A stretch of 64,000 bases of DNA, taken from contig WYAX01000015.1 of the NCBI GenBank assembly GCA_011525625.1, positions 186,001-250,000 of the forward strand, in the 5' to 3' direction. The notes under the pieces were generated by a model, which was given only the letters and a program-made list of their open reading frames with translations, was not told the DNA's origin and did not search any database. Of this stretch, positions 1-64,000 are shown one piece after another. Position numbers and translations under genes: made by a program. This DNA comes from Nitrospira defluvii (GTDB lineage Bacteria > Nitrospirota > Nitrospiria > Nitrospirales > Nitrospiraceae). Each line of letters opens with the position of its first letter. The stretch's first letter is position 1.

Positions 1-1136
1 CGACCGGCTACCAGGAATCGGTCGGCACTGTCGGTCTCTTGGACGCGCAAGGAGACGTTGGTTTCCAACTCTTTGAACAGCCGCTCGCGAAGATGGCGCG
101 ACGTGAGATACTTGCCCTCACGGCCGGCGAATGGGCTGTTGTTTACGGAAAAAGTCATTTGGACGGTCGGTTCATCGATCGTCACCCGTGGGAGCGCGAC
201 TGGATTATTCGGGTCGGCGATGGTGTCGCCGATGTTCACCTCTTCCAGGCCGCACAGGGCGACGATTTCGCCGGCTTCCGCCGTTTCGATATCGCTGCGC
301 TCAAGCCCTGAAAACACCGCGAGATCCGAAATTTTGCCCGGTACCTGGTCGCCGTCTTTCGTCAGGGTGACGACGTTTTGCCGTCGAGCAATCGAGCCCG
401 ACTGAATCTTGCCGATGCCCATTTTCCCTTTGTAAGTGTCTTGTGCCAAGGCGAGCACCAGGAGTTGGAATGGGCTGTCTCGATTGATGGCCGGTGCGGG
501 AATCTTGTCGAGGATGGTATCCAGCAGCGGCGAGATATCTGTTCCGGGCTGCTTCAGATCCAGCGTGGCGATGCCTTTGAGGGCTGAGGCGTACACGATG
601 GGGAAGTCGAGCTGTTCGTCACTGGCCCCGAGATGGACGAAGAGATCGAAGGTACGGTTCACGACATCGTCAACGACGGCGTCGGGGCGGTCGATTTTAT
701 TGACTACCACGATCGCCTTATGTCCCAGGGCCAATGCTTTGCGCAGCACGAAGGTCGTCTGCGGCATCGGGCCTTCCTTGGCATCGACGAGGATCAGCAC
801 CCCATCCACCATACGGAGCGTGCGTTCCACTTCGCCGCCGAAGTCGGCGTGCCCCGGCGTATCGACGATGTTGATCTTGACGCCTTTATAGGTCACGCTG
901 GCATTCTTGGCTCGGATCGTAATGCCCCGCTCGCGCTCCTGATCCATGGAGTCCATGATCCGTTCGCCCATGTCGTCGATCTTTCGATGGACGTGGGTCT
1001 GACGCAGCACGGCATCGACAAGGGTCGTTTTCCCATGGTCGACGTGTGCGATGATGGCGATGTTGCGAATATCGGTCCGACGACCTTGCGGTGCATGCAG
1101 ACCGGATGGGGTGGATGAGGGGGCTGAACTGTTCAT
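1..1136 (-). CDS. typA: translational GTPase TypA/BipA, 3' end outside window
   Basis: A ribosome-associated GTPase of the EF-G/LepA class, involved in ribosome assembly and stress or low-temperature growth. Reading leftward from an ATG at 1136, the protein shows the G1 P-loop AHVDHGKTT near residues 23-31, an RGITI switch I motif, [14 protein letters not shown] (G3) and NKID (G4), followed by the start of the beta-barrel domain II. About 378 codons are visible and the frame stays open to base 1, so domains III, V and the C-terminal domain lie outside the window. The gene stands alone, divergent from the penicillin-binding protein gene. Its leader contains a terminator-like hairpin (separate entry). 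TypA is preferred over LepA because of the [12 protein letters not shown] segment after G3, typical of TypA. Confidence 0.95.
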
Positions 1137-1164
1137 AGTCTCCAATGCCTGCCGTGAAAGTGCC

Positions 1165-1195
1165 AAAAAAAAGACGCCTTCGTATGAAGGCGTCT
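1165..1195 (-). terminator. hairpin plus T8 tract in the typA leader
   Basis: A perfect 10-bp stem (1172-1181 with 1186-1195) closes a 4-nt loop. Read leftward it is followed by eight T residues (1172 down to 1165). This is a textbook intrinsic terminator, but it lies 29 bp upstream of the typA start codon, inside the presumed leader. It could act as an attenuator, a 5' stabilising stem-loop, or a stop for leftward transcription entering from the right. The sequence does not decide between these. Confidence 0.6.
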
Positions 1196-1205
1196 AAGCC
1201 TTTGG

Positions 1206-1235
1206 ACTATACCCGATTCAATAATCTTCCCGCAA
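1206..1235 (-). promoter_or_regulatory. candidate typA promoter
   Basis: On the minus strand TTGCGG (1235-1230) is followed after 18 bp by TATAGT (1211-1206). Transcription would begin near 1199, directly before the typA leader hairpin. The boxes were matched by eye to a sigma-70-like consensus. Confidence 0.4.
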
Positions 1236-1289
1236 GCTGATTGTGGAATGTGCAGCGGAAACTTCTTCGGCCGACGATTCGAACCTTGC

Positions 1290-1318
1290 TTGAGTTTGTC
1301 GGGTGTGCATTGTATGGT
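1290..1318 (+). promoter_or_regulatory. candidate promoter for the PBP gene
   Basis: TTGAGT (1290-1295), a 17-bp spacer and TATGGT (1313-1318) lie about 45 bp upstream of the ATG at 1364. Spacing is ideal and the -10 box is weak. Confidence 0.35.
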
Positions 1319-1363
1319 GAGTGTGTCGCGGGTTGACCTCTTTCCTCGCAACCATCCAACTGC

Positions 1364-3757
1364 ATGTCCGAACTCGATCACCTACTTGATAAGCCGGAAA
1401 AGCCTCGTCGTCGCTGGCGATGGTGGAAAATCGCCCTGATTGGGCTTCTCCTCGCCCTGATTTTCGGGGGCGGCGGCGCTGCCGGGATCCTCTGGTATTT
1501 TTCTCAAGATCTGCCCTCCCTAGACCCGCTACAGAACTATCAGCCCAGTCTGGTCACGCGGGTGTATTCCGATGACCGGCAGGTGATCGGGCAGTTTTTC
1601 ATCGAGCGACGCTTTCTCAAGCCCATTCAGGACATGCCGAAGAGCCTGACTCAGGCCGTCATTGCCACCGAGGATACGCGATTTTTCGAGCACCCCGGTT
1701 TGGACATCGTCGGCATTCTTCGCGCAGCTTGGACGAATATTCGACATGGCGGTCGAAAAGTCGAGGGTGCCAGCACTATCACCCAGCAGTTGGCGCGTTC
1801 ATTGTTTCTTTCGGCGGAACGGACGTTCGATCGTAAAGTGCGCGAGCTGATCCTGGCCTACAAGATGGAGTTGGTGCTGACGAAGGAACAGATTCTGGAA
1901 ATGTATCTGAACCAGATTTACTTCGGGCAGGGTGCCTACGGCGTGGCGGCGGCCGCTCAAACCTACTTCGGCAAGGAACTTTCGAACCTCACGCTGGCTG
2001 AATCGGCTTTCCTTGCCGGCCTTCCCAAGTCACCCAGCCACTATTCGCCGTTCAAAGCGTACGACCGCGCCAAGAAGCGGCAGGAGCATGTGTTGAGCCG
2101 TATGGCCGAGGCAGGGTTTATCGGCGCGGCTGATCGGGAACAGGCTGCGGCAGAGAAACTGAACTTTCGCCGGCCGGGCAGCGAACATCTCGGCCCATAT
2201 TTTGTTGAGTACATCCGTCAGCTGCTGGTGGCCAAGTTCGGGGAGGCGATGGTCTACAAGGGTGGACTGGAAGTATTTACCACACTGAATGCCGATATGC
2301 AGAAGGCCGCAGAAGCGGCCGTGTTTCACGGACTGCGCGAGGTGGACAAACGCCAGGGATGGCGTGGCCCGCTGCGCACGGTTGATCTGACGACACTGGA
2401 AGTTCCCGCTCCTGATCCTGCGGTCAAACTCGCCGAGGGCGATATGATGGAAGGGGTGGTGACGAAGATCGCGAAGGATCATGTGCTGGTGCAGATCGGG
2501 GGAGCAGCGGGCCGGCTGAGTTTCGACGACATGGCCTGGGCTTCCAAGTATCTCAAGGGGAAAGATCCCACGAAGGACGCCGTTCCCGTGAAGAACCTCA
2601 AGCAACTCCTCACGCCCGGCGATGTGATCGAGGTCGGGGTGAAAAAGCTTGAAAAGGAGACGGTGCATCTGCGGTTGGAGCAGACACCGGTGGTCGAGGG
2701 CGCACTGGTGGCCGTGGATCCCAAGACCGGGGCGATTCGCGCCATGGTCGGCGGGTATGATTTTGCCCGCAGCGAATACAATCGCGCGGTGCTTGCCCGT
2801 CGTCAGCCGGGATCGTCGTTCAAGCCGATCATCTATGCCACGGCGATGAATCAAGGGATGAGTCCGGCGACGGTCGTGCTGGATGCCCCGGTGGTGTACG
2901 AGCAGGAAGAGGAAGACAAAACCTGGAAACCGGAGAACTACGGCAGGCGGTTTCACGGGATTGTCAGCCTGCGGGAAGCCTTGATCCATTCCCACAACCT
3001 CGCCACGGTTCGCCTTCTGGACAAAGTCGGGATTCGGAACGTGATCGATTTTTCCCGGACGGTGGGCGTCGTCAGTCCATTGGCGGCCGACCTGTCGCTC
3101 GCACTGGGTTCTTCCAGTGTCGGTTTGATGGAACTGGTTTCCGTCTACGGGGTGTTTGCCAATCAGGGGGTGCGCGCGGAACCCTATGCGGTGGCGAGCG
3201 TGCAGGACAGCGGGGGACGCACATTGGATCAAGCGGCTGTCCAGCCTCGACAGGTTGTTTCCCGAGAAACCGCATATTTGATTACCAACATGATGGAAGA
3301 CGTGATCCAGCGAGGAACGGGCATCGCGGCCAAAGCGGTCATCGATCGGCCGGTAGCGGGAAAAACCGGAACCACGAACGACTTCACCGATGCCTGGTTT
3401 ATCGGGTCCACGCCGAATTTGGCGACCGGGGCATGGGTAGGGTTTGACGATCGGCGGCCCTTGGGCGAAACCGAATCAGGGGCGCATGCGGCGTTGCCGA
3501 TTTGGATCGCCTTTATGAAGGACGCGCTCAAACAGTTGCCGGTCGTCCCCTTTGAAATTCCTGACGGCGTGATGTTTGTAAAGGTGGATCCGGCGACGGC
3601 ATTACTCACCGACCAGGATGAACAGCACGGTACCGTGGAGCTTTTCACAAAAGGCACTGAGCCGACGAAGAGCGCCGGGTCCAAAATAGATCCCACCGAT
3701 TTTTACAAACTGGATCAGTTCCAGGATAGCGTCCCACCGCCTGCGGGAGAGCTGTAA
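1364..3757 (+). CDS. mrcA: penicillin-binding protein 1A (bifunctional glycosyltransferase/transpeptidase)
   Basis: Class A penicillin-binding protein that polymerises lipid II and cross-links peptidoglycan on the outer face of the inner membrane. The 797 residues have a basic cytoplasmic tail, one membrane segment at about 21-46, then a GT51 glycosyltransferase domain with the catalytic Glu in ATEDTRFFEHPG (E103). An OB-type insert follows around residues 360-440 (EGDMMEGVV onward), as in PBP1A rather than PBP1B. The transpeptidase domain has SxxK at S484-SF-K487, an SHN-type motif (HSHNLAT) and KTGT at K667. All catalytic motifs are intact and the length fits the family. The gene is monocistronic between typA (divergent) and iscX (convergent). 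Confidence 0.95.
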   Translation: MSELDHLLDKPEKPRRRWRWWKIALIGLLLALIFGGGGAAGILWYFSQDLPSLDPLQNYQPSLVTRVYSDDRQVIGQFFIERRFLKPIQDMPKSLTQAVIATEDTRFFEHPGLDIVGILRAAWTNIRHGGRKVEGASTITQQLARSLFLSAERTFDRKVRELILAYKMELVLTKEQILEMYLNQIYFGQGAYGVAAAAQTYFGKELSNLTLAESAFLAGLPKSPSHYSPFKAYDRAKKRQEHVLSRMAEAGFIGAADREQAAAEKLNFRRPGSEHLGPYFVEYIRQLLVAKFGEAMVYKGGLEVFTTLNADMQKAAEAAVFHGLREVDKRQGWRGPLRTVDLTTLEVPAPDPAVKLAEGDMMEGVVTKIAKDHVLVQIGGAAGRLSFDDMAWASKYLKGKDPTKDAVPVKNLKQLLTPGDVIEVGVKKLEKETVHLRLEQTPVVEGALVAVDPKTGAIRAMVGGYDFARSEYNRAVLARRQPGSSFKPIIYATAMNQGMSPATVVLDAPVVYEQEEEDKTWKPENYGRRFHGIVSLREALIHSHNLATVRLLDKVGIRNVIDFSRTVGVVSPLAADLSLALGSSSVGLMELVSVYGVFANQGVRAEPYAVASVQDSGGRTLDQAAVQPRQVVSRETAYLITNMMEDVIQRGTGIAAKAVIDRPVAGKTGTTNDFTDAWFIGSTPNLATGAWVGFDDRRPLGETESGAHAALPIWIAFMKDALKQLPVVPFEIPDGVMFVKVDPATALLTDQDEQHGTVELFTKGTEPTKSAGSKIDPTDFYKLDQFQDSVPPPAGEL

Positions 3758-3874
3758 CGACTCTCGCAGAGGCCGGCGTTGTGCTACACGCATCCGCCTG
3801 TTCGGGACGCATGCCTCATCGCAGAGATGCGTGGCGTCAGCAGTCAGGGAGACGGTGGGAGGATGCAGGGCCGG

Positions 3875-4087
3875 TCAGGATTGTGAATCCTGATATTCCT
3901 CGTGCCAGGCCATCTGAATGGATTCCAGAATCTTCTCGTTGGATTTCTTGGGGTCATCCTTGAAATCAGGAAGCGCGACGATCCAGGCGTGCATGTCTGT
4001 GAACCGCACGGTCAACGGGTCGGTATGGGGGTGTTCCTCAACCAGTCGGATTGCAATATCCTCTGTGTCCTGCCACTTGAGATCCAT
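3875..4087 (-). CDS. iscX: Fe-S cluster assembly protein IscX
   Basis: Small acidic protein of about 70 residues that binds IscS and frataxin-type partners and tunes cluster assembly. It has the family signature: LKW near the N terminus, the block TVRFTDMHAWI, then DF-DDP--SNEKILE and an acidic C terminus. The ATG at 4087 is chosen over an in-frame GTG at 4090 because an AAGGAG element then sits five bases upstream. It is the last gene of the isc operon, 63 bp downstream of hscA. In E. coli a ferredoxin gene lies between hscA and iscX; here it does not. Confidence 0.9.
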   Translation of the reverse strand: MDLKWQDTEDIAIRLVEEHPHTDPLTVRFTDMHAWIVALPDFKDDPKKSNEKILESIQMAWHEEYQDSQS

Positions 4088-4150
4088 CACGGCTCCTTGC
4101 TCCTCACGAGTGCTGGATAAAATTGTGTGCGCCCTCGTCCATTCCGTCGC

Positions 4151-5971
4151 TCATGTCACATCGGAGACTTTTTTGCCTTGAAGCCCGTGCTTCAAGGATT
4201 CGTCCAACATGGCTACAGTCAGGGTTTTGGCTGCCTGCTCAAGGTCGGCCATGCGCCCGCGGATGGCCCGAGGGTCGGTGCCATCCTTCGCCGCAGCGAG
4301 GCCGGCAAGTGCGGCACGAATGCCGGCGACTTCCTCTGGTGCGACGAGATGGCTGCCGTCACTCAATGATTTCTCCGTAGTGGTGATCAGTGCTCCCGCG
4401 TCAAGCCTGGCCTCGATCAACTTACGTGCGCTGACGTCGTCCGCCGCGAACTTGAATGAATCTTCGATCATTCGTTCGACTTCTTGATCCGATAGGCCAT
4501 AGGAGGGTTTGACCTCGATCGATTGGCTCTCTCCGGTTCGCATGTCCTTGGCCATGACGTTCAAGATTCCGTTGGCATCGATCAAGAACGTCACTTCGAT
4601 GCGTGGAACCCCCGCTGGTAAGGGGGGAACCTTCAATCGGAAGCGAGCCAGGCTGCGGTTGTCTTGTGCCAGTTCGCGTTCGCCTTGGAGAATGTGAATG
4701 TCGACGCCGGTTTGGCCGTCCACATAGGTGGTGAACATTTCCTTGGCGCTGGCGGGAATCGTGGTGTTGCGTCGGATGAGGCTGCTCATGACCCCGCCCA
4801 TTGTTTCAATGCCCAGGGACAGCGGGGTGACGTCGAGCAGCAACATGTCCGTCGTACCCCCGCTGAGGATGTCGGCCTGGACCGCGGCGCCCAGCGCGAC
4901 GACTTCGTCCGGGTTCAGGTCGCAGTGCGGCTGTTTGCCGAAGAGCGCCTGGACCCGTTGGCGCACGAGCGGCATGCGGGTCGACCCTCCCACGAGGACG
5001 ACTTCGTCGATATCCGTCGGACTGAGGCCCGCATCCTTGAGCGCGAGGCGGCAAGGGCCGAGAGTTCGTTCGACCAATGCGGTGCACAACTGATTGAGTT
5101 GATCACGAGTCAGCTCTCGGCTGAACCGTCCCTGACCGTTGGGTAGGTCGAGGGTTACGGTAGTTTGCAACTCTTCGGACAGGCGAATCTTGGCGCGTTC
5201 GGCTTCCAGGCGGATCGCCTGCATTTGGTCCGGCAGGGTGGCCAGATCGAGCCCATGCTGCGTCCGGATCTCGTTCAGGATCAGTTCAGTCAGCACCTGA
5301 TCGAAATCATCACCGCCGAGGTGTGTGTCGCCATTGGTGGCCAGCACTTCGAAAATGCCGTTTTTTAATTTCAGGATCGAGATGTCGAACGTGCCCCCGC
5401 CAAGGTCGTACACGGCAATCGTGCCTTGTGTCTTTTTCTGCAGGCCGTAAGCCAGCGAGGCAGCGGTCGGCTCATTGATAATGCGCAGCACGTCCAGTCC
5501 GGCGATCATACCGGCATCTTTGGTGGCCTGCCGCTGGCTATCGTTGAAATAGGCCGGTACGGTGATGACGGCTTTGCTGATGCTCTCTCCGAGGAAGGCC
5601 TCGGCTCGAAGTTTGAGTTCCTTCAGGATCATGGCCGAGATCTGTGGCGGCGAATAGGATTTTTCGCCCAGCTTGATTCGGATGACCCCGCCTTTTTCGG
5701 TGAGCGTATAGGGGAAGTAGGCGAGCTCGCTCTGGACATCGGCGAGGCTTTTGCCCATGAAGCGTTTGACGGAATAGACGGTACGCTCGGGACTTCTCGT
5801 GAGGTGTTCCTTCGCTGGATCGCCGACAATGAGCCCGTTATCGGTCAGTGCCACGACGGAAGGCACCATCCCGCGTTCATGGCGGGCCGAGATGACACGC
5901 GGGGTGTCCGTATCCATATAGGCGACGAGCGAGTTCGTGGTCCCGAGATCAATGCCGACAATGCGTGTCAT
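4151..5971 (-). CDS. hscA: Fe-S assembly chaperone HscA (Hsp70 family)
   Basis: Specialised Hsp70 that, with HscB, uses ATP to release [2Fe-2S] clusters from IscU to acceptor proteins. The 606-residue protein carries GIDLGTTNS at residues 6-14, [12 protein letters not shown] and [12 protein letters not shown] in the nucleotide-binding domain, then a substrate-binding domain and a short helical lid. It lacks the long acidic C-terminal tail of DnaK. Position between hscB and iscX supports HscA rather than DnaK. The AUG at 5971 opens directly into the conserved first strand. Confidence 0.92.
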
Positions 5972-6127
5972 AGAAAAATCCTGAAACGAGTTCTCAGTTC
6001 GGTGTCTCGTCCGGTCGCCTAGTCAGCAAGGTCATAGGGGCCGGCGGCGCGTGCTCTCTCCCAGCCAGCCTCGTGCGTGCGTCTCTGGAGTGTGCTGTGT
6101 GCGCCATGCTGGTGGTTCATTCGGTGG

Positions 6128-6844
6128 TTAGGCGATGGTTTCGACGAGGTCGTTCACGATATTTTTGACATAGGTGCGGTTGGACAAAATGCTGCGCATG
6201 TTTTTGAGCAACTGGTTGCGCTCGGCTCTGGCCTCCTCAGTGACTTCGCCGCGGTCCTGTAACGCATCCCACCGGCCGAACAGCTGAAGAAGTTGGGCTT
6301 CCATCTCACGTTGGCGTTGTTCCAGTGCCGTCCGATCAGCGTGGAGTTTCGTTCGGAGTGTAGACGCCTGTGCAGAGGCGCGATCGCTCCCCCGAAATTC
6401 GTCGAGCGTGTCCTGCAATTCGAGAATTTCCTCAAACAGGTCGGCGGGGGGTGTGGTTCGGATATCCTTCACCGCACCGGCCTCAAGGTCCAGCAGATAT
6501 TCAGCGCGTTGAATCGGGTCTCGGAGCGTGCGGTACGCGGTGTTGAGCATCGCCGAGTTTCCGAGGCTGATCGTTTGCTCCGCATCGCTCTTGTTCTGAT
6601 AAAAATCAGGGTGAAACGCACGGCTCAATTCGTAGAACTTCGTTTCCAGTACGTTTGTGTCGATGACCAGTCGCCGGGGCAGCCCAAAGCAGGAGAAGTA
6701 ATCGAGATCTTTTGAGACCGGTTGTACCTTGACGCATCGGTCGCAAAAATACTCCCCCGCCATTTCGGATTGGCAATGCCAGCACATGCTGCGAGCCATC
6801 ATGAGCTCGCGCCGGTCTCCGGTGTTATGAGTATGTTCGTCCAT
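6128..6844 (-). CDS. hscB: J-domain co-chaperone HscB with N-terminal zinc ribbon
   Basis: DnaJ-type co-chaperone that delivers IscU to HscA and stimulates its ATPase. Of 238 residues, about 45-120 form the J domain with the HPD triad at 78-80, and the C-terminal part is the three-helix IscU-binding bundle. Before the J domain two CxxC pairs (CWHC at 21-24, CDRC at 34-37) form a probable zinc ribbon that E. coli HscB lacks; eukaryotic HSC20 and some bacterial homologues have one. The start may instead be one of the Met codons at residues 15-17. It lies 14 bp after iscA and 156 bp before hscA. Confidence 0.92.
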   Translation of the reverse strand: MDEHTHNTGDRRELMMARSMCWHCQSEMAGEYFCDRCVKVQPVSKDLDYFSCFGLPRRLVIDTNVLETKFYELSRAFHPDFYQNKSDAEQTISLGNSAMLNTAYRTLRDPIQRAEYLLDLEAGAVKDIRTTPPADLFEEILELQDTLDEFRGSDRASAQASTLRTKLHADRTALEQRQREMEAQLLQLFGRWDALQDRGEVTEEARAERNQLLKNMRSILSNRTYVKNIVNDLVETIA

Positions 6845-6858
6845 CTGCGTTCGCTCGC

Positions 6859-7218
6859 TTAGGCTGAGAAGGACTCTCCGCAGCCGCAGGTCTTGTTGGC
6901 GTTGGGGTTGACGAATTTGAAATTCCCGCCCATCAGGTCTTTCTGGAAGTCCAATTGAGTTCCTTGCAGATAGATGGCGCTCTTTGCGTCTACGATGACC
7001 TTCACGCCGTCGAATTCGTATACCTGGTCGTACTGGCCGATTTTTTCATCGAAGTTGATGGTGTAGCTCAGTCCGGAACAGCCGCCGCCTTTGACGCCCA
7101 GTCGAAGGCCACCTTCCTCAATACCCTGGACATTGATCAGGCGCTTCACTTCCTTGAGGGCCGCATCGCTCAGCGTAATCACAGGGGCTTGGGCATCGGT
7201 ATTCGTGGTGACATCCAT
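6859..7218 (-). CDS. iscA: A-type Fe-S carrier protein (IscA/ErpA family)
   Basis: A-type scaffold/carrier that hands iron-sulfur clusters to apoproteins. The 119-residue protein has the three diagnostic cysteines, one in GGGCSGLSY (about residue 47) and two in the C-terminal CGCGESFSA. It starts at ATG 7218, 20 bp after iscU, within the isc operon. Sequence alone does not separate IscA from ErpA function; the operon position favours IscA. Confidence 0.92.
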   Translation of the reverse strand: MDVTTNTDAQAPVITLSDAALKEVKRLINVQGIEEGGLRLGVKGGGCSGLSYTINFDEKIGQYDQVYEFDGVKVIVDAKSAIYLQGTQLDFQKDLMGGNFKFVNPNANKTCGCGESFSA

Positions 7219-7238
7219 CGTGTGCTCCTTCCTGCGGG

Positions 7239-7622
7239 TTACTTCGAATCGGCTTTCTTTTGATAGTCGGCGAGGGCCGCCTTAATGGCATCTTCCGCCA
7301 AGACCGAACAGTGAATCTTCACCGGGGGCAGATTGAGTTCCTGGACGATATCGGTGTTCTTGATCTTTCCGGCTTCCTCCACCGTTTTGCCTTTCAGCCA
7401 TTCGGTGGCCAGACTGGAACTGGCGATAGCGGAGCCGCATCCGAAGGTTTTGAACTTCGCATCCACGATGGTGTCGTTTTGCACCTTGATTTGGAGCTTC
7501 ATGACATCGCCGCACTCCGGAGCGCCGACGATGCCCGTTCCCACCCCGTCTTCTTCCTTCTTGAAGCTGCCCATATTGCGGGGATTGTTGAAATGGTCGA
7601 CGACTTTTTCGCTGTAAGCCAT
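7239..7622 (-). CDS. iscU: Fe-S cluster scaffold protein IscU
   Basis: Scaffold on which [2Fe-2S] clusters are built from IscS-derived sulfur. The 127 residues keep all ligands: C37, D39, C62 and C105, with H104, and the HscA recognition motif LPPVK at 98-102. Length equals that of E. coli IscU. It lies 43 bp downstream of iscS and starts with ATG at 7622. Confidence 0.96.
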   Translation of the reverse strand: MAYSEKVVDHFNNPRNMGSFKKEEDGVGTGIVGAPECGDVMKLQIKVQNDTIVDAKFKTFGCGSAIASSSLATEWLKGKTVEEAGKIKNTDIVQELNLPPVKIHCSVLAEDAIKAALADYQKKADSK

Positions 7623-7665
7623 GGTGTCCTCCGAAAAGTATCAATCAGATGGTGATGGTTTCAGA

Positions 7666-8883
7666 CTAATGCGCTGCCCATTGCACGGTTTTCAGGTCGA
7701 TGCCTTCCTTGGCCATTTCATAGAGCGGGGACATTTCGCGCAGCTTGGTTACGGTTTCGATAATCTTCTTCGCCGCATAGTCAACTTCTTCGTCGAGGGT
7801 GAAACGTCCCAGGCCGAATCTGATGGAGGAGTGCGCCAGTTCAGCTCCTACCCCCAAGGCGCGCAAGACATAGGACGGTTCCAGTGTCGCCGAGGTGCAG
7901 GCCGAGCCGGAAGAGAGGGCGATTTCTTTGCAGCCCATCAGCAACGACTCTCCCTCGACATAGGCAAACGAAATATTCAGGTTGTGCGGGAGGCGTTCCG
8001 TCGGATGGCCGTTCAAGTAGACCTCCTCAAGCGCGTTGGTAATGGTGGTATGTAGCCGGTCACGCATGGCGGAGAGTCGCGCCGCGTCGGCCGCCATTTC
8101 CTGTTCGCACAGCTCGCAAGCCTTTCCGAACCCTACGATCAAAGGCACCGGGAGCGTTCCTGACCGCATGCCGCGTTCATGTCCGCCGCCATCCATTTGA
8201 GCCGCGATGCGGACACGAGGATTCTTTTTTCTGACGTAGAGCGCGCCGACGCCCTTAGGCCCGTAAATCTTATGTGCGCTGAAGGACATCAGGTCGATAC
8301 CCAGGTCCTGCACGTCGACCGGGACCTTTCCCACACCCTGCGTCGCATCGCAGTGGAAGAGGATGCCCTTTTCTTTTGCAATCTTTCCGATTTCCTTAAT
8401 CGGGTTGATCGTTCCGATTTCGTTATTCGCGAACATGACGGAGATGAGGATGGTCTTGTCGGTGATCGCGTTCCGGACGTCCTCCGGACTCACCATGCCG
8501 AACTTGTCGACGGGGAGGTAGGTCACCTTGACGCCGCGCTTGGCTTCCAGCGTTTTGGCCGTATCCAGCACCGCGCGATGTTCGGTCGACGAGGTGATGA
8601 TGTGGTCCCCCTTCTCGTGATACATTTCCACCACGCCTTTGAGGGCTAGGTTGTTGGATTCTGTGGCGCCACTGGTGAAGACGATTTCTTTGGCGTCCGC
8701 ATGAATCAACTTGGCGATCTGTTTGCGTGCGGTTTCCACACCCTCTTCAGCCTCCCATCCGAATGCATGGTTCCGGCTCGCGGCGTTTCCAAACTTTTCT
8801 ATGAAGTAGGGCAGCATTGATTCCAGCACCCGAGGGTCCATCGGGGTGGTCGCATGGTTATCCAGGTAGATGGGGAACTTCAT
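7666..8883 (-). CDS. iscS: cysteine desulfurase IscS
   Basis: PLP enzyme that takes sulfur from L-cysteine and passes it as persulfide to IscU and other acceptors. The 405-residue protein has the PLP lysine in [12 protein letters not shown] (K205) and the persulfide cysteine in SSGSACTS (C329), as in group I desulfurases. The start ATG (8883) overlaps the iscR stop codon in an ATGA, so the two are probably translationally coupled. Confidence 0.97.
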
Positions 8884-9359
8884 CGCTCGACTCCTTGTTG
8901 TTCCGTCGCGACGGATTGAATGGTGATGAGAGGGGTACCCCCCAGCATATCTTGCAATGTCATGTTGTTCAGCAGCTGATAGATGCTGCTCTGGATTTTC
9001 AGGAGCGGAGTCCTGATGTTACAGTGCTCGCGCTGCATGCAGGCGTCGCCGTCTTTCTCATGGGCGCAATCCATGATCCCGAGCGGCCCCTCCAGGCTTT
9101 CGAGTACGCGGGCGATGGTGATCTCACGGGGATTTTTACCGAGCAAATAGCCACCCTTGGGGCCGTTGTGGCTTTCAATGATGCCGCTCTTGGAGAGGGT
9201 TTGAAGGACCTTCGCCAGCAACTCGACCGGAATGTGATATTCCTCGGCGATTTCTTTGGTGTTTACGACCCGGGCATGGGCCACATCGCCGTATTGATTA
9301 GAGGCAATGTGTTGGAGGGCCATGAGCCCGTAGTCTGCTTTCTTGGATAATTTCAACAT
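8880..9359 (-). CDS. iscR: Rrf2-family Fe-S regulator IscR
   Basis: Transcription regulator that senses Fe-S status and controls the isc operon. The 159 residues contain an N-terminal winged helix ([12 protein letters not shown], then a recognition region about residues 30-60) and the three cluster cysteines C98, C107 and C113. The first cysteine spacing is wider (eight residues between) than in E. coli (five). It is the first gene of the leftward isc operon. A 27-bp palindrome 21 bp upstream is the probable operator. Confidence 0.93.
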
Positions 9360-9365
9360 AACCTA

Positions 9366-9395
9366 TTGCCGATCTTTCAGATCGGAGACTATAAT
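9366..9395 (+). promoter_or_regulatory. candidate promoter for the ferredoxin gene
   Basis: TTGCCG (9366-9371), 18 bp and a consensus TATAAT (9390-9395) point rightward to the ferredoxin gene at 9571. The -10 box lies in the centre of the IscR-type palindrome, so a bound regulator would block it. Confidence 0.45.
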
Positions 9396-9406
9396 GATCT
9401 CCGATC
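9380..9406. promoter_or_regulatory. palindromic operator between iscR and fdx, probably for IscR
   Basis: A perfect inverted repeat of 9-bp arms (9380-9388, GATCGGAGA, and 9398-9406, TCTCCGATC) separated by 9 bp. It sits between the divergent iscR and ferredoxin genes, 21 bp upstream of the iscR start. Rrf2 regulators bind such palindromes; the sequence is not the E. coli type 1 or type 2 IscR site as remembered. Assignment to IscR is by position. Confidence 0.55.
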
Positions 9407-9423
9407 AAATGAGTCGTACAAAA

Positions 9424-9451
9424 GTTATCATGTGATCTTTTGACCTGTCAA
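9424..9451 (-). promoter_or_regulatory. candidate iscR operon promoter
   Basis: On the minus strand a consensus TTGACA (9451-9446) is followed after 16 bp by GATAAC (9429-9424). The transcript would start near 9417, so the 9380-9406 palindrome would lie just downstream of the start site as a roadblock position. Confidence 0.4.
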
Positions 9452-9570
9452 GGGTGACTCGAGCTGAAAGATCAGGAACGCGCAAACATTGTGCTTCACA
9501 AGCCGTTGCGAGCTGGTAGGCCAGACCTCGCATCACCGATTGAACCAAAAGAAAGAAGGGGTTACACAAC

Positions 9571-9987
9571 ATGGGTGGAACCAATCCCTATATCGAACAA
9601 GCCGATGTCGAATTGCCGTCGAACCGTTATACCGTGACCTTTATTTTTCCAGACAAGAGCGAAAAGAAGGTCGAAGTGGTCCCGGATAAGATTCCCTACG
9701 GACCGACAGGGCTCCCGGGTAGCATTCTGGATATCGCCATGGGGAACGAGATAGATCTCGAACACGTCTGCGGGGGGGTCTGCGCCTGCTCCACCTGTCA
9801 CGTCATGGTGAAGAAAGGCCTAGAGACCTGCAATGAGGGCACGGACGATGAGTTCGATCAGTTAGACGAAGCCCCCGTCACGACGCTGCAATCGCGTCTG
9901 GGCTGTCAGTGTGTCCCGAACGGGTCGATGGATGTGATTGTGGAGATCCCTGCGATCAATAAGAATCTGGCGAAAGAAGGCCACTGA
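9571..9987 (+). CDS. fdx: ISC-type [2Fe-2S] ferredoxin
   Basis: Adrenodoxin-type ferredoxin giving electrons for cluster assembly on IscU. The 138 residues contain the cluster motif CGGVCACSTC followed by a distal Cys in LGCQCV. The N terminus is about 25 residues longer than that of E. coli Fdx. An AAGAAGGGG ribosome site lies 9 bp before the ATG. The gene reads away from iscR across a shared operator, an arrangement different from the E. coli operon, where fdx follows hscA. Confidence 0.93.
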   Translation: MGGTNPYIEQADVELPSNRYTVTFIFPDKSEKKVEVVPDKIPYGPTGLPGSILDIAMGNEIDLEHVCGGVCACSTCHVMVKKGLETCNEGTDDEFDQLDEAPVTTLQSRLGCQCVPNGSMDVIVEIPAINKNLAKEGH

Positions 9988-10016
9988 CCGAGAGGGGGCA
10001 AAGGTCAGTCGAGGCG

Positions 10017-10715
10017 TCAGTCGTACGTTTCGAGTTTCACCTCCCGCCGTTCAAATCCAAGTTCCATAAACAGGCTGCGTAACGGGCGGGCAAAGGCTTT
10101 GATCCCCGCGATCATCGGCGTGACGTGGCGCCCGTTTCCGGCAATCTGTTTGATCACCTCCACCGTGCCTGCATGGCCCTCCAGGGCCTCGCCCACAAAC
10201 GGCAGATACTGAAAAGAAGAGTGCCTCGCAGCCAGAGCGGTGAATTCATCATGGTATAGCTGCTCGCGTGTGGTGGGTGCGTGCGCGATCAGGGTGGTGG
10301 AAGGCAGGGTGTCCTGTTTTACAAGCGCACGGACCATACAGCGGAGCGGAACAAGGCCAGAATACCGGCCGATCAGCAGTAGGTGTTGCGCCTCCGTTTC
10401 GGGAAGTATGAAGTGGCCATAGGGGCCTGAGAGCGGGATGCGATCGCCTGGCTTACGCGACGAGAGATAGCCCGAGCCCTTCCCTCCTGGAACATGGTCA
10501 AAGACGAGAGTCAGATGCCCTTCGGGTGACGGTGGCTCGGCCAGAGAATAGGCACGATTCAACGGCGGATGGTCTCCCACCGGCAATTGGAGGGAGATCC
10601 ACTGGCCGGGTTGAAACGCCAGGGGAAACTCAATCGGGCGGAGCACGAGTTCTGTGGTGTGGGGTGTCAACGCGGTAAGCGAGACGACTTCAGCAAGTTG
10701 TGTTGGTTCAGCCAT
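10017..10715 (-). CDS. FAD/NAD(P)-binding oxidoreductase, ferredoxin reductase-like
   Basis: Protein of 232 residues with a flavin-reductase fold: an FAD-binding barrel with RAYSL (about residues 54-58, the RxYS motif) and GPYGHF, then an NAD(P)-binding half beginning LLLIG and ending with a short C-terminal extension. No Fe-S domain is fused. It is convergent with the ferredoxin gene, 29 bp away, so it is a reasonable candidate for the reductase of that ferredoxin, but this is inference from position. The nucleotide site reads GRYSGLVP where GxGxGxxP is usual, so NAD(P) binding may be altered. Confidence 0.8.
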   Translation of the reverse strand: MAEPTQLAEVVSLTALTPHTTELVLRPIEFPLAFQPGQWISLQLPVGDHPPLNRAYSLAEPPSPEGHLTLVFDHVPGGKGSGYLSSRKPGDRIPLSGPYGHFILPETEAQHLLLIGRYSGLVPLRCMVRALVKQDTLPSTTLIAHAPTTREQLYHDEFTALAARHSSFQYLPFVGEALEGHAGTVEVIKQIAGNGRHVTPMIAGIKAFARPLRSLFMELGFERREVKLETYD

Positions 10716-10832
10716 GAACTGTTCTTAGCAAAATCGGATTCAGAATGGAACTGCCCCGTTCTGTACATCGTTTCGGTGCCATGGTATAGATAGCCCCCCG
10801 TTACATTCTTCCACACACACTACGGTGACGCG

Positions 10833-12248
10833 ATGAGTCAGGTCAGGGTTCGATTTGCGCCCAGTCCGACCGGCTTCCTCCATATCGGCGGGGTGCGGAC
10901 GGCCTTGTTCAACTGGCTGTTTGCTCGGCAACAGAACGGCGTGTTCATTCTTCGCATTGAAGACACCGACCAGGATCGGTCGACCGACGCCTCGATCCAA
11001 GCTATTCTCGACGGCATGCGCTGGGTCAAGCTGGATTGGGATGAAGGGCCCTTTCGACAGACCGACCGCATGGACCTCTATCGAAGCCATGCCTTCCGGC
11101 TGTTCGAGCAGGGCCATGCCTATTGGTGCGTATGCAGGCCGGAGGAGCTGGAGGCGCGCCGAAAAGAAGCGGAAGCCAAAGGCGGATCGCCTCGATACGA
11201 CGGCCGTTGTCGGAATCTGGGCCTGTCCAAGCCACCCGGTGACGCGGCGCTCCGATTCAAAGCCCCGCAGGACGGTCAGACGGTTGTCGAGGACCTCATC
11301 AAGGGGCGGGTGGTGTTCGACAATCACATTCTGGATGACGTCATCGTTCTGAGATCGAACGGCTTTCCCACCTACAACTTTTCCGTGGTGGTGGATGACG
11401 CGTTGATGGGTATTACCCATGTGGTGCGGGGGGACGATCACCTTACGAATACGCCGCGCCAAATCCCCATATTTCAGGCCTTGGGGTTCCCGTTGCCGCG
11501 ATTCGGACACCTCCCGATGATTCTCGGGGCGGACAAGACGCGGCTCTCGAAACGTCATGGCGCGACGTCGATCATGGCCTATAAGGACATGGGCTACCTG
11601 CCGGAGGCCATGGTCAACTATCTGGTTCGTCTCGGGTGGTCCCATGGAGATCAAGAGCTCTTTTCGCGACAGGAATTGATAGAAAAATTCTCCTGGAAGA
11701 ACGTCCAGACCTCTCCTGCGGTCTTCAACCCCGACAAGTTGTTATGGCTCAATGCCGAGTACCTCAAGACCAATCCTCCGGAGCAGATCGCCCAGGCACT
11801 CGTACCCTTATTGGAAGAGGCCGGTCTCACGGACGACGTGCGCGCTGTGTCCACTGAATGGCTTGCGCAGCTGGTGGTCTTGGTGAAAGAGCGGACCAAG
11901 ACGTTGGTTGAGATGGTCCATTGGGTGAGGCCCTATTTCGGCGAGGCCGTGCCGTTTGATGAGGACGCCGCGAAGAAGTTCCTCACTGCGGCCCAGGCGC
12001 CGATGTTGACCAAGTTGGTGGAACGTTTTGAGGCGTTTCCTGCCTTCTCCAAGCAGGAGTGGGAAGAAGCGTTCAAGAAGTTAGTCGAGGAGGCGGGAGT
12101 TAAGATGGGCCAGCTGGCTCAACCGGTGCGTGTAGCCTTGACCGGCCGGACGGCGAGTCCCGGTCTCTTTGATGTGATGGAGATCCTCGGCCGTGACCGG
12201 ACCCTTCGTCGGCTTCGTCTTGCGATCGAGCGTGCCTCGCGATCCTGA
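10833..12248 (+). CDS. gltX: glutamyl-tRNA synthetase
   Basis: Class I aminoacyl-tRNA synthetase charging tRNA-Glu. The 471 residues begin with RFAPSPTGFLHIGG (HIGH-type motif at 17-20), have WCVC in the zinc-binding-type insert region, KTRLSKRHG as the KMSKS motif (about 235-243), and the helical anticodon-binding domain. Length is normal. The window also encodes glnS, so this organism can charge tRNA-Gln directly. Two tRNA-Gln genes follow at once. Confidence 0.97.
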   Translation: MSQVRVRFAPSPTGFLHIGGVRTALFNWLFARQQNGVFILRIEDTDQDRSTDASIQAILDGMRWVKLDWDEGPFRQTDRMDLYRSHAFRLFEQGHAYWCVCRPEELEARRKEAEAKGGSPRYDGRCRNLGLSKPPGDAALRFKAPQDGQTVVEDLIKGRVVFDNHILDDVIVLRSNGFPTYNFSVVVDDALMGITHVVRGDDHLTNTPRQIPIFQALGFPLPRFGHLPMILGADKTRLSKRHGATSIMAYKDMGYLPEAMVNYLVRLGWSHGDQELFSRQELIEKFSWKNVQTSPAVFNPDKLLWLNAEYLKTNPPEQIAQALVPLLEEAGLTDDVRAVSTEWLAQLVVLVKERTKTLVEMVHWVRPYFGEAVPFDEDAAKKFLTAAQAPMLTKLVERFEAFPAFSKQEWEEAFKKLVEEAGVKMGQLAQPVRVALTGRTASPGLFDVMEILGRDRTLRRLRLAIERASRS

Positions 12249-12278
12249 GTCTGTTTCTGTCTGGAATCGCGCTCGATC

Positions 12279-12305
12279 TTGACGCAATGGAGAGGCTTAT
12301 ATTAC
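12279..12305 (+). promoter_or_regulatory. candidate promoter of the tRNA-Gln genes
   Basis: TTGACG at 12279-12284 and an AT-rich -10 region (TATATTAC, 12298-12305) precede the first tRNA-Gln by 14 bp. The -35 box is good; spacing to the best -10 hexamer is short (15 bp). Confidence 0.4.
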
Positions 12306-12318
12306 TGTGTGGACCGGT

Positions 12319-12392
12319 TGGGGGATCGTCTAGCGGTAGGACGTCAGTCTCTGGATCTGACTACCTAGGTTCGATTCCTAGTCCCCCAGCCA
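12319..12392 (+). tRNA. tRNA-Gln (anticodon CTG)
   Basis: A cloverleaf of 74 nt with encoded CCA. Acceptor arms TGGGGGA (12319-12325) and TCCCCCA (12382-12388) pair fully. The D arm contains AGCGGTAGG, and the T arm contains GGTTCGATTCC. The anticodon loop CTCTGGA gives CUG, reading CAG. The pair closing the anticodon loop is T-T, a small irregularity. Confidence 0.95.
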
Positions 12393-12445
12393 AAATCTTT
12401 TCCACGCCTTGCTCTTCAGCTCGATGTCTCGGTTCCGTACCGCGC

Positions 12446-12519
12446 TGGGGGATCGTCTAGCGGTAGGACGCCAGCCTTTGGAGCTGGCTACCTAGGTTCG
12501 ATTCCTAGTCCCCCAGCCA
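12446..12519 (+). tRNA. tRNA-Gln (anticodon TTG), host of the first element
   Basis: A 74-nt cloverleaf with encoded CCA, nearly the same as the upstream tRNA-Gln except in the anticodon arm. The loop CTTTGGA gives UUG, reading CAA. Its 3' half (from 12476) is repeated exactly at 19880-19925, so it serves as attachment site and was restored intact by integration. Confidence 0.96.
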
Positions 12520-12521
12520 AA
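12476..12521 (+). repeat. attL, 46-bp direct repeat within tRNA-Gln(TTG)
   Basis: The segment from the anticodon loop through the CCA and two further bases is identical to 19880-19925. It marks the left end of the first integrated element. Confidence 0.9.
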
Positions 12522-12522
12522 C

Positions 12523-13689
12523 TTATCTCTCCACAATTTCAGCAACTTGTGACCCTTCCACATCCCGGTTCGATTTTTGAGCCGGGGCGCTGGTCACGGT
12601 TTTGGTCACGGTTCGAGTGAGACTCCCCCGGTTGACTGCCTCTTGGAGGTGACCAGGAGATAAGTGGGAGTATCGGAGCGTCGTCTGGATATCCCTGTGC
12701 CCAAGGATCTCTTTGACTGAAACTAGATCCACTCCGGCCATAACCCGACGACTCGCCGCTGTGTGCCTCAAAGTGTGCCAGCAAACCCCCTCTATGCCGA
12801 CTTTTTGCAAATAGGGCGAGTAGAAGTGGTTCACGAAGCTTTGGGGGTTCCAGGATTGGAGCGGAAACTTGGGGCTAGGGAAGACCCAGGGAGACCGTAC
12901 GAATGAATCCAGAGACCGCAGGATGCCCTTTGCGCCCTCGCTAAGTGGCACATGACGAGTTTTCCCACCTTTGGATAGGGGAATGGTCGCGACACCAGCT
13001 TCAAGGTCGATCTGATCCCACCTCAGTTGAAACTGTTCCTCCCGTCTCATGCCGGTTTCAATGGCAAACGCCACCAGCTTCCAGGCGGCGGGAGGCATGA
13101 TTTGCTCTAGTTGAAACAGTTCCTCATCACTGAGAAAGCGGGTTCGCCGTACTTCTGGCAAGAATTTTACAGACGACACTGGGTTTCGGGTCAGTTTGCC
13201 ATCTTTAACAGCGAGCATCAGGACACGACGCAGAAATGTGAAATGCCTGTTAATCGTCGCGTCGCTCCACTGGCGTTCTGGCTCGGAATCCTTTGGCGCA
13301 TCCGCTGGACGTGGTCCTAGCCTCGTCCTCATCTTCGCTTGAACACGCCGCAGGTCTTCTGTCGAGATTTCCGTGATTAAACGCTTTCCTAAGAGAAACG
13401 ACCAGCGGCGACCGTAACGTCGCTCATTATCAATGCCTCGATTGGTAGACCCCTCCAGACATCGGTTAATCCATGCTCGTAAAGTAACGTCCTTTCCTGA
13501 AGAAAATTTCTCCGGAAAATATTTACCCTCTCGAATATCCGCCTTGAGCCGTCCATACAATGCTTTTGCCTGCGATTTGGTGTCACAGCGATGCCAACGC
13601 TCCCGCCCGTTGGCATACAGACGCACCCACCAGCCTTCGCGGCCTTTCCGCTGGGTGATGCCTCTATCCTTGCCTTCTTTTCTTGCCAC
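12523..13689 (-). CDS. int: tyrosine recombinase (integrase) of the tRNA-Gln element
   Basis: Site-specific recombinase catalysing integration at the tRNA. The C-terminal catalytic domain shows the first Arg in ETGMRREEQ, then HTLRHTAASRR and LGHRDIQTTLRYSHL with the His/Arg and the nucleophilic Tyr. The N-terminal part has an arm-binding type region (WWVRLYANGRERW). Start GTG at 13689 is chosen because AAAGGAG lies 7 bp upstream; this overlaps the end of the preceding gene by 26 bp. The stop lies 3 bp from the tRNA CCA end. The C terminus reads TVTKTVTS, encoded by a short repeat that recurs near the far end of the element. Confidence 0.9.
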   Translation of the reverse strand: MARKEGKDRGITQRKGREGWWVRLYANGRERWHRCDTKSQAKALYGRLKADIREGKYFPEKFSSGKDVTLRAWINRCLEGSTNRGIDNERRYGRRWSFLLGKRLITEISTEDLRRVQAKMRTRLGPRPADAPKDSEPERQWSDATINRHFTFLRRVLMLAVKDGKLTRNPVSSVKFLPEVRRTRFLSDEELFQLEQIMPPAAWKLVAFAIETGMRREEQFQLRWDQIDLEAGVATIPLSKGGKTRHVPLSEGAKGILRSLDSFVRSPWVFPSPKFPLQSWNPQSFVNHFYSPYLQKVGIEGVCWHTLRHTAASRRVMAGVDLVSVKEILGHRDIQTTLRYSHLSPGHLQEAVNRGSLTRTVTKTVTSAPAQKSNRDVEGSQVAEIVER

Positions 13690-14329
13690 GGTGGCTCTCC
13701 TTTCGTTGGTCCGGTTTGTGATTTTCTCGCCATTTGCGTGTCGCGACTCGCGTCTGACAACGAGGGCCACAGTAGATTTGATCGACACGAATGGCCAGGT
13801 AGATCCGCTGGCATTCGGGGCAGCGGCGAATGCGCCCAGAATAGTCCATCAACAGATGGGCAAACCGATATTCAAACTCCTTCACTTTCCGCTTCGTGGC
13901 CACAAAGACGCTGCCTTTGCGTGCGTCCTCGATCGGCAACGTCACAATGATCGTGAATTGCGGAAACGTAAAGGCGGCGACGGCGTTTTTCCAGAGCTTC
14001 TCCAGGCTGCCCAGGACCATCGCCTGGATCTCTTTGGCCTCTCCACGACTGGGAAGGGTGCCACGAAATCCTTCTCCTGGAATGGATCGAACGCTCCAGC
14101 CCACCTCTGTGGCGATTTCCGCCCCCCGGCGATTGGCCACGTCATCGACAAAGCTGGCGATCTCAAACGCTAAGACCATCCATTCACTGGCCGTGAGCGT
14201 GTCCAGGTCCGTCTGAATAAACTTCAGCAGCCATCCCACCTCACCGTCTGCGGAGGTGAGAATCCGCTCTCTCGCCTTCGTCATCTCTCCGTGAAATTGG
14301 TCGTAGTGTGCGCCTCGATCAACCGGCAT
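13664..14329 (-). CDS. unknown protein with C-terminal zinc finger, upstream of integrase
   Basis: Unassigned protein of 221 residues. The N-terminal two thirds are predicted globular without a motif I recognise. The C terminus has CPEC, 13 residues, then YCGPRC and an R/K-rich tail, a pattern like the CGNR-type or treble-clef zinc fingers that bind nucleic acid. A GAAGGAG ribosome site precedes the ATG at 14329. Its 3' end overlaps the integrase start, so the two genes are probably coupled and it may regulate or assist recombination (inference). Confidence 0.65.
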   Translation of the reverse strand: MPVDRGAHYDQFHGEMTKARERILTSADGEVGWLLKFIQTDLDTLTASEWMVLAFEIASFVDDVANRRGAEIATEVGWSVRSIPGEGFRGTLPSRGEAKEIQAMVLGSLEKLWKNAVAAFTFPQFTIIVTLPIEDARKGSVFVATKRKVKEFEYRFAHLLMDYSGRIRRCPECQRIYLAIRVDQIYCGPRCQTRVATRKWRENHKPDQRKESHRGKKRRQG

Positions 14330-14530
14330 AGGGACTCCTTCTCCTCACGAGTGAATGAGAATCTCACTCCATCCTAGTACAGACAAAAAAAGTTAGGACC
14401 AACGGGAGGCGTAGAGCTGGAAATCGCTTGAAGAGTGTACCTCGCTAGTGGTAATGCGTGTCAATATAGGATATGCCTCAAGAGCTACAGGCATAACCCC
14501 GTAATTAACTCATTACCAAGGAGGTGCGCG

Positions 14531-14740
14531 ATGGTTCCCAGCACAAAATTGATCACGATTCGAGAAGCGGCGGACCGGTTAGGACTCAAGGAAAGCACGA
14601 TCAGGAAATACATCCTGAAGCGGCAGATCGCCTATGTGAAGCCGTCGGTGCGGGCCGTACGGATTCCTATCGAAGAACTGGAACGGATTCTGGCTGCCGG
14701 CCTGAGGCCGGCCATTCCTCAAGCGGAGGCTGCCCGATGA
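14531..14740 (+). CDS. small helix-turn-helix (excisionase-like) protein
   Basis: About 69 residues with a MerR/excisionase-type winged helix: ITIREAADRLGLKESTIRKY followed by a basic strand and VRIPIEELERIL. Such proteins act as recombination directionality factors or DNA-binding regulators. An AAGGAGG site ends 5 bp before the ATG at 14531. The stop overlaps the start of the next gene (ATGA at 14737-14740). It is divergent from the zinc-finger/integrase pair, so 14330-14530 holds the control region. Confidence 0.75.
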   Translation: MVPSTKLITIREAADRLGLKESTIRKYILKRQIAYVKPSVRAVRIPIEELERILAAGLRPAIPQAEAAR

Positions 14741-15450
14741 GCCGCTGGAAGGAGTTCCGGCGGGAGCCAGTCGCCGGGGAATGGACCAGGAAGCAAAAGC
14801 GGGGCTACCACCGAGTCCGGTCGCTGCTCTGGTTCTGGGAGTGCCACCAGTTCCAAGTACTCTGGGTGACCCTCTCTACGGCAGAAGGCGGGGATGCGGA
14901 GAAGCTGACCTACCACCACAAGCAACTGCGTCAGCGGATCGAACGCAAGTTGGGGTTTCAGGGATTGGAGTATTACCAGGTACGGACGGAAGAGGGGCAT
15001 GGGGTGCTCCATATCTTCTGGGCCTGGCGGGTTCCTGATGGGGAACGTGCCCGGCGGTTCTGGATCTCCCAGGAATGGCTCTCGTCACAATGGCAGGCCC
15101 TGCATGGGGCTCCGGTCGTCTGGATCAAGGCGTATCAGCCTAGTCATCGGTCCCGAAACCGTCTGAGCCGCTACGTCATCAGCCAATACGTCCAGGATCA
15201 ATGTGGCTACGTGAATATGTGTTGGTCCTGGAAACGCTCGCTCGGTTTTCCCATCAGTCGGCTCTGGGAAGAGATGCGACACCAATGGTCTACCAGGAAC
15301 GCCTATCGGCGGATTAGAGGCGAGATCGAAATCCCTCGAATCGTGTTCATCAAGACCTGGGAGGATCTACTTTCGGGACATCCCATCTGGTTCTGCGACA
15401 CCATCTTGCAACTCGTCCTCGGGAAGGGACTTATATGGAGTCCGCTATGA
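14737..15450 (+). CDS. putative replication-initiator-like protein
   Basis: Protein of 237 residues rich in Trp, Arg and Tyr. It has VTLSTAEGGDAEKL, a helix with QLRQRIERKLG, then EYYQVRTEEGHGVLHIFW and later RYVISQYVQDQ. The order (strand, helix, strand with E..GhgvLHI, later a Tyr pair) resembles rolling-circle Rep proteins, but only one His of a His-hydrophobic-His motif is present. Function as an initiator is therefore tentative. It overlaps the excisionase-like gene by 4 bp and the next small gene by 4 bp, so the three form one operon. Confidence 0.5.
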   Translation: MSRWKEFRREPVAGEWTRKQKRGYHRVRSLLWFWECHQFQVLWVTLSTAEGGDAEKLTYHHKQLRQRIERKLGFQGLEYYQVRTEEGHGVLHIFWAWRVPDGERARRFWISQEWLSSQWQALHGAPVVWIKAYQPSHRSRNRLSRYVISQYVQDQCGYVNMCWSWKRSLGFPISRLWEEMRHQWSTRNAYRRIRGEIEIPRIVFIKTWEDLLSGHPIWFCDTILQLVLGKGLIWSPL

Positions 15451-15716
15451 AGGCCCCTCATACCTGTGTCGTGAAAATCCACAGCCCTTTGGGCATCACT
15501 TGCTGCGGACAGCCCGCTACGCTTTATGATCGTGCACGCAAAGCCTGGCTCTGTACTGAGCATACGAAGGAACGGCTCTGTGAGTTCTGCCAATTCGAAC
15601 GAGTGTGGGTGCGGTGTTGTTATAGGGAGCATGATGTCACATGCGAAATCTGGCTGTGTGTGGACTGTGCGGCCTCATGCCGTGACGACGGCCGGCAGCA
15701 ACACGTACAGCTATGA
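15447..15716 (+). CDS. small cysteine-rich protein, C terminus altered by RHS junction
   Basis: About 89 residues with many cysteines arranged in pairs (CC, CEFC, CC, CVDC), so probably zinc binding. The ATG at 15447 overlaps the preceding stop as ATGA. RHS-type sequence starts in another frame at about 15682, so the last ten or so residues are encoded by foreign DNA and the original C terminus is probably lost. I do not recognise the family. Confidence 0.55.
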   Translation: MKAPHTCVVKIHSPLGITCCGQPATLYDRARKAWLCTEHTKERLCEFCQFERVWVRCCYREHDVTCEIWLCVDCAASCRDDGRQQHVQL

Positions 15717-16973
15717 TGCCAACGGGAACATGACTACAGGGGCGGGCCGATCGTTCACCTACAACCTGGAAAACAAACCGCTCACGATTACGGTCGGTGG
15801 GCAGACCACCACCTTCGTCTATGACGGCGATAACGGGCGGGTGAAGAAGATCGTGGGGAGCACGACCACTCGGTATATCAGCCAGCTCTATGAATGTGAG
15901 AACACGAACTGCTCCCGGATGATCTTCTCGGGACCAGAACGTGTCGCGACACTGGTACCAAGCGGCGGCATCCACTATTACCACCCGGATCATCTGGGCT
16001 CGTCGTCCGTGATCACCGACGGGACCGGCGCCACGGTCCAGAACCTCACCTATTTTCCGTACGGTGCGACCCGCACGAACAGCTCACCGGTCACGCCGGC
16101 GGTGGATGTGCCGTACAAGTATACGGGGCAGGAGCTCGATGCCAGTACCGACCTCTATAACTACGAGGCGCGACAATATGAGGCGGCGTTAGGACGATTC
16201 GTTTCGCCTGATACGCTGGTGCCCGATCCGTTCAATCCGCAAGACCTGAATCGCTACACGTATGTGCGGAACAGTCCCCTGAACTATACCGACCCCACGG
16301 GACACATTACGTGTGAAGACCTGCGTGTTAGTGACTGTCTCACGCAGTGGTTTTTTGATCTTTTCGGCGGGGACCGCTCTGGCACTCCACCGACACAACC
16401 ACCACAACCGCCTCCTCCTGACGCTTCCCCTATCGTGCCAGTCCGTGAAGTGAACGTGACCGACTCGCGGTTGCCGCCGCCCATCACCATATTCCCCTCG
16501 TCCCCACCGCCCAACACCCCATATTGGGGGGAATTTGGTCAGAGAGGAATGGGTGGAGACGGAAGAGGTGGGACGCCTACACCGGAAGAAACCGGTGATG
16601 TTATTAACGGGTTAATGCAGTATATCGTTGGGTCGGCGCTCATGGGCGGAATAGCTAGCAAAAACCCTCGCAACGCCGACGCTGTATTGAAACATCTAAA
16701 GGCATTCTCAAGCCTGGTGGGAAGTTGATCGGGGAGGCGGGTAGTCCAGGAGTTCGAGTTCTGTCTGGCGATATCAAAGCGGCCGAAGATTTAACTCTAG
16801 ACTTAGGGAAGCTAGGTCAGATTCGTAACCATCCCCAAGTTCAAGATGGAGTAGGAATCGATTTGCCTGGAGGAGGATTTATTGGATTCAGACCTCATTC
16901 AAGCTCTGGGGGGCCGACTATTGACATCAACGTTACCGGCTTTGATGATTTTCGTAAAATTCACTTCAAGTGA
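15682..16973 (+). pseudogene. RHS-repeat toxin remnant, 5'-truncated and frameshifted
   Basis: From about 15682 the sequence encodes the end of an RHS/YD-repeat protein: TYSYDANGNMTTG, the core block from YHPDHLGSSSVITD to YNYEARQYEAALGRFVSPDTL, then NRYTYVRNSPLNYTDPTGH, which ends the RHS core. A Pro-rich variable linker and a C-terminal toxin domain follow. The N-terminal shell is absent and no proper start is present. The frame also breaks near 16685: it ends at a stop at 16726-16728, while the expected toxin continuation (GILKPGGKLIGEAGSP onward) runs in the next frame to 16973. A single-base loss near 16683-16690 explains this. Not expected to give a functional toxin. Confidence 0.8.
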
Positions 16974-17383
16974 GAAAATGTATGACGGATTTAACGGATG
17001 TACAAAGAGAAATATTGGCCGGTTGCTCAGGTGATTTTGAAGATCTCTCCAGCATCGTAAATTTCATGACGAAAGCCGGTACGATACTGCGTCACCTCAC
17101 GTTAGAGGAACTACAGGAAAGAGTCTTGGAGAATCTCAAACCTCTTCTCGAGGCGAAATTGATTCAAGCTGGGAACGTTGATTCAACGGGGCTTCACTTG
17201 AAGCCTTGGGCTTTATGTACCGATGGAATTATCGATCGAATTCGTAAAGAATGGAACGAACATCTGCGAGAAGGAGTTCCTTGGCCCGACCCTTGGGAGA
17301 TCGTGTGTTTCGTTAGCACGGTAGAAGGGGACAGAGCACTTAGTGAAGGTAAAAAACGCAATGTCTATACAGAAGAAGGCTAA
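16970..17383 (+). CDS. probable immunity protein to the RHS toxin, copy 1
   Basis: Protein of 137 residues from a GTG at 16970 that overlaps the toxin stop, or about 133 from the ATG at 16982. It directly follows the RHS toxin tip, the usual place of an immunity gene. It is clearly paralogous to the protein at 17672: both run LTxxQ/EQ-xIL-A-C near the start, have a central V/L-x-x-LLxARLI/KLIxAG, then IxRIRxEW and end with EIVxFVSTxEGxRxLxEGKxRNV. No enzymatic motif is seen. Composition is more A/T-rich than chromosomal genes. Confidence 0.6.
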   Translation: MRKCMTDLTDVQREILAGCSGDFEDLSSIVNFMTKAGTILRHLTLEELQERVLENLKPLLEAKLIQAGNVDSTGLHLKPWALCTDGIIDRIRKEWNEHLREGVPWPDPWEIVCFVSTVEGDRALSEGKKRNVYTEEG

Positions 17384-17671
17384 TCCTAATCTAATGCGAA
17401 CGTTTGGCACTCTTCTGAAGACAGGTTAGTAAATACCCTCCGGTGGGAAGTGCAATTCTCACGAGTACAAGGGGGGGCCGAACAGCTGGCGATTGATATG
17501 GCTGTAGGTCTTCTATTAGTGACTCAACCACACAATCGGCTCATTGGCAACCTTCGCCTGTCCGGGTGGTTGTCATCGTTTTGGACTGTTTTTGAACGGA
17601 TTTTCTGACTTCTCGGTAACAACCCCCCGGCTTTGAAGTGAAAAATTTCCATCTGCCGAAATAGGATGCAC
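17384..17671 (+). other. intergenic region between the two immunity paralogues
   Basis: About 290 bp without a convincing gene. A reading frame with hydrophobic codons (around 17485-17610) has no start or ribosome site. It may be the remnant of a lost toxin tip, since immunity paralogues are often separated by such remnants. No hairpin terminator was seen. Confidence 0.4.
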
Positions 17672-18100
17672 ATGAGTCAACTCACACCACTAGAACAGGA
17701 TATTCTTCAGGCGTGTTCGGAGGACGATGTCGGTTTGTGGGAAGCAGTTTGGTTTGTCCAGCAGGACTTCCCCGAGGCCTCAAAAGACGAGATCAAAGAG
17801 ATCGTTCTCTCAGCGTTGCGGGTTTTGCTCACGGCTCGGTTGATCGATGCGGGGCGGTCGGTCGCGAGGGACAACTCGTACATCCGTAGCGACTGGAGGT
17901 CGGTGTTTGGGCCTGGGTATGACATTGTGTCCTGGAATCTTTCAGCAGAGCAGGCCATTGAACGTATACGTCGAGAGTGGGATCAACTGGGTGGTGAGCC
18001 GACCATAGGAGATATTGTGTGGTTTGTGAGCACCACAGAAGGGGAACGTGTGCTAGCTGAAGGAAAAGAGCGCAATGTTCTTAAGGAAACAGATACGTAA
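17672..18100 (+). CDS. probable immunity protein, copy 2 (paralogue)
   Basis: About 142 residues. The ATG at 17672 is preferred over 17666 because AGGA then lies 6 bp upstream. It shares its whole architecture with the protein ending at 17383, including the C-terminal DIVWFVSTTEGERVLAEGK block, and is acidic overall. It has no toxin of its own and may be an orphan immunity protein. The family is not one I can name. Confidence 0.6.
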   Translation: MSQLTPLEQDILQACSEDDVGLWEAVWFVQQDFPEASKDEIKEIVLSALRVLLTARLIDAGRSVARDNSYIRSDWRSVFGPGYDIVSWNLSAEQAIERIRREWDQLGGEPTIGDIVWFVSTTEGERVLAEGKERNVLKETDT

Positions 18101-18180
18101 GAGTCAGCCAACGATCAGGATAAAAGGGATACTGAACCCATGAGGAGATGTGTAACGCAAAGATTCAGCCCAACGAGGCC

Positions 18181-18239
18181 GCCCGGCCGTTCCGGACCAC
18201 TGGACCGGACGGCCGGGGGGATCGGGGGCGCAGCCCCCG
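18181..18239 (+). repeat. two GC-rich hairpins after the immunity gene
   Basis: The first pairs CCCGGCCG with CGGCCGGG around a TCCGG/CCGGA inner stem (18182-18217, with one unpaired base). The second is CGGGGGC-GCA-GCCCCCG (18223-18239). No T tract follows, so a factor-independent terminator is not clear; they may end the immunity transcript or be relics of recombination. Confidence 0.45.
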
Positions 18240-18317
18240 CTTCACTTGATCTATATGGTCAAAGTAGGACGAACTTTTTGTGAGCAGCATTGACGGATTC
18301 GCAATACAGGTGAGTCA

Positions 18318-19379
18318 TTACGAAAGCTGGAGTAAGGACTTTTCTTCTTGAGTTAGATGACGTGATAGCAGACGAGTTACAGGTTCTACTTTCATGGCCT
18401 GGTTGCGAACTCTGTTAGCGAGATCTAAGGCTCCGCATCCAAATAGCGTGCGAGCAAAGTTAGTGCCTTGTGAAGCAATAGTGGAAACTAAGGCTCTTGC
18501 GCCTCCAACCAGAGCCCCAGTCCCTGGGTCACCACCTGCTACAGCGGCATCCACGGAGCCACCACCTGCCCCGGCGAAAATGTCCCAAATAACCCGAAGT
18601 GGTGAGAGGCTTATATCGCCATTAACTGGCGACAAGTGTTTGGATGCTTCCTCGAATTCCTTCTGAATATCGTAAGCCTCATTAATGGTGTTGGCTGTTT
18701 TGAGTTGCTCAACCAGCTTCCATATTTTTCTCCTAGGTGTGTTCCATTCCTCGCGTAACACTTTAGTCACTGGGATTATATCTTCTCGTTTTCCGCAACG
18801 TGTGAGAATAATGCAGAGAATAGGGGGAAGAGAAGGGCCGATTCCTCGGAGCTCGGCGGTGTGCACATAATTTTTCCAGTCTTTATCAAGACGCTCAATT
18901 AGAACAGGAGGAAACTGGCTTCCCGCCATTTGTGCTTCAGTAGCCAACTCGCCATCACAAACTACGCTACCTCCTGATTCCCATGTATGTGCAAGTGTTT
19001 GTAAATAGCGAAGGTGTGCTTCGTAGTAAGGATCGCCTGGTCCGCCTGGGCACCGCCTTAGTGTGATGTCCAACAGTTTTTTTGAAAGTGCTGTACTAAA
19101 GCGTTGATGCGGTCCCGACGGAGACACAAGTAAGCCATCATAATTCTCTAAAACGGGGCCAAACCCGACGACTACATTTCGTGGACCAGGCTCATGTTCG
19201 TCATCGTCGATTGAACCAGAGATCGGTTCGATCTCCATGCATACTTCGTCGTGAAATAGTATTGCTCTTAGAAAGCGTTCAATTGAATCGAATTGTGACC
19301 AATTATTTATATGTCCTTCGACAAAGCTCCTAAATGGATAAAAAGCTTCAGGATCAAAGATAGCTCGCCGAACACCCAT
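18318..19379 (-). CDS. unknown protein in the tRNA-Gln element
   Basis: Unrecognised protein of about 353 residues. The ATG at 19379 is preferred because GAGGGG lies 6 bp upstream; an ATG at 19403 gives 361. The N-terminal half looks globular and acidic (EIEPISGSIDDDEHEP). The C-terminal part has a Gly/Ala-rich stretch (GAGGGSVDAAVAGGDPGTG, then GALVGGARALVST) that could be membrane-active or flexible, then a basic helical end. It reads against the toxin/immunity genes and lies between them and attR, the typical cargo position. Codon use is A/T-richer than the chromosome. Confidence 0.6.
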   Translation of the reverse strand: MGVRRAIFDPEAFYPFRSFVEGHINNWSQFDSIERFLRAILFHDEVCMEIEPISGSIDDDEHEPGPRNVVVGFGPVLENYDGLLVSPSGPHQRFSTALSKKLLDITLRRCPGGPGDPYYEAHLRYLQTLAHTWESGGSVVCDGELATEAQMAGSQFPPVLIERLDKDWKNYVHTAELRGIGPSLPPILCIILTRCGKREDIIPVTKVLREEWNTPRRKIWKLVEQLKTANTINEAYDIQKEFEEASKHLSPVNGDISLSPLRVIWDIFAGAGGGSVDAAVAGGDPGTGALVGGARALVSTIASQGTNFARTLFGCGALDLANRVRNQAMKVEPVTRLLSRHLTQEEKSLLQLS

Positions 19380-19403
19380 GTTGAGCCCCTCATAAATGCC
19401 CAT

Positions 19404-19879
19404 CTGTCATGAAGACCCTGTCGTCGTAATGCTGAAAAACGCATTAACTCGAAATGCGGAAGCTAACGTAACATCCGGAAAAGCCTAATACGGTTCGTTG
19501 TCGGAAGGACTGCATCAGTCCAGAACGAGCTCGTGTTCATGGGCATCGTCTTATCGAGGAGGTGCATTAGCAACTTTGCAGCGTTCCAGATTACACGCTG
19601 TCGGTATGCGGCCTCAGGCCCTACACGATAAATCGGGGTCGATCTGTGCTCAAACTCTGTAGGTTGAAAGGGCCAAAGGGTATGGATTTTTGCAGAGTCT
19701 GCAATGGTAATTCTGGTCCCGGTTTTGGTCACGGTTCGGTCCCGGTTTTGGCCACGATTACAGGTATGCCTGCATCTCAACTAGTCGTGATAGGTCTGAG
19801 CGTAAGTGTCTATTATGCAAGGGGGAAGTATCAATCCGTGCTCCTTAATCGCCGTCGGTCTCCAAGGTACCTTTTGCGA
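19404..19879. other. non-coding right end of the tRNA-Gln element with integrase-end-like repeats
   Basis: No supported gene in 476 bp. At 19712-19757 two imperfect copies of GGTCCCGGTTTTGGtCACG occur in tandem. Nineteen bases (19720-19738) are identical to 12597-12615 inside the integrase 3' end. This suggests arm-type integrase binding sites, or the remnant of a second integrase gene of the same type. Confidence 0.5.
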
Positions 19880-19925
19880 CTTTGGAGCTGGCTACCTAGG
19901 TTCGATTCCTAGTCCCCCAGCCAAA
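19880..19925 (+). repeat. attR, 46-bp copy of the tRNA-Gln(TTG) 3' half
   Basis: Identical to 12476-12521. It begins in the anticodon loop and includes the T arm, acceptor strand and CCA, but the 5' half of a tRNA is missing, so it is not a tRNA gene. It marks the right end of the element, 8 bp from the uup stop codon. Confidence 0.92.
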
Positions 19926-19933
19926 TCCCCCTG

Positions 19934-21784
19934 TCACGAACTCTGCACGGTCTGCGCACGTTTCTCATCCAATTCGGCCCAGCGGGCGTAGAGGCGCTCT
20001 ACTTCAGCCTGCGCCGCCACCAAGGCCTCGCTCCGGGCCTGTAATTCTGCGGAATCCGACACCACCGCCGGATCCTGAAGGGCGTCCTGGCAGCTCGCGA
20101 CCAGCTCTTCTGCTTTCAGAATACTGTCTTCGATCGTGCCCCATTCCTTCTGTTCCCGATAACTGAGTTTCTTGGGCTTGCGAAGTGTCGCAGCCCCTGC
20201 CCCCTGATCGGTCGTGGCGGAGGCGCTGCTCTCCTTGTTTGGGCCAGTTTCGGACTCGGTGGCCCGTTCCTGCGCGCTTTCCCACTGGGCATAATCGGCA
20301 AACCATTCGAGTCGACCGGTGCCGTCCAGTGCCAGAAGAATTGTAGAGACGCGATCCAGCAACCAGCGATCATGGGTGACGAGCACCAGCGCGCCGGGGA
20401 ATTCGAGCAGACTGTCCTCCAGCACATCCAGCGTCGGAATATCCAAATCATTGGTCGGCTCGTCGAGAATGAGCAGGTCGGCCGGTTGCAACATCAGTTG
20501 GGCAATCAGCAGTCGGGCCTGTTCACCGCCGGAAAGTCGGGAGACCGGAAGATCGAGTTGCTCAGGTCGAAAGAGAAAGCGTTTCGCCCAAGACGCGAGA
20601 TGGACTGAGCGGCCCTGGTAGACGACCGCATCGCCGCCCGAAGGCGCCAGCGCGCGTCGCAGTGGAGCATCTTGATCCAGTGATTCACGGTGTTGTTCGA
20701 AGGAGACGATGCGCAGCCCCTCTGCGCGCACAATGGTGCCGGAGTCCGGTTCCAGCGTGCCGGCCAGCAATCGCAGCAGAGTGGTCTTGCCGCTGCCGTT
20801 TGGGCCAAGGAGGCCCAGGCGTTGACCCGGCCCGAGAAGCAGATCCAGATTCGTGACGACGGGCTTCTCGTTGAAGCGCTTCGTGACCTCTTTCGCGACC
20901 AGCAGTTGTTTCGACTTTCGCCCCGAGGCGGCAAAGTCGATGCCAATGGTGGACTGCGCGGCCCTGGCCTCGACCTGGTCTAATTCCTCGATGAGTTTGC
21001 CGGCCGACTGAATGCGGCCCTTCGCTTTGGTGGTGCGGGCTTTTGGCCCTCTGCGCAGCCATTCCACTTCACGCCGCACACGATTGGCCAGCGACGATTG
21101 ATAGTCGGCCTGCACCTGCAGTGCGGCATCGCGTTGTTCTAAAAAGTCGCTGTATCGGCCCTTGGCTTCAAAGCGGCCCTCGGGGTAACAACGATTGAGT
21201 TCCACCATGCGGGTGGCGATCGACTCTAAAAAACGACGGTCGTGACTGATGACGAGAAAAGCCTTGGCGCGGTTCTTCAGCAGTCGCTCCAGCCAAAGAA
21301 TGCCCTCGACATCCAAATGGTTGGTCGGCTCGTCCATGAGTAGCACGTCCGGCTCGAGCAGCAAGGCCTGGGTGATGGCAAGTCGTTTGCGCCAGCCTCC
21401 CGAAAGGGTGTCGACAGAGTGTTCTGGATCGGGAAAGGTGCCGATGCTCAGGGCCCGGGCGATGAGGCCCCCTTCTTCGTGAGGATCACGTCCGGCGTCG
21501 GTGAGGGTCTGTTGCAGGACTTGTTCGATGCTGAAGCCGGCGGGGAAGCTCGGCTCCTGAGGGACATATCCGACCCGTGTATGGCCGCGCAGGGTGCGTG
21601 TGCCGTCATCCGGCGGCTCCAGTCCGGCCAGAATTTTGAGCAGCGTCGACTTGCCGGACCCGTTCGGGCCGATCAACCCGACATGGTCGCCCTCGAAGAG
21701 CGCCAGAGTCAGGTTGGCAAACAGGGCTCGCACGCCATAACTTTTACTGATCGATTCGCAGCTCAATAGAATATTCGGGGCCAT
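19934..21784 (-). CDS. uup: ABC-F family ATPase, Uup type
   Basis: Soluble ABC-F protein with two ATPase domains, acting on the ribosome or on DNA-related processes (Uup). The 616 residues from ATG 21784 contain GPNGSGKST, LSGGWRKR and LLMDEPTNHLD in the first domain, the ABC-F linker, and GPNGSGKTT, LSGGEQARL and LILDEPTNDLD in the second. The C-terminal coiled coil (REQKEWGTIEDSILKAEEL) is the mark of Uup rather than EttA. No membrane segment is present. The frame is open further upstream but lacks similarity, so the internal ATG is used. Gene order continues from gltX once the element is removed. Confidence 0.92.
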   Translation of the reverse strand: MAPNILLSCESISKSYGVRALFANLTLALFEGDHVGLIGPNGSGKSTLLKILAGLEPPDDGTRTLRGHTRVGYVPQEPSFPAGFSIEQVLQQTLTDAGRDPHEEGGLIARALSIGTFPDPEHSVDTLSGGWRKRLAITQALLLEPDVLLMDEPTNHLDVEGILWLERLLKNRAKAFLVISHDRRFLESIATRMVELNRCYPEGRFEAKGRYSDFLEQRDAALQVQADYQSSLANRVRREVEWLRRGPKARTTKAKGRIQSAGKLIEELDQVEARAAQSTIGIDFAASGRKSKQLLVAKEVTKRFNEKPVVTNLDLLLGPGQRLGLLGPNGSGKTTLLRLLAGTLEPDSGTIVRAEGLRIVSFEQHRESLDQDAPLRRALAPSGGDAVVYQGRSVHLASWAKRFLFRPEQLDLPVSRLSGGEQARLLIAQLMLQPADLLILDEPTNDLDIPTLDVLEDSLLEFPGALVLVTHDRWLLDRVSTILLALDGTGRLEWFADYAQWESAQERATESETGPNKESSASATTDQGAGAATLRKPKKLSYREQKEWGTIEDSILKAEELVASCQDALQDPAVVSDSAELQARSEALVAAQAEVERLYARWAELDEKRAQTVQSS

Positions 21785-21936
21785 AACCCTGACGTACCTT
21801 TCTTGGGACAGTAAAACATGCAGTATACGGTGTGCGGGCGGTCCGGGGCTAGGAGGCAGCGCAGAATGGTCTTCCGCCGAGGCGCTCGAGCGTCTGGAGC
21901 CTGCAGGGGGGCGCGTTTCGGCTCCGGCGGTGAGGG

Positions 21937-22269
21937 TCAATGCGCGGTTTTGGCGCGTCCGGTGCGTAGACGATGCTGGAAGCAGCTTGGACAGAGATGG
22001 TAGCCGCCTTGTGATGAGGTATGAAACGAGTTCATGTTCGTGGCGCCGCAATCGAAGCAGCGGACCCGGCTGACGATGGATCGCGGCAGGAGCGGTGTGA
22101 CGTCGATGCGCTGCAGCTCGTCGTGCAGACGGCGGGTGGAGTGATAAATGCCTGTGAGCAAAGCCTGTACCCCGGGGACTGCACCGGGGATCGCCGCCTT
22201 GAGCATCGACAGGCGATCGTGGAATGAGGGGCTGTCCGTCTGATACTCGTCGGAGTCTGGTCTCGTCAT
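21937..22269 (-). CDS. small zinc-ribbon-like unknown protein
   Basis: About 110 residues from ATG 22269 (GGAG about 11 bp upstream); the frame is open to 22377. A helical middle part (LLTGIYHSTRRLHDELQRI) is followed by CFDCG and CPSC, a probable zinc ribbon, and a basic tail. No family recognised. It lies between uup and glnS on the same strand. Confidence 0.55.
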   Translation of the reverse strand: MTRPDSDEYQTDSPSFHDRLSMLKAAIPGAVPGVQALLTGIYHSTRRLHDELQRIDVTPLLPRSIVSRVRCFDCGATNMNSFHTSSQGGYHLCPSCFQHRLRTGRAKTAH

Positions 22270-22420
22270 GGTCCTGTGGGCTCCTTTCGCCTGCGTCGAA
22301 TCGCGAGGTGGTGAGACGGGATTGTCCGGCATCAATGGGGACAGGCGCAAGGTTGCCGAAGTCTGGACTGCTCCCACTTTGAGTGGGGCTGAAGCGGTCT
22401 GAGCGGGTGACTGGACGGCG

Positions 22421-24124
<1,704 letters not shown>

Positions 24125-24324
24125 GGTGGTTGCGATTTCGCCGAGGCACGATGATGAAACGCGCATGGTTCTATCACAGAACCACGGGGTGGGAGAAGGG
24201 GGCGCCGTGGTGGCACCGTGGCGTGGTGGTTTTTTCTGGAACGATCTCAGCCGGTATTTTAGAATCGTAAGTCTGCGAGCAACGTTCCTCGTAACCCGCC
24301 CGAATGTAATCTAGGGGAGATTGG

Positions 24325-25473
24325 ATGATGCGTGGTCAATGGGGCGCACGGATATTGGTGGTGCTGCTCGGCATGGTGTGGGTTGGAGTGCTTCAGGCAG
24401 GAGAGCCTGCCCCTCCCGAGACCTGTAGGCCCCAGCCCTTTGAAGCCAAGATGGAATGTTACCAACAGCACTTGGAGACGGTGTTGCGGTCCGAGGGGAC
24501 TGAGTCGGCATTGACGGCCCTCGAACAGATCACGACACAAGACCCTGAAGCGTTGCGCGAAGCCCATCCACTGGTACACCACATCGGCCAGCGCTCCTTT
24601 GCCCATTATGGCACGGCTCCGCTCGCGCTCTCGCATTGCCGGGATGTCTTTTGGTCGGGCTGTTACCACGGTGTGCTGCAAGCATTTCTCAGCAGCCTCT
24701 CCAACGTGGAACCTCAGCATATCCTGCCGCTGTGCCCTATCACCGAAACGGTCTCCGCCTATTCGTTTCAACGGTATAACTGCCTGCATGGCCTCGGTCA
24801 TGGTCTGACCATTCAGTTTCGCTATGACGTGCTCAAGAGTCTGGCCTTCTGCGATGCCCTGCCGGGGAGTTGGGACCGGGAGTCCTGCTATGGTGGGGTG
24901 TTCATGGAAAATATCGTCACCTTCCAGCAGGCGCAACGGGCGCAACCGGCCGGCGGCCATCATCACCATGAGGCGACCAGTTTTCTGAATCCCCAGGACC
25001 TGTTGTATCCCTGCTCGGTCTTGACCGAGAAATACCTGCGCGCCTGTTACTTGATGCAAACGTCGGCGGTGTTGACGTTCTTAAATTACGACTTCGCCCA
25101 GGCCTTTACGCAATGCGCTCGGGTGGAAGGGGAACACCAGACGACCTGTTACCGAAGCCTCGGGCGTGATATCAGCGGCTACACGTTGCGTGACGCGGCC
25201 CGGGTAAACGAACTCTGCCGACTGGGGCAAGGCGATCAGATTCAGCAATGCTTCATCGGCGCTGTGAAAGACTTCATTCTGACCGATGCCAATCCGGATC
25301 CCGGTCTGGCCCTGTGCCGGAGCCTGGATGGGCCGTTTAAGAAAGACTGTTACGCCACCGTCGGCGAAATGGTCGTGCCCCTGTATGACGATAAGGATAA
25401 ACGGGCGCAAGCCTGCCGCAAAGGCGAAGACGAGTATGTCGAGGCCTGCCTTGCCGTCGCCACGGCGTTCTGA
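24325..25473 (+). CDS. secreted Cys/His-rich protein of unknown function
   Basis: Precursor of 382 residues with a signal peptide (hydrophobic residues about 9-25, AGA/LQAG cleavage region). The mature part has many cysteines, spaced every 20-40 residues, and repeated His motifs: LVHHIGQ, CYHGVLQAF, YNCLHGLGHGLT and a HHHH cluster at about 213. The layout suggests internal repeats, each with a Cys pair and a G-H or H-G motif. Periplasmic disulfide-bonded or metal-binding function is plausible; no enzyme family recognised. Divergent from glnS. Confidence 0.65.
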   Translation: MMRGQWGARILVVLLGMVWVGVLQAGEPAPPETCRPQPFEAKMECYQQHLETVLRSEGTESALTALEQITTQDPEALREAHPLVHHIGQRSFAHYGTAPLALSHCRDVFWSGCYHGVLQAFLSSLSNVEPQHILPLCPITETVSAYSFQRYNCLHGLGHGLTIQFRYDVLKSLAFCDALPGSWDRESCYGGVFMENIVTFQQAQRAQPAGGHHHHEATSFLNPQDLLYPCSVLTEKYLRACYLMQTSAVLTFLNYDFAQAFTQCARVEGEHQTTCYRSLGRDISGYTLRDAARVNELCRLGQGDQIQQCFIGAVKDFILTDANPDPGLALCRSLDGPFKKDCYATVGEMVVPLYDDKDKRAQACRKGEDEYVEACLAVATAF

Positions 25474-25792
25474 TTCCTGCCCGATGCGACCCAGTTCTTT
25501 TCGGAACTAACCGGATAAAGCCAGTTGCGAGCCGGCAGCCTTCGGGAACACTCGATGGTTGCGCAATACGCGACCATTCACTCTTGTGCCGCGTCGGTTA
25601 GACAGTCACCCGCCGCCTGTGCAAAAAGGCCGTCCCCCTCATCCGTCGTTCGTGAAACGTCGTTCGTCTCTCGTGACAGCCTGGGTGCGGACCCTAGCGA
25701 GATACGCTTTACGGATGTCGATCCCGTCGGCCGAAGGCCCGTCGCAGCAGTGAATCGGCGATTGCCGCAGAAGTGCTCATGAAGAAGGCGGG
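25474..25792. other. intergenic region without gene
   Basis: About 320 bp between two convergent genes. No start with ribosome site, tRNA or clear terminator seen. A short imperfect tandem repeat of GTCGTTCGT occurs at 25645-25671. Confidence 0.4.
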
Positions 25793-26206
25793 CTAGGTGC
25801 CGGCCGGGGGTGTCACCTGGATCACGTCGAAATCTTTTTGCGCGATCACGCGGCCGTTCATGCGCAGCCGAAATTCGTAACGCCCCGGCAGGGGGAACAG
25901 CAAGGCCGGAACATTGATGCCGAAATCAGCAATCTGTAGCCGATCTCCGATCGTAATCTCCGGAAGCGAGGCACGGCAGACCAGTTGGTCGGAATTGACG
26001 TGTATCAGGTCGATGTCGAAGTGGTAGGTGCCCTCGGCGTCGGTCATGCAAAAATACAGGCCGATCTGGTGGTGCTGGAATGGGAAGGTCATCGCCTGAA
26101 GGTGCGTGAACAGGCCGATCAGGGATTTTTTCTTGGTGAGGCTGTCTTCGATGACGGTGTCGCAGACCAGGAAGGCTTGGATGCTGGGAGTCGGACTGTC
26201 ACTCAT
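25793..26206 (-). CDS. conserved unknown protein (DUF6941-like)
   Basis: Protein of 137 residues: IQAFLVCDTVIEDSLTKKKSL at the start, then a beta-rich fold ending RYEFRLRMNGRVIAQKDF. This resembles the small family annotated DUF6941; recalled, not searched. Predicted cytoplasmic, one domain, no catalytic motif seen. It starts with ATG at 26206 and follows a related-strand gene by 15 bp, so the two are probably one unit. Confidence 0.55.
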   Translation of the reverse strand: MSDSPTPSIQAFLVCDTVIEDSLTKKKSLIGLFTHLQAMTFPFQHHQIGLYFCMTDAEGTYHFDIDLIHVNSDQLVCRASLPEITIGDRLQIADFGINVPALLFPLPGRYEFRLRMNGRVIAQKDFDVIQVTPPAGT

Positions 26207-26221
26207 GGGATGAGGAGCGGC

Positions 26222-26746
26222 TCACCCCAGCACCGCGGTGCCGCCGCGCGCCTCGAAGACGTCGCCGAACAGGGTATGGGTGGAGCCGATGCGGCAGAAG
26301 TGCGAGGTAATTTCGATGAGTTGGCCGCGATGCGAGTAGAACTTTCCCGTCGCCACGTGGATTTTCTCGCCCGGTGCCACCGCCGCTTCCAAGACCGTCT
26401 CGCCGCTTTCTTGATCCGTCAGCTTGAGCCAGGGTAGGTTGGGGAAGAGGGTGGGCGGGGAATCGCTCGTATTCAGTGAAAAGCGGTTACCGTCGTTGAA
26501 CGCCCAGCGATTGCGGCGAAGATGCGCGACATGGTTGCCGCTGCCGTCGTACAGGTCGATGGTGAGGAGGATCCGATCCTGTTCGGGCGCGAGCTCCAGC
26601 ACCAGTTGCTCTTTGCCCTGTACCCGGATGACGCCGTTGGTATTCCGGAAAATGTTGGAGCCAAGCCGGATTTCCAGGCTGTGTTGGTGGCGGTCCGACT
26701 CGGCCTGCTGAGAGGCGTGCGATGCGTCAGGATTGCGTAGGTCCAT
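26222..26746 (-). CDS. unknown beta-rich protein
   Basis: About 174 residues from ATG 26746 (the frame is open to 26824). The N-terminal 25 residues are polar; the rest alternates hydrophobic residues as in beta sheets (LVLELAPEQDRILLTIDLYDG, then VAHLRRNRWAFNDGNRF) and ends with GQLIEITSHFCRIG. The pattern is like small proteins describing physical surface or substrate properties, but no family is recognised. Co-directional with the following 137-residue gene. Confidence 0.5.
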   Translation of the reverse strand: MDLRNPDASHASQQAESDRHQHSLEIRLGSNIFRNTNGVIRVQGKEQLVLELAPEQDRILLTIDLYDGSGNHVAHLRRNRWAFNDGNRFSLNTSDSPPTLFPNLPWLKLTDQESGETVLEAAVAPGEKIHVATGKFYSHRGQLIEITSHFCRIGSTHTLFGDVFEARGGTAVLG

Positions 26747-26868
26747 GCGTCGAGATCTAGGGCGATCGAAAGACCGGTTGAGCAACGCATTCGAGCATTG
26801 CGTCCCTAAGCAAGTGGACAGCAAGGTAGGCCGTTAGTCGGGCGCTGTCAAGTCTGTTGTGGGATCGG

Positions 26869-27303
26869 CTAGGGAGTTGCAGGGCCTTCACGCTCGTCTG
26901 AGTCTGTGGCTGTCACGCAGACGGTGACGTCTTGCTCCGTCTGGTTGGGTAGCGGAATCGTAATGGTCTGAGAGACGGCGCTGCCCCCGGTTTTTTGTGA
27001 GGCCGGGACCACCTTGGCGATCACGGGCCCATCCCCGGCATTGTAGTAAATGGTGGTATGGGCGAGGTTCGTAAGCGGTTTGCCGTCCGTCCCGGTCGTG
27101 GGTTCGGTATACGATACGGTGATGGTAGAGTTCGGCGGTTTCACGTGCACCTTCGTGGTAGTGCCACACTTGGTCCATGCGCTCGAATTGGGTGGGGCGA
27201 TCATCCCTTCCATGAAGCTGGCTCCGCAGCCAGCCAACGTCATAAAGGCGGGAAGTAAGCCGGCAACGACCAACGCCTTGGGACCCAGAGAGAGCAGATG
27301 CAT
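26869..27303 (-). CDS. lipoprotein of unknown function
   Basis: Precursor of 144 residues with a type II signal peptide and lipobox LAGC (Cys at about 26). The mature part is a single beta-sandwich-like stretch with Thr/Ser/Pro-rich strands (TITVSYTEP, TTIYYNAGDG, TVCVTATDSDEREGP) resembling a fibronectin type III domain. Probably membrane-anchored in the periplasm. It reads away from tRNA-Glu. Confidence 0.65.
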   Translation of the reverse strand: MHLLSLGPKALVVAGLLPAFMTLAGCGASFMEGMIAPPNSSAWTKCGTTTKVHVKPPNSTITVSYTEPTTGTDGKPLTNLAHTTIYYNAGDGPVIAKVVPASQKTGGSAVSQTITIPLPNQTEQDVTVCVTATDSDEREGPATP

Positions 27304-27470
27304 AGTCGCACTTTAGGCCAATTCGCTAAACGCTGCAAGCCGGGGTTGCTCGACGAGCCGTGGTTTTTGTATGGACAGGCGCGTCCGTGCCTCAGTGACT
27401 TGCCGTTTGAAAAGGCAAAACCGGCTATGATACAGTCCTGCCTTTCCGATTCCGCACGAGTCACCTCTCC

Positions 27471-27548
27471 GGTCCCATCGTCTAGCTTGGCCTAGGACGG
27501 AGCCCTCTCAAGGCTCAGACACGGGTTCAAATCCCGTTGGGACCACCA
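27471..27548 (+). tRNA. tRNA-Glu (anticodon CTC), host of the second element
   Basis: A 78-nt cloverleaf with encoded CCA. GGTCCCA pairs with TGGGACC; the T arm is CGGGTTCAAATCCCG; the anticodon stem GAGCC/GGCTC holds loop CTCTCAA, giving CUC. A TATGAT -10-like box lies at 27426-27431. Its 3' half is repeated at 35819-35868. Confidence 0.94.
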
Positions 27549-27554
27549 ACCTTT
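27505..27554 (+). repeat. attL, 50-bp direct repeat within tRNA-Glu
   Basis: From the anticodon loop to six bases past the CCA this segment equals 35819-35868. It marks the left end of the second integrated element. Confidence 0.9.
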
Positions 27555-28631
27555 TCACACACTTAGCACCAACCGTGGTCGGTCACACCCGGCCATTGTG
27601 CTAAATTTGTGATAGTCATCCTTAAACACCTGCACTGCTTCCCGCAAATTCTCCGGCGCCAGATGCGCATAGCGTTGCGTCATCCGTCCGTCGCGGTGTC
27701 CGAGCAACCGTTGCACCCGATAAAGGTCCACGCCCTTCTGCACGAGTGCGGAGGCGAAGGTATGCCGCAGGTCGTGAAAGCGAAAGTTCATCACGCCCAC
27801 GGACTCACAGGCTCGCCGAAAGGCCGTCGTGACCATATCCGGCGTGACCGGTTCCCTCTCCTCGGTGTGTTGCAAGAACACCGGACCGCTTGCGAGTGGT
27901 CGGGAGGGTCGCACGGCTTCCAAGGTCTTCATCGCAGGATCGCAGAGAGGAATCCCTAAGCGGTCCCCATTCTTCGTGTGATCAAGAAGAATGAGACCTC
28001 GAGCCATGTCAACTTGCTCCCACTGCAAGCACACCACGTTTTCCCGGCGCAGGCCGGTGTAGCGTGCCAGCATCACAATCGGTTGTAGCCACGCGGGACA
28101 AGCTTGGTAAATCGTCGCCAACGTCTCGTCATCGCAGTAGCGGACGCGTGCATTGTTTACCTTGCCCATAGACACCCGGCACACCGGATTGTCTCGGCAC
28201 CATTCCCATTCTCGAATGGCGACATTGAAGGCGGTCTTCATCAATGTCAATTCCTTCACGATGGTGGCGGGTGCGGCTCCCGCTTGTTGCCGTTTCCACT
28301 TGTACGCGGCAATCTCCTTCGGCGTGACCTGGACCAAGGTCTTTTTGCCGAACACCGGTAGGAGATGAGCCAGGACGCCTCGTGCCCGTCGTTCACCGTG
28401 GCGACTCGCTCCCACGACTCGTTCAGCCACGTAACGCTCGACCATCTCTTCAAAGGTCCGCTCCTGTTCTTCGAGCCGATCGAAATAGCGACCTTCGATG
28501 ATCTTAGTCTTGATCTTTCCCAGCACGGCTTCCGCTAATCGACGATCCGTGCACTCGGTGCTTCGACGGATCTGTTTTCCTTGATACACAAACGTCATCC
28601 ACCAGACTTTGTTGCGCTTAAACAGCCCCAT
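27555..28631 (-). CDS. int: tyrosine recombinase (integrase) of the tRNA-Glu element
   Basis: Phage-type integrase of 358 residues. An N-terminal arm-binding-type region (WWMTFVYQGKQIRRSTEC) and a core-binding helix bundle precede the catalytic domain with YTGLRREN, FHDLRHTFAS and LGHRDGRMTQRYAHL, including the nucleophile Tyr. The ATG at 28631 is chosen because AAGGAGG lies 6 bp upstream; the open frame goes on to 28715. It overlaps the end of the excisionase-like gene by 14 bp. The stop codon coincides with the end of the att repeat. The C-terminal HKFST segment is encoded by a 15-bp sequence repeated near the right end. Confidence 0.92.
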   Translation of the reverse strand: MGLFKRNKVWWMTFVYQGKQIRRSTECTDRRLAEAVLGKIKTKIIEGRYFDRLEEQERTFEEMVERYVAERVVGASRHGERRARGVLAHLLPVFGKKTLVQVTPKEIAAYKWKRQQAGAAPATIVKELTLMKTAFNVAIREWEWCRDNPVCRVSMGKVNNARVRYCDDETLATIYQACPAWLQPIVMLARYTGLRRENVVCLQWEQVDMARGLILLDHTKNGDRLGIPLCDPAMKTLEAVRPSRPLASGPVFLQHTEEREPVTPDMVTTAFRRACESVGVMNFRFHDLRHTFASALVQKGVDLYRVQRLLGHRDGRMTQRYAHLAPENLREAVQVFKDDYHKFSTMAGCDRPRLVLSV

Positions 28632-28932
28632 CTGCATCCTCCTTCTGGATGAGGCCTGATTTCGGTCTAGTTTCCCCGTGGCGGGAAGTATAGACCTCGG
28701 ATTTTGCCGCTTCAATGAGGTGGTTGAGGTCGCGGGTATCGTCGTATGTGAGGGCAGGTAAGCGGCTTGCTATAGCCGGTTGGAAGGCATCGAGCCATTC
28801 CTGAATGTCTTCTCGTTCAAATCTGAGCAGGCCGTGAATGCGACGGCAGGGAATCTTATTCTGTGAGGCCCAGAGATACAGTGTGGACGGCTTGATGTTG
28901 AGCCAAGCCGAGAGCTCTTTGACGGTGAGCAT
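28618..28932 (-). CDS. AlpA/excisionase-like helix-turn-helix protein
   Basis: About 104 residues from ATG 28932. The N terminus is a MerR-type excisionase fold: LTVKELSAWLNIKPSTLYLW, then IPCRRIHGLLRFEREDIQEWL, the standard pattern of AlpA/Xis proteins. The rest is a polar tail of unknown role. It is upstream of, and overlaps, the integrase gene and probably controls integrase expression or directs excision. Confidence 0.8.
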   Translation of the reverse strand: MLTVKELSAWLNIKPSTLYLWASQNKIPCRRIHGLLRFEREDIQEWLDAFQPAIASRLPALTYDDTRDLNHLIEAAKSEVYTSRHGETRPKSGLIQKEDADGAV

Positions 28933-28974
28933 GATGCAGATCACCGGGGGAGTCTGACGACACCCCCAGTCCCC

Positions 28975-29982
28975 CTAGCATGGGCTGCCCGCGTGACCGC
29001 CGGCAGACCGGTGAAACCGATTGGGTGGTTGCTTGAGCAAATTGCGGTGTCGGTCTTTCCACCGAGCAATGCCCCTGACAATTTCGTTTAGTAGCCATTC
29101 TTCCCCTCCAGGGGTGGCACAAATGACGGCCAACATCGGCGTCAGGGTGTCACTCACCCATCGTTTTACATTCTGCAGGGTCTGCACCTGCTGCTCCTGG
29201 GCCAATCGCCCCTTTTGAAATCCCTCCGTCAGAAGGGCGTACCACTCCAAGACTGGAGCCCGGTACCGTTCCTCATCCTCGGCATCCTTCGGAATTTGCC
29301 GGAAATCCACATACGAGCGAAGCAAGCCGACTACCAACTCCTTCCAATCGGCTTCGTCTAAAGTGGCTAAGGCTCTCGCGCATTGTTCGGCCCGATCCTT
29401 CTTGAGCTCTAACTCCCATCGAGTCCCGTATTCATGCCAGTTCTCCTGGCCCTTGCTCTGAAGTTCGAGCCGCTTGTCGTAAATGCGCAGCAAGGTCTGA
29501 CTCTGAGGACTGCCGAAGTACATCGTCTCCCCGGTCGTCGCTCCTGTCCCATGGGTCAGGTTGGAGACGATATGCCGGACCTGTGCAGCACGCGTCACAC
29601 ATTGCCCGGCAGCAACAGCTTCCCGAATCGTAGAAACCGGCACCGCTCTCAATCGATCATCCAAGGCACAGTCAATGCGCGTCACATGCCCTTGCTGCTT
29701 ATGCACCCATTGCAAGAGCGCTCGGATTTGATCCAGTGTCAGGGCGGACGCCAGGCCGCCCGAGAGATCCACATGGATTTCATTCGGACGCCGAGGCGCA
29801 TTGGTGCCCAGTTTGCCGACTCCGCGCAGACCGTCGGTTCTCATCCAGGACAAGGGATAGCCTCGGAAGCCGCCCTTGGCCCTACTCCAATCGCCGCCAA
29901 GCACCTTCATGGTCTCTTGAGGATTGCTGGCCAGGACCGTAAACGCCAGCCAATCAATCGTCAGGGTGAAGCCAGAATCCAT
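28975..29982 (-). CDS. rep: replication initiation factor (Rep_trans type)
   Basis: Protein of 335 residues similar to initiators of rolling-circle plasmids and small integrative elements (Rep_trans class). It has the early block TLTIDWLAFTVLA, a central VTRIDCALDD and the conserved LLRIYDKRLEL, whose Tyr is the presumed nicking residue, followed by TRWELELKK. It should nick a double-strand origin and prime rolling-circle copying of the excised circle. A hairpin at 30023-30045 just upstream may belong to the origin. Confidence 0.8.
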   Translation of the reverse strand: MDSGFTLTIDWLAFTVLASNPQETMKVLGGDWSRAKGGFRGYPLSWMRTDGLRGVGKLGTNAPRRPNEIHVDLSGGLASALTLDQIRALLQWVHKQQGHVTRIDCALDDRLRAVPVSTIREAVAAGQCVTRAAQVRHIVSNLTHGTGATTGETMYFGSPQSQTLLRIYDKRLELQSKGQENWHEYGTRWELELKKDRAEQCARALATLDEADWKELVVGLLRSYVDFRQIPKDAEDEERYRAPVLEWYALLTEGFQKGRLAQEQQVQTLQNVKRWVSDTLTPMLAVICATPGGEEWLLNEIVRGIARWKDRHRNLLKQPPNRFHRSAGGHAGSPC

Positions 29983-30022
29983 GGAACCTATCGAACTCCT
30001 GTAATGAGCGCTGTAGGTAGCG

Positions 30023-30045
30023 CCCCCGTGTTACCAAGACGGGGG
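30023..30045. repeat. inverted repeat upstream of rep, possible origin hairpin
   Basis: CCCCCGT (30023-30029) and ACGGGGG (30039-30045) form a 7-bp stem with a 9-nt loop, 40 bp upstream of rep. Rolling-circle origins often show a nick-site hairpin near the initiator gene. A terminator of the ribbon-helix-helix gene transcript is the alternative, but no T tract follows. Confidence 0.4.
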
Positions 30046-30127
30046 CCATTCCGCTCCGCCCCGCAGCCTGCCGGCATGCGGCGCGGACCGGCTTCGCCTC
30101 CTAATGGTGAGACGGGTAGCACTGTTT

Positions 30128-30376
30128 TCAGCGTCCTTCCTGAGTCGGTCGGGTGAGTTTTTGTCGGACGACGCCAAAGGCCTTTTCTCCGACCTCTCTC
30201 GCCACAATCTTGATGGCCTCGGCCTTCCCGTCCATCACCATGCTCATCAAGACCGCACCACGGACGTACTTGGAGACCGTCGTATGTTCGTCTGCTGCGC
30301 ACCGCTCTATTAGTTTGCGCTCTTGTTCTGTCACCTTAAACTGCAGCGTTTCAGTCTTAGTATCATCAGTTCGCAT
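30128..30376 (-). CDS. ribbon-helix-helix protein (DUF1778/MobC-like)
   Basis: About 82 residues from ATG 30376, 7 bp after AGGAGG. The protein has TLQFKVTEQERKLIERCAADEHTTVSKYVRGAVL, the strand-helix-helix pattern of CopG/MobC/DUF1778 proteins that bind operators or assist mobilisation. An antitoxin role is possible, but no toxin gene is adjacent. Its promoter overlaps repeated ATACTATAC/ATACATAG motifs, suggesting autoregulation. Confidence 0.65.
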   Translation of the reverse strand: MRTDDTKTETLQFKVTEQERKLIERCAADEHTTVSKYVRGAVLMSMVMDGKAEAIKIVAREVGEKAFGVVRQKLTRPTQEGR

Positions 30377-30399
30377 GGAAGCTCCTCCTGGTGATACAT

Positions 30400-30428
30400 A
30401 TAATACATAGTATAGTATAAACAATCAA
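30400..30428 (-). promoter_or_regulatory. promoter of the ribbon-helix-helix/rep genes
   Basis: On the minus strand TTGATT (30428-30423), a 17-bp spacer and TATTAT (30405-30400) give a strong sigma-70-like promoter, starting about 15 bp before the ribosome site. The spacer contains ATACTATAC-type direct repeats, plausible operator half-sites. Confidence 0.6.
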
Positions 30429-30583
30429 TCCAGACCTATACGTTCTTAGAGGTAAGCAAGGAGTAGATAATGTTGCAGGGAAACGTTAGCCAGATTGACT
30501 CAGCTTGGGTACAGTGAATGCCTTAGTATGGCTGTAGTTAACGGTGAGTCGCAGTTACTAATGTTCCGACCGGCGAGGCACTA

Positions 30584-31768
30584 ATGAAAAAAGCCTACCT
30601 AGACCATAAAGATTTTAAAAGCATGGCAAAAGGGCTGCGGGGTAGTCTCCAGTATGCGAAGGATGCGGAGGCTTATCAGACATTGCTGCAGTATGTACAG
30701 ACAGGACATCTAACTTGTTACTTTTCAGCGCTCCATGTTCTGGAGGCTGTCAGATATGAGGGGTCCGACCCTGACGAGATACAGACCTATTGCAATGTTC
30801 TTGAGTCCTTGACCCAAGGAAGAAGCATCGTGTGGATTCAGACACTAGAGGAAAGAGAGCTCAAATTCTTTGTCCAGAACCACTATGATATTCCGCAAGG
30901 TCTATCATTGAGTAACTATGCTTACGGTGACTATCTCGACGCTTTTCCAGACACGCTAAAAACATGTCAGAGCTGGGCAGCCCAATTCAAGACAATGTGG
31001 GCCAACAAAAAGAGTGAGATAGTTAAACCATTCGGTAAAACTCGCAATGAACGAAGAATTCTAAAAAAACGCTTGCCGTCTCTTGGTCAGTTCACCGTTT
31101 CTCCGGAGATGGTGGACAGTATTCCACAAAATTTCCGAGACATCTTTACTCCAGAAGTGATGACCGAGTTCGTCCGTGGTGCGGTTTATTCTGATAACGA
31201 AGTTCTGCTGAAGACGATGAGAAGAGCAATGACCTTTCAAGCACTTCTTAGTATCTGGAAGGGTGTTTGTCCTGACCTAGAAAGAATGGGAAAAGTATTT
31301 GATGATTCTGGCCAGCAGATGGTCAACATGGTCTCCTACAACAGGTCGGCAGTTCGACAGTTTGGAGACGAGATGCACAGGCAGGCAATAGATAGAGGAC
31401 GAAGCGTAACGGTAAGAATGCTCGCGAAGCATTTTTCGAGAAGGGTACATCAATTATTCCCGGATAGGGGAATAAAAATGAGGCAGCTTGAAGAGGCATT
31501 AGTCTCAACGGACATTAGAGGTCTTCCATCTTGGGATGTAGCTCTTGCTCTCTACTATCAGTACATACTAGACAATGTTGGGAGCGGATCTAGAAAAGTG
31601 CTAGGAAGTGACGTCAGAGATATCCTCCATATGCGTTGCTTGCCATATGTTGATTTCATCGTTACTGATCGCTATTTCGCTGAATTGGCACGTCGCGTTA
31701 AGGGATATGGGACGAAAATTCTACGCAACGTTCATGAGTTGGTCAAAGCCTTAAAGCAATCAATGTAA
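30584..31768 (+). CDS. putative PIN-like nuclease, cargo of the tRNA-Glu element
   Basis: Unnamed protein of 394 residues. The N terminus AYLDHKDFKSMAKG with an acidic residue on the first strand, LHVLEAVRY around 50-58, and a C-terminal block at about 342-365 (DVRDILHMRCLPYVDFIVTDRYFAEL minus its last residues) match the layout of large PIN-like nucleases: a first-strand Asp, a helix Glu, then D..DxxH..PYvDxxvTD. The middle 200 residues are helical without known motif. RNase activity is inferred, not shown. A GAGG element precedes the ATG by 6 bp. The next gene starts 25 bp later and is probably cotranscribed. Low GC suggests recent transfer. Confidence 0.55.
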   Translation: MKKAYLDHKDFKSMAKGLRGSLQYAKDAEAYQTLLQYVQTGHLTCYFSALHVLEAVRYEGSDPDEIQTYCNVLESLTQGRSIVWIQTLEERELKFFVQNHYDIPQGLSLSNYAYGDYLDAFPDTLKTCQSWAAQFKTMWANKKSEIVKPFGKTRNERRILKKRLPSLGQFTVSPEMVDSIPQNFRDIFTPEVMTEFVRGAVYSDNEVLLKTMRRAMTFQALLSIWKGVCPDLERMGKVFDDSGQQMVNMVSYNRSAVRQFGDEMHRQAIDRGRSVTVRMLAKHFSRRVHQLFPDRGIKMRQLEEALVSTDIRGLPSWDVALALYYQYILDNVGSGSRKVLGSDVRDILHMRCLPYVDFIVTDRYFAELARRVKGYGTKILRNVHELVKALKQSM

Positions 31769-31793
31769 AATCATTAACTTCCTCATTAAACCT

Positions 31794-34700
31794 ATGTCTA
31801 ACGGTTCAAATGCCACTCCTTCACCTAGTGCGGATGCGCTTTCTGGCCCTGATCCAACAAATGAAATGTGGCTTCCCGCTCGAAGAACACTTCTTGGTTG
31901 GTTACGGCAAAAGGCGCCACCTTTAGCAGAGCTATACGAAAGTGCGGTTATAGAACTAGAGCGTCAGCAGCTAGCTGGCAGAAGTCGGATCATCGCACAT
32001 TGTGTTCGGGAAATTGCGAATACACTTCCGAGTATCCTGGCGCAGGTTGAACGGACTCGCCTCGAGTACGATAAGGAGCTAGACGCAATTGCGATAGCGT
32101 GGGATAGATTGGCAGTTCCAGGTTTTAATCTCACAAGTGTTTCAGCGCAAGGCGAAATATCGAACCCCAGTCAGGAAGACAATCCAGAATTTTTCCGATT
32201 GCTCGCCAGCCTAATCGAACGGCATAAGTCGACAAACTCGAGAGCGCTAACGATTGCTGAACGTCTCTTTCGAGCAGACCGACCTGAGAATCGTCATTTG
32301 GGTGATGCGTTAGTTCCTATTCTTCGTCAGTGGCTTGATCTTAAAAAGTGGTTTGTTGCTCGCGCCCATGAAAATAGAAAGGACGCTGATTGTGACTGGG
32401 CTGAGTTTCGGAGGCAATTTGCACTCTTTGAAAAAACCCTGCTTACCCTGGGACAAGGATTCTTTGTCACGCTCGGTGATCTAGACGAATTGATTCGCAC
32501 CTCTACGCCTGATCATATTGACACCGTTATTGCCCACCTTGGTCACATTGAGCATTATCGCTACTTTTTCGAACGACTTCATGATCCGGCATGGATTGCA
32601 GCCTTGCAAAGCAAGGGCATTTTTAAAAGACCTCCTCCGGTTGAACAAGGTTTGTTGCCTCGATGGGCTGTCTCCGAATATTTAGTGCGCGTTGCTGACA
32701 CTACAGAAGATGCTTCGACAGTGATGAACGCACTTCTTGAAATCGCATCAGCCCTAAGAAAAGAAGCGGATCCTAACCCCTTCGTGATTCGCGACATAAT
32801 AAACGCTTCTTTGAAACTGCCAGTAGATCAAGTTGTTCGTATCGTGCCTCAGCTGAAACTGTGGCTCCATCTTCCACACGGTGTGTTTTTCTGGAGACGA
32901 CTCGGGCTGCTTATCGTGAGCCTGGCTGAACAGAATAGGGCTGCAGAGGCGCTGTCACTTCTTTCGAGCCTTTTGGCAATCGAGCGCCCAACCGCATCGG
33001 ATACTGATTGGATCTATCAGTCGGCTAAGCCGCGAATAGGTCTTTTTGATTATCGCTCAATCGTCAACGAATGCGTTCCAGCAATATTGCGGGCTATTGG
33101 GCGCCCGGTCCTGGATATTCTATGTAGCCTCCTGGAAAGAATTGCGAAGCTATCAAGACGATCTCATGCCGAGCAGGAATGGGACGACAACTCTCCTCAC
33201 TGGTATCCGATCATTGCGGAACAGGATGATGATGAACGTGAGGAAGTCTGTACAATTGTCGTTGCGGCCACCCGCGATGCCGCCGAATATTTGGTCAGAG
33301 AGGGCGAGGAAGATCTTGGTGCACTAGTAGAAAGCCTGGAAGCTCGTCGTTGGCTTATTTTTGAACGATTAGCTTTACATCTCCTTCAAGCAATTCCGAC
33401 GGCACCTGGAGCCCTGATTGCCGCCAAACTCACACAAGAGGCCTTGTTTAACGAAAGAAACATAAGGGCAGAGTATGAACTCTTGCTCCGACGATGCTTC
33501 GTGAATCTCACTCTTGAGGAAAAGCGAATCATCCTTGGATGGATTGACTCAGGTCCACCAGATCTTGAGCAACGGATCCTGCGGTGGAAACGACAGTCTG
33601 GAGAGGAGCCCACGCAGGAGGCGGTTGCTCGTTATCGCAGGCAATGGCAATGGGATCGCCTTGCCCCATGCACAAACGGTTTACCGCAGGATTGGCAGGA
33701 GCGTTATGATGAACTGGCTGCCGAATTTGGAGAACCGGTACAGAGGCCAGCACGGATCGAGGCTCGCTTAGTTGCCATCGGAGAGCGGTCTCCCTTATCC
33801 GAAGAAGAATTGGCGGCTTTTAATCCCGAAGAGCTACGTCAGTACCTGCTCACTTGGAGACCCGATCCACATGAGTTCCCACGTCCTACCCTTACTGACC
33901 TAAGCCAAGTCCTAACTAATATCGTCATGAAGAAGCCTGAGAAATACGCGATTTCAGTCGCCCAATGGGAGGGGTTAGACCCAACCTATCTTCATGGAAT
34001 CGTCAGAGGCTTTACGAAAGCAATTCAGGAAGGACGCCAGTTGGCATGGGAAAAGGCCTTGGAGCTATGCGCTTGGATTCTCCAACAACCGAGACGTATC
34101 GCTAATCAGTCCGTAGATCGTTTTGAGGCGGATCCAGATTGGAATGGCACCCGATGGTGGATCGTCGAACTTCTTCGCGTTGGCCTGCGGCATGCTTCAT
34201 TAGCCATCCCCATCGACCTTCGCGAGAAGGTATGGGATCTCCTCGAGATACTCACCGATGATCCTGATCCAGAACCAGGAGATGAAGAAGAGGATTCTGG
34301 TAGACCCGGAAAATCTATGGATCGTGCAGTCAACTCAATACGTGGCCGGGCTATTGAGACTCTGATTTTCTACCCTGGTTGGATAAAGACGCAGAGTGGC
34401 TATTTTGGGCCAGAGACACAGCCGGCGGAAGCTCGTGCTGTGTTGGCGAGACATCTGGATCGAGAAATGGATGCGTCATTGGCTATTCGTTCCTTGTATG
34501 GACGCTGGTTCCGATGGATGTTTGTGTTCGATCCGCAATGGGCAACATCTGTCTTGTCCCAAGTCTTCCCCGAAGCAGATCGTCAGTACTGGCTAGTCGC
34601 ATGGGATGGCTTTATACGCTTCAACAATCCATATGATGAGTTGTTTGAAATGCTTCAGCCACTATATTCGCGCGCAGTTGAAGACCTTGCAAGTCCGGAA

Positions 34701-35342
34701 GTGACGGGAGATGACACACGGCATATTAGGGATAAACGATGTGCTAGCCATCTCATGACCTTCTATTGGCGCGGGCTATATCGGCTACAAGATGAAGGAG
34801 GACTTTTAGGTAAGTTTTTCGCCATAGCACCTGACAAAATACGCGCTGAGGCAATTGAGTTTGTTGGTCGCAGTCTTGCTCGCACTAAGGGCTCTATAGA
34901 CTCGTTGGTCCTAGACCGAATTAAACGGCTGTTGGATTGGCGATTGGATCATGCAACGCAAGATGTTGAAATGAATAGAGCTGAACTCAAAGCGTTCGGT
35001 TGGTGCTTTGGCTCTCACAAATTTGAGCCGTCGTGGGCAATATCAAACCTTATTCGTGTTGTGCGATCAACACAAAGCATAGACCCTGATTTTCTCGTTT
35101 TGGAGAGTTTGCCTGATTACGCGGCCGAGTATCCAAACGAAGCCATCGAATGCGCTAGGCACTTAATACAGGGTCAATCATCCCATATTGAGCTTTCAAG
35201 TTGGGATGGCGATCTCCGAAGATTATTCATGCATACACGAGACAATTTGATGCCAGACGTTCGTCGAGCATCAAATGAAGTAATAGAAGTACTTGGACGC
35301 TTAGGGTACGTAGGATATAGAGACCTACTTTCATCTAACTAG
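31794..35342 (+). CDS. very large unknown protein, probable helical solenoid
   Basis: A 1182-residue protein of no family I recognise. Apart from a polar N-terminal 25 residues it looks all-helical, with Leu/Trp/Arg-rich amphipathic helices over the whole length, as in HEAT/TPR-type solenoids. One very acidic linker occurs at about 820-836 (DDPDPEPGDEEEDSG). I find no P-loop, no HNH, REase or TIR motif and no membrane segment. Such C-terminal arrays occur in large anti-phage sensors, but here no effector domain is fused; the PIN-like protein 25 bp upstream may be its effector. No Shine-Dalgarno is seen before the ATG, which suits translational coupling. Start at 31794 follows a short A/T-rich gap. 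Confidence 0.6.
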   Translation: MSNGSNATPSPSADALSGPDPTNEMWLPARRTLLGWLRQKAPPLAELYESAVIELERQQLAGRSRIIAHCVREIANTLPSILAQVERTRLEYDKELDAIAIAWDRLAVPGFNLTSVSAQGEISNPSQEDNPEFFRLLASLIERHKSTNSRALTIAERLFRADRPENRHLGDALVPILRQWLDLKKWFVARAHENRKDADCDWAEFRRQFALFEKTLLTLGQGFFVTLGDLDELIRTSTPDHIDTVIAHLGHIEHYRYFFERLHDPAWIAALQSKGIFKRPPPVEQGLLPRWAVSEYLVRVADTTEDASTVMNALLEIASALRKEADPNPFVIRDIINASLKLPVDQVVRIVPQLKLWLHLPHGVFFWRRLGLLIVSLAEQNRAAEALSLLSSLLAIERPTASDTDWIYQSAKPRIGLFDYRSIVNECVPAILRAIGRPVLDILCSLLERIAKLSRRSHAEQEWDDNSPHWYPIIAEQDDDEREEVCTIVVAATRDAAEYLVREGEEDLGALVESLEARRWLIFERLALHLLQAIPTAPGALIAAKLTQEALFNERNIRAEYELLLRRCFVNLTLEEKRIILGWIDSGPPDLEQRILRWKRQSGEEPTQEAVARYRRQWQWDRLAPCTNGLPQDWQERYDELAAEFGEPVQRPARIEARLVAIGERSPLSEEELAAFNPEELRQYLLTWRPDPHEFPRPTLTDLSQVLTNIVMKKPEKYAISVAQWEGLDPTYLHGIVRGFTKAIQEGRQLAWEKALELCAWILQQPRRIANQSVDRFEADPDWNGTRWWIVELLRVGLRHASLAIPIDLREKVWDLLEILTDDPDPEPGDEEEDSGRPGKSMDRAVNSIRGRAIETLIFYPGWIKTQSGYFGPETQPAEARAVLARHLDREMDASLAIRSLYGRWFRWMFVFDPQWATSVLSQVFPEADRQYWLVAWDGFIRFNNPYDELFEMLQPLYSRAVEDLASPEVTGDDTRHIRDKRCASHLMTFYWRGLYRLQDEGGLLGKFFAIAPDKIRAEAIEFVGRSLARTKGSIDSLVLDRIKRLLDWRLDHATQDVEMNRAELKAFGWCFGSHKFEPSWAISNLIRVVRSTQSIDPDFLVLESLPDYAAEYPNEAIECARHLIQGQSSHIELSSWDGDLRRLFMHTRDNLMPDVRRASNEVIEVLGRLGYVGYRDLLSSN

Positions 35343-35818
35343 ATTAATTGTAAAAGTCATTTCTGGTCCCTCATGATCCACCCCAGCTCACTCGAGCGGT
35401 AGCAATAGTCAAATCAGCTAAAGCAATGAACCATCAGAGGCTGTAAGGGAAGTTCAACCCATTAAATCTCATCAAGCTCTTATTCCTCCTTTTTATGATT
35501 TTTTTGCGCAGAGCGCATGGGCAACAACGCCACATAACAAATCACCAAAGCTTGACGAACTCAAAAAGCGATTTCCGATGCTGAAAAGGAAAGAAAAGAT
35601 ATCCTCTTCAGGGACGGGACGCTCCTTCCGGGAAAGAGTGGCGATGAGGATGATTCATATAAGTTTTCGTGTGCTAAATTTGTGCTGAAAAGTTTAAAAA
35701 CACGCCACACTGGTTCAGATTAATAGAAGCAATGGAATGCACTTAAATGCTCAATTTGAAATGAAAAATGGGGAAACCTTCGCAAAATCAAGCCAGTGTT
35801 AAAACTACTTAGTATCCA
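35343..35818. other. A/T-rich non-coding right end of the tRNA-Glu element
   Basis: About 475 bp with no supported gene. At 35670-35684 it holds TGTGCTAAATTTGTG, identical to 27597-27611 in the integrase 3' end, which may be an integrase arm site. No terminator with T tract was recognised after the large gene. Confidence 0.5.
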
Positions 35819-35868
35819 CTCTCAAGGCTCAGACACGGGTTCAAATCCCGTTGGGACCACCAACCTTT
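35819..35868 (+). repeat. attR, 50-bp copy of the tRNA-Glu 3' half
   Basis: Identical to 27505-27554 and lacking the 5' half of a tRNA. It defines the right end of the element; chromosomal sequence resumes with the dnaE2 locus. Confidence 0.92.
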
Positions 35869-35962
35869 CCCCTTGAATGTTTCCGCGGCGTGCGGATCGT
35901 CCCCGTCACGGTTCTCTCTCGACCGATCTCCCCCTTCGTATATTGGAGCATGGCACAATCGC

Positions 35963-38900
35963 TCACTGATCGTCGGCTGCATTCCAGTCGGTGATGGTCA
36001 ATGGCTGCAGCGTGTTCACGGTCAGGGTCACCGCGGCAAAATGTGCTTCGACTTTGCCGGTGATGAGATAGGCCTGGGCGGACGCCAGCAGATGGCAGTA
36101 ACGCCGATAGGTGTCGGGAAAGAAGGTTGCGTCATAGAGCCCGGTCCGATCTTCGAACGTCACAAACTCCATGGGCTCGCCCTGTTTGGTGGAGACGATC
36201 TTTTCCGTGACCATCCAGCCCAGGAGGCGGACCGTGGTGCCGACGTGTCGAGGCAAGTCTTTCGCGTGGATATGCGGGCGCCCTGCGACGCTTTTGGTGA
36301 TCCGATCCAGTGGATGCCCGCTGAGGGGAAATCCGAAGAGCTCCCATTCGTGCGCGAGCTGCCGGTGAGAGGAATAGTCCGCGGGAATCGGGAGGTAGCC
36401 CGCGGGTGTGCGGCTCTGGGATGCATAGAGTCTCCAGATCAGCGCGGGTCTGGTCAGTTCTCCGGCCACGGAATCGAAGCAGCCGGCCTTAATCAATAGG
36501 GTGGTTTGGGCTGTCTCCGGCGTGAGACGATCGAGAAAGTGTTGCAGTGATCGATAGGGGCCACGGGCTTCTCGCTCCGCCACGATGTGTTTCACGAAGT
36601 CTTCGCGCAACGCCTTGAGTTGCATCAATCCGACGCGGATGGCCCTGCCGAATCCGCGATAGGCCCAGTCACTCGCGTTGATATCGGGTGGAAGGATAGT
36701 GAGTCCCATTCGTCTGCCCTCGGACAGATAGGCGAAGGCGGAGTAGTACCCGCCTTGATTGCTGATGACGGCGGCAAGAAACTCGGCAGGGTAATGCGCC
36801 CGCAGGTAGGCCGATTTGAAGGACACTTGTGCGTAACTGGCGGAATGCGGCTTACAGAAACTGTAGCCGGCGAAGCTCATGATCATGGCCCAGACCTGAT
36901 CGACCACGGAGCGTGGAATCTGCCGCGCCGCCGCTCCGGTATAAAACTGCCGTTGATAGTCCCGCAGTTGCCGCTCTTTGTGTTTCTTGCTCAAGATCTT
37001 GCGCAGCTGATCGCCGTCGTGTACCGAAAACCCGCCCAGCGCCACGGCCACCTTCATCACGTCTTCCTGGTAGACCATGATCCCGTGGGTGTCGGCCAGC
37101 ACCGTCTCGAGCAGAGGGTGCAAAGAGCGATGCGGCTGTCCGTGCGCACGCCGGACGAAGTCATCGGCGAACACGTTGGCTGCAGGACGGATGATGGAAG
37201 AGACGGCCACGAGATACTCAAAGACATCCGCCCTCGCGCGCTGGGCCGGCGGCATGGTCGTCCAGAGTTTCTTGAGCAGGAGCCGGGTGGCCGGAGACTC
37301 CACATAAAAGCAGCCCATCGTATCTCCGCGCCGGATCAGGTCCTGCGTGTCTGCGTCGCTGATCGGGTCCCATGCGGCATAGTCGATCAAGTGGCCGGTA
37401 TTGCGGTGGATCGCGGCCAGGGCATCACGAATGACGGCGAGCGAACGATTGCCCAGCAGGTCGATTTTCACCAGCCCCGCATCTTCGGCCTGGTCCTTTT
37501 CCCATTGAATCACGGGGAGCCCCGATGCCGACCGTTCCACCGGAACATAGCGGCGGATCTCGTCGGGGACCAGCACCACGCCGCCAGGGTGCAAGCCGAG
37601 ATGGCGGAAATGTCCCTGCAACTGCCCCGCCCAGAAGAGAATGTCCGGCCACGGCGGGTTGAGGCGCAAGGCCGCGCAGACCTGTGCGGCCCATGTCTTC
37701 AAGGTGGAGTCGGTCGTCACCTCCACAAAATCGGCTCGGCGGTGCAGGAGATCCAGGGCCTTGCCGATTTCAGCCGCGGGCAGGGCGTACACCTTGGCAA
37801 TTTCCCGCATGGCCGCCCGCGCCGCCAGGGTGTTTTGATTCGCGACCATGGCCGCCTGATGCGCCCCATAGCGGGCAAACACCCATTCGAGAATCTTGGG
37901 GCGCTCGTCCCAGGGAAAGTCGATATCGATATCAGGTGGGTCATGCCGCCCGGGATTGAGAAATCGTTCAAACAGCAGGTGATGTCGAATCGGATCGACG
38001 TGGGTGATGCCGAGGCAGTAGGACACAATGGACGCGGCTGCAGAGCCTCGCCCGCACGTTCGAGGCGACTGACGGACAATCTCATCGACCACGAGAAAAT
38101 AGTCGGCGTAGCGTTTGGCGCGAATGATCCCCAATTCATACTCGATCCGCTGCCGGACCGGTTCAGACACTGCCCCATAGCGCCTCTGTGCCCCCTTGTA
38201 GGTGTTGGTTCGCAGCGTCTCGAACGCGGCATCGGCGGAGAGGCGACGGAAGGAGGGAAAGACCGTGGTATCGAAATCCCAATCGGTCGAACAGTGTTCC
38301 GCGATGCGGCGGGTGTTGGCGAGGGCGTCGGGCATATGAGGCAGGTGCCGCTCCATGGCGGAAGGGGGCATGAGCCAGTGTGACGGCGCGCAGCAGTGCG
38401 CGGCCTGGAGCCGGGACAGAGTGGTGTTCAGGGCAATGGCGCGTAGGAGACGATGCGCCTCATATTCCGCCGGGCACAGCATGGCCGCGCGGGTCGTGGC
38501 TACCGGTGGGAGTCCGGTGTGCCGGCTGAAGTCGACCGCCGTGTGCAGGTCCGCGCCGGGGGTGAGTTCCACATACAGATCCTCAGCCGATGCCTTACGC
38601 CACTCCGTCAGCGCGGCTTGGTCATCTGAAAGGATCACCAGTCCGTCTCGATACTGCGCGACGGCCGCGATGAACTCGAAGCCGTCATCCTCGTGACGAG
38701 CGGAGAGTAGTCGGCACAGGTTGGCGTAGCCGTCTGGATTTTTGGCCAACAAGACGGCGCGGTGCCGGTTCTGGAGAAGCTCTGCTCCCAGGATGGGCTT
38801 GAGCCCCGCGTGTTTTGCTACGTCGAGAAAGCGAATCGCCCCGTACAGTCCGTTGGTGTCGGTGAGCGCCAGCCGGTCATGGCCTTGTGCACGGGCTGCC

Positions 38901-38983
38901 TGACAGAGTGCCTCCAGGGTCGGTACACCCCACATGGGCGAGTACGACGAATGGGTGTGCAACGGTACGACGTCGGCGGGCAT
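35963..38983 (-). CDS. dnaE2: error-prone DNA polymerase III alpha subunit DnaE2 (ImuC)
   Basis: C-family polymerase for damage-induced translesion synthesis. The 1006 residues begin with a PHP domain (PLHTHSSYSPMWG, then LALTDTNGLYG), followed by the palm with PDIDIDFPWDER carrying catalytic Asp residues, fingers (SFKSAYLRAHYPAEFLAAV), a tandem HhH region and a C-terminal OB fold (VRLLGWMVTEKIVS). It is shorter than replicative DnaE (about 1160) and lacks the C-terminal tau-binding part, as usual for DnaE2. The ATG abuts the stop of the ImuB-like gene, so the two are translated together. Confidence 0.93.
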   Translation of the reverse strand: MPADVVPLHTHSSYSPMWGVPTLEALCQAARAQGHDRLALTDTNGLYGAIRFLDVAKHAGLKPILGAELLQNRHRAVLLAKNPDGYANLCRLLSARHEDDGFEFIAAVAQYRDGLVILSDDQAALTEWRKASAEDLYVELTPGADLHTAVDFSRHTGLPPVATTRAAMLCPAEYEAHRLLRAIALNTTLSRLQAAHCCAPSHWLMPPSAMERHLPHMPDALANTRRIAEHCSTDWDFDTTVFPSFRRLSADAAFETLRTNTYKGAQRRYGAVSEPVRQRIEYELGIIRAKRYADYFLVVDEIVRQSPRTCGRGSAAASIVSYCLGITHVDPIRHHLLFERFLNPGRHDPPDIDIDFPWDERPKILEWVFARYGAHQAAMVANQNTLAARAAMREIAKVYALPAAEIGKALDLLHRRADFVEVTTDSTLKTWAAQVCAALRLNPPWPDILFWAGQLQGHFRHLGLHPGGVVLVPDEIRRYVPVERSASGLPVIQWEKDQAEDAGLVKIDLLGNRSLAVIRDALAAIHRNTGHLIDYAAWDPISDADTQDLIRRGDTMGCFYVESPATRLLLKKLWTTMPPAQRARADVFEYLVAVSSIIRPAANVFADDFVRRAHGQPHRSLHPLLETVLADTHGIMVYQEDVMKVAVALGGFSVHDGDQLRKILSKKHKERQLRDYQRQFYTGAAARQIPRSVVDQVWAMIMSFAGYSFCKPHSASYAQVSFKSAYLRAHYPAEFLAAVISNQGGYYSAFAYLSEGRRMGLTILPPDINASDWAYRGFGRAIRVGLMQLKALREDFVKHIVAEREARGPYRSLQHFLDRLTPETAQTTLLIKAGCFDSVAGELTRPALIWRLYASQSRTPAGYLPIPADYSSHRQLAHEWELFGFPLSGHPLDRITKSVAGRPHIHAKDLPRHVGTTVRLLGWMVTEKIVSTKQGEPMEFVTFEDRTGLYDATFFPDTYRRYCHLLASAQAYLITGKVEAHFAAVTLTVNTLQPLTITDWNAADDQ

Positions 38984-40168
38984 TTATCGGCGTCTTCCAT
39001 AACGGACAGCCCGTTCGCCGAACCGCTCGTGGAGTCGATCGAGTGCGAGGGCAAGCCGCTGCGCCCGGTCGCGGGTCTGTTGTTCGCCGGGTGGGCGATC
39101 ATCAAACAGGATGCCTTGTTCGGCAAAGTCGGTGAGGCCGGTCAGGCTGAGCGTCATGAGGCGGAGCCGAATCCGGCGCCGGAAGGTGCGTTGAAACAGA
39201 TGCTGCAACGAACCGGAGAGGTCGATCTCCCAGCAAGTATCGGGCATCACCCGTGCGGTGGTCGTGACCTCACGGTGATCACTGTAGCGAAGGGTCAATG
39301 ACAGGCCGCCACAGACGCGACGCTGGTGACGGAGCGTGCGGCAGAGCCGCTGCAAGCTGTCGGCGAGGCGCCCCCAGAGAAGGGCATCATCAACTTCATC
39401 GGGCTCCAACAGCATGGTCTCATCCATGGACGGATGACTCACGGGGGGAAGGACGGGAGTCGGATCGATGCCTTGTGCCCAGCGGGAGAGTTGTCCAGCA
39501 TAGTGCCCCAGTACGATCTCCAGGGCATCCAGGGGACTTTCCGCAATGTCTCCCAACGAGCGCAGGTTGAGGTCATCCAGCCGTTTTAAGACGGTTCGCA
39601 TGCAGGGACGGTGGATGCCGGGCAGGCTGTGCACGGACAGCGGGGACATGAACAGACGTTCGGAGCCTTGGCGCACGTCGTAGAGTTCGGACGGTTCGAT
39701 CAATGACGCGGCGGTTTGCGCGACCAGTTTGTTGCTGCCCACGCCGGCGACCCCTTCGAGCCGATACTGGGTCAGTACGGCCTGTTGGACGGTGGTTGCC
39801 ACGTCGCACGCCGCACCGAAGAGGCGGGTGGTGCCGGTGACATCCATCATGACGGCACCCGGGTGAACGGGCTCCCAGGTCGGCGCGTATCGACGAATGA
39901 TCCTACGGAGCGATGCATCGGCCGTCTCCGCGCGATGAGGATCCGGAGGGCGGACACGCAAAGACGGGCAGAGACGGCGTGCGAGGGTGAGCGGCATGCC
40001 GACATGCACCCCCTCCCGCTCAGCTTCTCGCGAGACTTCGCGCAGAAGTGTGCGGGGATTGTTGAGGGGCGCAATGGCCAACGGCCTCGTGCGAAGGGAC
40101 GAGTCGGTCAGGCGTGCAAGCGCGATATCCAGAGAGGGGATGGCAAAACAGACGATCTGACGATCCAT
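38984..40168 (-). CDS. imuB: ImuB-like Y-family polymerase homologue
   Basis: Y-family polymerase relative of 394 residues that in other bacteria bridges DnaE2 and the beta clamp. The first catalytic strand, normally hydrophobic-H-x-D-x-D-x-F, reads VCFAIPSLDIAL, so the first metal-binding Asp is absent; the palm keeps MMDVTGTTRLFG, the ImuB-type motif. Later parts match the little finger of Pol IV. The protein is shorter than typical ImuB (about 500) and ends in a basic RYGRRR. It is 30 bp after the LexA-like gene. No imuA is present next to it. Confidence 0.8.
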   Translation of the reverse strand: MDRQIVCFAIPSLDIALARLTDSSLRTRPLAIAPLNNPRTLLREVSREAEREGVHVGMPLTLARRLCPSLRVRPPDPHRAETADASLRRIIRRYAPTWEPVHPGAVMMDVTGTTRLFGAACDVATTVQQAVLTQYRLEGVAGVGSNKLVAQTAASLIEPSELYDVRQGSERLFMSPLSVHSLPGIHRPCMRTVLKRLDDLNLRSLGDIAESPLDALEIVLGHYAGQLSRWAQGIDPTPVLPPVSHPSMDETMLLEPDEVDDALLWGRLADSLQRLCRTLRHQRRVCGGLSLTLRYSDHREVTTTARVMPDTCWEIDLSGSLQHLFQRTFRRRIRLRLMTLSLTGLTDFAEQGILFDDRPPGEQQTRDRAQRLALALDRLHERFGERAVRYGRRR

Positions 40169-40198
40169 GATGTGCGCTCAGAATGTCTGATGGGTCAC

Positions 40199-40744
40199 CT
40201 ATCGCCGAAGATGCCGAATGACGCCCACCACGATACCTTCAATGTGAAAGGTATCGGCGTCTGTGACGAGCAGCGGCTGCATGGTGTCGTTCGCCGGATG
40301 AAGTTCCACCATGCCGCCTTTGCGTCGGTAGGTTTTGACGGTCGCTTCGCCATTGAGCAATGCAATGACGGTCTGGCCATTCCGTGCCGTGTCTTGCTTC
40401 TGCACGACCACGATGTCTCCGGGGAGAATGCCGTCGTCGCGCATGGACTCCCCTTTGACGCGAAGCGCAAACGTGTCACCCTTGCCCATCATGCTGCGAG
40501 GGACCTCGACTTGTTCCGTCTGGGGGATGGGCTCGATAGGATCGCCGGCAGCGACGATGCCGACCAGCGGCACGAAGGAGAGCGACCCCAGGGATTGCAG
40601 GGCGACCTCGACGACACCGGGAATTCGCCGCGCGCCGGATTCATACCGCACGATGGCCAGGCGTTTCCGTTTGAGCTGATCGGCCAGGGTTTGCTGAGTC
40701 AGCCCCAACGACAACCGGGCATGTTTGAATTCTTCAGGAGTCAT
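40199..40744 (-). CDS. LexA-like repressor (XRE helix-turn-helix plus S24 peptidase)
   Basis: A self-cleaving repressor of 181 residues. The DNA-binding part is an XRE/cro-type domain (LGLTQQTLADQLKRKRLAIVRYE), unlike the winged helix of classical LexA. The S24 part has the cleavage site at A66-G67, catalytic S100 in KGESMRDDG and K137 in NGEATVKTY. It likely represses the downstream imuB-dnaE2 genes and itself until DNA damage activates RecA. Its start codon lies inside a perfect 21-bp palindrome, the probable operator. A CI-type phage repressor origin is possible. Confidence 0.9.
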   Translation of the reverse strand: MTPEEFKHARLSLGLTQQTLADQLKRKRLAIVRYESGARRIPGVVEVALQSLGSLSFVPLVGIVAAGDPIEPIPQTEQVEVPRSMMGKGDTFALRVKGESMRDDGILPGDIVVVQKQDTARNGQTVIALLNGEATVKTYRRKGGMVELHPANDTMQPLLVTDADTFHIEGIVVGVIRHLRR

Positions 40745-40762
40745 GTATCCAATGGATACATG
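40742..40762. promoter_or_regulatory. 21-bp palindromic operator over the repressor start codon
   Basis: CATGTATCCA (40742-40751), one central base, and TGGATACATG (40753-40762) form a perfect palindrome. It covers the repressor start codon and the presumed -10 box. Position and symmetry indicate autoregulation by the XRE-type repressor. Confidence 0.75.
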
Positions 40763-40781
40763 ATGGGGGCGGTTCTGTCAA
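40753..40781 (-). promoter_or_regulatory. promoter of the repressor/imuB/dnaE2 operon
   Basis: On the minus strand consensus TTGACA (40781-40776), 17 bp, TATCCA (40758-40753). The transcript would start within a few bases of the ATG at 40744, so the mRNA would be leaderless or nearly so; no Shine-Dalgarno exists. Confidence 0.6.
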
Positions 40782-40871
40782 GAAGGTGGCCTGATAGCAG
40801 CCGTGGGCGTGGCATCATCCGGATCGAGGTCGCCGGCAAGGTCGTGCACGAAAAAAACCAGACCGCTTCCC

Positions 40872-41075
40872 TCATCGAATGAGCAGGGGTTGACGACGGC
40901 GGCCGTTGGTCTGGCGCGGCTCCTTGCGTTTTCCTCGCACCGGTCTCGTGCGCTGGAAGTCCATTCGTGATTCTCGAACCGCGCCGCAGTTCAGGCAGCG
41001 CAGAATAGAGAGTGCTCCTTCCAGCCCCAGATGGTGATCGCTGATCAGTAGTCCGGCACAGCGCATACAGGACAT
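40872..41075 (-). CDS. small zinc-ribbon protein
   Basis: About 67 residues from ATG 41075, 6 bp after AAGGAGG. CMRC and CLNC pairs separated by about 20 residues form a probable zinc ribbon, followed by a strongly basic tail (RPVRGKRKEPRQTNGRRRQ) suited to nucleic acid binding. No family name. Confidence 0.6.
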   Translation of the reverse strand: MSCMRCAGLLISDHHLGLEGALSILRCLNCGAVRESRMDFQRTRPVRGKRKEPRQTNGRRRQPLLIR

Positions 41076-41342
41076 GACGGCCTCCTTGGTGACGAGAGTC
41101 GGCAGCATAGGGGAACGGCGTTATCCCAGGGTGTGAGTTGTGTTACGAACGAGAAAACTCTTTACCTGTGGCCGGTTTCGTTCGCGATCGAGCGAGCATG
41201 GGAGGGATCGTGGATCGCTCGGAAGAAAAGAGATGCTTCAATTGACAGAGAGAAAAAGACGTCTAAGGTAGGGATGGTTGTGTTCGATGATGATCCAACC
41301 GGCCTCGTAGGAGGCGACAGACGACAACAGGAAGGAGATTGC

Positions 41343-41856
41343 ATGAAGGGACGATGGCTCATGGCATGTGCGGGCATGCTGGTCGGTCTTCAGGGCGGCA
41401 CGGCCTTCGCCGTGAGTCCGGACAATGGTCCCGGATGTGGATTAGGAAAGCTGGCCTGGGCCGACTACAAGACACCGAAAAACATTGCGCCACAAGTTAT
41501 GATGGCGACCACTAACGGCACATTCGGCAGCCAGACGTTCGGAATCAGCTTCGGCACCTCCGGCTGCACCAACGACGGCAAGGTCATGGCCGGGCAGCAG
41601 ACGAATCTGTTCGTCGCCGGCACGTTTGATACGCTGTCCGAAGATATGGCGAAGGGCGGCGGAGAGCATCTCGCGGCCTTGGCCACGTTGATGGGGGTTC
41701 CGGCCGATCAGCAGCCGGCCTTTTTTTGCCATGACGCAGCAACAGTATCAGATGCTGATCCAAGCCGGTGAGACGTCGCCCGTGGCGGTGGTGAAGGCGC
41801 TGGAAGATGCCATGAACGGTCGCTCGATGGTCGCCCGGGTACCTGGTCGCCCGTGA
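41343..41856 (+). pseudogene. DUF3015-type secreted protein with frameshift in a T7 tract
   Basis: A signal peptide (MKGRWLMACAGMLVGLQ..AFA) starts a DUF3015-like protein with GPGCGLG, SFGTSGC and EDMAKGGGEHLAALATLMG. The frame leaves the family pattern right after PADQQPAFF, at a run of seven T residues (41721-41727), and stops at 41771. The next frame continues correctly (AMTQQQYQMLIQAGETSPVAVV) and ends at 41856. With six T residues the gene would encode 170 residues, the expected length. So this is a one-base insertion, a sequencing error, or slippage-dependent expression. The function of the family is unknown. Confidence 0.75.
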
Positions 41857-41922
41857 TCGCCTGCTGATCTCGCCGTCTCTCCCTCATCGCCGTGTGTTGC
41901 TGCCGGGCACATCATGTCCGTG

Positions 41923-41951
41923 GCGGGTCTGGCCTGTTCCGTCAGACCCGC
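41923..41951 (+). terminator. possible hairpin terminator after the DUF3015-type gene
   Basis: GCGGGTCTG (41923-41931) pairs with CAGACCCGC (41943-41951) around an 11-nt loop, 66 bp after the gene. There is no T tract, so termination would be inefficient or factor-dependent. Confidence 0.3.
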
Positions 41952-42066
41952 TGCCCGTCCAATTACGACTCACATCATCGGTCGGTTCGCTCCCTACCCC
42001 ACGTGGTGCTGGATGGGCTCCTGCGTTTCGGTAAGCGTGCTGCCGTGTCTCCCGTGAGGCGTTGGC

Positions 42067-43275
42067 TTGAAGCCTCCGGGCTCAGGAGAGGATAATGACT
42101 GTCTTGTGACGACACCGCCCTCCCACAGACTGTTGCTGCTCGCGATTGTGCTTCTGGGCATCGGTCTGTACACCCTCGACTTGTATCTTCCGCTGGGAAT
42201 CGGCAACGGGGTGCTCTATGGAGGACTCGTGGTGTTGTCCTTGGCGTTTCCGGATCGCACGACGCCGATTCTTGTTGCCAGCACCTGCTCCGTGCTCGCC
42301 CTGTCGGATGTGTTTCTGGGCGTCACCTTTGCCAATGTCCCGTTCTGGATGGGGCTGAGCAATCGCCTGTTCAGTTTGACGGCGATCTGGTTCCCGGTGA
42401 TCTACGCGTTCCAACGTCGGAAAATTGAGGAAGCGCTGCGCAGTGCCCACGATGAACTGGAGGTGCGTGTCGGCGAACGGACGCGGGAGTTGGCCTTGGT
42501 CAACCAAGCGCTCGTGGAAGAGATCGGCGAACGGATGGAGACGGAGCGGTTCCTCCGGGAAAGCGAGTCCTCTCTCAAGGAGAGTCAGGAGAAGTTGCAA
42601 CATAGTCGGGAAGAACTCCGGGCGCTGGCCGGCCAATTGTTGACGGCCCAAGAAGGGGAGCGCCGTCGCATTGCGCGTGATTTACACGACGATGTCAATC
42701 AACGACTGGCCATGTTGGCTATGGACCTTCGACGGATCGAGAAGGGGGAAGCGGGCGATCTGGCCGCGATTGAGGGGTTGGTGCGATCGATCACTCGGCG
42801 TCTGACCACGGTTTCGGACGATGTCCGCCAGATGGCCTACCGGTTTCATCCGTCCATTCTCGATGACTTGGGACTGGTGAAGGCAGTTCGTCGACTGGTG
42901 GATGATTTTTCTGCCAGTACCAAGACGGAAGTCGTGTATGTGCACCACGATGCCGTCAGTCCCGTGCCGACCGAACTGGCGACCTGCGTGTACCGGATTG
43001 CGCAAGAAGGCTTGAACAATGTGGCCCGTCATGCGCAGGCTACCGAAGTGGAGGTTGAATTGATTTGTGACGAAGAGGTCATTACGCTGTCGATCCGGGA
43101 CAACGGTGTCGGATTCGATTCGCAACAGGCCTCGCAGGGGTTGGGGCGTCTGGGGTTGTTGAGTATGAAGGAGCGGGTGCGGTTGGTGCGAGGTACCTTG
43201 ACTGTGTCGACGGCGCCCGGCCGCGGCACGCATCTCGAAGTCTGCGTCCCGCTTCCAGGTGGCGCACATGTCTAA
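42067..43275 (+). CDS. membrane sensor histidine kinase, NarX/UhpB class
   Basis: Sensor kinase of up to 402 residues. Three or four membrane segments fill about residues 20-115, a coiled coil follows to about 185, then a HisKA_3 dimerisation domain with phospho-acceptor H207 in RRRIARDLHDDVNQRL and an HATPase with EGLNNVARHA, IRDNGVGFD and GLGLLSMKER. No periplasmic ligand domain of size is seen. Start is uncertain: ATG 42067 lacks a ribosome site; GTG 42106 is an alternative. It overlaps its response regulator by 8 bp. Confidence 0.88.
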   Translation: MKPPGSGEDNDCLVTTPPSHRLLLLAIVLLGIGLYTLDLYLPLGIGNGVLYGGLVVLSLAFPDRTTPILVASTCSVLALSDVFLGVTFANVPFWMGLSNRLFSLTAIWFPVIYAFQRRKIEEALRSAHDELEVRVGERTRELALVNQALVEEIGERMETERFLRESESSLKESQEKLQHSREELRALAGQLLTAQEGERRRIARDLHDDVNQRLAMLAMDLRRIEKGEAGDLAAIEGLVRSITRRLTTVSDDVRQMAYRFHPSILDDLGLVKAVRRLVDDFSASTKTEVVYVHHDAVSPVPTELATCVYRIAQEGLNNVARHAQATEVEVELICDEEVITLSIRDNGVGFDSQQASQGLGRLGLLSMKERVRLVRGTLTVSTAPGRGTHLEVCVPLPGGAHV

Positions 43276-43912
43276 ACCGCGTGTGCTCTTAGCTGACGAC
43301 CATTCTCTGGTCCTGGAAGGGTTTCGCCGCATTCTCACCGACCAATGCGAGTTGGTCGGGATGGTGGAGGACGGCCGTGCACTGCTGGAAACGGCAGAGC
43401 GAGTCCATCCGGACATCGTTATTCTTGACGTCTCGATGCCGCTGTTGAACGGCATCGATGCCGCCACACAGCTCAAGAAGACCCATCCCTCCATCAAAGT
43501 CATATTTGTCACGATGCATGCCGATGCCGACTATGTTCGATCGGCGTTCGAGGCCGGGGCGTCTGGATACCTGCTGAAGCGATCGGCGGTGGATGAATTG
43601 GAGCATGCGATACGAGCGGTGTGGGCCGGGCATACCTACATCACGCCCTTGATCGCCAAGGATCTGCTGGATGTCTTGCTCACATCGGGGGCAGGGCAGG
43701 CCAAGCAGCGAAAAACCCTCACCTTTCGTCAGCGCGAAGTGCTGCAATTATTGGCCGAGGGGCGAACCGCCAAAGACATCGCGCTTCGGCTCAAGATTTC
43801 CACCCGAACCGTCGAGTTTCATAAGAGCCAGTTGATGGAGCAATTGAATCTTCATACGACGGCTGAATTGATTAAGTATGCGTTAACACACGGATTTATT
43901 GCCTCTTCCTAG
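43268..43912 (+). CDS. response regulator, NarL/FixJ family
   Basis: DNA-binding response regulator of 214 residues and partner of the preceding kinase. The receiver has the acidic pair LLADDH, phospho-acceptor D54 (VILDVSMP) and the conserved Lys in GYLLKRSA. The C-terminal LuxR-type helix-turn-helix reads LTFRQREVLQLLAEGRTAKDIALRLKIS in two pieces and TRTVEFHK. The ATG at 43268 lies within the kinase 3' end, so translation is coupled. Target genes are not evident. Confidence 0.92.
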   Translation: MSKPRVLLADDHSLVLEGFRRILTDQCELVGMVEDGRALLETAERVHPDIVILDVSMPLLNGIDAATQLKKTHPSIKVIFVTMHADADYVRSAFEAGASGYLLKRSAVDELEHAIRAVWAGHTYITPLIAKDLLDVLLTSGAGQAKQRKTLTFRQREVLQLLAEGRTAKDIALRLKISTRTVEFHKSQLMEQLNLHTTAELIKYALTHGFIASS

Positions 43913-44022
43913 TCTGCTCTGACACCTGTCCACGGCCCTCCACGGCCGGTGCTTCTTCTACGACCTCGTAATCTTCTGTTCGAAACTATCAGGCTTTACG
44001 AGTTCCCTCATCCCGGCGAGGT

Positions 44023-44047
44023 GCACTACAAGGAACCCTTGTAGTGC
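44023..44047. repeat. perfect 11-bp hairpin in the intergenic region
   Basis: GCACTACAAGG (44023-44033), loop AAC, CCTTGTAGTGC (44037-44047). It is very stable but has no T tract on either side. It may be a terminator-like or operator element between the response regulator and the next small gene. Confidence 0.5.
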
Positions 44048-44100
44048 CAGCGCCATTGCGAGAGATCCCTCGTGCCTGCCCGACGACACCTGACGTCGCT

Positions 44101-44331
44101 ATGAGTCCAAATGATTGCCTGATCGCTTTCTTCGGTCGTCCCGTGTGGTTGCGCTGCAAGCTTTGCCACCGGGTGAACCCTGCCACGGGGGAGGAATCCT
44201 CAGACACTCGCTGGCTAGAGGAACCTGCCGCCATGGAAGAGCGCGACGTCAGTCCTGCAGACCTGTGGTGGTTTCAGACGGTCTGTGAATGCTGCCAGCG
44301 CGCACAGAAGGAGGAGAATCCTGTTCGATAG
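44101..44331 (+). CDS. small Cys-rich unknown protein
   Basis: About 76 residues from ATG 44101 (an in-frame ATG at 44044 is alternative). CKLC and CECC pairs flank a Trp/Asp-rich middle (RWLEEP, DLWWFQTVCECC), suggesting a zinc-binding fold. Its 3' end overlaps the next gene by up to 47 bp, so they are probably an operon. Family unknown. Confidence 0.5.
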   Translation: MSPNDCLIAFFGRPVWLRCKLCHRVNPATGEESSDTRWLEEPAAMEERDVSPADLWWFQTVCECCQRAQKEENPVR

Positions 44332-45550
44332 TCCTCTCGCCGAGGCTGCGATAACGCGTAGTGGGGGCGAATGTGCCGTCGCACGCCGGTCCCAGCGAGC
44401 CATTCGGCACTTTCAAGACCGTGTGCCCAGGCTCGTCCCTGCTCATGCTGAGGTAGCTCTCCGCTCGTTCATCGACGACGTAATGGCTACGGTCGCCACA
44501 TTACCAAGGCGAACCGATTTCTGGGGGGAAATTCGGGCCGACTGTGAACGACTGTGCTCGGCGGTTTCCCTTGGAAAAAGCACTTTGGCACAGGCAATCG
44601 AGTGGGAAACTCTCAAACTCCAGACTCGCCTGTCCACGGCCGAGGCCAGGTCTCCCTCCAACGCGCCACCCCTGTTTCGCAACCGGCATGTTCATGTCGG
44701 CGTGCTCATCCGGCTCTGGCGAGCCCTTGCGTTAGAAACGGAAGAATGGCTGGCCGATCAGGGCTATGCGACATTGCTCGATGTGGGGCCCTGGGGGGGA
44801 TTCAATTTTGTGCTCGAGTCGGATGGGTACACGCGCATGCCCTTCGCGCGACTGACGTTGGCTGTGGGAGGGCTCCCCACCACTCCACTTCATGAGCAGG
44901 GGGGGCCGCTGTTTGACTATCTCTTACCGCGCTACCGGGCTGAGTTAGGCGCAGCAGGGGTCGTGTTTCCTGATCAGTGGACCTATCAATTCCCCAAGCG
45001 AGACGAGACCGGCCGATTGCTGGAAGTATCCGGTACGCATTACCTGCCGACGCACAGCTATGATCGCCGGACTTTCGTCAAGGTGCGGGCGTCACGGGCC
45101 TGTGAGACGGTCGAAGAAATCGCCTTGCAGGATTTTTTGCTTCTCCTCGAACGGCTGCAGTTCACCAGTGATTGGGTGGTGTATCGCGAGCAGACCAAGG
45201 CCGTGGATGCCCGCTTCGATCTTCAGGATTTTATCTCGCTGAATCACATCGTCGAGGGGGTGTATCAGCGCTCAGCGGACGAAGACCGGCTGCTTCACGA
45301 GATCAAAGATGCGTTTCGGGGAGCCATGCGCGCACCGGAGGTGGTGCACCGCTATCTGGGGCAGGTGATCAAATTGCGCTGGGTGGAGAATCTCTATTGG
45401 GCGCTAGCCGAGGCGGCGCTGGGCGTCAAGCGGTATCAACGCATGGTGTCGTTCGATCGCGAGGTCTGTCCCCGGATCCCTCCTCGCCTGCTGATCCCTG
45501 TTCGCCGACACCTGGAGAGCTACCACGGGCGCCTCGGCTGCTTCGATTAG
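44285..45550 (+). CDS. unknown cytoplasmic protein
   Basis: Unrecognised protein of up to 421 residues. No signal or membrane segment. Several conserved-looking stretches: VGPWGGFNFVLESDGYTRMP, GLPTTPLHEQGGPLFDYLLPRYR and DQWTYQFPKRDETG. The N-terminal 80 residues are basic. Start is unsettled: ATG 44285 lies inside the previous gene, while a perfect AAGGAGG (44308-44314) lies 6 bp before an in-frame CTG at 44321. It is convergent with the methyltransferase gene, 21 bp away. Confidence 0.6.
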   Translation: MNAASAHRRRRILFDSPLAEAAITRSGGECAVARRSQRAIRHFQDRVPRLVPAHAEVALRSFIDDVMATVATLPRRTDFWGEIRADCERLCSAVSLGKSTLAQAIEWETLKLQTRLSTAEARSPSNAPPLFRNRHVHVGVLIRLWRALALETEEWLADQGYATLLDVGPWGGFNFVLESDGYTRMPFARLTLAVGGLPTTPLHEQGGPLFDYLLPRYRAELGAAGVVFPDQWTYQFPKRDETGRLLEVSGTHYLPTHSYDRRTFVKVRASRACETVEEIALQDFLLLLERLQFTSDWVVYREQTKAVDARFDLQDFISLNHIVEGVYQRSADEDRLLHEIKDAFRGAMRAPEVVHRYLGQVIKLRWVENLYWALAEAALGVKRYQRMVSFDREVCPRIPPRLLIPVRRHLESYHGRLGCFD

Positions 45551-45571
45551 ACTCCCGGGTTGTCCTGCTGA

Positions 45572-46627
45572 TTACCGTTTCACGGCTTCCAGCGTCCCGA
45601 TCGTGGCCGTGACTCTGTGCCGACGACAGCGGAAGAACCCGGCGGTCGACAACCACCCCTCGACGTCGTTCCACGCATAGCAGCGTCCCGTGCCGGTGAA
45701 GGCGTACATCAAGAGCGAAAAGATTGCGCCTTCGGACGGACGGGTTCCCGCAGGGTTGAGAAAGTACTCTACGATAAAAACTTTTCCGCCCGGCCGCAGA
45801 GCCTGTTGCACTCGGCGAAGCAACCGGATGTTGTCCTTCTCGTGAAAATCGTGCAGCACATTGGACAGCAGGGCCACGTCGAAGCCGGTCCCTAGCGGAG
45901 CCGTGAACAGATCTCCTTCCTCGACGCGGAGTCGATCTGTCAGGCCTTGTTGCCGGATCAACCGTCTGGCGACGGCCACCGACTGATCGACGACCAGTCC
46001 TTGTAACCTCGGATGACGTTGAGCCAGCGCGATGGAGTAGGAGCCTGCCCCGCCGCCGAGATCGAGCACGCGGGCGGCCTGTCGTGGCAGCCGAAACGAG
46101 GCGATGGTAGGCGGAGCCAGTACATGGCTGCGTTCCTGCATCGCGAGGGCAAACCGGCGCCGGAATGCCGCGGTTCTCGTGACCGGCGCCCATCCGGGGC
46201 GGCCCAGGCGGATCGCCCGCGTCATGTCGGTCCAGTTGGACCAATGGTGGTTCAGGAGCCACAGGAGGTTGGTAATTGCGTACGGGCTGTGACCATCCAG
46301 AAACCTGAGGGCCAGTGGGGTGTTCCAGTAACGGCCTGTGCTCAGGCGGAGCAGCCCGAGTCCGGCCAAGGCGTGCAGTAATAACCGCATGCCTTCGCGA
46401 GTCGTTCCGCAGGAGGTGGCGAGGGCCTCGACTCGATGTCCGCCGGTGCCGATTGCGGTGAACACCCCGAGCTCGTTGGCGATGAGGAGCACTTTCGAGT
46501 CGGCGTATCCGTTGGCCAGACCCATGAGGTGTTCGTAGGTCACCGTGTCTCCTGCCGAGCCGCGACGGGACATCTGATCCTTCGCAGCGGGTGTGCCCCA
46601 GTCCTCATCGCGGCCTGTCCTGCTCAT
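45572..46627 (-). CDS. SAM-dependent O-methyltransferase (acetylserotonin/plant-OMT class)
   Basis: Methyltransferase of 351 residues. An N-terminal winged-helix dimerisation domain (ANELGVFTAIGTGGHRVEALA) precedes the Rossmann domain with motif I VLDLGGGAGSYSIAL, VEEGDLF, VALLSNVLHDF (His-Asp of the general base region) and LRPGGKVFIVEYF. This is the arrangement of Methyltransf_2 enzymes that methylate hydroxylated aromatics, quinones or carotenoid-type substrates. Substrate unknown; no biosynthetic cluster is adjacent. ATG 46627 or 46570 could be the start. Confidence 0.85.
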   Translation of the reverse strand: MSRTGRDEDWGTPAAKDQMSRRGSAGDTVTYEHLMGLANGYADSKVLLIANELGVFTAIGTGGHRVEALATSCGTTREGMRLLLHALAGLGLLRLSTGRYWNTPLALRFLDGHSPYAITNLLWLLNHHWSNWTDMTRAIRLGRPGWAPVTRTAAFRRRFALAMQERSHVLAPPTIASFRLPRQAARVLDLGGGAGSYSIALAQRHPRLQGLVVDQSVAVARRLIRQQGLTDRLRVEEGDLFTAPLGTGFDVALLSNVLHDFHEKDNIRLLRRVQQALRPGGKVFIVEYFLNPAGTRPSEGAIFSLLMYAFTGTGRCYAWNDVEGWLSTAGFFRCRRHRVTATIGTLEAVKR

Positions 46628-46749
46628 TCTCTTCCCGCGTCAGACGGAGTCTCACGCCGCGCCATTGTAGCCATTCTTCCCGGACGTGGCATCCTTAAAC
46701 CCCGAATACGATCTTTCTTCCTCGCCGGTGGTTCTGATAGAAGTCTAAC

Positions 46750-47502
46750 ATGCTGCATCTTGTCGCCTTGGGCGCCGTCGCCGGACTGATTCCGGTCTAT
46801 CTCGGTATTTTGTCGGCCCTGTTTCTGGGAAAGGTGCTGCCGCGCACATGGGAAGGCGGGCTGATCGGCGTGGCCAACGGCGTGCTGGTCTACCTCTTTT
46901 TCGATCTGATGCACGAAGCGACCGAACAGACCGGCGCGCGCGATCCCGTCTCATGGTTGGTGTTTCTGGTTAGCCTCGGGGGTAGTTTTCTCGGCTTGGT
47001 CGCGCTGGAATCCAGTCAGATCTTCGGGGCTCGAGCGGGGAACCGATGGTTGTCTCTTCCCATGATGATTGCCGTGGGGATGGGGTTGCACAATCTTGGG
47101 GAGGGCCTGGCCATCGGTGCCAGCTACGCCGGCGGCGAATATACGCTCAGCCTCCTGCTCGTTGTCGGGTTTGGTTTGCACAACGGGACGGAAGGATTCG
47201 GGATCGTCGGCGCGGCCGGGAAGCAGCCGATGTCGGGGCGGGATGTGCTGCTGCTGGGGCTGGTTGCCGGTCTCCCGACCTGCGTCGGTACATTTCTCAG
47301 CGGGCAGGGAGTGTCTTCCTATTTTTCCATCTGCTTTTATTCGTTGGCGGCCGGTTCATTGCTGTATGTAGTGTTGTCGCTTACGGCGATGTCGTATACC
47401 GCGAGCCGGCGGGTACAGGTGGCGGCGGGTATGTTCGCAGGGATCGCGATCATGTATCTCACGGCCATGCTGTTGACGCTGGTCAGCGGTGTCCGTAGCT
47501 GA
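46750..47502 (+). CDS. ZIP family metal transporter
   Basis: Inner-membrane divalent metal (zinc/iron-type) transporter of 250 residues with about eight membrane helices. The diagnostic metal-binding helices are GLHNLGEGLAIGAS and GLHNGTEGFGIVGA, the HNxxEG motifs of ZIP helices IV and V. An intracellular His-rich loop is missing; the loop after helix III is short. Divergent from the methyltransferase gene, upstream of the polyamine block. Confidence 0.9.
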   Translation: MLHLVALGAVAGLIPVYLGILSALFLGKVLPRTWEGGLIGVANGVLVYLFFDLMHEATEQTGARDPVSWLVFLVSLGGSFLGLVALESSQIFGARAGNRWLSLPMMIAVGMGLHNLGEGLAIGASYAGGEYTLSLLLVVGFGLHNGTEGFGIVGAAGKQPMSGRDVLLLGLVAGLPTCVGTFLSGQGVSSYFSICFYSLAAGSLLYVVLSLTAMSYTASRRVQVAAGMFAGIAIMYLTAMLLTLVSGVRS

Positions 47503-47611
47503 CGCAGACGAGGCTCCTGCCGGTCGGCCATTCAATTGACCCCACGACAGTCGGTTGTGTATAAAAAGGCCTGATTCCTTCGTGGTCGATGGTTGTCGGG
47601 AGGCGTGCATC

Positions 47612-48715
47612 ATGGCAGGACGGGAGTTTCACGACGGTGCCAAGGATGGCCTAGAGGCTCTGGAGCCTCTGGATCCCGAAAAGATCCGCTCGTTTTCGGA
47701 GCTGCTCGAAGCGATGCGGAAGACGGCCTTCGGCGGCCGTCGTCTGGGCGAGGCCTACGAAACGCTCGCCGCGATGATCGAGGATGCCGACTGTAAAGTC
47801 GTGTTGACGTTGTCCGGCGCCATGACCATCGCCAAGATGGGCACAATCATCAGCACGATGATCGATCGTGGGATGGTTCAGGCCATCGTGTCCACCGGTG
47901 CGCTGGTCGCGCATGGGTTGAGCGAGTCGGTCGGAAAGTTGCATTACCGACACGAGCCGTCCCACAGTGACGAGGAGTTGTTCCAGAAGGGCTACAACCG
48001 TGTCTATGACACGCTGGAGATGGAGTCGAATCTCAATTACGTCGAGCATGTCGTGGCTCTGACCCTGAAGCGTCTCAATACCGATCAACCCCTGTCGTCG
48101 CACCTTCTGACCCGCGAACTCGGGAGGACGTTGGCGGAGGAGTTTGAGGGGCCGGGCATTCTCAAAAGCGCGTATCTCAAAAACGTGCCGGTCTATATTC
48201 CGGCGTTTACCGATTCGGAAATGGGGCTGGATGTGGCGACGTGGGCGATGAGCAAGAAAATCGATTTTACCCGTAGTCAGGTCGGCGCGGGTGGGGACTT
48301 CGCGGTCTTACGGACGCTGCACGACGTCTGCCCCGTCTTTAATCCATACCTCGATCTTAATCACTACGCGGAAGAAGTGGTGGGTTGTACCCGGCTCGGC
48401 ATTTTCACCATCGGCGGCGGGGTTCCCAGGAACTGGGCGCAGCAGGTGGCTCCGTACATCGAGATCAGCAATACGCGCTTGGGGCTCAACGTGCCGCCCC
48501 CGCGATTTCACTATGGCGTGCGCATCTGCCCGGAGCCGGATTATTGGGGTGGCTTGAGTGGGTGTACGTACCAGGAGGGCATTTCCTGGGGTAAGTTTGT
48601 GCCGCCCGCCGAGGGGGGGCGGTTCGCCGAGGTGCTCAGCGACGCGACCTTGGTATGGCCGCTGCTCATGGTGGGATTGCTCGAACGTTGTCGCGCGAAG
48701 AGTGTCTCGTCATGA
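47612..48715 (+). CDS. deoxyhypusine synthase-like enzyme
   Basis: NAD-dependent aminobutyltransferase family member of 367 residues. It has VVLTLSGAMTIAKMG and VSTGALVAHGLSE, HYRHEP, the NAD-site block FTIGGGVPRNW, and the catalytic lysine in EGISWGKFVPP (K328, matching K329 of the human enzyme). Bacteria have no eIF5A, so the product is probably a free polyamine such as homospermidine, formed by transferring an aminobutyl group to putrescine. Pyruvoyl arginine decarboxylase and agmatinase genes 3-4 kb downstream would supply the substrate. Its stop overlaps the next start (ATGA). Confidence 0.87.
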   Translation: MAGREFHDGAKDGLEALEPLDPEKIRSFSELLEAMRKTAFGGRRLGEAYETLAAMIEDADCKVVLTLSGAMTIAKMGTIISTMIDRGMVQAIVSTGALVAHGLSESVGKLHYRHEPSHSDEELFQKGYNRVYDTLEMESNLNYVEHVVALTLKRLNTDQPLSSHLLTRELGRTLAEEFEGPGILKSAYLKNVPVYIPAFTDSEMGLDVATWAMSKKIDFTRSQVGAGGDFAVLRTLHDVCPVFNPYLDLNHYAEEVVGCTRLGIFTIGGGVPRNWAQQVAPYIEISNTRLGLNVPPPRFHYGVRICPEPDYWGGLSGCTYQEGISWGKFVPPAEGGRFAEVLSDATLVWPLLMVGLLERCRAKSVSS

Positions 48716-49365
48716 CCCGCGTGGCCGGATGGATACGCAGGGGCGGTGCGGTATGCGCCCTGGTCCTGTTGACGGCCGGTGCCGTCCTGGCGGCCGGCTC
48801 GCCGGCAGTGGATAACCGGATGCGCGGCAAGATGGACGCCCCATTGACCCTGATCGAGTACTCGGATTTTACCTGCGGATACTGTCTCAAGTTTTTTAAA
48901 GAAACCTGGCCGAAGATTCAGGCGCGGTATGTCGAGACCGGCAAAGTGCGGTTTCTCTACAAGGATTATCCCCGTGCCGATCAGGGGCCCGGCGTGACGG
49001 CTGCGCTCGCGGCTCGTTGTGCGGGGGATCAGGGCACCTACTGGCCCATGCATGACCGGTTGTTCGCTGCCGACGGGCGACTGGACGTGGATAGTTACTC
49101 CCAGCATGCCAAGGCCATCGGCCTCGATCAGGCGCGATTCCGACAGTGCCTGCGCGATGCTCCGCATATGAAAGCAATTTTCCAGGACCGCGACGAGGCG
49201 AATGCCTGGGGATTCCATGGGACGCCTGGCTTTATTTTGATGCGGACCACCCAGCAGCCGACGGCCAAGAATCCGGCATTGGCCATTCCGGGCGCCTTCC
49301 CATTCGAAGCCTTCGAGGAAGAAATCGAGAAGCTTCTCGCGTCGCAAGGGGAGAAGTCGAAGTAG
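48712..49365 (+). CDS. DsbA-family thiol oxidoreductase, secreted
   Basis: Thioredoxin-fold protein of 217 residues with a signal peptide (about 1-27). The active site is CGYC (C55-C58) in YSDFTCGYCLKFF, with the cis-Pro loop GTPGFIL near 180, like the DsbA/BdbD-type disulfide oxidases or DsbG-like proteins. Predicted periplasmic. The ATG overlaps the deoxyhypusine-synthase-like stop by 4 bp, so both are cotranslated though their functions do not obviously connect. The secreted Cys-rich protein at 24325 would be one kind of client. Confidence 0.88.
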   Translation: MTRVAGWIRRGGAVCALVLLTAGAVLAAGSPAVDNRMRGKMDAPLTLIEYSDFTCGYCLKFFKETWPKIQARYVETGKVRFLYKDYPRADQGPGVTAALAARCAGDQGTYWPMHDRLFAADGRLDVDSYSQHAKAIGLDQARFRQCLRDAPHMKAIFQDRDEANAWGFHGTPGFILMRTTQQPTAKNPALAIPGAFPFEAFEEEIEKLLASQGEKSK

Positions 49366-49444
49366 GGGCTGTCAGGCACGGGTTCGCAGAGGTGACGCAT
49401 CGTCGCGAGCATGATCGTTTAGCCAGGAAAGAGGGAATTGCACT

Positions 49445-49723
49445 ATGGGGTCCAAACAAGCCTTTTGGTCGGTGCCGGCAAAAAACGGGGAGCCGGATTT
49501 GTGGGTGTGCATGTCTTGTTTGAGTGAGGTGTTTTGCCGGAAGGTTCCTATGCCGGCCTGTCCGACGTGCCATGGCGTCTCGACCTACGAAGCCTTTACC
49601 CTGGCAGCGGTACAGGATTGGGGAACCGAAGAGTTGATTGCCAAAGCGGTTGCGGCCCAGCAGGCAGAAGAGGCGGCCGGTGCCGCGGCTGCCGCGAGTC
49701 CACCGGTAGAGTCTGTGTCCTAG
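49445..49723 (+). CDS. small zinc-ribbon protein
   Basis: Protein of 92 residues: CMSC and CPTC pairs about 20 residues apart, a central helix, then an Ala/Glu-rich C terminus (QQAEEAAGAAAAAS). Probable zinc ribbon with flexible tail. A GGAAT-like element is the only ribosome site. Function unknown; it lies between the DsbA-like and aldehyde dehydrogenase genes. Confidence 0.6.
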   Translation: MGSKQAFWSVPAKNGEPDLWVCMSCLSEVFCRKVPMPACPTCHGVSTYEAFTLAAVQDWGTEELIAKAVAAQQAEEAAGAAAAASPPVESVS

Positions 49724-49742
49724 TACGTGTTCCTCTCCTGGA

Positions 49743-51182
49743 GTGAGTCCGTTGGGAAATGGACGTCCCTTTCTAATCGGCGGTCGGTGGTCGCACTCCA
49801 CCACGGTTGTTCCTATACACAATCCTTATACGGGCGACACGGTCGATCACGTCTGCCAGGCTGGTCCGGCTGAAGCGGAATTGGCTGTACAGTCTGCGGT
49901 CGACGGCGCGGTGGCGATGCGCAAGCTGTCGGGGTACGCGCGATCGAGCCTGCTGCAGAAGGCCGCCCAATCCCTTCAGGCGCGACAGGAAGAATTCGCC
50001 CGCACGATGACGGCTGAGTCCGGTAAGCCCGTCACCGACGCGCGCCGGGAGGTCGGACGCGCCATTCAGACGTTCTCCATTGCGGCGGAGGAGGCCAAAC
50101 GTATCGGTGGCGAGGTGGTGCCGCTCGATTGGTCGCCCGGCATGGAGACCTATTGGGGAGTGACCAGGCGGTTTCCCATCGGACCGATCCTCGGCATTAC
50201 GCCCTTTAACTTTCCACTCAATCTCGTCGTCCATAAAGTCGCGCCGGCCTTGGCCGCAGGCAATGCCATTCTGATCAAGCCCGCGCCTCAGACCCCGCTG
50301 ACCTCCTTGCTGTTGGGCGACCTGCTGCTGGAGGCCGGCGTGCCGCCGGGAGGTCTCAATGTGCTGCCCTGCGACAACAGTGTGGCGGAGCGCTTGGTGA
50401 TCGACCCCCGGTTCAAGTTACTCAGCTTTACCGGAAGCGCGCCTGTCGGGTGGATGTTGAAGGCCAAGTGTGGAAAAAAGAAGGTGGTACTCGAACTGGG
50501 TGGCAACGCCGCGGTCATCATCGAGCCGGACGCAGACTTGGAGTATGCGGTTCAGCGCTGTGTGACCGGCGGATTTACCTATGCCGGTCAAACCTGCATT
50601 TCGGTCCAACGGATCTTCGTGCATGAGTCGGTGGCGGCTGCCTTTACCGAGAATCTAGTGGCTCGTGTCCAGGCCTTGGCTACCGGCGACCCGGGTGAGG
50701 AGGCCACCGTCGTGGGCCCCCTGATCGATACAGGCGCAGCGCAGCGAATTGAGCGTTGGATCGGAGAGGCTGTCGCGCAGGGCGCTCGTCTTCTCGCCGG
50801 CGGGTCGCGGGTCGGTCCGGTCGTGCGCCCGACGGTCTTGTCCGATGTGACCGCGACGATGAAAGTGTCTTGCGAGGAAGTATTCGGCCCGCTGGTGACG
50901 ATTACCCCCTATCGGGACTTTGAGACGGCCTTGCGGGCGGTGAATGAATCGGAGTACGGACTGCAGGCCGGCATTTTTACCAACAACATCGGGCGTATTT
51001 TTCAGGCCTTCGAGGAGTTGGAGGTCGGCGGTGTGCTGGCGAATGAAATCCCCACGTTTCGTGCGGACCACATGCCGTACGGCGGCATCAAGGATTCCGG
51101 GATCGGTCGCGAAGGTCTCCGCTACGCGATCGAGGACATGACTGAACCCAAACTGCTGGTCATGAACCTGCGTCGACCCTAA
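49743..51182 (+). CDS. NAD(P)-dependent aldehyde dehydrogenase
   Basis: ALDH-superfamily enzyme of 479 residues oxidising an aldehyde to the acid. Visible are PFNFP (N156), the catalytic Glu in LELGGN (E251), catalytic Cys in AGQTCISVQR (C285) and the C-terminal PYGGIKDSGIGREG. It resembles the lactaldehyde/glyceraldehyde-phosphate type of ALDH. Start: GTG 49743 is the furthest; TTG 49752 has a better-spaced GGAG. Neighbouring polyamine genes make an aminoaldehyde substrate possible, but this is inference. Confidence 0.85.
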   Translation: MSPLGNGRPFLIGGRWSHSTTVVPIHNPYTGDTVDHVCQAGPAEAELAVQSAVDGAVAMRKLSGYARSSLLQKAAQSLQARQEEFARTMTAESGKPVTDARREVGRAIQTFSIAAEEAKRIGGEVVPLDWSPGMETYWGVTRRFPIGPILGITPFNFPLNLVVHKVAPALAAGNAILIKPAPQTPLTSLLLGDLLLEAGVPPGGLNVLPCDNSVAERLVIDPRFKLLSFTGSAPVGWMLKAKCGKKKVVLELGGNAAVIIEPDADLEYAVQRCVTGGFTYAGQTCISVQRIFVHESVAAAFTENLVARVQALATGDPGEEATVVGPLIDTGAAQRIERWIGEAVAQGARLLAGGSRVGPVVRPTVLSDVTATMKVSCEEVFGPLVTITPYRDFETALRAVNESEYGLQAGIFTNNIGRIFQAFEELEVGGVLANEIPTFRADHMPYGGIKDSGIGREGLRYAIEDMTEPKLLVMNLRRP

Positions 51183-51220
51183 ACGGCCCGCAAACGGCGC
51201 AAAAAACCCCGGCCGCCATA

Positions 51221-51249
51221 TTGCGGATGCGGAACAAACTTGATACAAC
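51221..51249 (+). promoter_or_regulatory. candidate promoter of the arginine decarboxylase/agmatinase pair
   Basis: TTGCGG (51221-51226), 17 bp, TACAAC (51244-51249), about 105 bp upstream of the decarboxylase ATG. Confidence 0.35.
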
Positions 51250-51353
51250 TTTCGCGCGTGTCGCCGGGTGAGCACAAGTGTGGCACCAGGCCGTTGACAA
51301 TTCTTCGAGCGCTCCGGGCGGAGTGATTTCAACGAGGGACAAGGGGAGAGTAC

Positions 51354-51929
51354 ATGGTACCAACACACATGTTTTTGACGAGGGGTGTCGGCGTGCACAA
51401 GGAAAAGCTGGCTGCGTTCGAGCAGGCCTTGCGGAGCGCCGGCGTGGCCTATTGCAACCTCGTCAGCGTCTCATCGATTCTCCCGCCCAATTGTAAAATC
51501 CTTCCGCGGAAGCGCGGCGAAAAGTTGCTCAATCCCGGTGAAATCACGTTCTGCGTCATGGCCCGTTCTGAGACGAACGAGCGCAACCGGTTGATTTCCG
51601 CATCCATCGGCTTGGCGATTCCGACCGACCGCGATACCTATGGCTATCTTTCCGAACACCATGCCTACGGCGAAACGGATGAAGAATCCGGTGAATATAC
51701 GGAAGATCTGGCGGCGCAGATGCTTGCTACCACGCAGGGGATCGAGTTCGATCCCGATGTCGCGTGGAAGGAGCGCGAGCAGGTATTCAAGATGGGCGGA
51801 AAAATCGTCAGAACCCTCAACATCACCCAATCCGCAGTCGGCCGGCCGAACCGGTGGACCTGCGTCATCGCCTTGGCAGTGTTTATCCCGACGGAAAACA
51901 TTCCCAAGAGTCTTCGAAACAAGGCCTAG
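51354..51929 (+). CDS. pdaD: pyruvoyl-dependent arginine decarboxylase
   Basis: Converts arginine to agmatine using a self-generated pyruvoyl group. The 191-residue proenzyme has [12 protein letters not shown]; cleavage between S40 and S41 would give the beta chain and the pyruvoyl alpha chain. [19 protein letters not shown] and [14 protein letters not shown] are typical of the family. AAGGGGAG precedes the ATG. It is followed after 8 bp by agmatinase, giving a two-step route arginine to agmatine to putrescine. Confidence 0.92.
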
Positions 51930-51937
51930 CGTCACCC

Positions 51938-52870
51938 ATGGCGCTTCCGTCCGGGTGGCTTGGTCAAGCCGACAATTTCCTCGGAATCGACGAACCCTGG
52001 TGCCATCCTGATCAGGCGGGAGTCTATGTGCTCCCGGCTCCGTACGAACACACGTCGAGTTATATCCTCGGGTCGGACCGTGGGCCCTCCGCCATCATTG
52101 AAGCTTCCCAGCAAGTCGAACTGTACGACGAGACCTTGCGCGAGGAGCCCTATCGCGAATGGGGCGGCATTGCGACGGCCGCGACGTTGGACCTCGGCGG
52201 GCGTGTCGATGGGCAAGCGGTGCAAGCGATTCAGGAGTTTGTGCAGCCGCACGTGGGCCGGGGAAAATTCCTTGTGACGCTGACCGGGGAACATACGGGA
52301 GCGTTGGGCGCCATTCGCGCCCATGCCCGGAGGTATCCGGATATGTGTGTCGTGCAAATCGATGCGCATGGCGATCTTCGGCAGGCGTATCAAGGCAATC
52401 CCTACAGTCACGCCAGCGTTATGGCGCGCGTGGTTCAGGACGGGTTGCCGCTTGTGCAGGTCGGCATCCGATCGGTGAGTCCGGAAGAAATCGATCTGAT
52501 CGACAGGACGCCTCGGATCACGACCTTCTTTGCGGCGTCGATTGTGGATCCGTCGGGGCCCTATGAAGGACGGGCGGCACGCTGGATTCCCGAGGTCCTG
52601 GCGGCTTGCACCGGACCGGTCTATCTTACCTTCGATTGCGACGGGCTCGATGCCTCGCTCGTGCCGGCGTTGGGGACCCCTGAACCGGGCGGATTGGGCT
52701 GGTACGATACTCTGGCGCTGGTGACCGCCTTGGCGAAGGGCCCGGGCATTGTCGGGATGGACATCAGCGAGATTGCCCCGATCGAAGGGTTTGTCGCTCC
52801 GCAATTCAGCATCGCCCGCTTGATCTATCGCATGCTGGGGCGTATCCGTGTCGGTCGGCGCGTGCAGTGA
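51938..52870 (+). CDS. speB: agmatinase (ureohydrolase family)
   Basis: Mn-dependent hydrolase turning agmatine into putrescine and urea. The 310 residues from ATG 51938 keep the metal motifs: GEHTG (normally GGDHS), DAHGDLR and FDCDGLDASLVPALGTPEPGG. Family membership is clear; substrate is assigned from the adjacent decarboxylase. The frame is open further upstream but overlaps the decarboxylase gene, so the internal ATG is used. The GxxH motif variation (E for D next to His) is a minor oddity. Confidence 0.88.
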   Translation: MALPSGWLGQADNFLGIDEPWCHPDQAGVYVLPAPYEHTSSYILGSDRGPSAIIEASQQVELYDETLREEPYREWGGIATAATLDLGGRVDGQAVQAIQEFVQPHVGRGKFLVTLTGEHTGALGAIRAHARRYPDMCVVQIDAHGDLRQAYQGNPYSHASVMARVVQDGLPLVQVGIRSVSPEEIDLIDRTPRITTFFAASIVDPSGPYEGRAARWIPEVLAACTGPVYLTFDCDGLDASLVPALGTPEPGGLGWYDTLALVTALAKGPGIVGMDISEIAPIEGFVAPQFSIARLIYRMLGRIRVGRRVQ

Positions 52871-53060
52871 TCCTCATCGCGTCACGCGTCGCCCGTGCAG
52901 CATCTCTCGTTGGAGCACGGAGTGTATCGCTCATGACGGAGAACGCAGGGAGCGAGGGGACTCTGTCGATGTTGTTCGGTCGAAGCTCCTGCCCGCACCT
53001 TCTTTGCGAAAAACGAACTACGCTTCACGAGGAACGGCTCACGCGAGTTTATGCCCCGCC

Positions 53061-53768
53061 ATGCGGATCAATAAATTGTTCACCGAGCAGGGACTGTGCT
53101 CGCGGAGAGAAGCGGATCGACTGATCGCGGAAGGACGCGTCACCATCAACGGCGTGGTGGCCAAACTCGGTGATCAGGTTTCGCCGCACGATGTCGTGGC
53201 GCGCGATGGCGTGGTGCTGCAGCGGGCCAATCGTTCTGTCTATCTCAAGTATCACAAGCCGGTCGGCGTGACGACAACCACGGAGTTGCACGTTCCACGA
53301 AACATCATCTCCGAAATCCGACATCCCGAACGAATTTTCCCCATCGGCCGGCTCGACAAAGATTCCTCGGGCCTGATCCTCTTGACCAACGACGGCGATA
53401 TCGTCAACGAGATTCTACGGGTCGAGCATGGGCACGAACGGGAATATCGCGTGGAGGTGGATCGGGAGTTCGATGAGGCGTTTCTTGCGAAGATGGCCCA
53501 GGGCGTGATGATTCTCGGTGCACGGACGCGCCCGTGTACCGCGACGCGCCTCGGGCCGCACCGGTTCCGGATCATTTTGACGGAAGGGCGCAATCGTCAG
53601 ATTCGGCGTATGTGCCAGGCGCTCGGGTATCGGGTCGTCGGGCTGCATCGTGTGCGGATCATGCACATCACTGTGGAGGGACTGCATGCGGGGCAGTGGA
53701 AGGATCTGAGCGGGGAGGAACGCCGGCGGCTCTTTCAGGCGCTCGGCCGGCCGGTCGAGCCGTCGTGA
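53061..53768 (+). CDS. rluF: 23S rRNA pseudouridine synthase RluF
   Basis: RsuA-family pseudouridine synthase of 235 residues. An N-terminal S4 domain (MRINKLFTEQGLCSRREADRL is its beginning) precedes the catalytic domain with D99 in GRLDKDSSGLILLTNDGD and the C-terminal NRQIRRMCQALGY. The closest pattern remembered is RluF (uridine 2604 of 23S rRNA). ATG 53061 opens the S4 domain directly; the open frame upstream has no similarity. About 190 bp separate it from agmatinase, so it is probably independent. Confidence 0.88.
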   Translation: MRINKLFTEQGLCSRREADRLIAEGRVTINGVVAKLGDQVSPHDVVARDGVVLQRANRSVYLKYHKPVGVTTTTELHVPRNIISEIRHPERIFPIGRLDKDSSGLILLTNDGDIVNEILRVEHGHEREYRVEVDREFDEAFLAKMAQGVMILGARTRPCTATRLGPHRFRIILTEGRNRQIRRMCQALGYRVVGLHRVRIMHITVEGLHAGQWKDLSGEERRRLFQALGRPVEPS

Positions 53769-53791
53769 GACTCGCAGCGTGCCGCGCGCGT

Positions 53792-54580
53792 TCAGTCGGT
53801 GTGCAGCGCCGGATTTGAGCCCTCGCCGGACAGGTGGAGCGGGGCATCGGCACGAGCGGTCTCGTTAGGCTTGGAGGAGGGAAGCGGCGGCGCCGCCTGG
53901 CTCCGGCCGAGAAACAGATTCAACAACGCAATGAAAAAACTTCCGCCCACGATCCAGTAACCTGTGGTTACGATCGTTTTGGTCCCTTCGTCGCGCATGT
54001 CCTTGGCAACCTCCGCCACCGTCTCCAGCAGGCGGTCCAGCGCGAGGCTCACCTGCATGACCTTCGGCCCCCCGTTGTCGGCTGCATGGATTTCTGCTTT
54101 GCGCCGCAGTTCCGTCGCCTCCGCCGCCGATCCTGCCCGCCACTCCTGGGACAGCAGATCGATGGTCTTGCTGGCGACATGGAAGTACTGATCGAGGCTT
54201 TCACGAACCGCTTGAATGTCTTTTTCTTCGCTTCGTCCGCTTCGTGAGACGCGTAGGCTGGCCGCCGCGTAGCGATCCACGGCATGTTGAATCCTCGCTC
54301 GCTGTTCCGGCAATGATTGGGTAATTCGTTCGAAGGTGGTTTGGTTTTCCGCCTCCAACGATCGAATGATCGTATTGCGATACCGCATCACATTCGCGGA
54401 AATATGGGCGAGGTCTGCGGCGCCCAGCGTGTACTCGGCGTACATGATGCGGAGGTCTTGATCGATGCGGCTGAGGGCCTGGCCGCTCACCCATCCCAAT
54501 CCCGCGATCAGCAGGCTGATGATGAGCTGGTTCGGCGTGGGAAAGGATAATCTGAAGCGCGTTGCCAATGACACAAGCAT
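53792..54580 (-). CDS. membrane protein with four-helix-bundle sensor-like domain
   Basis: Protein of 262 residues with a membrane segment at about 15-35 and another at about 205-225. Between them lies an all-helical periplasmic part with a chemoreceptor-like pattern (RIDQDLRIMYAEYTLGAADLAHISANVM). It resembles the 4HB_MCP sensor of chemoreceptors but has no HAMP or signalling domain; after the second segment only a Pro-rich tail follows. It may act as a sensor subunit or regulator. Located 192 bp after the export operon on the same strand. Confidence 0.65.
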   Translation of the reverse strand: MLVSLATRFRLSFPTPNQLIISLLIAGLGWVSGQALSRIDQDLRIMYAEYTLGAADLAHISANVMRYRNTIIRSLEAENQTTFERITQSLPEQRARIQHAVDRYAAASLRVSRSGRSEEKDIQAVRESLDQYFHVASKTIDLLSQEWRAGSAAEATELRRKAEIHAADNGGPKVMQVSLALDRLLETVAEVAKDMRDEGTKTIVTTGYWIVGGSFFIALLNLFLGRSQAAPPLPSSKPNETARADAPLHLSGEGSNPALHTD

Positions 54581-54772
54581 CCCTTTCGTCCGTCAGGCTG
54601 CAGGCGAACTCCGGGGTCAGTCTAGCAGATCGCGCATGAGGAAAGAAGCCGAGGTCGTTTTGACGCAGATCGGGCCGTCGGTCCGGGACGCCCCGACGTG
54701 CGACCGACTGGCTGACTTCGCGGAGGGGGTGGGGATGGCGAGTCGAGAGACGGATGGACGCGGCGCAGCGGA

Positions 54773-56440
54773 TTAGTTCAACATGATCCGTCGGTCGACA
54801 TGTGGAGTCAGATTCGGATCATTCGACACGAAAATCACCGACCAGGGCTCTTCTTTGCTGCACAGACGACGGAGAATCGTCTCGCGCATGGCGGGATGCA
54901 TGTTGTGAAGGATCCCCTCGAAAATGAGGAGTTGCGGGCGCCCCAGGATCGCTCGGGCGACCAGAATGCGCGCAATGTGCGACGGCGCAAAAACTTTACC
55001 GGCAGTTCGGACGTGGGTTTTGAGGCCTTGAGGCAGGGCGTCGACTTCCTCTTCCAGCTCGGTGAAGCGTAATGCCCATCGTACGTCGCTGTAGGGGATA
55101 TACTCCCGTCCGAGCACGATGTTCTCTTCCAGCGTGCCTTCGAAGAGCGAGAGTCGTGAGTCCAGGATGAACCCGCGGAACCGATTGACAGCGTCCAGAT
55201 CGAGGTGGCGTAGGTCGACGCCGTTGTAGCGGATCACGCCGGAGGTCGGCGAGTCGAGACCGCCCAGGATTCGCGCCAGGGTCGTTTTGGCCATCGTCGA
55301 TCCTGCGTAGATGCCGACTTTTTCCCCGGGTGTGACTTCCAGGTTGAATTGCTCGAATAGTGCCGGGCCTCCGACAGGATCGAACGTCAGATCCTTGCAG
55401 GTGACGCGAATGCCGTGTACGGTCGGGTCCGGCAGGGGAATGGACAGCGTCGCGGTATCCTGGTCTTTCGGCAGAGAAAACAGAAAGCCGAGTTCGGTCA
55501 AGGCGGTGAGGAAGTAATAGATGTGTCCCATCCGTTTGACGACTCCGTCGAAACTCGACAGAATACCGCTCACCACGACCTCGGCGGCGACAAATTGTCC
55601 TAAGGTCAACTGGCCGATTCCCAGTAGCCAGCCGGCGGTGGCGATGAGGCCGCTATGCACAATGGCCTGCCATCCGAGAGAGCCCAGATATTGCCGGATC
55701 AGAATGCCGAATCTGGCTTTGCGCACATTGACGTAAGTGTCGACGAGGTGGTCTGTTTTTTTGATCAACAGCGCCTGACTATCCGTCGACTTGAGGTGGA
55801 GCAGGTTGTAGGCGATTTCCTGGAACCAATGCAGCGTGGCGTATTTGGCGTGGGAGAGTTCGAGGTCGGCCTTGGGCCCGCCGTGACTCATGAGGAAAAA
55901 CACCACGTTGAACCCGAGCAGCAGAATCGCGTTATACAGCAGGAAATAGGGGTGATAAAAGACCAGGATCGTCATGCCCACCGCGCCGCCGACGATCACA
56001 TTGATCAGGTCGACTAACAGGACCGAGACGGCCCGCTGCATGAACATGGTTTCCATGAAATAGTTTGCGAAACGCGGCTCGAATCCCTGGTAGCGCAGAT
56101 GCGGCAGTTGCTGTGCCATCGCAATGGCGACGCGGGCGAAAATGCGGCGTTCCAATACCTCCACCGCGTAATATTGCAGGGCCCGAAATGCGCCGACGAA
56201 GAGCAACGCCGCGACCATGACCACGGCCAGCGTGACGATGGTGATGGGCTGTAGAGCGAAGGCAAACGTGTTGACGAGTTCTTGAACGGTCAGCGGAACG
56301 ATCAGCGCGAAGAGCCCGATGGCGATCGAATAGGAAAAGATGAGGCCCAGAATCCGTCGTTCGAGACGGAAGAGGAGGCCCAGGTGGCCGACGACCGTTT
56401 GGAACATGTTACTCTGGTTGCCGGAATGATCCTGGGCCAT
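54773..56440 (-). CDS. ABC exporter-like protein with degenerate ATPase domain
   Basis: Type I ABC protein: a membrane domain with about five or six helices in residues 30-300 and a nucleotide-binding domain after about 335, 555 residues in all. The ATPase motifs are all altered. Walker A reads AGSTMAKTT (glycines lost, Lys kept), the Q-loop is ILDSRLSLF, the signature LSGGQ is FAPSH, Walker B ends LLIFEGIL (Asp to Glu, catalytic Glu to Gly) and the switch His is Asn in VSNDP. The fold and the LFEGTLEENI motif are kept. It follows TolC- and HlyD-like genes, as in type I secretion, but is probably unable to hydrolyse ATP. Confidence 0.85.
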   Translation of the reverse strand: MAQDHSGNQSNMFQTVVGHLGLLFRLERRILGLIFSYSIAIGLFALIVPLTVQELVNTFAFALQPITIVTLAVVMVAALLFVGAFRALQYYAVEVLERRIFARVAIAMAQQLPHLRYQGFEPRFANYFMETMFMQRAVSVLLVDLINVIVGGAVGMTILVFYHPYFLLYNAILLLGFNVVFFLMSHGGPKADLELSHAKYATLHWFQEIAYNLLHLKSTDSQALLIKKTDHLVDTYVNVRKARFGILIRQYLGSLGWQAIVHSGLIATAGWLLGIGQLTLGQFVAAEVVVSGILSSFDGVVKRMGHIYYFLTALTELGFLFSLPKDQDTATLSIPLPDPTVHGIRVTCKDLTFDPVGGPALFEQFNLEVTPGEKVGIYAGSTMAKTTLARILGGLDSPTSGVIRYNGVDLRHLDLDAVNRFRGFILDSRLSLFEGTLEENIVLGREYIPYSDVRWALRFTELEEEVDALPQGLKTHVRTAGKVFAPSHIARILVARAILGRPQLLIFEGILHNMHPAMRETILRRLCSKEEPWSVIFVSNDPNLTPHVDRRIMLN

Positions 56441-56566
56441 GCGACTACCCTTAGCTACACCTGACTGGGCCCTATGTGTTGTGCGGCCGCCTCATGATCC
56501 GGCGCACGTGTCCCCGCAGCCCGATGAGGATCGCTAAAACCTATCAGAGAGGGCCGTAAATTGCCA

Positions 56567-58063
56567 CTACTTGGCGAAGCTTGCGCCGACCCGATAGTTG
56601 ACCGGTACGGCGGAAGGCTGGCTTCGTGCCCATGAGCCCGTGGCCCACTGATACAGCGCCAAGGCCTTCTGAAAATCGGCTTTCGCCCGCACCAGTTGCA
56701 TCTCCGAATCGACGGAATTTCGTTCGCGGAGGTTCACGAAAAGGACGCTGGTGGCCCCCAGGCTGAAGCGAAAGCGCTCCCCTTCCTCTAAGGTCTTGGC
56801 CATGCGAAGCGATTCCGCCGCTGCCGCGACCCGTTCCTTCGCCCGCTCGATCGCCGACAGCGCATTGTCCACATCCACCACGACCTGCTGTTCCCGGTAT
56901 TTCTGCACCAGCACCAGCCGATCGGCTTGCGCCTGGGCTTCCATCACCTCGCCGCGGCTTCGGCGTTGCAGGATCGGGATGCGCAATTCCGCCCCGAAAC
57001 GGTAGCCCAGTCCGAGGACGAACTTTTCAGGGGCGCGTGCCGGCGCCGCTTCCAGATCGAGGCTGGGGAGGAGATTGTTTTTGGCGAGTTCCAGATCGAT
57101 GTTGTTGACCTTCGCCTCGATATCGACTTCGCGAATCTCCGGGCGGTCGGTTTTCGCCTGCAGCTTGTCGGCCTTGACGGTTTCGGACGTCGGGGGGGCG
57201 GCGGCCGGCGGAAAGTCGGGGACCCGCTCAAGCTGCGGCACGGTGGGCGTTTGGTTTTCCCAGAGGAACATCGACATCTTGTACTGTTCTTGTTCCACGG
57301 CCCGCTGTGCGGCGATGGCGATTTCACGGCGTCGCTGCACTTCTTGTCCCGCTTCGACGACATCGAGCGGCGCCACCGCCCCCGCTTTGGCACGGCCCTC
57401 GACCTGTCGCAACCGTTCTTCGGCGACTCCGAGTGCCCGGCGTTGGACATCAACGAATTTTGCCGCGGACACCCAGTCCCAAAACTGCGTGGCGGCGGCG
57501 AGGAAGAGATCCTGGCGTGTTTGGGAAATCTTCACCTCGGCCCGGGGGTCGGCCAATTCCGAGCGTTGGAGCTCAGCATGCTCCGGATTGATCATCAAGC
57601 CTTTCAGCAAGGGCAAGAACCCGCCCAGAATCACTTGTTGGCCGTTGCCGAATGCGAGGTCTGGAATCTTGGCGTCGCCGATGGATTGCCGGATGCCCGC
57701 GCTGCCCCGGAACCCCCAAGGCGTGCGTGCTTCCACGAGGGTGTCGTTGAAGCCGACGCTCTGTGTTTTGGTGGTGCCTTTCTCGATAAATCGTTCAATT
57801 TCGGTATCGTTGACGAAGACGGGCTCGAACGCGCCGAGGGCCTTGAGCATTTTCCCTCGTGCCGACGTTTTTTCGGTGCCGGCTCCCTTCAGGAGCGGAT
57901 GGGACCGATCGATCCAGGCATGGACTTCGTTGAGTGAAAGTGGAATGGGCGGGAGGGGCTTCGATTTCGAAGCCTCCTCGGCGGCTGGACTTGTGTCCGG
58001 CACCCAGCACAGCGCACAGGCTGTGATGACGAATATCCCGGCGTAGTTTCTCATGAGGCGCAC
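56567..58063 (-). CDS. TolC family outer membrane efflux protein
   Basis: Outer-membrane/periplasmic channel subunit of 498 residues with a signal peptide (about 1-27). It has the long amphipathic coiled-coil helices of TolC proteins (RALGVAEERLRQVEGRAKAGAVAPLDVVEAGQEVQRR in part, and DNALSAIERAKERVAAAAESL), with a short Ala/Pro-rich linker in the first half. Lies between the HlyD-like and ABC-like genes, completing a tripartite exporter. Confidence 0.88.
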   Translation of the reverse strand: MRLMRNYAGIFVITACALCWVPDTSPAAEEASKSKPLPPIPLSLNEVHAWIDRSHPLLKGAGTEKTSARGKMLKALGAFEPVFVNDTEIERFIEKGTTKTQSVGFNDTLVEARTPWGFRGSAGIRQSIGDAKIPDLAFGNGQQVILGGFLPLLKGLMINPEHAELQRSELADPRAEVKISQTRQDLFLAAATQFWDWVSAAKFVDVQRRALGVAEERLRQVEGRAKAGAVAPLDVVEAGQEVQRRREIAIAAQRAVEQEQYKMSMFLWENQTPTVPQLERVPDFPPAAAPPTSETVKADKLQAKTDRPEIREVDIEAKVNNIDLELAKNNLLPSLDLEAAPARAPEKFVLGLGYRFGAELRIPILQRRSRGEVMEAQAQADRLVLVQKYREQQVVVDVDNALSAIERAKERVAAAAESLRMAKTLEEGERFRFSLGATSVLFVNLRERNSVDSEMQLVRAKADFQKALALYQWATGSWARSQPSAVPVNYRVGASFAK

Positions 58064-58143
58064 TCCTTTCTGCGTTCGAGAGAAAGAGCATCGGCGTCGA
58101 GGAATTATCGTCGTTCCCGCGCGGGCCGGGAACGCGGCGATGA

Positions 58144-59580
58144 TTACTTAGCCCCGCGACCGGCTTTGGGCAGGAGGGTGTCGATCAGGCTCGGAGGCCG
58201 TTCCTGATAGTCCGGCGGGAAGAGGTTAAACCGGCGCCACAGTTCGTACCAGAGCGGGACGCGGTTGAGAATGACCCATCCCATCGCTTTGGTCCCCTGT
58301 CGAACATGTTCTTGCGGCGGCCAGGGGCGCTCCTCATGATCGGGCACGACCCAGAAGCGGAAATTGCCCTTCCCGTCATCAACCTGGTCGATGACCTTGA
58401 TGACGCCGTTATAGGTTCCGGCCATCAGTTCCGGCCAAGCCGGTAACGGGATAGCAGGAATTCCGTAGAAGAGAATCTTCACTTTCCGCCCGACGTTCAG
58501 GAGTGGTGCGTCGATCCCGTCGGCGACCATTTCTATCGCCTTGTCCGTGCTGCTCGGAGAAATTCTCACAAGCTTGTCCCCCGGCCGCACGGTTTCGCCG
58601 GCGCCGGCCTGCGCCATTTTGACCACGGTCCCGTCGATCGGCGACAGAATCCGGCTTGCCACGCGCCGTTGGTTGGCGTTGGAGAGTCGCAGCGAGACGT
58701 CCGCAACTTGATCGGTGGCCCGCGCCGCCTCACCGATCGAGGCATCACGCGCCGCTTCGGCATCGAGCAGTCGTTGTAGAACTTCCGCACTCACCTGTTC
58801 CCGCCCGAAGCTCAGCGCTTTCATCCCTTGTTCGGCGGCAGCCAGGTTGGCCTGTGCTGCTTGCAGATCCGCTTTACTGGCGATGGCGGCTTGAATGGTG
58901 AGTTCCAGTTCGCGTTGGGAGACCAATCCTTGTTGCGCCAATTGCTGGTGCCGTTCTACATTCAGCTCGGCTGTGGCGACTGCGATCTTCGCGGCTTCGA
59001 TTTTTTGTCTTGCTTCGCGCACCTTGCTTTCCGCCTCGAGGACGCGCGCACCCGCCGACGGCACGGCGGCTTTCACAAGATTTTGCATTTCCTTGATGCG
59101 CTTATCGAGTTGATCGGCTCGGCTCAACGCGGCTTTCCGGGTTTGTTCCAGCGCCTGTTTGCGCTGTTCCAAGAGGCTCAGCAGATCCGGGGCCATGAAG
59201 TTCGGGTCATAGTCGTCAAGTTCGAGAATCACATCACCGGCTTTCACCCGTACGCCTTCGAAGATATGCCATTTCTTGATACGGCCGGTGATCTGGGCTT
59301 CGACATCCTGGGGTCGTTCGAAGGGGGTGTAGGCTGAGAGTTGTCCGGTGACAGTGATAGTTTGGGTCCAGGGGACGAAGGCCACGATGAGTATGAAGAA
59401 CGCGACCAGGAGAATGGCCAGCCGAGAAGAGAATCGAAGCCGCTCGGGGATCTGGACCGCTTCCCATGATTGCAGTTTGGTCGAGGTCGCCAAGTCGTCG
59501 ACGGCCATTTCGTCCAGCCCCGTGCGCTGGGTGACCAGAGAGCGAAATCGCGTTTTGAGCCCTTCACGAATACGCTGCAC
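58144..59580 (-). CDS. HlyD-family membrane fusion protein
   Basis: Periplasmic adaptor of about 478 residues: one membrane segment at about 55-75, a lipoyl-type domain (EGVRVKAGDVILELDDYD), a very long coiled coil (about 135-300, EQTRKAALSRADQLDKRI onward), then IDGTVVKMAQAGAGETVRPGDKLVRI and a beta-barrel domain. Start GTG 59580 is chosen over GTG 59598 since GGAGG lies 6 bp before it. First gene of the HlyD-TolC-ABC operon. The cargo exported is unknown. Confidence 0.88.
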   Translation of the reverse strand: MQRIREGLKTRFRSLVTQRTGLDEMAVDDLATSTKLQSWEAVQIPERLRFSSRLAILLVAFFILIVAFVPWTQTITVTGQLSAYTPFERPQDVEAQITGRIKKWHIFEGVRVKAGDVILELDDYDPNFMAPDLLSLLEQRKQALEQTRKAALSRADQLDKRIKEMQNLVKAAVPSAGARVLEAESKVREARQKIEAAKIAVATAELNVERHQQLAQQGLVSQRELELTIQAAIASKADLQAAQANLAAAEQGMKALSFGREQVSAEVLQRLLDAEAARDASIGEAARATDQVADVSLRLSNANQRRVASRILSPIDGTVVKMAQAGAGETVRPGDKLVRISPSSTDKAIEMVADGIDAPLLNVGRKVKILFYGIPAIPLPAWPELMAGTYNGVIKVIDQVDDGKGNFRFWVVPDHEERPWPPQEHVRQGTKAMGWVILNRVPLWYELWRRFNLFPPDYQERPPSLIDTLLPKAGRGAK

Positions 59581-59758
59581 GTGAGCCCTCCACTGCACGG
59601 ACCTTCATGAGGAAGCGCACCGGTTTCCATAATAGTGGAAGACAAAGGAGTTGGTCAATTCAATGACGTGTTACGTGACGGCTCAACTTGACCCATTGGC
59701 ATCAGAACGGCTATGGTTCGCCGCGTCGTCTTGTCCTTCAGCCAGAGGTAGGGCATTC

Positions 59759-60313
59759 ATGTCGAAGAGCCGTCACGCCGTGCGCGCATCTGTCGGAGTG
59801 TTGGGTGGGAGTACATCGGATTTTCCGATTCTTGAGAAGGCCGTGGCCATGCTCAACGAGCTCGGGATTCCCAACGAGCTATTAGTGGTGTCGGCCCATC
59901 GTACTCCCGATCGCCTCTTCACGTACGCCGAGCAGGCGGTTAAGCGGGGGATACAGGTGATTATTGCCGGTGCCGGCGGAGCGGCCCATCTGCCGGGGAT
60001 GCTCGCGGCAAAAACTCCGCTGCCTGTCATCGGGGTGCCTATTCCAACCGAACAGCTTCGCGGGTTGGATTCCCTGCTGTCCATCGTCCAAATGCCGCGG
60101 GGGATCCCGGTCGCCACCGTGGCCATCGGCGGGGCCGAAAATGCCGCGATCCTGGCTGCCCAGATTCTGGGATTGCAGTCGGTGAGCATCAGACAACGCG
60201 TCGACGCATTTCGCACGGCACAAACGCAACGCGTGCTCGACTCCCAGGACGACGCCCGGTTGTCTCCTCCCTTTCCGATGACACGCACCGTCCAGGCGGG
60301 CCGCCGACGGTGA
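59759..60313 (+). CDS. purE: N5-carboxyaminoimidazole ribonucleotide mutase PurE
   Basis: Purine biosynthesis enzyme that rearranges N5-CAIR to CAIR. The 184 residues carry [27 protein letters not shown] and [13 protein letters not shown], all typical of class I PurE. An AGAGGTAGGG ribosome site precedes ATG 59759. The stop overlaps the purK start (GTGA), so PurE and PurK are coupled. The C terminus extends beyond the usual 165 residues with a basic tail. Confidence 0.94.
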
Positions 60314-61476
60314 ACGTGACTGCCATCGAGCCAGGCGCGACTCTGGGGGTGCTTGGAGGTGGGCAACTGGGTGCCATGTTCGCCACCGCCGCCAGGCGGA
60401 TGGGGTATGCGACTGCGGTGTGGGATCCAGACCCTGAGGCCCCGGCCCACCGCCTTGCCGACTATTCGTTGATCAAGCCGTTTGACGATGCCGACGCCCG
60501 CCGTGAATTCACTCGACTGGTACGTGCCGTCACCTATGAATGGGAGAACATCCCGGCTGATCTGTGCGAACAGTTGGAGCGTGACGTGCCGGTTCGCCCG
60601 TCCAGCCGGGTGTTGCGAGTGATTCAAGATCGCATCGAACAGAAGACGTTCTTACGGAATCAGGGATTGGCGGTCCCGGCATTTTTCGCCATAGCCTCAC
60701 CGGAGCAACTGGGCCGGCAGGTCGCGCCGGGCTATCCCCTGGTGTGTAAGACCGCCACTGCCGGCTATGACGGCAAGGGGCAATGGAAAATCGCGCGAGC
60801 GGAAGACGGTGCTGCGGTGCAGCAGGAATTGGCCAGGACCAGGAGACCCGGATCGCGGTGGATCCTCGAAGAGTGGTTGCCCTTCGATCGCGAAGTGTCG
60901 ATCCTCGTGGTGCGGGGGGCAGACGGGGCGTCGCGGACCTATCCGTTGGTTGAAAATGTGCATGAACACGGGATTCTTCGCCAGACCACTGTGCCTGCGG
61001 ATGTGCCGGCGGCGGTGGCCCAGCAGGCGGCGGATATGGCGAGACAAGCGGTGCAGGCGCTGGATGGGGTGGGGGTCTTTTGCGTGGAACTGTTTCTCAT
61101 GTCCGATGATCGGGTGCTCATTAACGAGGTTGCGCCCCGTCCCCACAATTCCGGTCACTATTCGTTGGATGCCTGCACGGTGTCGCAGTTCGAGCAACAG
61201 GTGCGGACGCTTTGCGGCTTGCCGCTCGGAGAAATCCGTCTGCTCAGTCCAGCCGTCATGGTCAACCTCATCGGTGACGATGTTCGATCGGCGACTACCG
61301 CTCCCGCCGTGCAAGAGCTGTTGCGTGAGCCGGGTGCGATCGTGCATGTGTACGGGAAACGAGCCATTCGCCCCAAGCGGAAAATGGGCCATGTTTCGTT
61401 CCTTGCCGCAACCCGGGACGCAGCACTTGCCAAAGCCGTGTCATTCCGTGCGAGACTGATTCCGACCTCCTGTTAG
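60310..61476 (+). CDS. purK: N5-carboxyaminoimidazole ribonucleotide synthase PurK
   Basis: ATP-grasp enzyme that carboxylates AIR. The 388 residues begin (GTG 60310) [22 protein letters not shown], have YEWENIP, the ATP-grasp core with [14 protein letters not shown], and [14 protein letters not shown]. Normal length and complete motif set. It follows purE directly, the usual purEK order. Confidence 0.95.
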
Positions 61477-61725
61477 TCCGTCCAGCGTCCTGAATCCGTC
61501 GATCGGTCGTTGCGCTGTGGTTCGTTTCCCTCTGTTCGCGTTGCCGCACGCCTGACGACTGTTCGTTTTTGTGAGATCGGCCGTCGACACCGACCGTTCC
61601 TGGACAGCCTGTCCTGTCCCCCTTCCTGCAAATGCGATGAGTTGCCGCGCGTCGGGTAGGGTATAGGATTTGCTCATCCACCGCCTGGTTCCTATTCATT
61701 TCATCCACGAAGGACCGGCGCAGCG

Positions 61726-63588
61726 GTGACTCTTCTACGTTCCTCTTCCGAACTCGACCAAACCGGACATCGCTCACCCGCGCGAGGATTGGGCCGGCTG
61801 CTCTCCCATTGCCGAACCCGCACGATGTTTCTGCAGAGTCTGGTGGCCGGCATTCTCTCCTACGAACTCGTGGTCAGCGACGACACGATCTTCGGGGATG
61901 CGGTCAGTCGGATGGTGGCGCTTGGGCTGATGCTGTTCAGTGGCGGGATCATGCTGTTACCGAGGGCCGTGCTTGAGCGGGTCTGGTTCCCCGGTGCCTT
62001 GATCAGCATCAACACATTGTTGGTCACGGGGACGATTTATCTCTCCGGCGCGGCAAGCTCAGAACTGTATCTCACCTATTTTCTTCTGCTCCTGATCGCG
62101 TCGTCGGCACCGTCGCTCAAGCAACTGCTCGGCCTGTCGATGATCATCTGCGGCGGGTATGGCGTACTCGTGTATGAACAGACGATGCAGTCCGGGTCCC
62201 TGGCTGTGGGCCATCTGCTCGGGATTCCCGTGTTGTTGATCATGTCGGTGTTTTACGGATTGATGCTTGAAACGGTGACCGCGGAGCGACGCCGCAATCG
62301 CCTGTTGCGGGAAGATGTGCAGGAGTTGACACAGTCTGAGCAGGTGTTGGAGGAACGACGGGCACAACTGGAGACGCGCGTGCAGGGGTTGAAGCAGGGG
62401 TTGTCTCGCGCGAATCAGGAGATTCGTCAGGGCAAGGTCGAGCGGACGGGGCTGGAACGGCAGTTACGCGAGGCTCAAAAGTTCGAGGCGGTGGGCCGGT
62501 TAGCGTCTCGATTGGCACATGAATTTAATCACCTGTTGACGGTGATCGGGAATCAGACCGGCGTCATGGTGTCCCGGTTGAAACCCGGCGATCCCTTGCA
62601 TGGACCGGTGGAGGAGATTTTTCGGAGCGGGGAACGGGCGGCGGCGGTGACGGCTCAGCTGTTGGCGCTGCACGTGCACGACACGACCGTTCGGGATACC
62701 TTGTCGCTCGGTCAGGCCATCGAGTCGATGCGCGACACGTTTTACGGACTCCTTCCTGGTCGTATCGATGTCCGCGTGCCGGACCCCTCGGTGCCCGTAC
62801 TGGTGGAGGTCGGGCACGATCGGTTGGAGTATCTGTTGCTTCATCTGGTGGCCAACGCCCGGGATGCGATGCCGAAGGCTGGTCGGGTGGACATCGCGGT
62901 GGAGGTGGTCTCCGGTGAGTTGCTGCCTGTTGAACAGTTGGAAAAGAATCCCCGCAAACGCATGGCTAGGATTTCTGTGAGCGACAGCGGCGGGGGGATG
63001 AATTCGGATGTGCAAGCGCAGATGTTCGAACCGTTTTATTCGACGAAGGAAACCCATGCCGGTCTCGGGCTGACACAGGTCTACGGGATCGTACGGCAAC
63101 ACGGGGGGATGGTTGAGGTGCAGAGTCAGCCGGGACAAGGGACGACTGTCCGGGTCTACCTTCCACTCGTGGAACGCCATGGAGTCGTGCGTGATACGCG
63201 TGTGCTTCGCGAGGCGGTGTCAAAGGGCGCGGAGACGGTGTTGGTGGTGGAGGAGGATGAGATTGCCAGGAAACTGGCCTGGTCGACGCTCCATTCTCAT
63301 CGGTATCACGTACTGGAGGCGGGGTCGGCGGTGGAGGCCTTGCTCGTGGCGCAACAACACAATGGGCCGATTCATCTCACGGTCAGCCATCTGTCGCTGG
63401 CAGAGATCAGCGGGCGCGAGTTGGCGAAGCGTCTGGTGCTTCAACATCCGAAGATGAAAGCGCTGTTCGTCTCAGGGTTTTCCGATGACACGATCGCCAG
63501 CCATCGGGTAAACAAAAAGTATTTTCTGCAGCAACCCTACCGTCAGCACGATCTGGCCGAAAAGGTTCGGGAATTGCTGGATGCATGA
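61726..63588 (+). CDS. membrane histidine kinase with degenerate C-terminal receiver
   Basis: Hybrid-like kinase of 620 residues, GTG start at 61726. Five or six membrane segments occupy residues 35-185, then a coiled coil, a HisKA domain with H265 in LASRLAHEFNHLLTVI, and HATPase with ANARDAMP, SDSGGGMN and HAGLGLTQVYG. The last ~125 residues fold like a receiver (VLVVEEDEIARKLA ... ALFVSGFSD), but the phospho-acceptor Asp is replaced (LTVSHLSLAEISGREL instead of xxDxxMP), one acidic-pocket Asp is Glu and the conserved Lys is Gln (FLQQPY). The receiver is probably a non-phosphorylated regulatory domain. Confidence 0.85.
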   Translation: MTLLRSSSELDQTGHRSPARGLGRLLSHCRTRTMFLQSLVAGILSYELVVSDDTIFGDAVSRMVALGLMLFSGGIMLLPRAVLERVWFPGALISINTLLVTGTIYLSGAASSELYLTYFLLLLIASSAPSLKQLLGLSMIICGGYGVLVYEQTMQSGSLAVGHLLGIPVLLIMSVFYGLMLETVTAERRRNRLLREDVQELTQSEQVLEERRAQLETRVQGLKQGLSRANQEIRQGKVERTGLERQLREAQKFEAVGRLASRLAHEFNHLLTVIGNQTGVMVSRLKPGDPLHGPVEEIFRSGERAAAVTAQLLALHVHDTTVRDTLSLGQAIESMRDTFYGLLPGRIDVRVPDPSVPVLVEVGHDRLEYLLLHLVANARDAMPKAGRVDIAVEVVSGELLPVEQLEKNPRKRMARISVSDSGGGMNSDVQAQMFEPFYSTKETHAGLGLTQVYGIVRQHGGMVEVQSQPGQGTTVRVYLPLVERHGVVRDTRVLREAVSKGAETVLVVEEDEIARKLAWSTLHSHRYHVLEAGSAVEALLVAQQHNGPIHLTVSHLSLAEISGRELAKRLVLQHPKMKALFVSGFSDDTIASHRVNKKYFLQQPYRQHDLAEKVRELLDA

Positions 63589-63603
63589 GCGGTACGACAA
63601 TCG

Positions 63604-64000
63604 CTAGTATCGCCAGGATCTGGCACGTGTGGGCGCAAAGAATCGTACCTCGGGTCGTTTAAAGAAACCGATCAACAGCATCCCCGCGACAAATCCGCCG
63701 ATGTGAGCGAAGAACGCCACTCCGCCTCCCTGGGCCCCGAGGCTGGCCCCTCCGTTCAGTAACTGCATCACGAACCAAAATCCCAAGACAAGGCCGGCCG
63801 GGACGTAGGTCGTTCCCACGACCGGGGCCAACAGCAGCACGCGGGCATGGGGAAACAGCAGCAGATAGGCGCCGAGGACGCCGGAAATCGCCCCGCTGGC
63901 ACCGACCATGGGAACGGTCGAGGTCGGGTCGGTGAGGGCATGACTGAGTGCCGCCAGGATTCCGCAGGTCACATAAAACACGATAAATCTGCCATGTCCC
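63604..64000 (-). CDS. rhomboid family intramembrane serine protease, 5' end outside window
   Basis: The C-terminal part of a rhomboid protease, open to the window end. Residues visible start GHGRF(I)VFYVTCG, typical of the helix after loop 1. GASGAISGVLGAY holds the catalytic Ser and FFAHIGGFVAGM the catalytic His, so the active site is intact. About four membrane segments are visible, then a short basic tail. The true start codon lies beyond 64000. Convergent with the histidine kinase gene, 15 bp away. Confidence 0.9.
   Translation of the reverse strand, partial: GHGRFIVFYVTCGILAALSHALTDPTSTVPMVGASGAISGVLGAYLLLFPHARVLLLAPVVGTTYVPAGLVLGFWFVMQLLNGGASLGAQGGGVAFFAHIGGFVAGMLLIGFFKRPEVRFFAPTRARSWRY

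Follow-up and report, generated by a model that had tools for sequence, protein, structure and literature searches.

Organization of the operon and its neighbourhood

The window analysed was a stretch of 64,000 nucleotides from a Nitrospira defluvii contig (WYAX01000015.1). ORF checking of the window placed three minus-strand genes in the order HlyD, TolC and ABC-like (Table 1). The initial annotation had described these as a single operon; this was confirmed, and each of the three genes had Pfam support. Synteny showed that the position of HlyD upstream of TolC is kept in the Nitrospirales. The HlyD protein also matched NCBIfam TIGR01843 (E 3.1e-22), under its cut-off, and no NCBIfam model was reached at cut-off by the HlyD, TolC or ABC-like protein. 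A consensus scan for promoters gave a putative site before HlyD, the sole minus-strand match in positions 53600-59900. At the other end, the gene for a 4HB_MCP-like membrane protein, which comes next on the same strand in almost every Nitrospiraceae locus, is probably the last operon gene.

Table 1. Features of the locus, in positions of the window; residue numbers refer to the ABC-like protein
Feature	Position	Strand	Evidence or remark
HlyD-type periplasmic adaptor (membrane fusion protein), 484 aa	58144..59598	-	Pfam HlyD_3 E 1.9e-8
TolC-type outer-membrane channel, 498 aa	56567..58063	-	Pfam OEP E 8.9e-30; synteny
ABC-exporter-like protein, 555 aa	54773..56440	-	Pfam ABC_tran E 2.4e-8; model; HlyB match
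4HB_MCP-like membrane protein, 262 aa	53792..54580	-	Pfam 4HB_MCP_1 E 1.4e-11
Putative promoter TTGACC-18-TATTAT, upstream of HlyD	59629..59658	-	consensus scan match
TM helices	about residues 28-322	-	predicted model
NBD	about residues 340-555	-	predicted model
E54, TM1	56279..56281	-	invariant acid in Nitrospirales
Coupling helix 2 (NBD docking), N212-LLHL-K217	55790..55807	-	kept in 37/37 full-length homologues
H262, TM5	55655..55657	-	titratable residue special to Nitrospirales
E287, TM6	55580..55582	-	acid special to whole family
Degenerate Walker A, residues 377-388 IYAGSTMAKTTL	55277..55312	-	Gly lost, K385/T386 kept
Altered Q-loop, residues 423-432 GFILDSRLSL	55145..55174	-	alignments
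Lost signature motif, residues 484-492 FAPSHIARI vs LSGGQxxRx	54965..54991	-	alignments
Altered Walker B + D-loop, residues 503-512 QLLIFEGILH	54905..54934	-	alignments
Altered switch region, residues 537-542 FVSNDP	54815..54832	-	alignments

No recurrent substrate gene was found in 36 Nitrospirota loci or in 40 mainly Bacteroidia loci. A giant repeat protein was encoded after the operon in two loci only (L075 and L076). Purine genes were present near the operon in the window and L090 (purE/purK), L086 (purQ) and L089 (purB), and first looked recurrent; since no purine family recurs among the 40 mainly Bacteroidia loci, this proximity was attributed to chance. Near some members, genes for carbon uptake (dabA/dabB, carbonic anhydrase) were observed; they are not among the families recurring in the 40 loci.

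Fold and motifs of the ABC-like protein

The predicted model of the ABC-like protein (pLDDT 82) comprised six TM helices followed by an intact NBD fold. Searching with this model gave HlyB (8dck) as the closest structure, with Z 28.9, an rmsd of 2.3 Å over 534 aa and a TM-score of 0.89. In the model, the fold and the membrane domain are retained, as had been proposed from the sequence.

Against the Walker A consensus GxxGxGK[ST], the window protein reads A379-G-S-T382-M-A384-K385-T386, so that three Gly are gone. The Q-loop reads LDSR, with no Gln and one inserted residue, and LSGGQ is replaced by FAPSH. The position of the catalytic Glu is occupied by Gly509, with a new His512 in the D-loop region, and that of the switch His by Asn540. 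The Walker B Asp position holds E508, which is Asp in most relatives. The initial annotation had stated that all ABC motifs were changed; this holds for the P-loop Gly, Q-loop Gln, signature, catalytic Glu and switch His, and not for K385/T386 and the Walker B acid, which are kept. As read from the sequence, the hydrolysis residues are gone, yet the Walker A Lys/Thr and the Walker B acid survive. Since these three are kept in most Nitrospiraceae, nucleotide binding would be possible.

The motif register was confirmed by several multiple alignments against canonical exporters and by a profile alignment to P-glycoprotein. Mis-alignment, a possible error that the initial annotation had raised against itself, was ruled out by this profile alignment, by 80-odd homologues and by conservation across dozens of genomes. 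Chance was likewise ruled out by this conservation.

Conservation and selection in the Nitrospirales

Homologues were present in 68 of the 100 relatives searched, with open frames in nearly all carriers, and within the phylum they were confined to two families of one order. In the alignment of full-length Nitrospirales homologues, the catalytic Glu position was Gly (G509) in 37/37 sequences and the switch His was present in 0/37, being Asn in 29/37; Gly509, His512 and Asp541 were invariant in all 37. For the Nitrospiraceae, D427-S428 was invariant (30/30), and K385 and T386 were found in 29/30 and 27/30, respectively. In the second Nitrospirales family, the Walker A Lys was Arg or Gly in 7/7. 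The invariance of Asp427 and Ser428, together with the near-fixation of Lys385, makes the former ATP site in the Nitrospiraceae look rebuilt rather than random.

No homologue with intact motifs was found in the Nitrospirales, close relatives of the window protein included; the finding that the initial annotation had named as its refutation was thus looked for and did not turn up. Based on these alignments, with the catalytic Glu and switch His lost throughout, the ABC-like protein is a conserved subfamily and not a broken gene. For ten pairs within the genus, dN/dS was 0.005-0.053 in the TMD and 0.014-0.070 in the NBD. Entropy was also similar in the two domains (NBD 1.31 bits, TMD 1.22), and the Walker A segment was among the most variable, at 1.77. 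Coupling helix 2 was conserved in all full-length proteins, and the NBD is therefore probably still docked in them.

Paralogues and candidate partner ATPases

Many Nitrospira carry a second copy (B) directly after the first (A), and it is equally degenerate. In the window strain, B has been lost cleanly relative to a 98% sibling (L049) and A is kept; A alone, without B, was also found in many genomes. An obligate heterodimer with the tandem copy was rejected on these grounds, and A is probably a homodimer. The window genome further encodes an orphan paralogue (C, 46% identity), and orphans of another type (D) immediately precede a PAS histidine kinase gene, with an NtrC-type regulator next in L114. 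Since B, C and D were all degenerate, none of them provides a consensus-site partner subunit. No intact ATPase gene recurred in the operons of the Nitrospirota or the mainly Bacteroidia loci; other ABC ATPases were encoded in all genomes searched.

The wider family in Bacteroidia and other phyla

At E 1e-100 or better, the family profile matched in 108 of 247 sampled genomes of Bacteroidia, the class of L090. Forty loci were fetched, from Bacteroidia and one more Cytophagales genome; the gene order was ABC-HlyD-TolC in 39 of them, and a TetR regulator was in the neighbourhood of 22. The outgroup set comprised 46 sequences from Bacteroidia and other non-Nitrospirales members. Walker A was largely intact in this set (first Gly 46/46, Lys 43/46), and the fourth signature position was Gly in 2/46. 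The catalytic position was Glu in 8/46 and Asp in 31/46, and the switch His was seen in 2/46.

In a tree of the TMD, a long branch (100/99) set the family apart from the canonical exporters, and the Nitrospirales were united (100/100). Based on the sequences, motif loss looks graded across the family. The Bacteroidia have lost the signature and kept the P-loop; the Nitrospiraceae have lost the P-loop, retain the NBD and possess buried charges; and one Nitrospirales clade has lost both the NBD and the coupling helix. As the root of the tree was set by midpoint, the direction of loss is only inferred.

A clade without the NBD

In three genomes of this one clade (L113, L123 and L124), the ABC gene ends after the TMD, at 337-346 aa. 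HlyD and TolC immediately precede it, and dabB-like genes follow. The clade was recovered at 100/100 in the TMD tree, nested within its own family among full-length relatives, and was the only one in which the NBD-less state was found. No NBD remnant was present in any frame at the three loci. Sequencing error was rejected as the cause of truncation, given the clean stops in three genomes, the lack of a downstream NBD and the selective loss of the coupling helix.

Every TM helix of the NBD-less proteins was at, near or above control identity, whereas identity in coupling helix 2 was 19% in this clade vs 58% in the control. The dN/dS values followed the same division, with 0.15-0.18 in the TM core, 0.10-0.16 in the adjacent HlyD and TolC, and 0.49-0.64 in ICL1, the coupling helix and the tail. 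The predicted model of the L123 protein kept the exporter TMD fold, consisting of the six-TM core only. Decay of the coupling helix beside a conserved TM core would be expected if the membrane part works without an NBD; by the same token, the conserved helix in the window's own lineage points to an NBD that is still docked there. The family NBD appears not to have been relocated, as the NBD matches in the NBD-less genomes were only to ordinary exporters, at <=35%.

Buried charged residues

Titratable positions were assigned on the predicted helices, and by this assignment three of them distinguish the family or part of it. E54 was found in 37/37 full-length and 3/3 NBD-less Nitrospirales proteins and in 0/46 other relatives, which have A, S or T. 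H262 was present in 34/37 Nitrospirales vs 0/46 other relatives. E287 was shared by 35/37 Nitrospirales and 45/46 relatives (80/83) vs 0/19 canonical ABC exporters.

By analogy, an ion gradient is the leading, though unproven, candidate for the power source. SbmA is believed to have originated as an ABC TMD whose NBD and coupling helices were lost, and is driven by protons via a glutamate ladder (PMC13316013). The parallel is suggestive of proton drive. In ATP-driven pumps, e.g. McjD (cited in PMC13316013), buried charges likewise have structural or gating roles. The full-length members are not simply SbmA-like, because their NBD is strongly constrained.

Comparison with known systems

The locus resembles type I secretion (HlyB/HlyD/TolC, 8dck) in having a three-part gene set in one operon and an HlyB core fold. 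It differs in that the window NBD is without hydrolysis residues (catalytic Glu or switch His in 0/37 Nitrospirales), no substrate gene recurs alongside and no NCBIfam T1SS model was matched at cut-off. The window genome also has a separate, canonical peptidase-containing T1SS adjoining a 2260-aa ORF (L205).

With SbmA/BacA and SLiPT transporters the family shares an ABC-exporter TM fold without ATPase and buried conserved acids, and the likeness is close for the three NBD-less proteins. Only these lack both the NBD and the coupling helix, as SLiPT proteins do, whereas the window protein keeps both. SLiPT proteins differ in being importers with an extra TM0 domain, outside HlyD-TolC operons. 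Neither the window protein nor the L123 protein matched the Pfam SbmA-type family, and SbmA was not among the PDB matches listed for either model, which is not evidence of absence. The loss of the NBD in this clade appears independent of that in SbmA.

A degenerate nucleotide site conserved under selection is shared with the heterodimers TmrAB, TM287/288 and MRP1. These keep one hydrolysing consensus site, whereas every known subunit here is degenerate. The top NCBIfam scores of the window protein were for NHLM bacteriocin exporters (NHLM_micro_ABC1/ABC2), with 117 bits vs a cut-off of 709; its relatives were below the cut-off too, and no NHLP peptide was seen. The true NHLM exporter family has intact NBD motifs. 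No description of the present family was found in the open-access papers searched, and one may exist elsewhere; PMC4452313 concerns a SecA/HlyD locus of another kind, which lacks an ABC protein.

Proposed mechanism and alternatives

The reading favoured here, at somewhat less than even confidence, is a tripartite exporter with a non-hydrolysing ABC core, a structural or regulatory NBD, and a TMD that would most likely be driven by an ion gradient. Its parts would be an inner-membrane ABC-fold dimer, the HlyD adaptor and the TolC channel. From the sequences, we infer that the ABC subunit no longer hydrolyses ATP, that the dead NBD in the Nitrospiraceae would be a docked, selected part holding or gating the TM dimer, and that transport would be done by the TM dimer. 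The rebuilt NBD site may bind nucleotide or another ligand, without hydrolysis. Purely as a hypothesis, the TM dimer would most likely use the proton gradient via the buried E54, H262, E287 and D144, as in SbmA, and the direction, unlike that of SbmA, would be export into HlyD-TolC.

The initial annotation had offered a scaffold, an ATP-independent or differently powered exporter, or a partner for a separate ATPase, and was supported in part. The first agrees with how strongly the NBD and coupling helix are conserved in the full-length proteins, and the second gains support from the NBD-less relatives and the added buried charges; the third is weakened.

A slow cycle driven or gated by ATP binding without hydrolysis, or by very slow hydrolysis at the rebuilt site, resembling the degenerate site of asymmetric ABC exporters but with such a site on both sides of the dimer, is considered unlikely, although with appreciable weight. 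It would account for the retention of K385 and T386 and the invariance of D427, S428, G509, H512 and D541 in the Nitrospiraceae, and for the intact Walker A and frequent catalytic-position Asp of the Bacteroidia. Degenerate sites of known exporters stay conserved and hold ATP as a hinge (PMC7756269). However, the second Nitrospirales family is without the Walker A Lys and one clade is without the whole domain, and known asymmetric exporters retain one consensus site, which was seen in no paralogue here.

Rather improbable is a non-transporting role, in which the protein would be a membrane anchor, gate or sensor for the HlyD-TolC conduit, or a signalling receptor, with orphans co-opted for signalling. 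The kinase and NtrC-type regulator genes next to the D-type paralogues, the 4HB sensor-like membrane protein whose conserved gene closes the A operon, and an NBD that is constrained though catalytically dead would all agree with such a role. Against this, the TM helices and their charged residues are strongly conserved alongside HlyD and TolC, which suggests a translocation path.

Cooperation with a separate intact ATPase, either by pairing with a canonical ABC half-transporter as a heterodimer or by way of an NBD acting in trans, is given only a small probability. Heterodimers in which one subunit is degenerate are widespread, many Nitrospira have a second copy in tandem, and other ABC ATPases are encoded in every genome searched. 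However, A is equalled in degeneracy by copy B and by orphans C and D, the window strain and many other genomes have A without B, the operons show no recurring ATPase gene, and the NBD-less genomes offered only ordinary exporters as NBD matches.

Gene decay, by which a once-normal ABC exporter would be turning into a pseudogene, would explain why the window protein lacks every catalytic motif. For the Nitrospiraceae, however, the selection data rule it out (dN/dS 0.01-0.06 across a long divergence, with open frames in nearly all of the 68/100 carriers); identical altered residues fixed across two families also speak against it, and it retains next to no probability.

Implications for the family

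Transport powered by ATP is the defining feature of ABC transporters, and, to our knowledge, the known ABC exporters have all retained one working site or more. In this family, which extends over several phyla, exporter, adaptor and channel are kept under strong selection while an apparently dead motor has been fixed, and dropped in one branch. A wider proposal, advanced tentatively and with some doubt, is that an HlyD-TolC exporter lineage in the Bacteroidota, Chlorobiota, Planctomycetota and Nitrospirota is shifting, or has shifted, from ATP to ion-gradient drive with its intermediates preserved. This would be the second time, and independently, that an ABC exporter had become a secondary transporter. 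We know of no earlier case of such a conversion inside a tripartite exporter. If true, the family would form a natural series for a primary pump turning into something else, and three or four proteins of the series would suffice for a direct test. Among the genes annotated as ABC ATPases in Bacteroidia and Nitrospira, many may lack ATPase activity, which would be a common annotation error.

Genes flanking the operon and its homologues

The purE and purK genes lie upstream of the window operon and diverge from it, and purine genes were also seen near the family members of L086, L089 and L090. This proximity was not recurrent in 40 further loci. Inorganic-carbon transporter genes (dabB-like and dabA) come next after the operons of the Nitrospirales clade whose ABC gene ends after the membrane domain, and a beta-carbonic anhydrase gene is present in the neighbourhood of L111/L112 and of L085. 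Several loci of the second Nitrospirales family to carry homologues are flanked by a LysR-type regulator.

In one lineage (L075, L076), the operon is followed on its 3' side by a giant ORF of >2200 aa, in which Kelch-like, IPT/TIG-like and YD/RHS-type repeats were recognized by eye. The giant ORF is a possible candidate for a secreted product.

Coordinates of the features, by locus
Feature	Locus	Coordinates
purE and purK	Window	59651-61476
Giant ORF	L075	8998-15654
Giant ORF	L076	
NBD-less operon followed by dabB-like and dabA	L113	6210-3254
NBD-less operon followed by dabB-like and dabA	L123	7518-13736
NBD-less operon followed by dabB-like and dabA	L124	
D-type paralogue and PAS histidine kinase	L114	6837-3976
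D-type paralogue and PAS histidine kinase	L117	6514-9784

N-terminal extensions, paralogues and a canonical system

Family members of L085-L089 and several Bacteroidia loci carry an N-terminal extension of 150-200 aa, often with a His-rich linker before TM1. None of the extensions tested gave a Pfam match; the extension is possibly a degenerate C39-like domain.

At L205 (contig C6 of the window genome), an HlyD and a T1SS ABC protein of the canonical, peptidase-containing type adjoin a 2260-aa ORF, so this genome also has a normal type I system. Its C-type orphan paralogue (L125), like that of L122, lacks HlyD and TolC and has a TauE-like permease on one side and a GT2 glycosyltransferase on the other, both named by eye.

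The equally degenerate D-type paralogues of L114 and L117 are each directly followed downstream by a PAS histidine kinase and, in L114, the next gene encodes an NtrC-type response regulator. This arrangement suggests that the D-type ABC paralogues have been co-opted for signalling.
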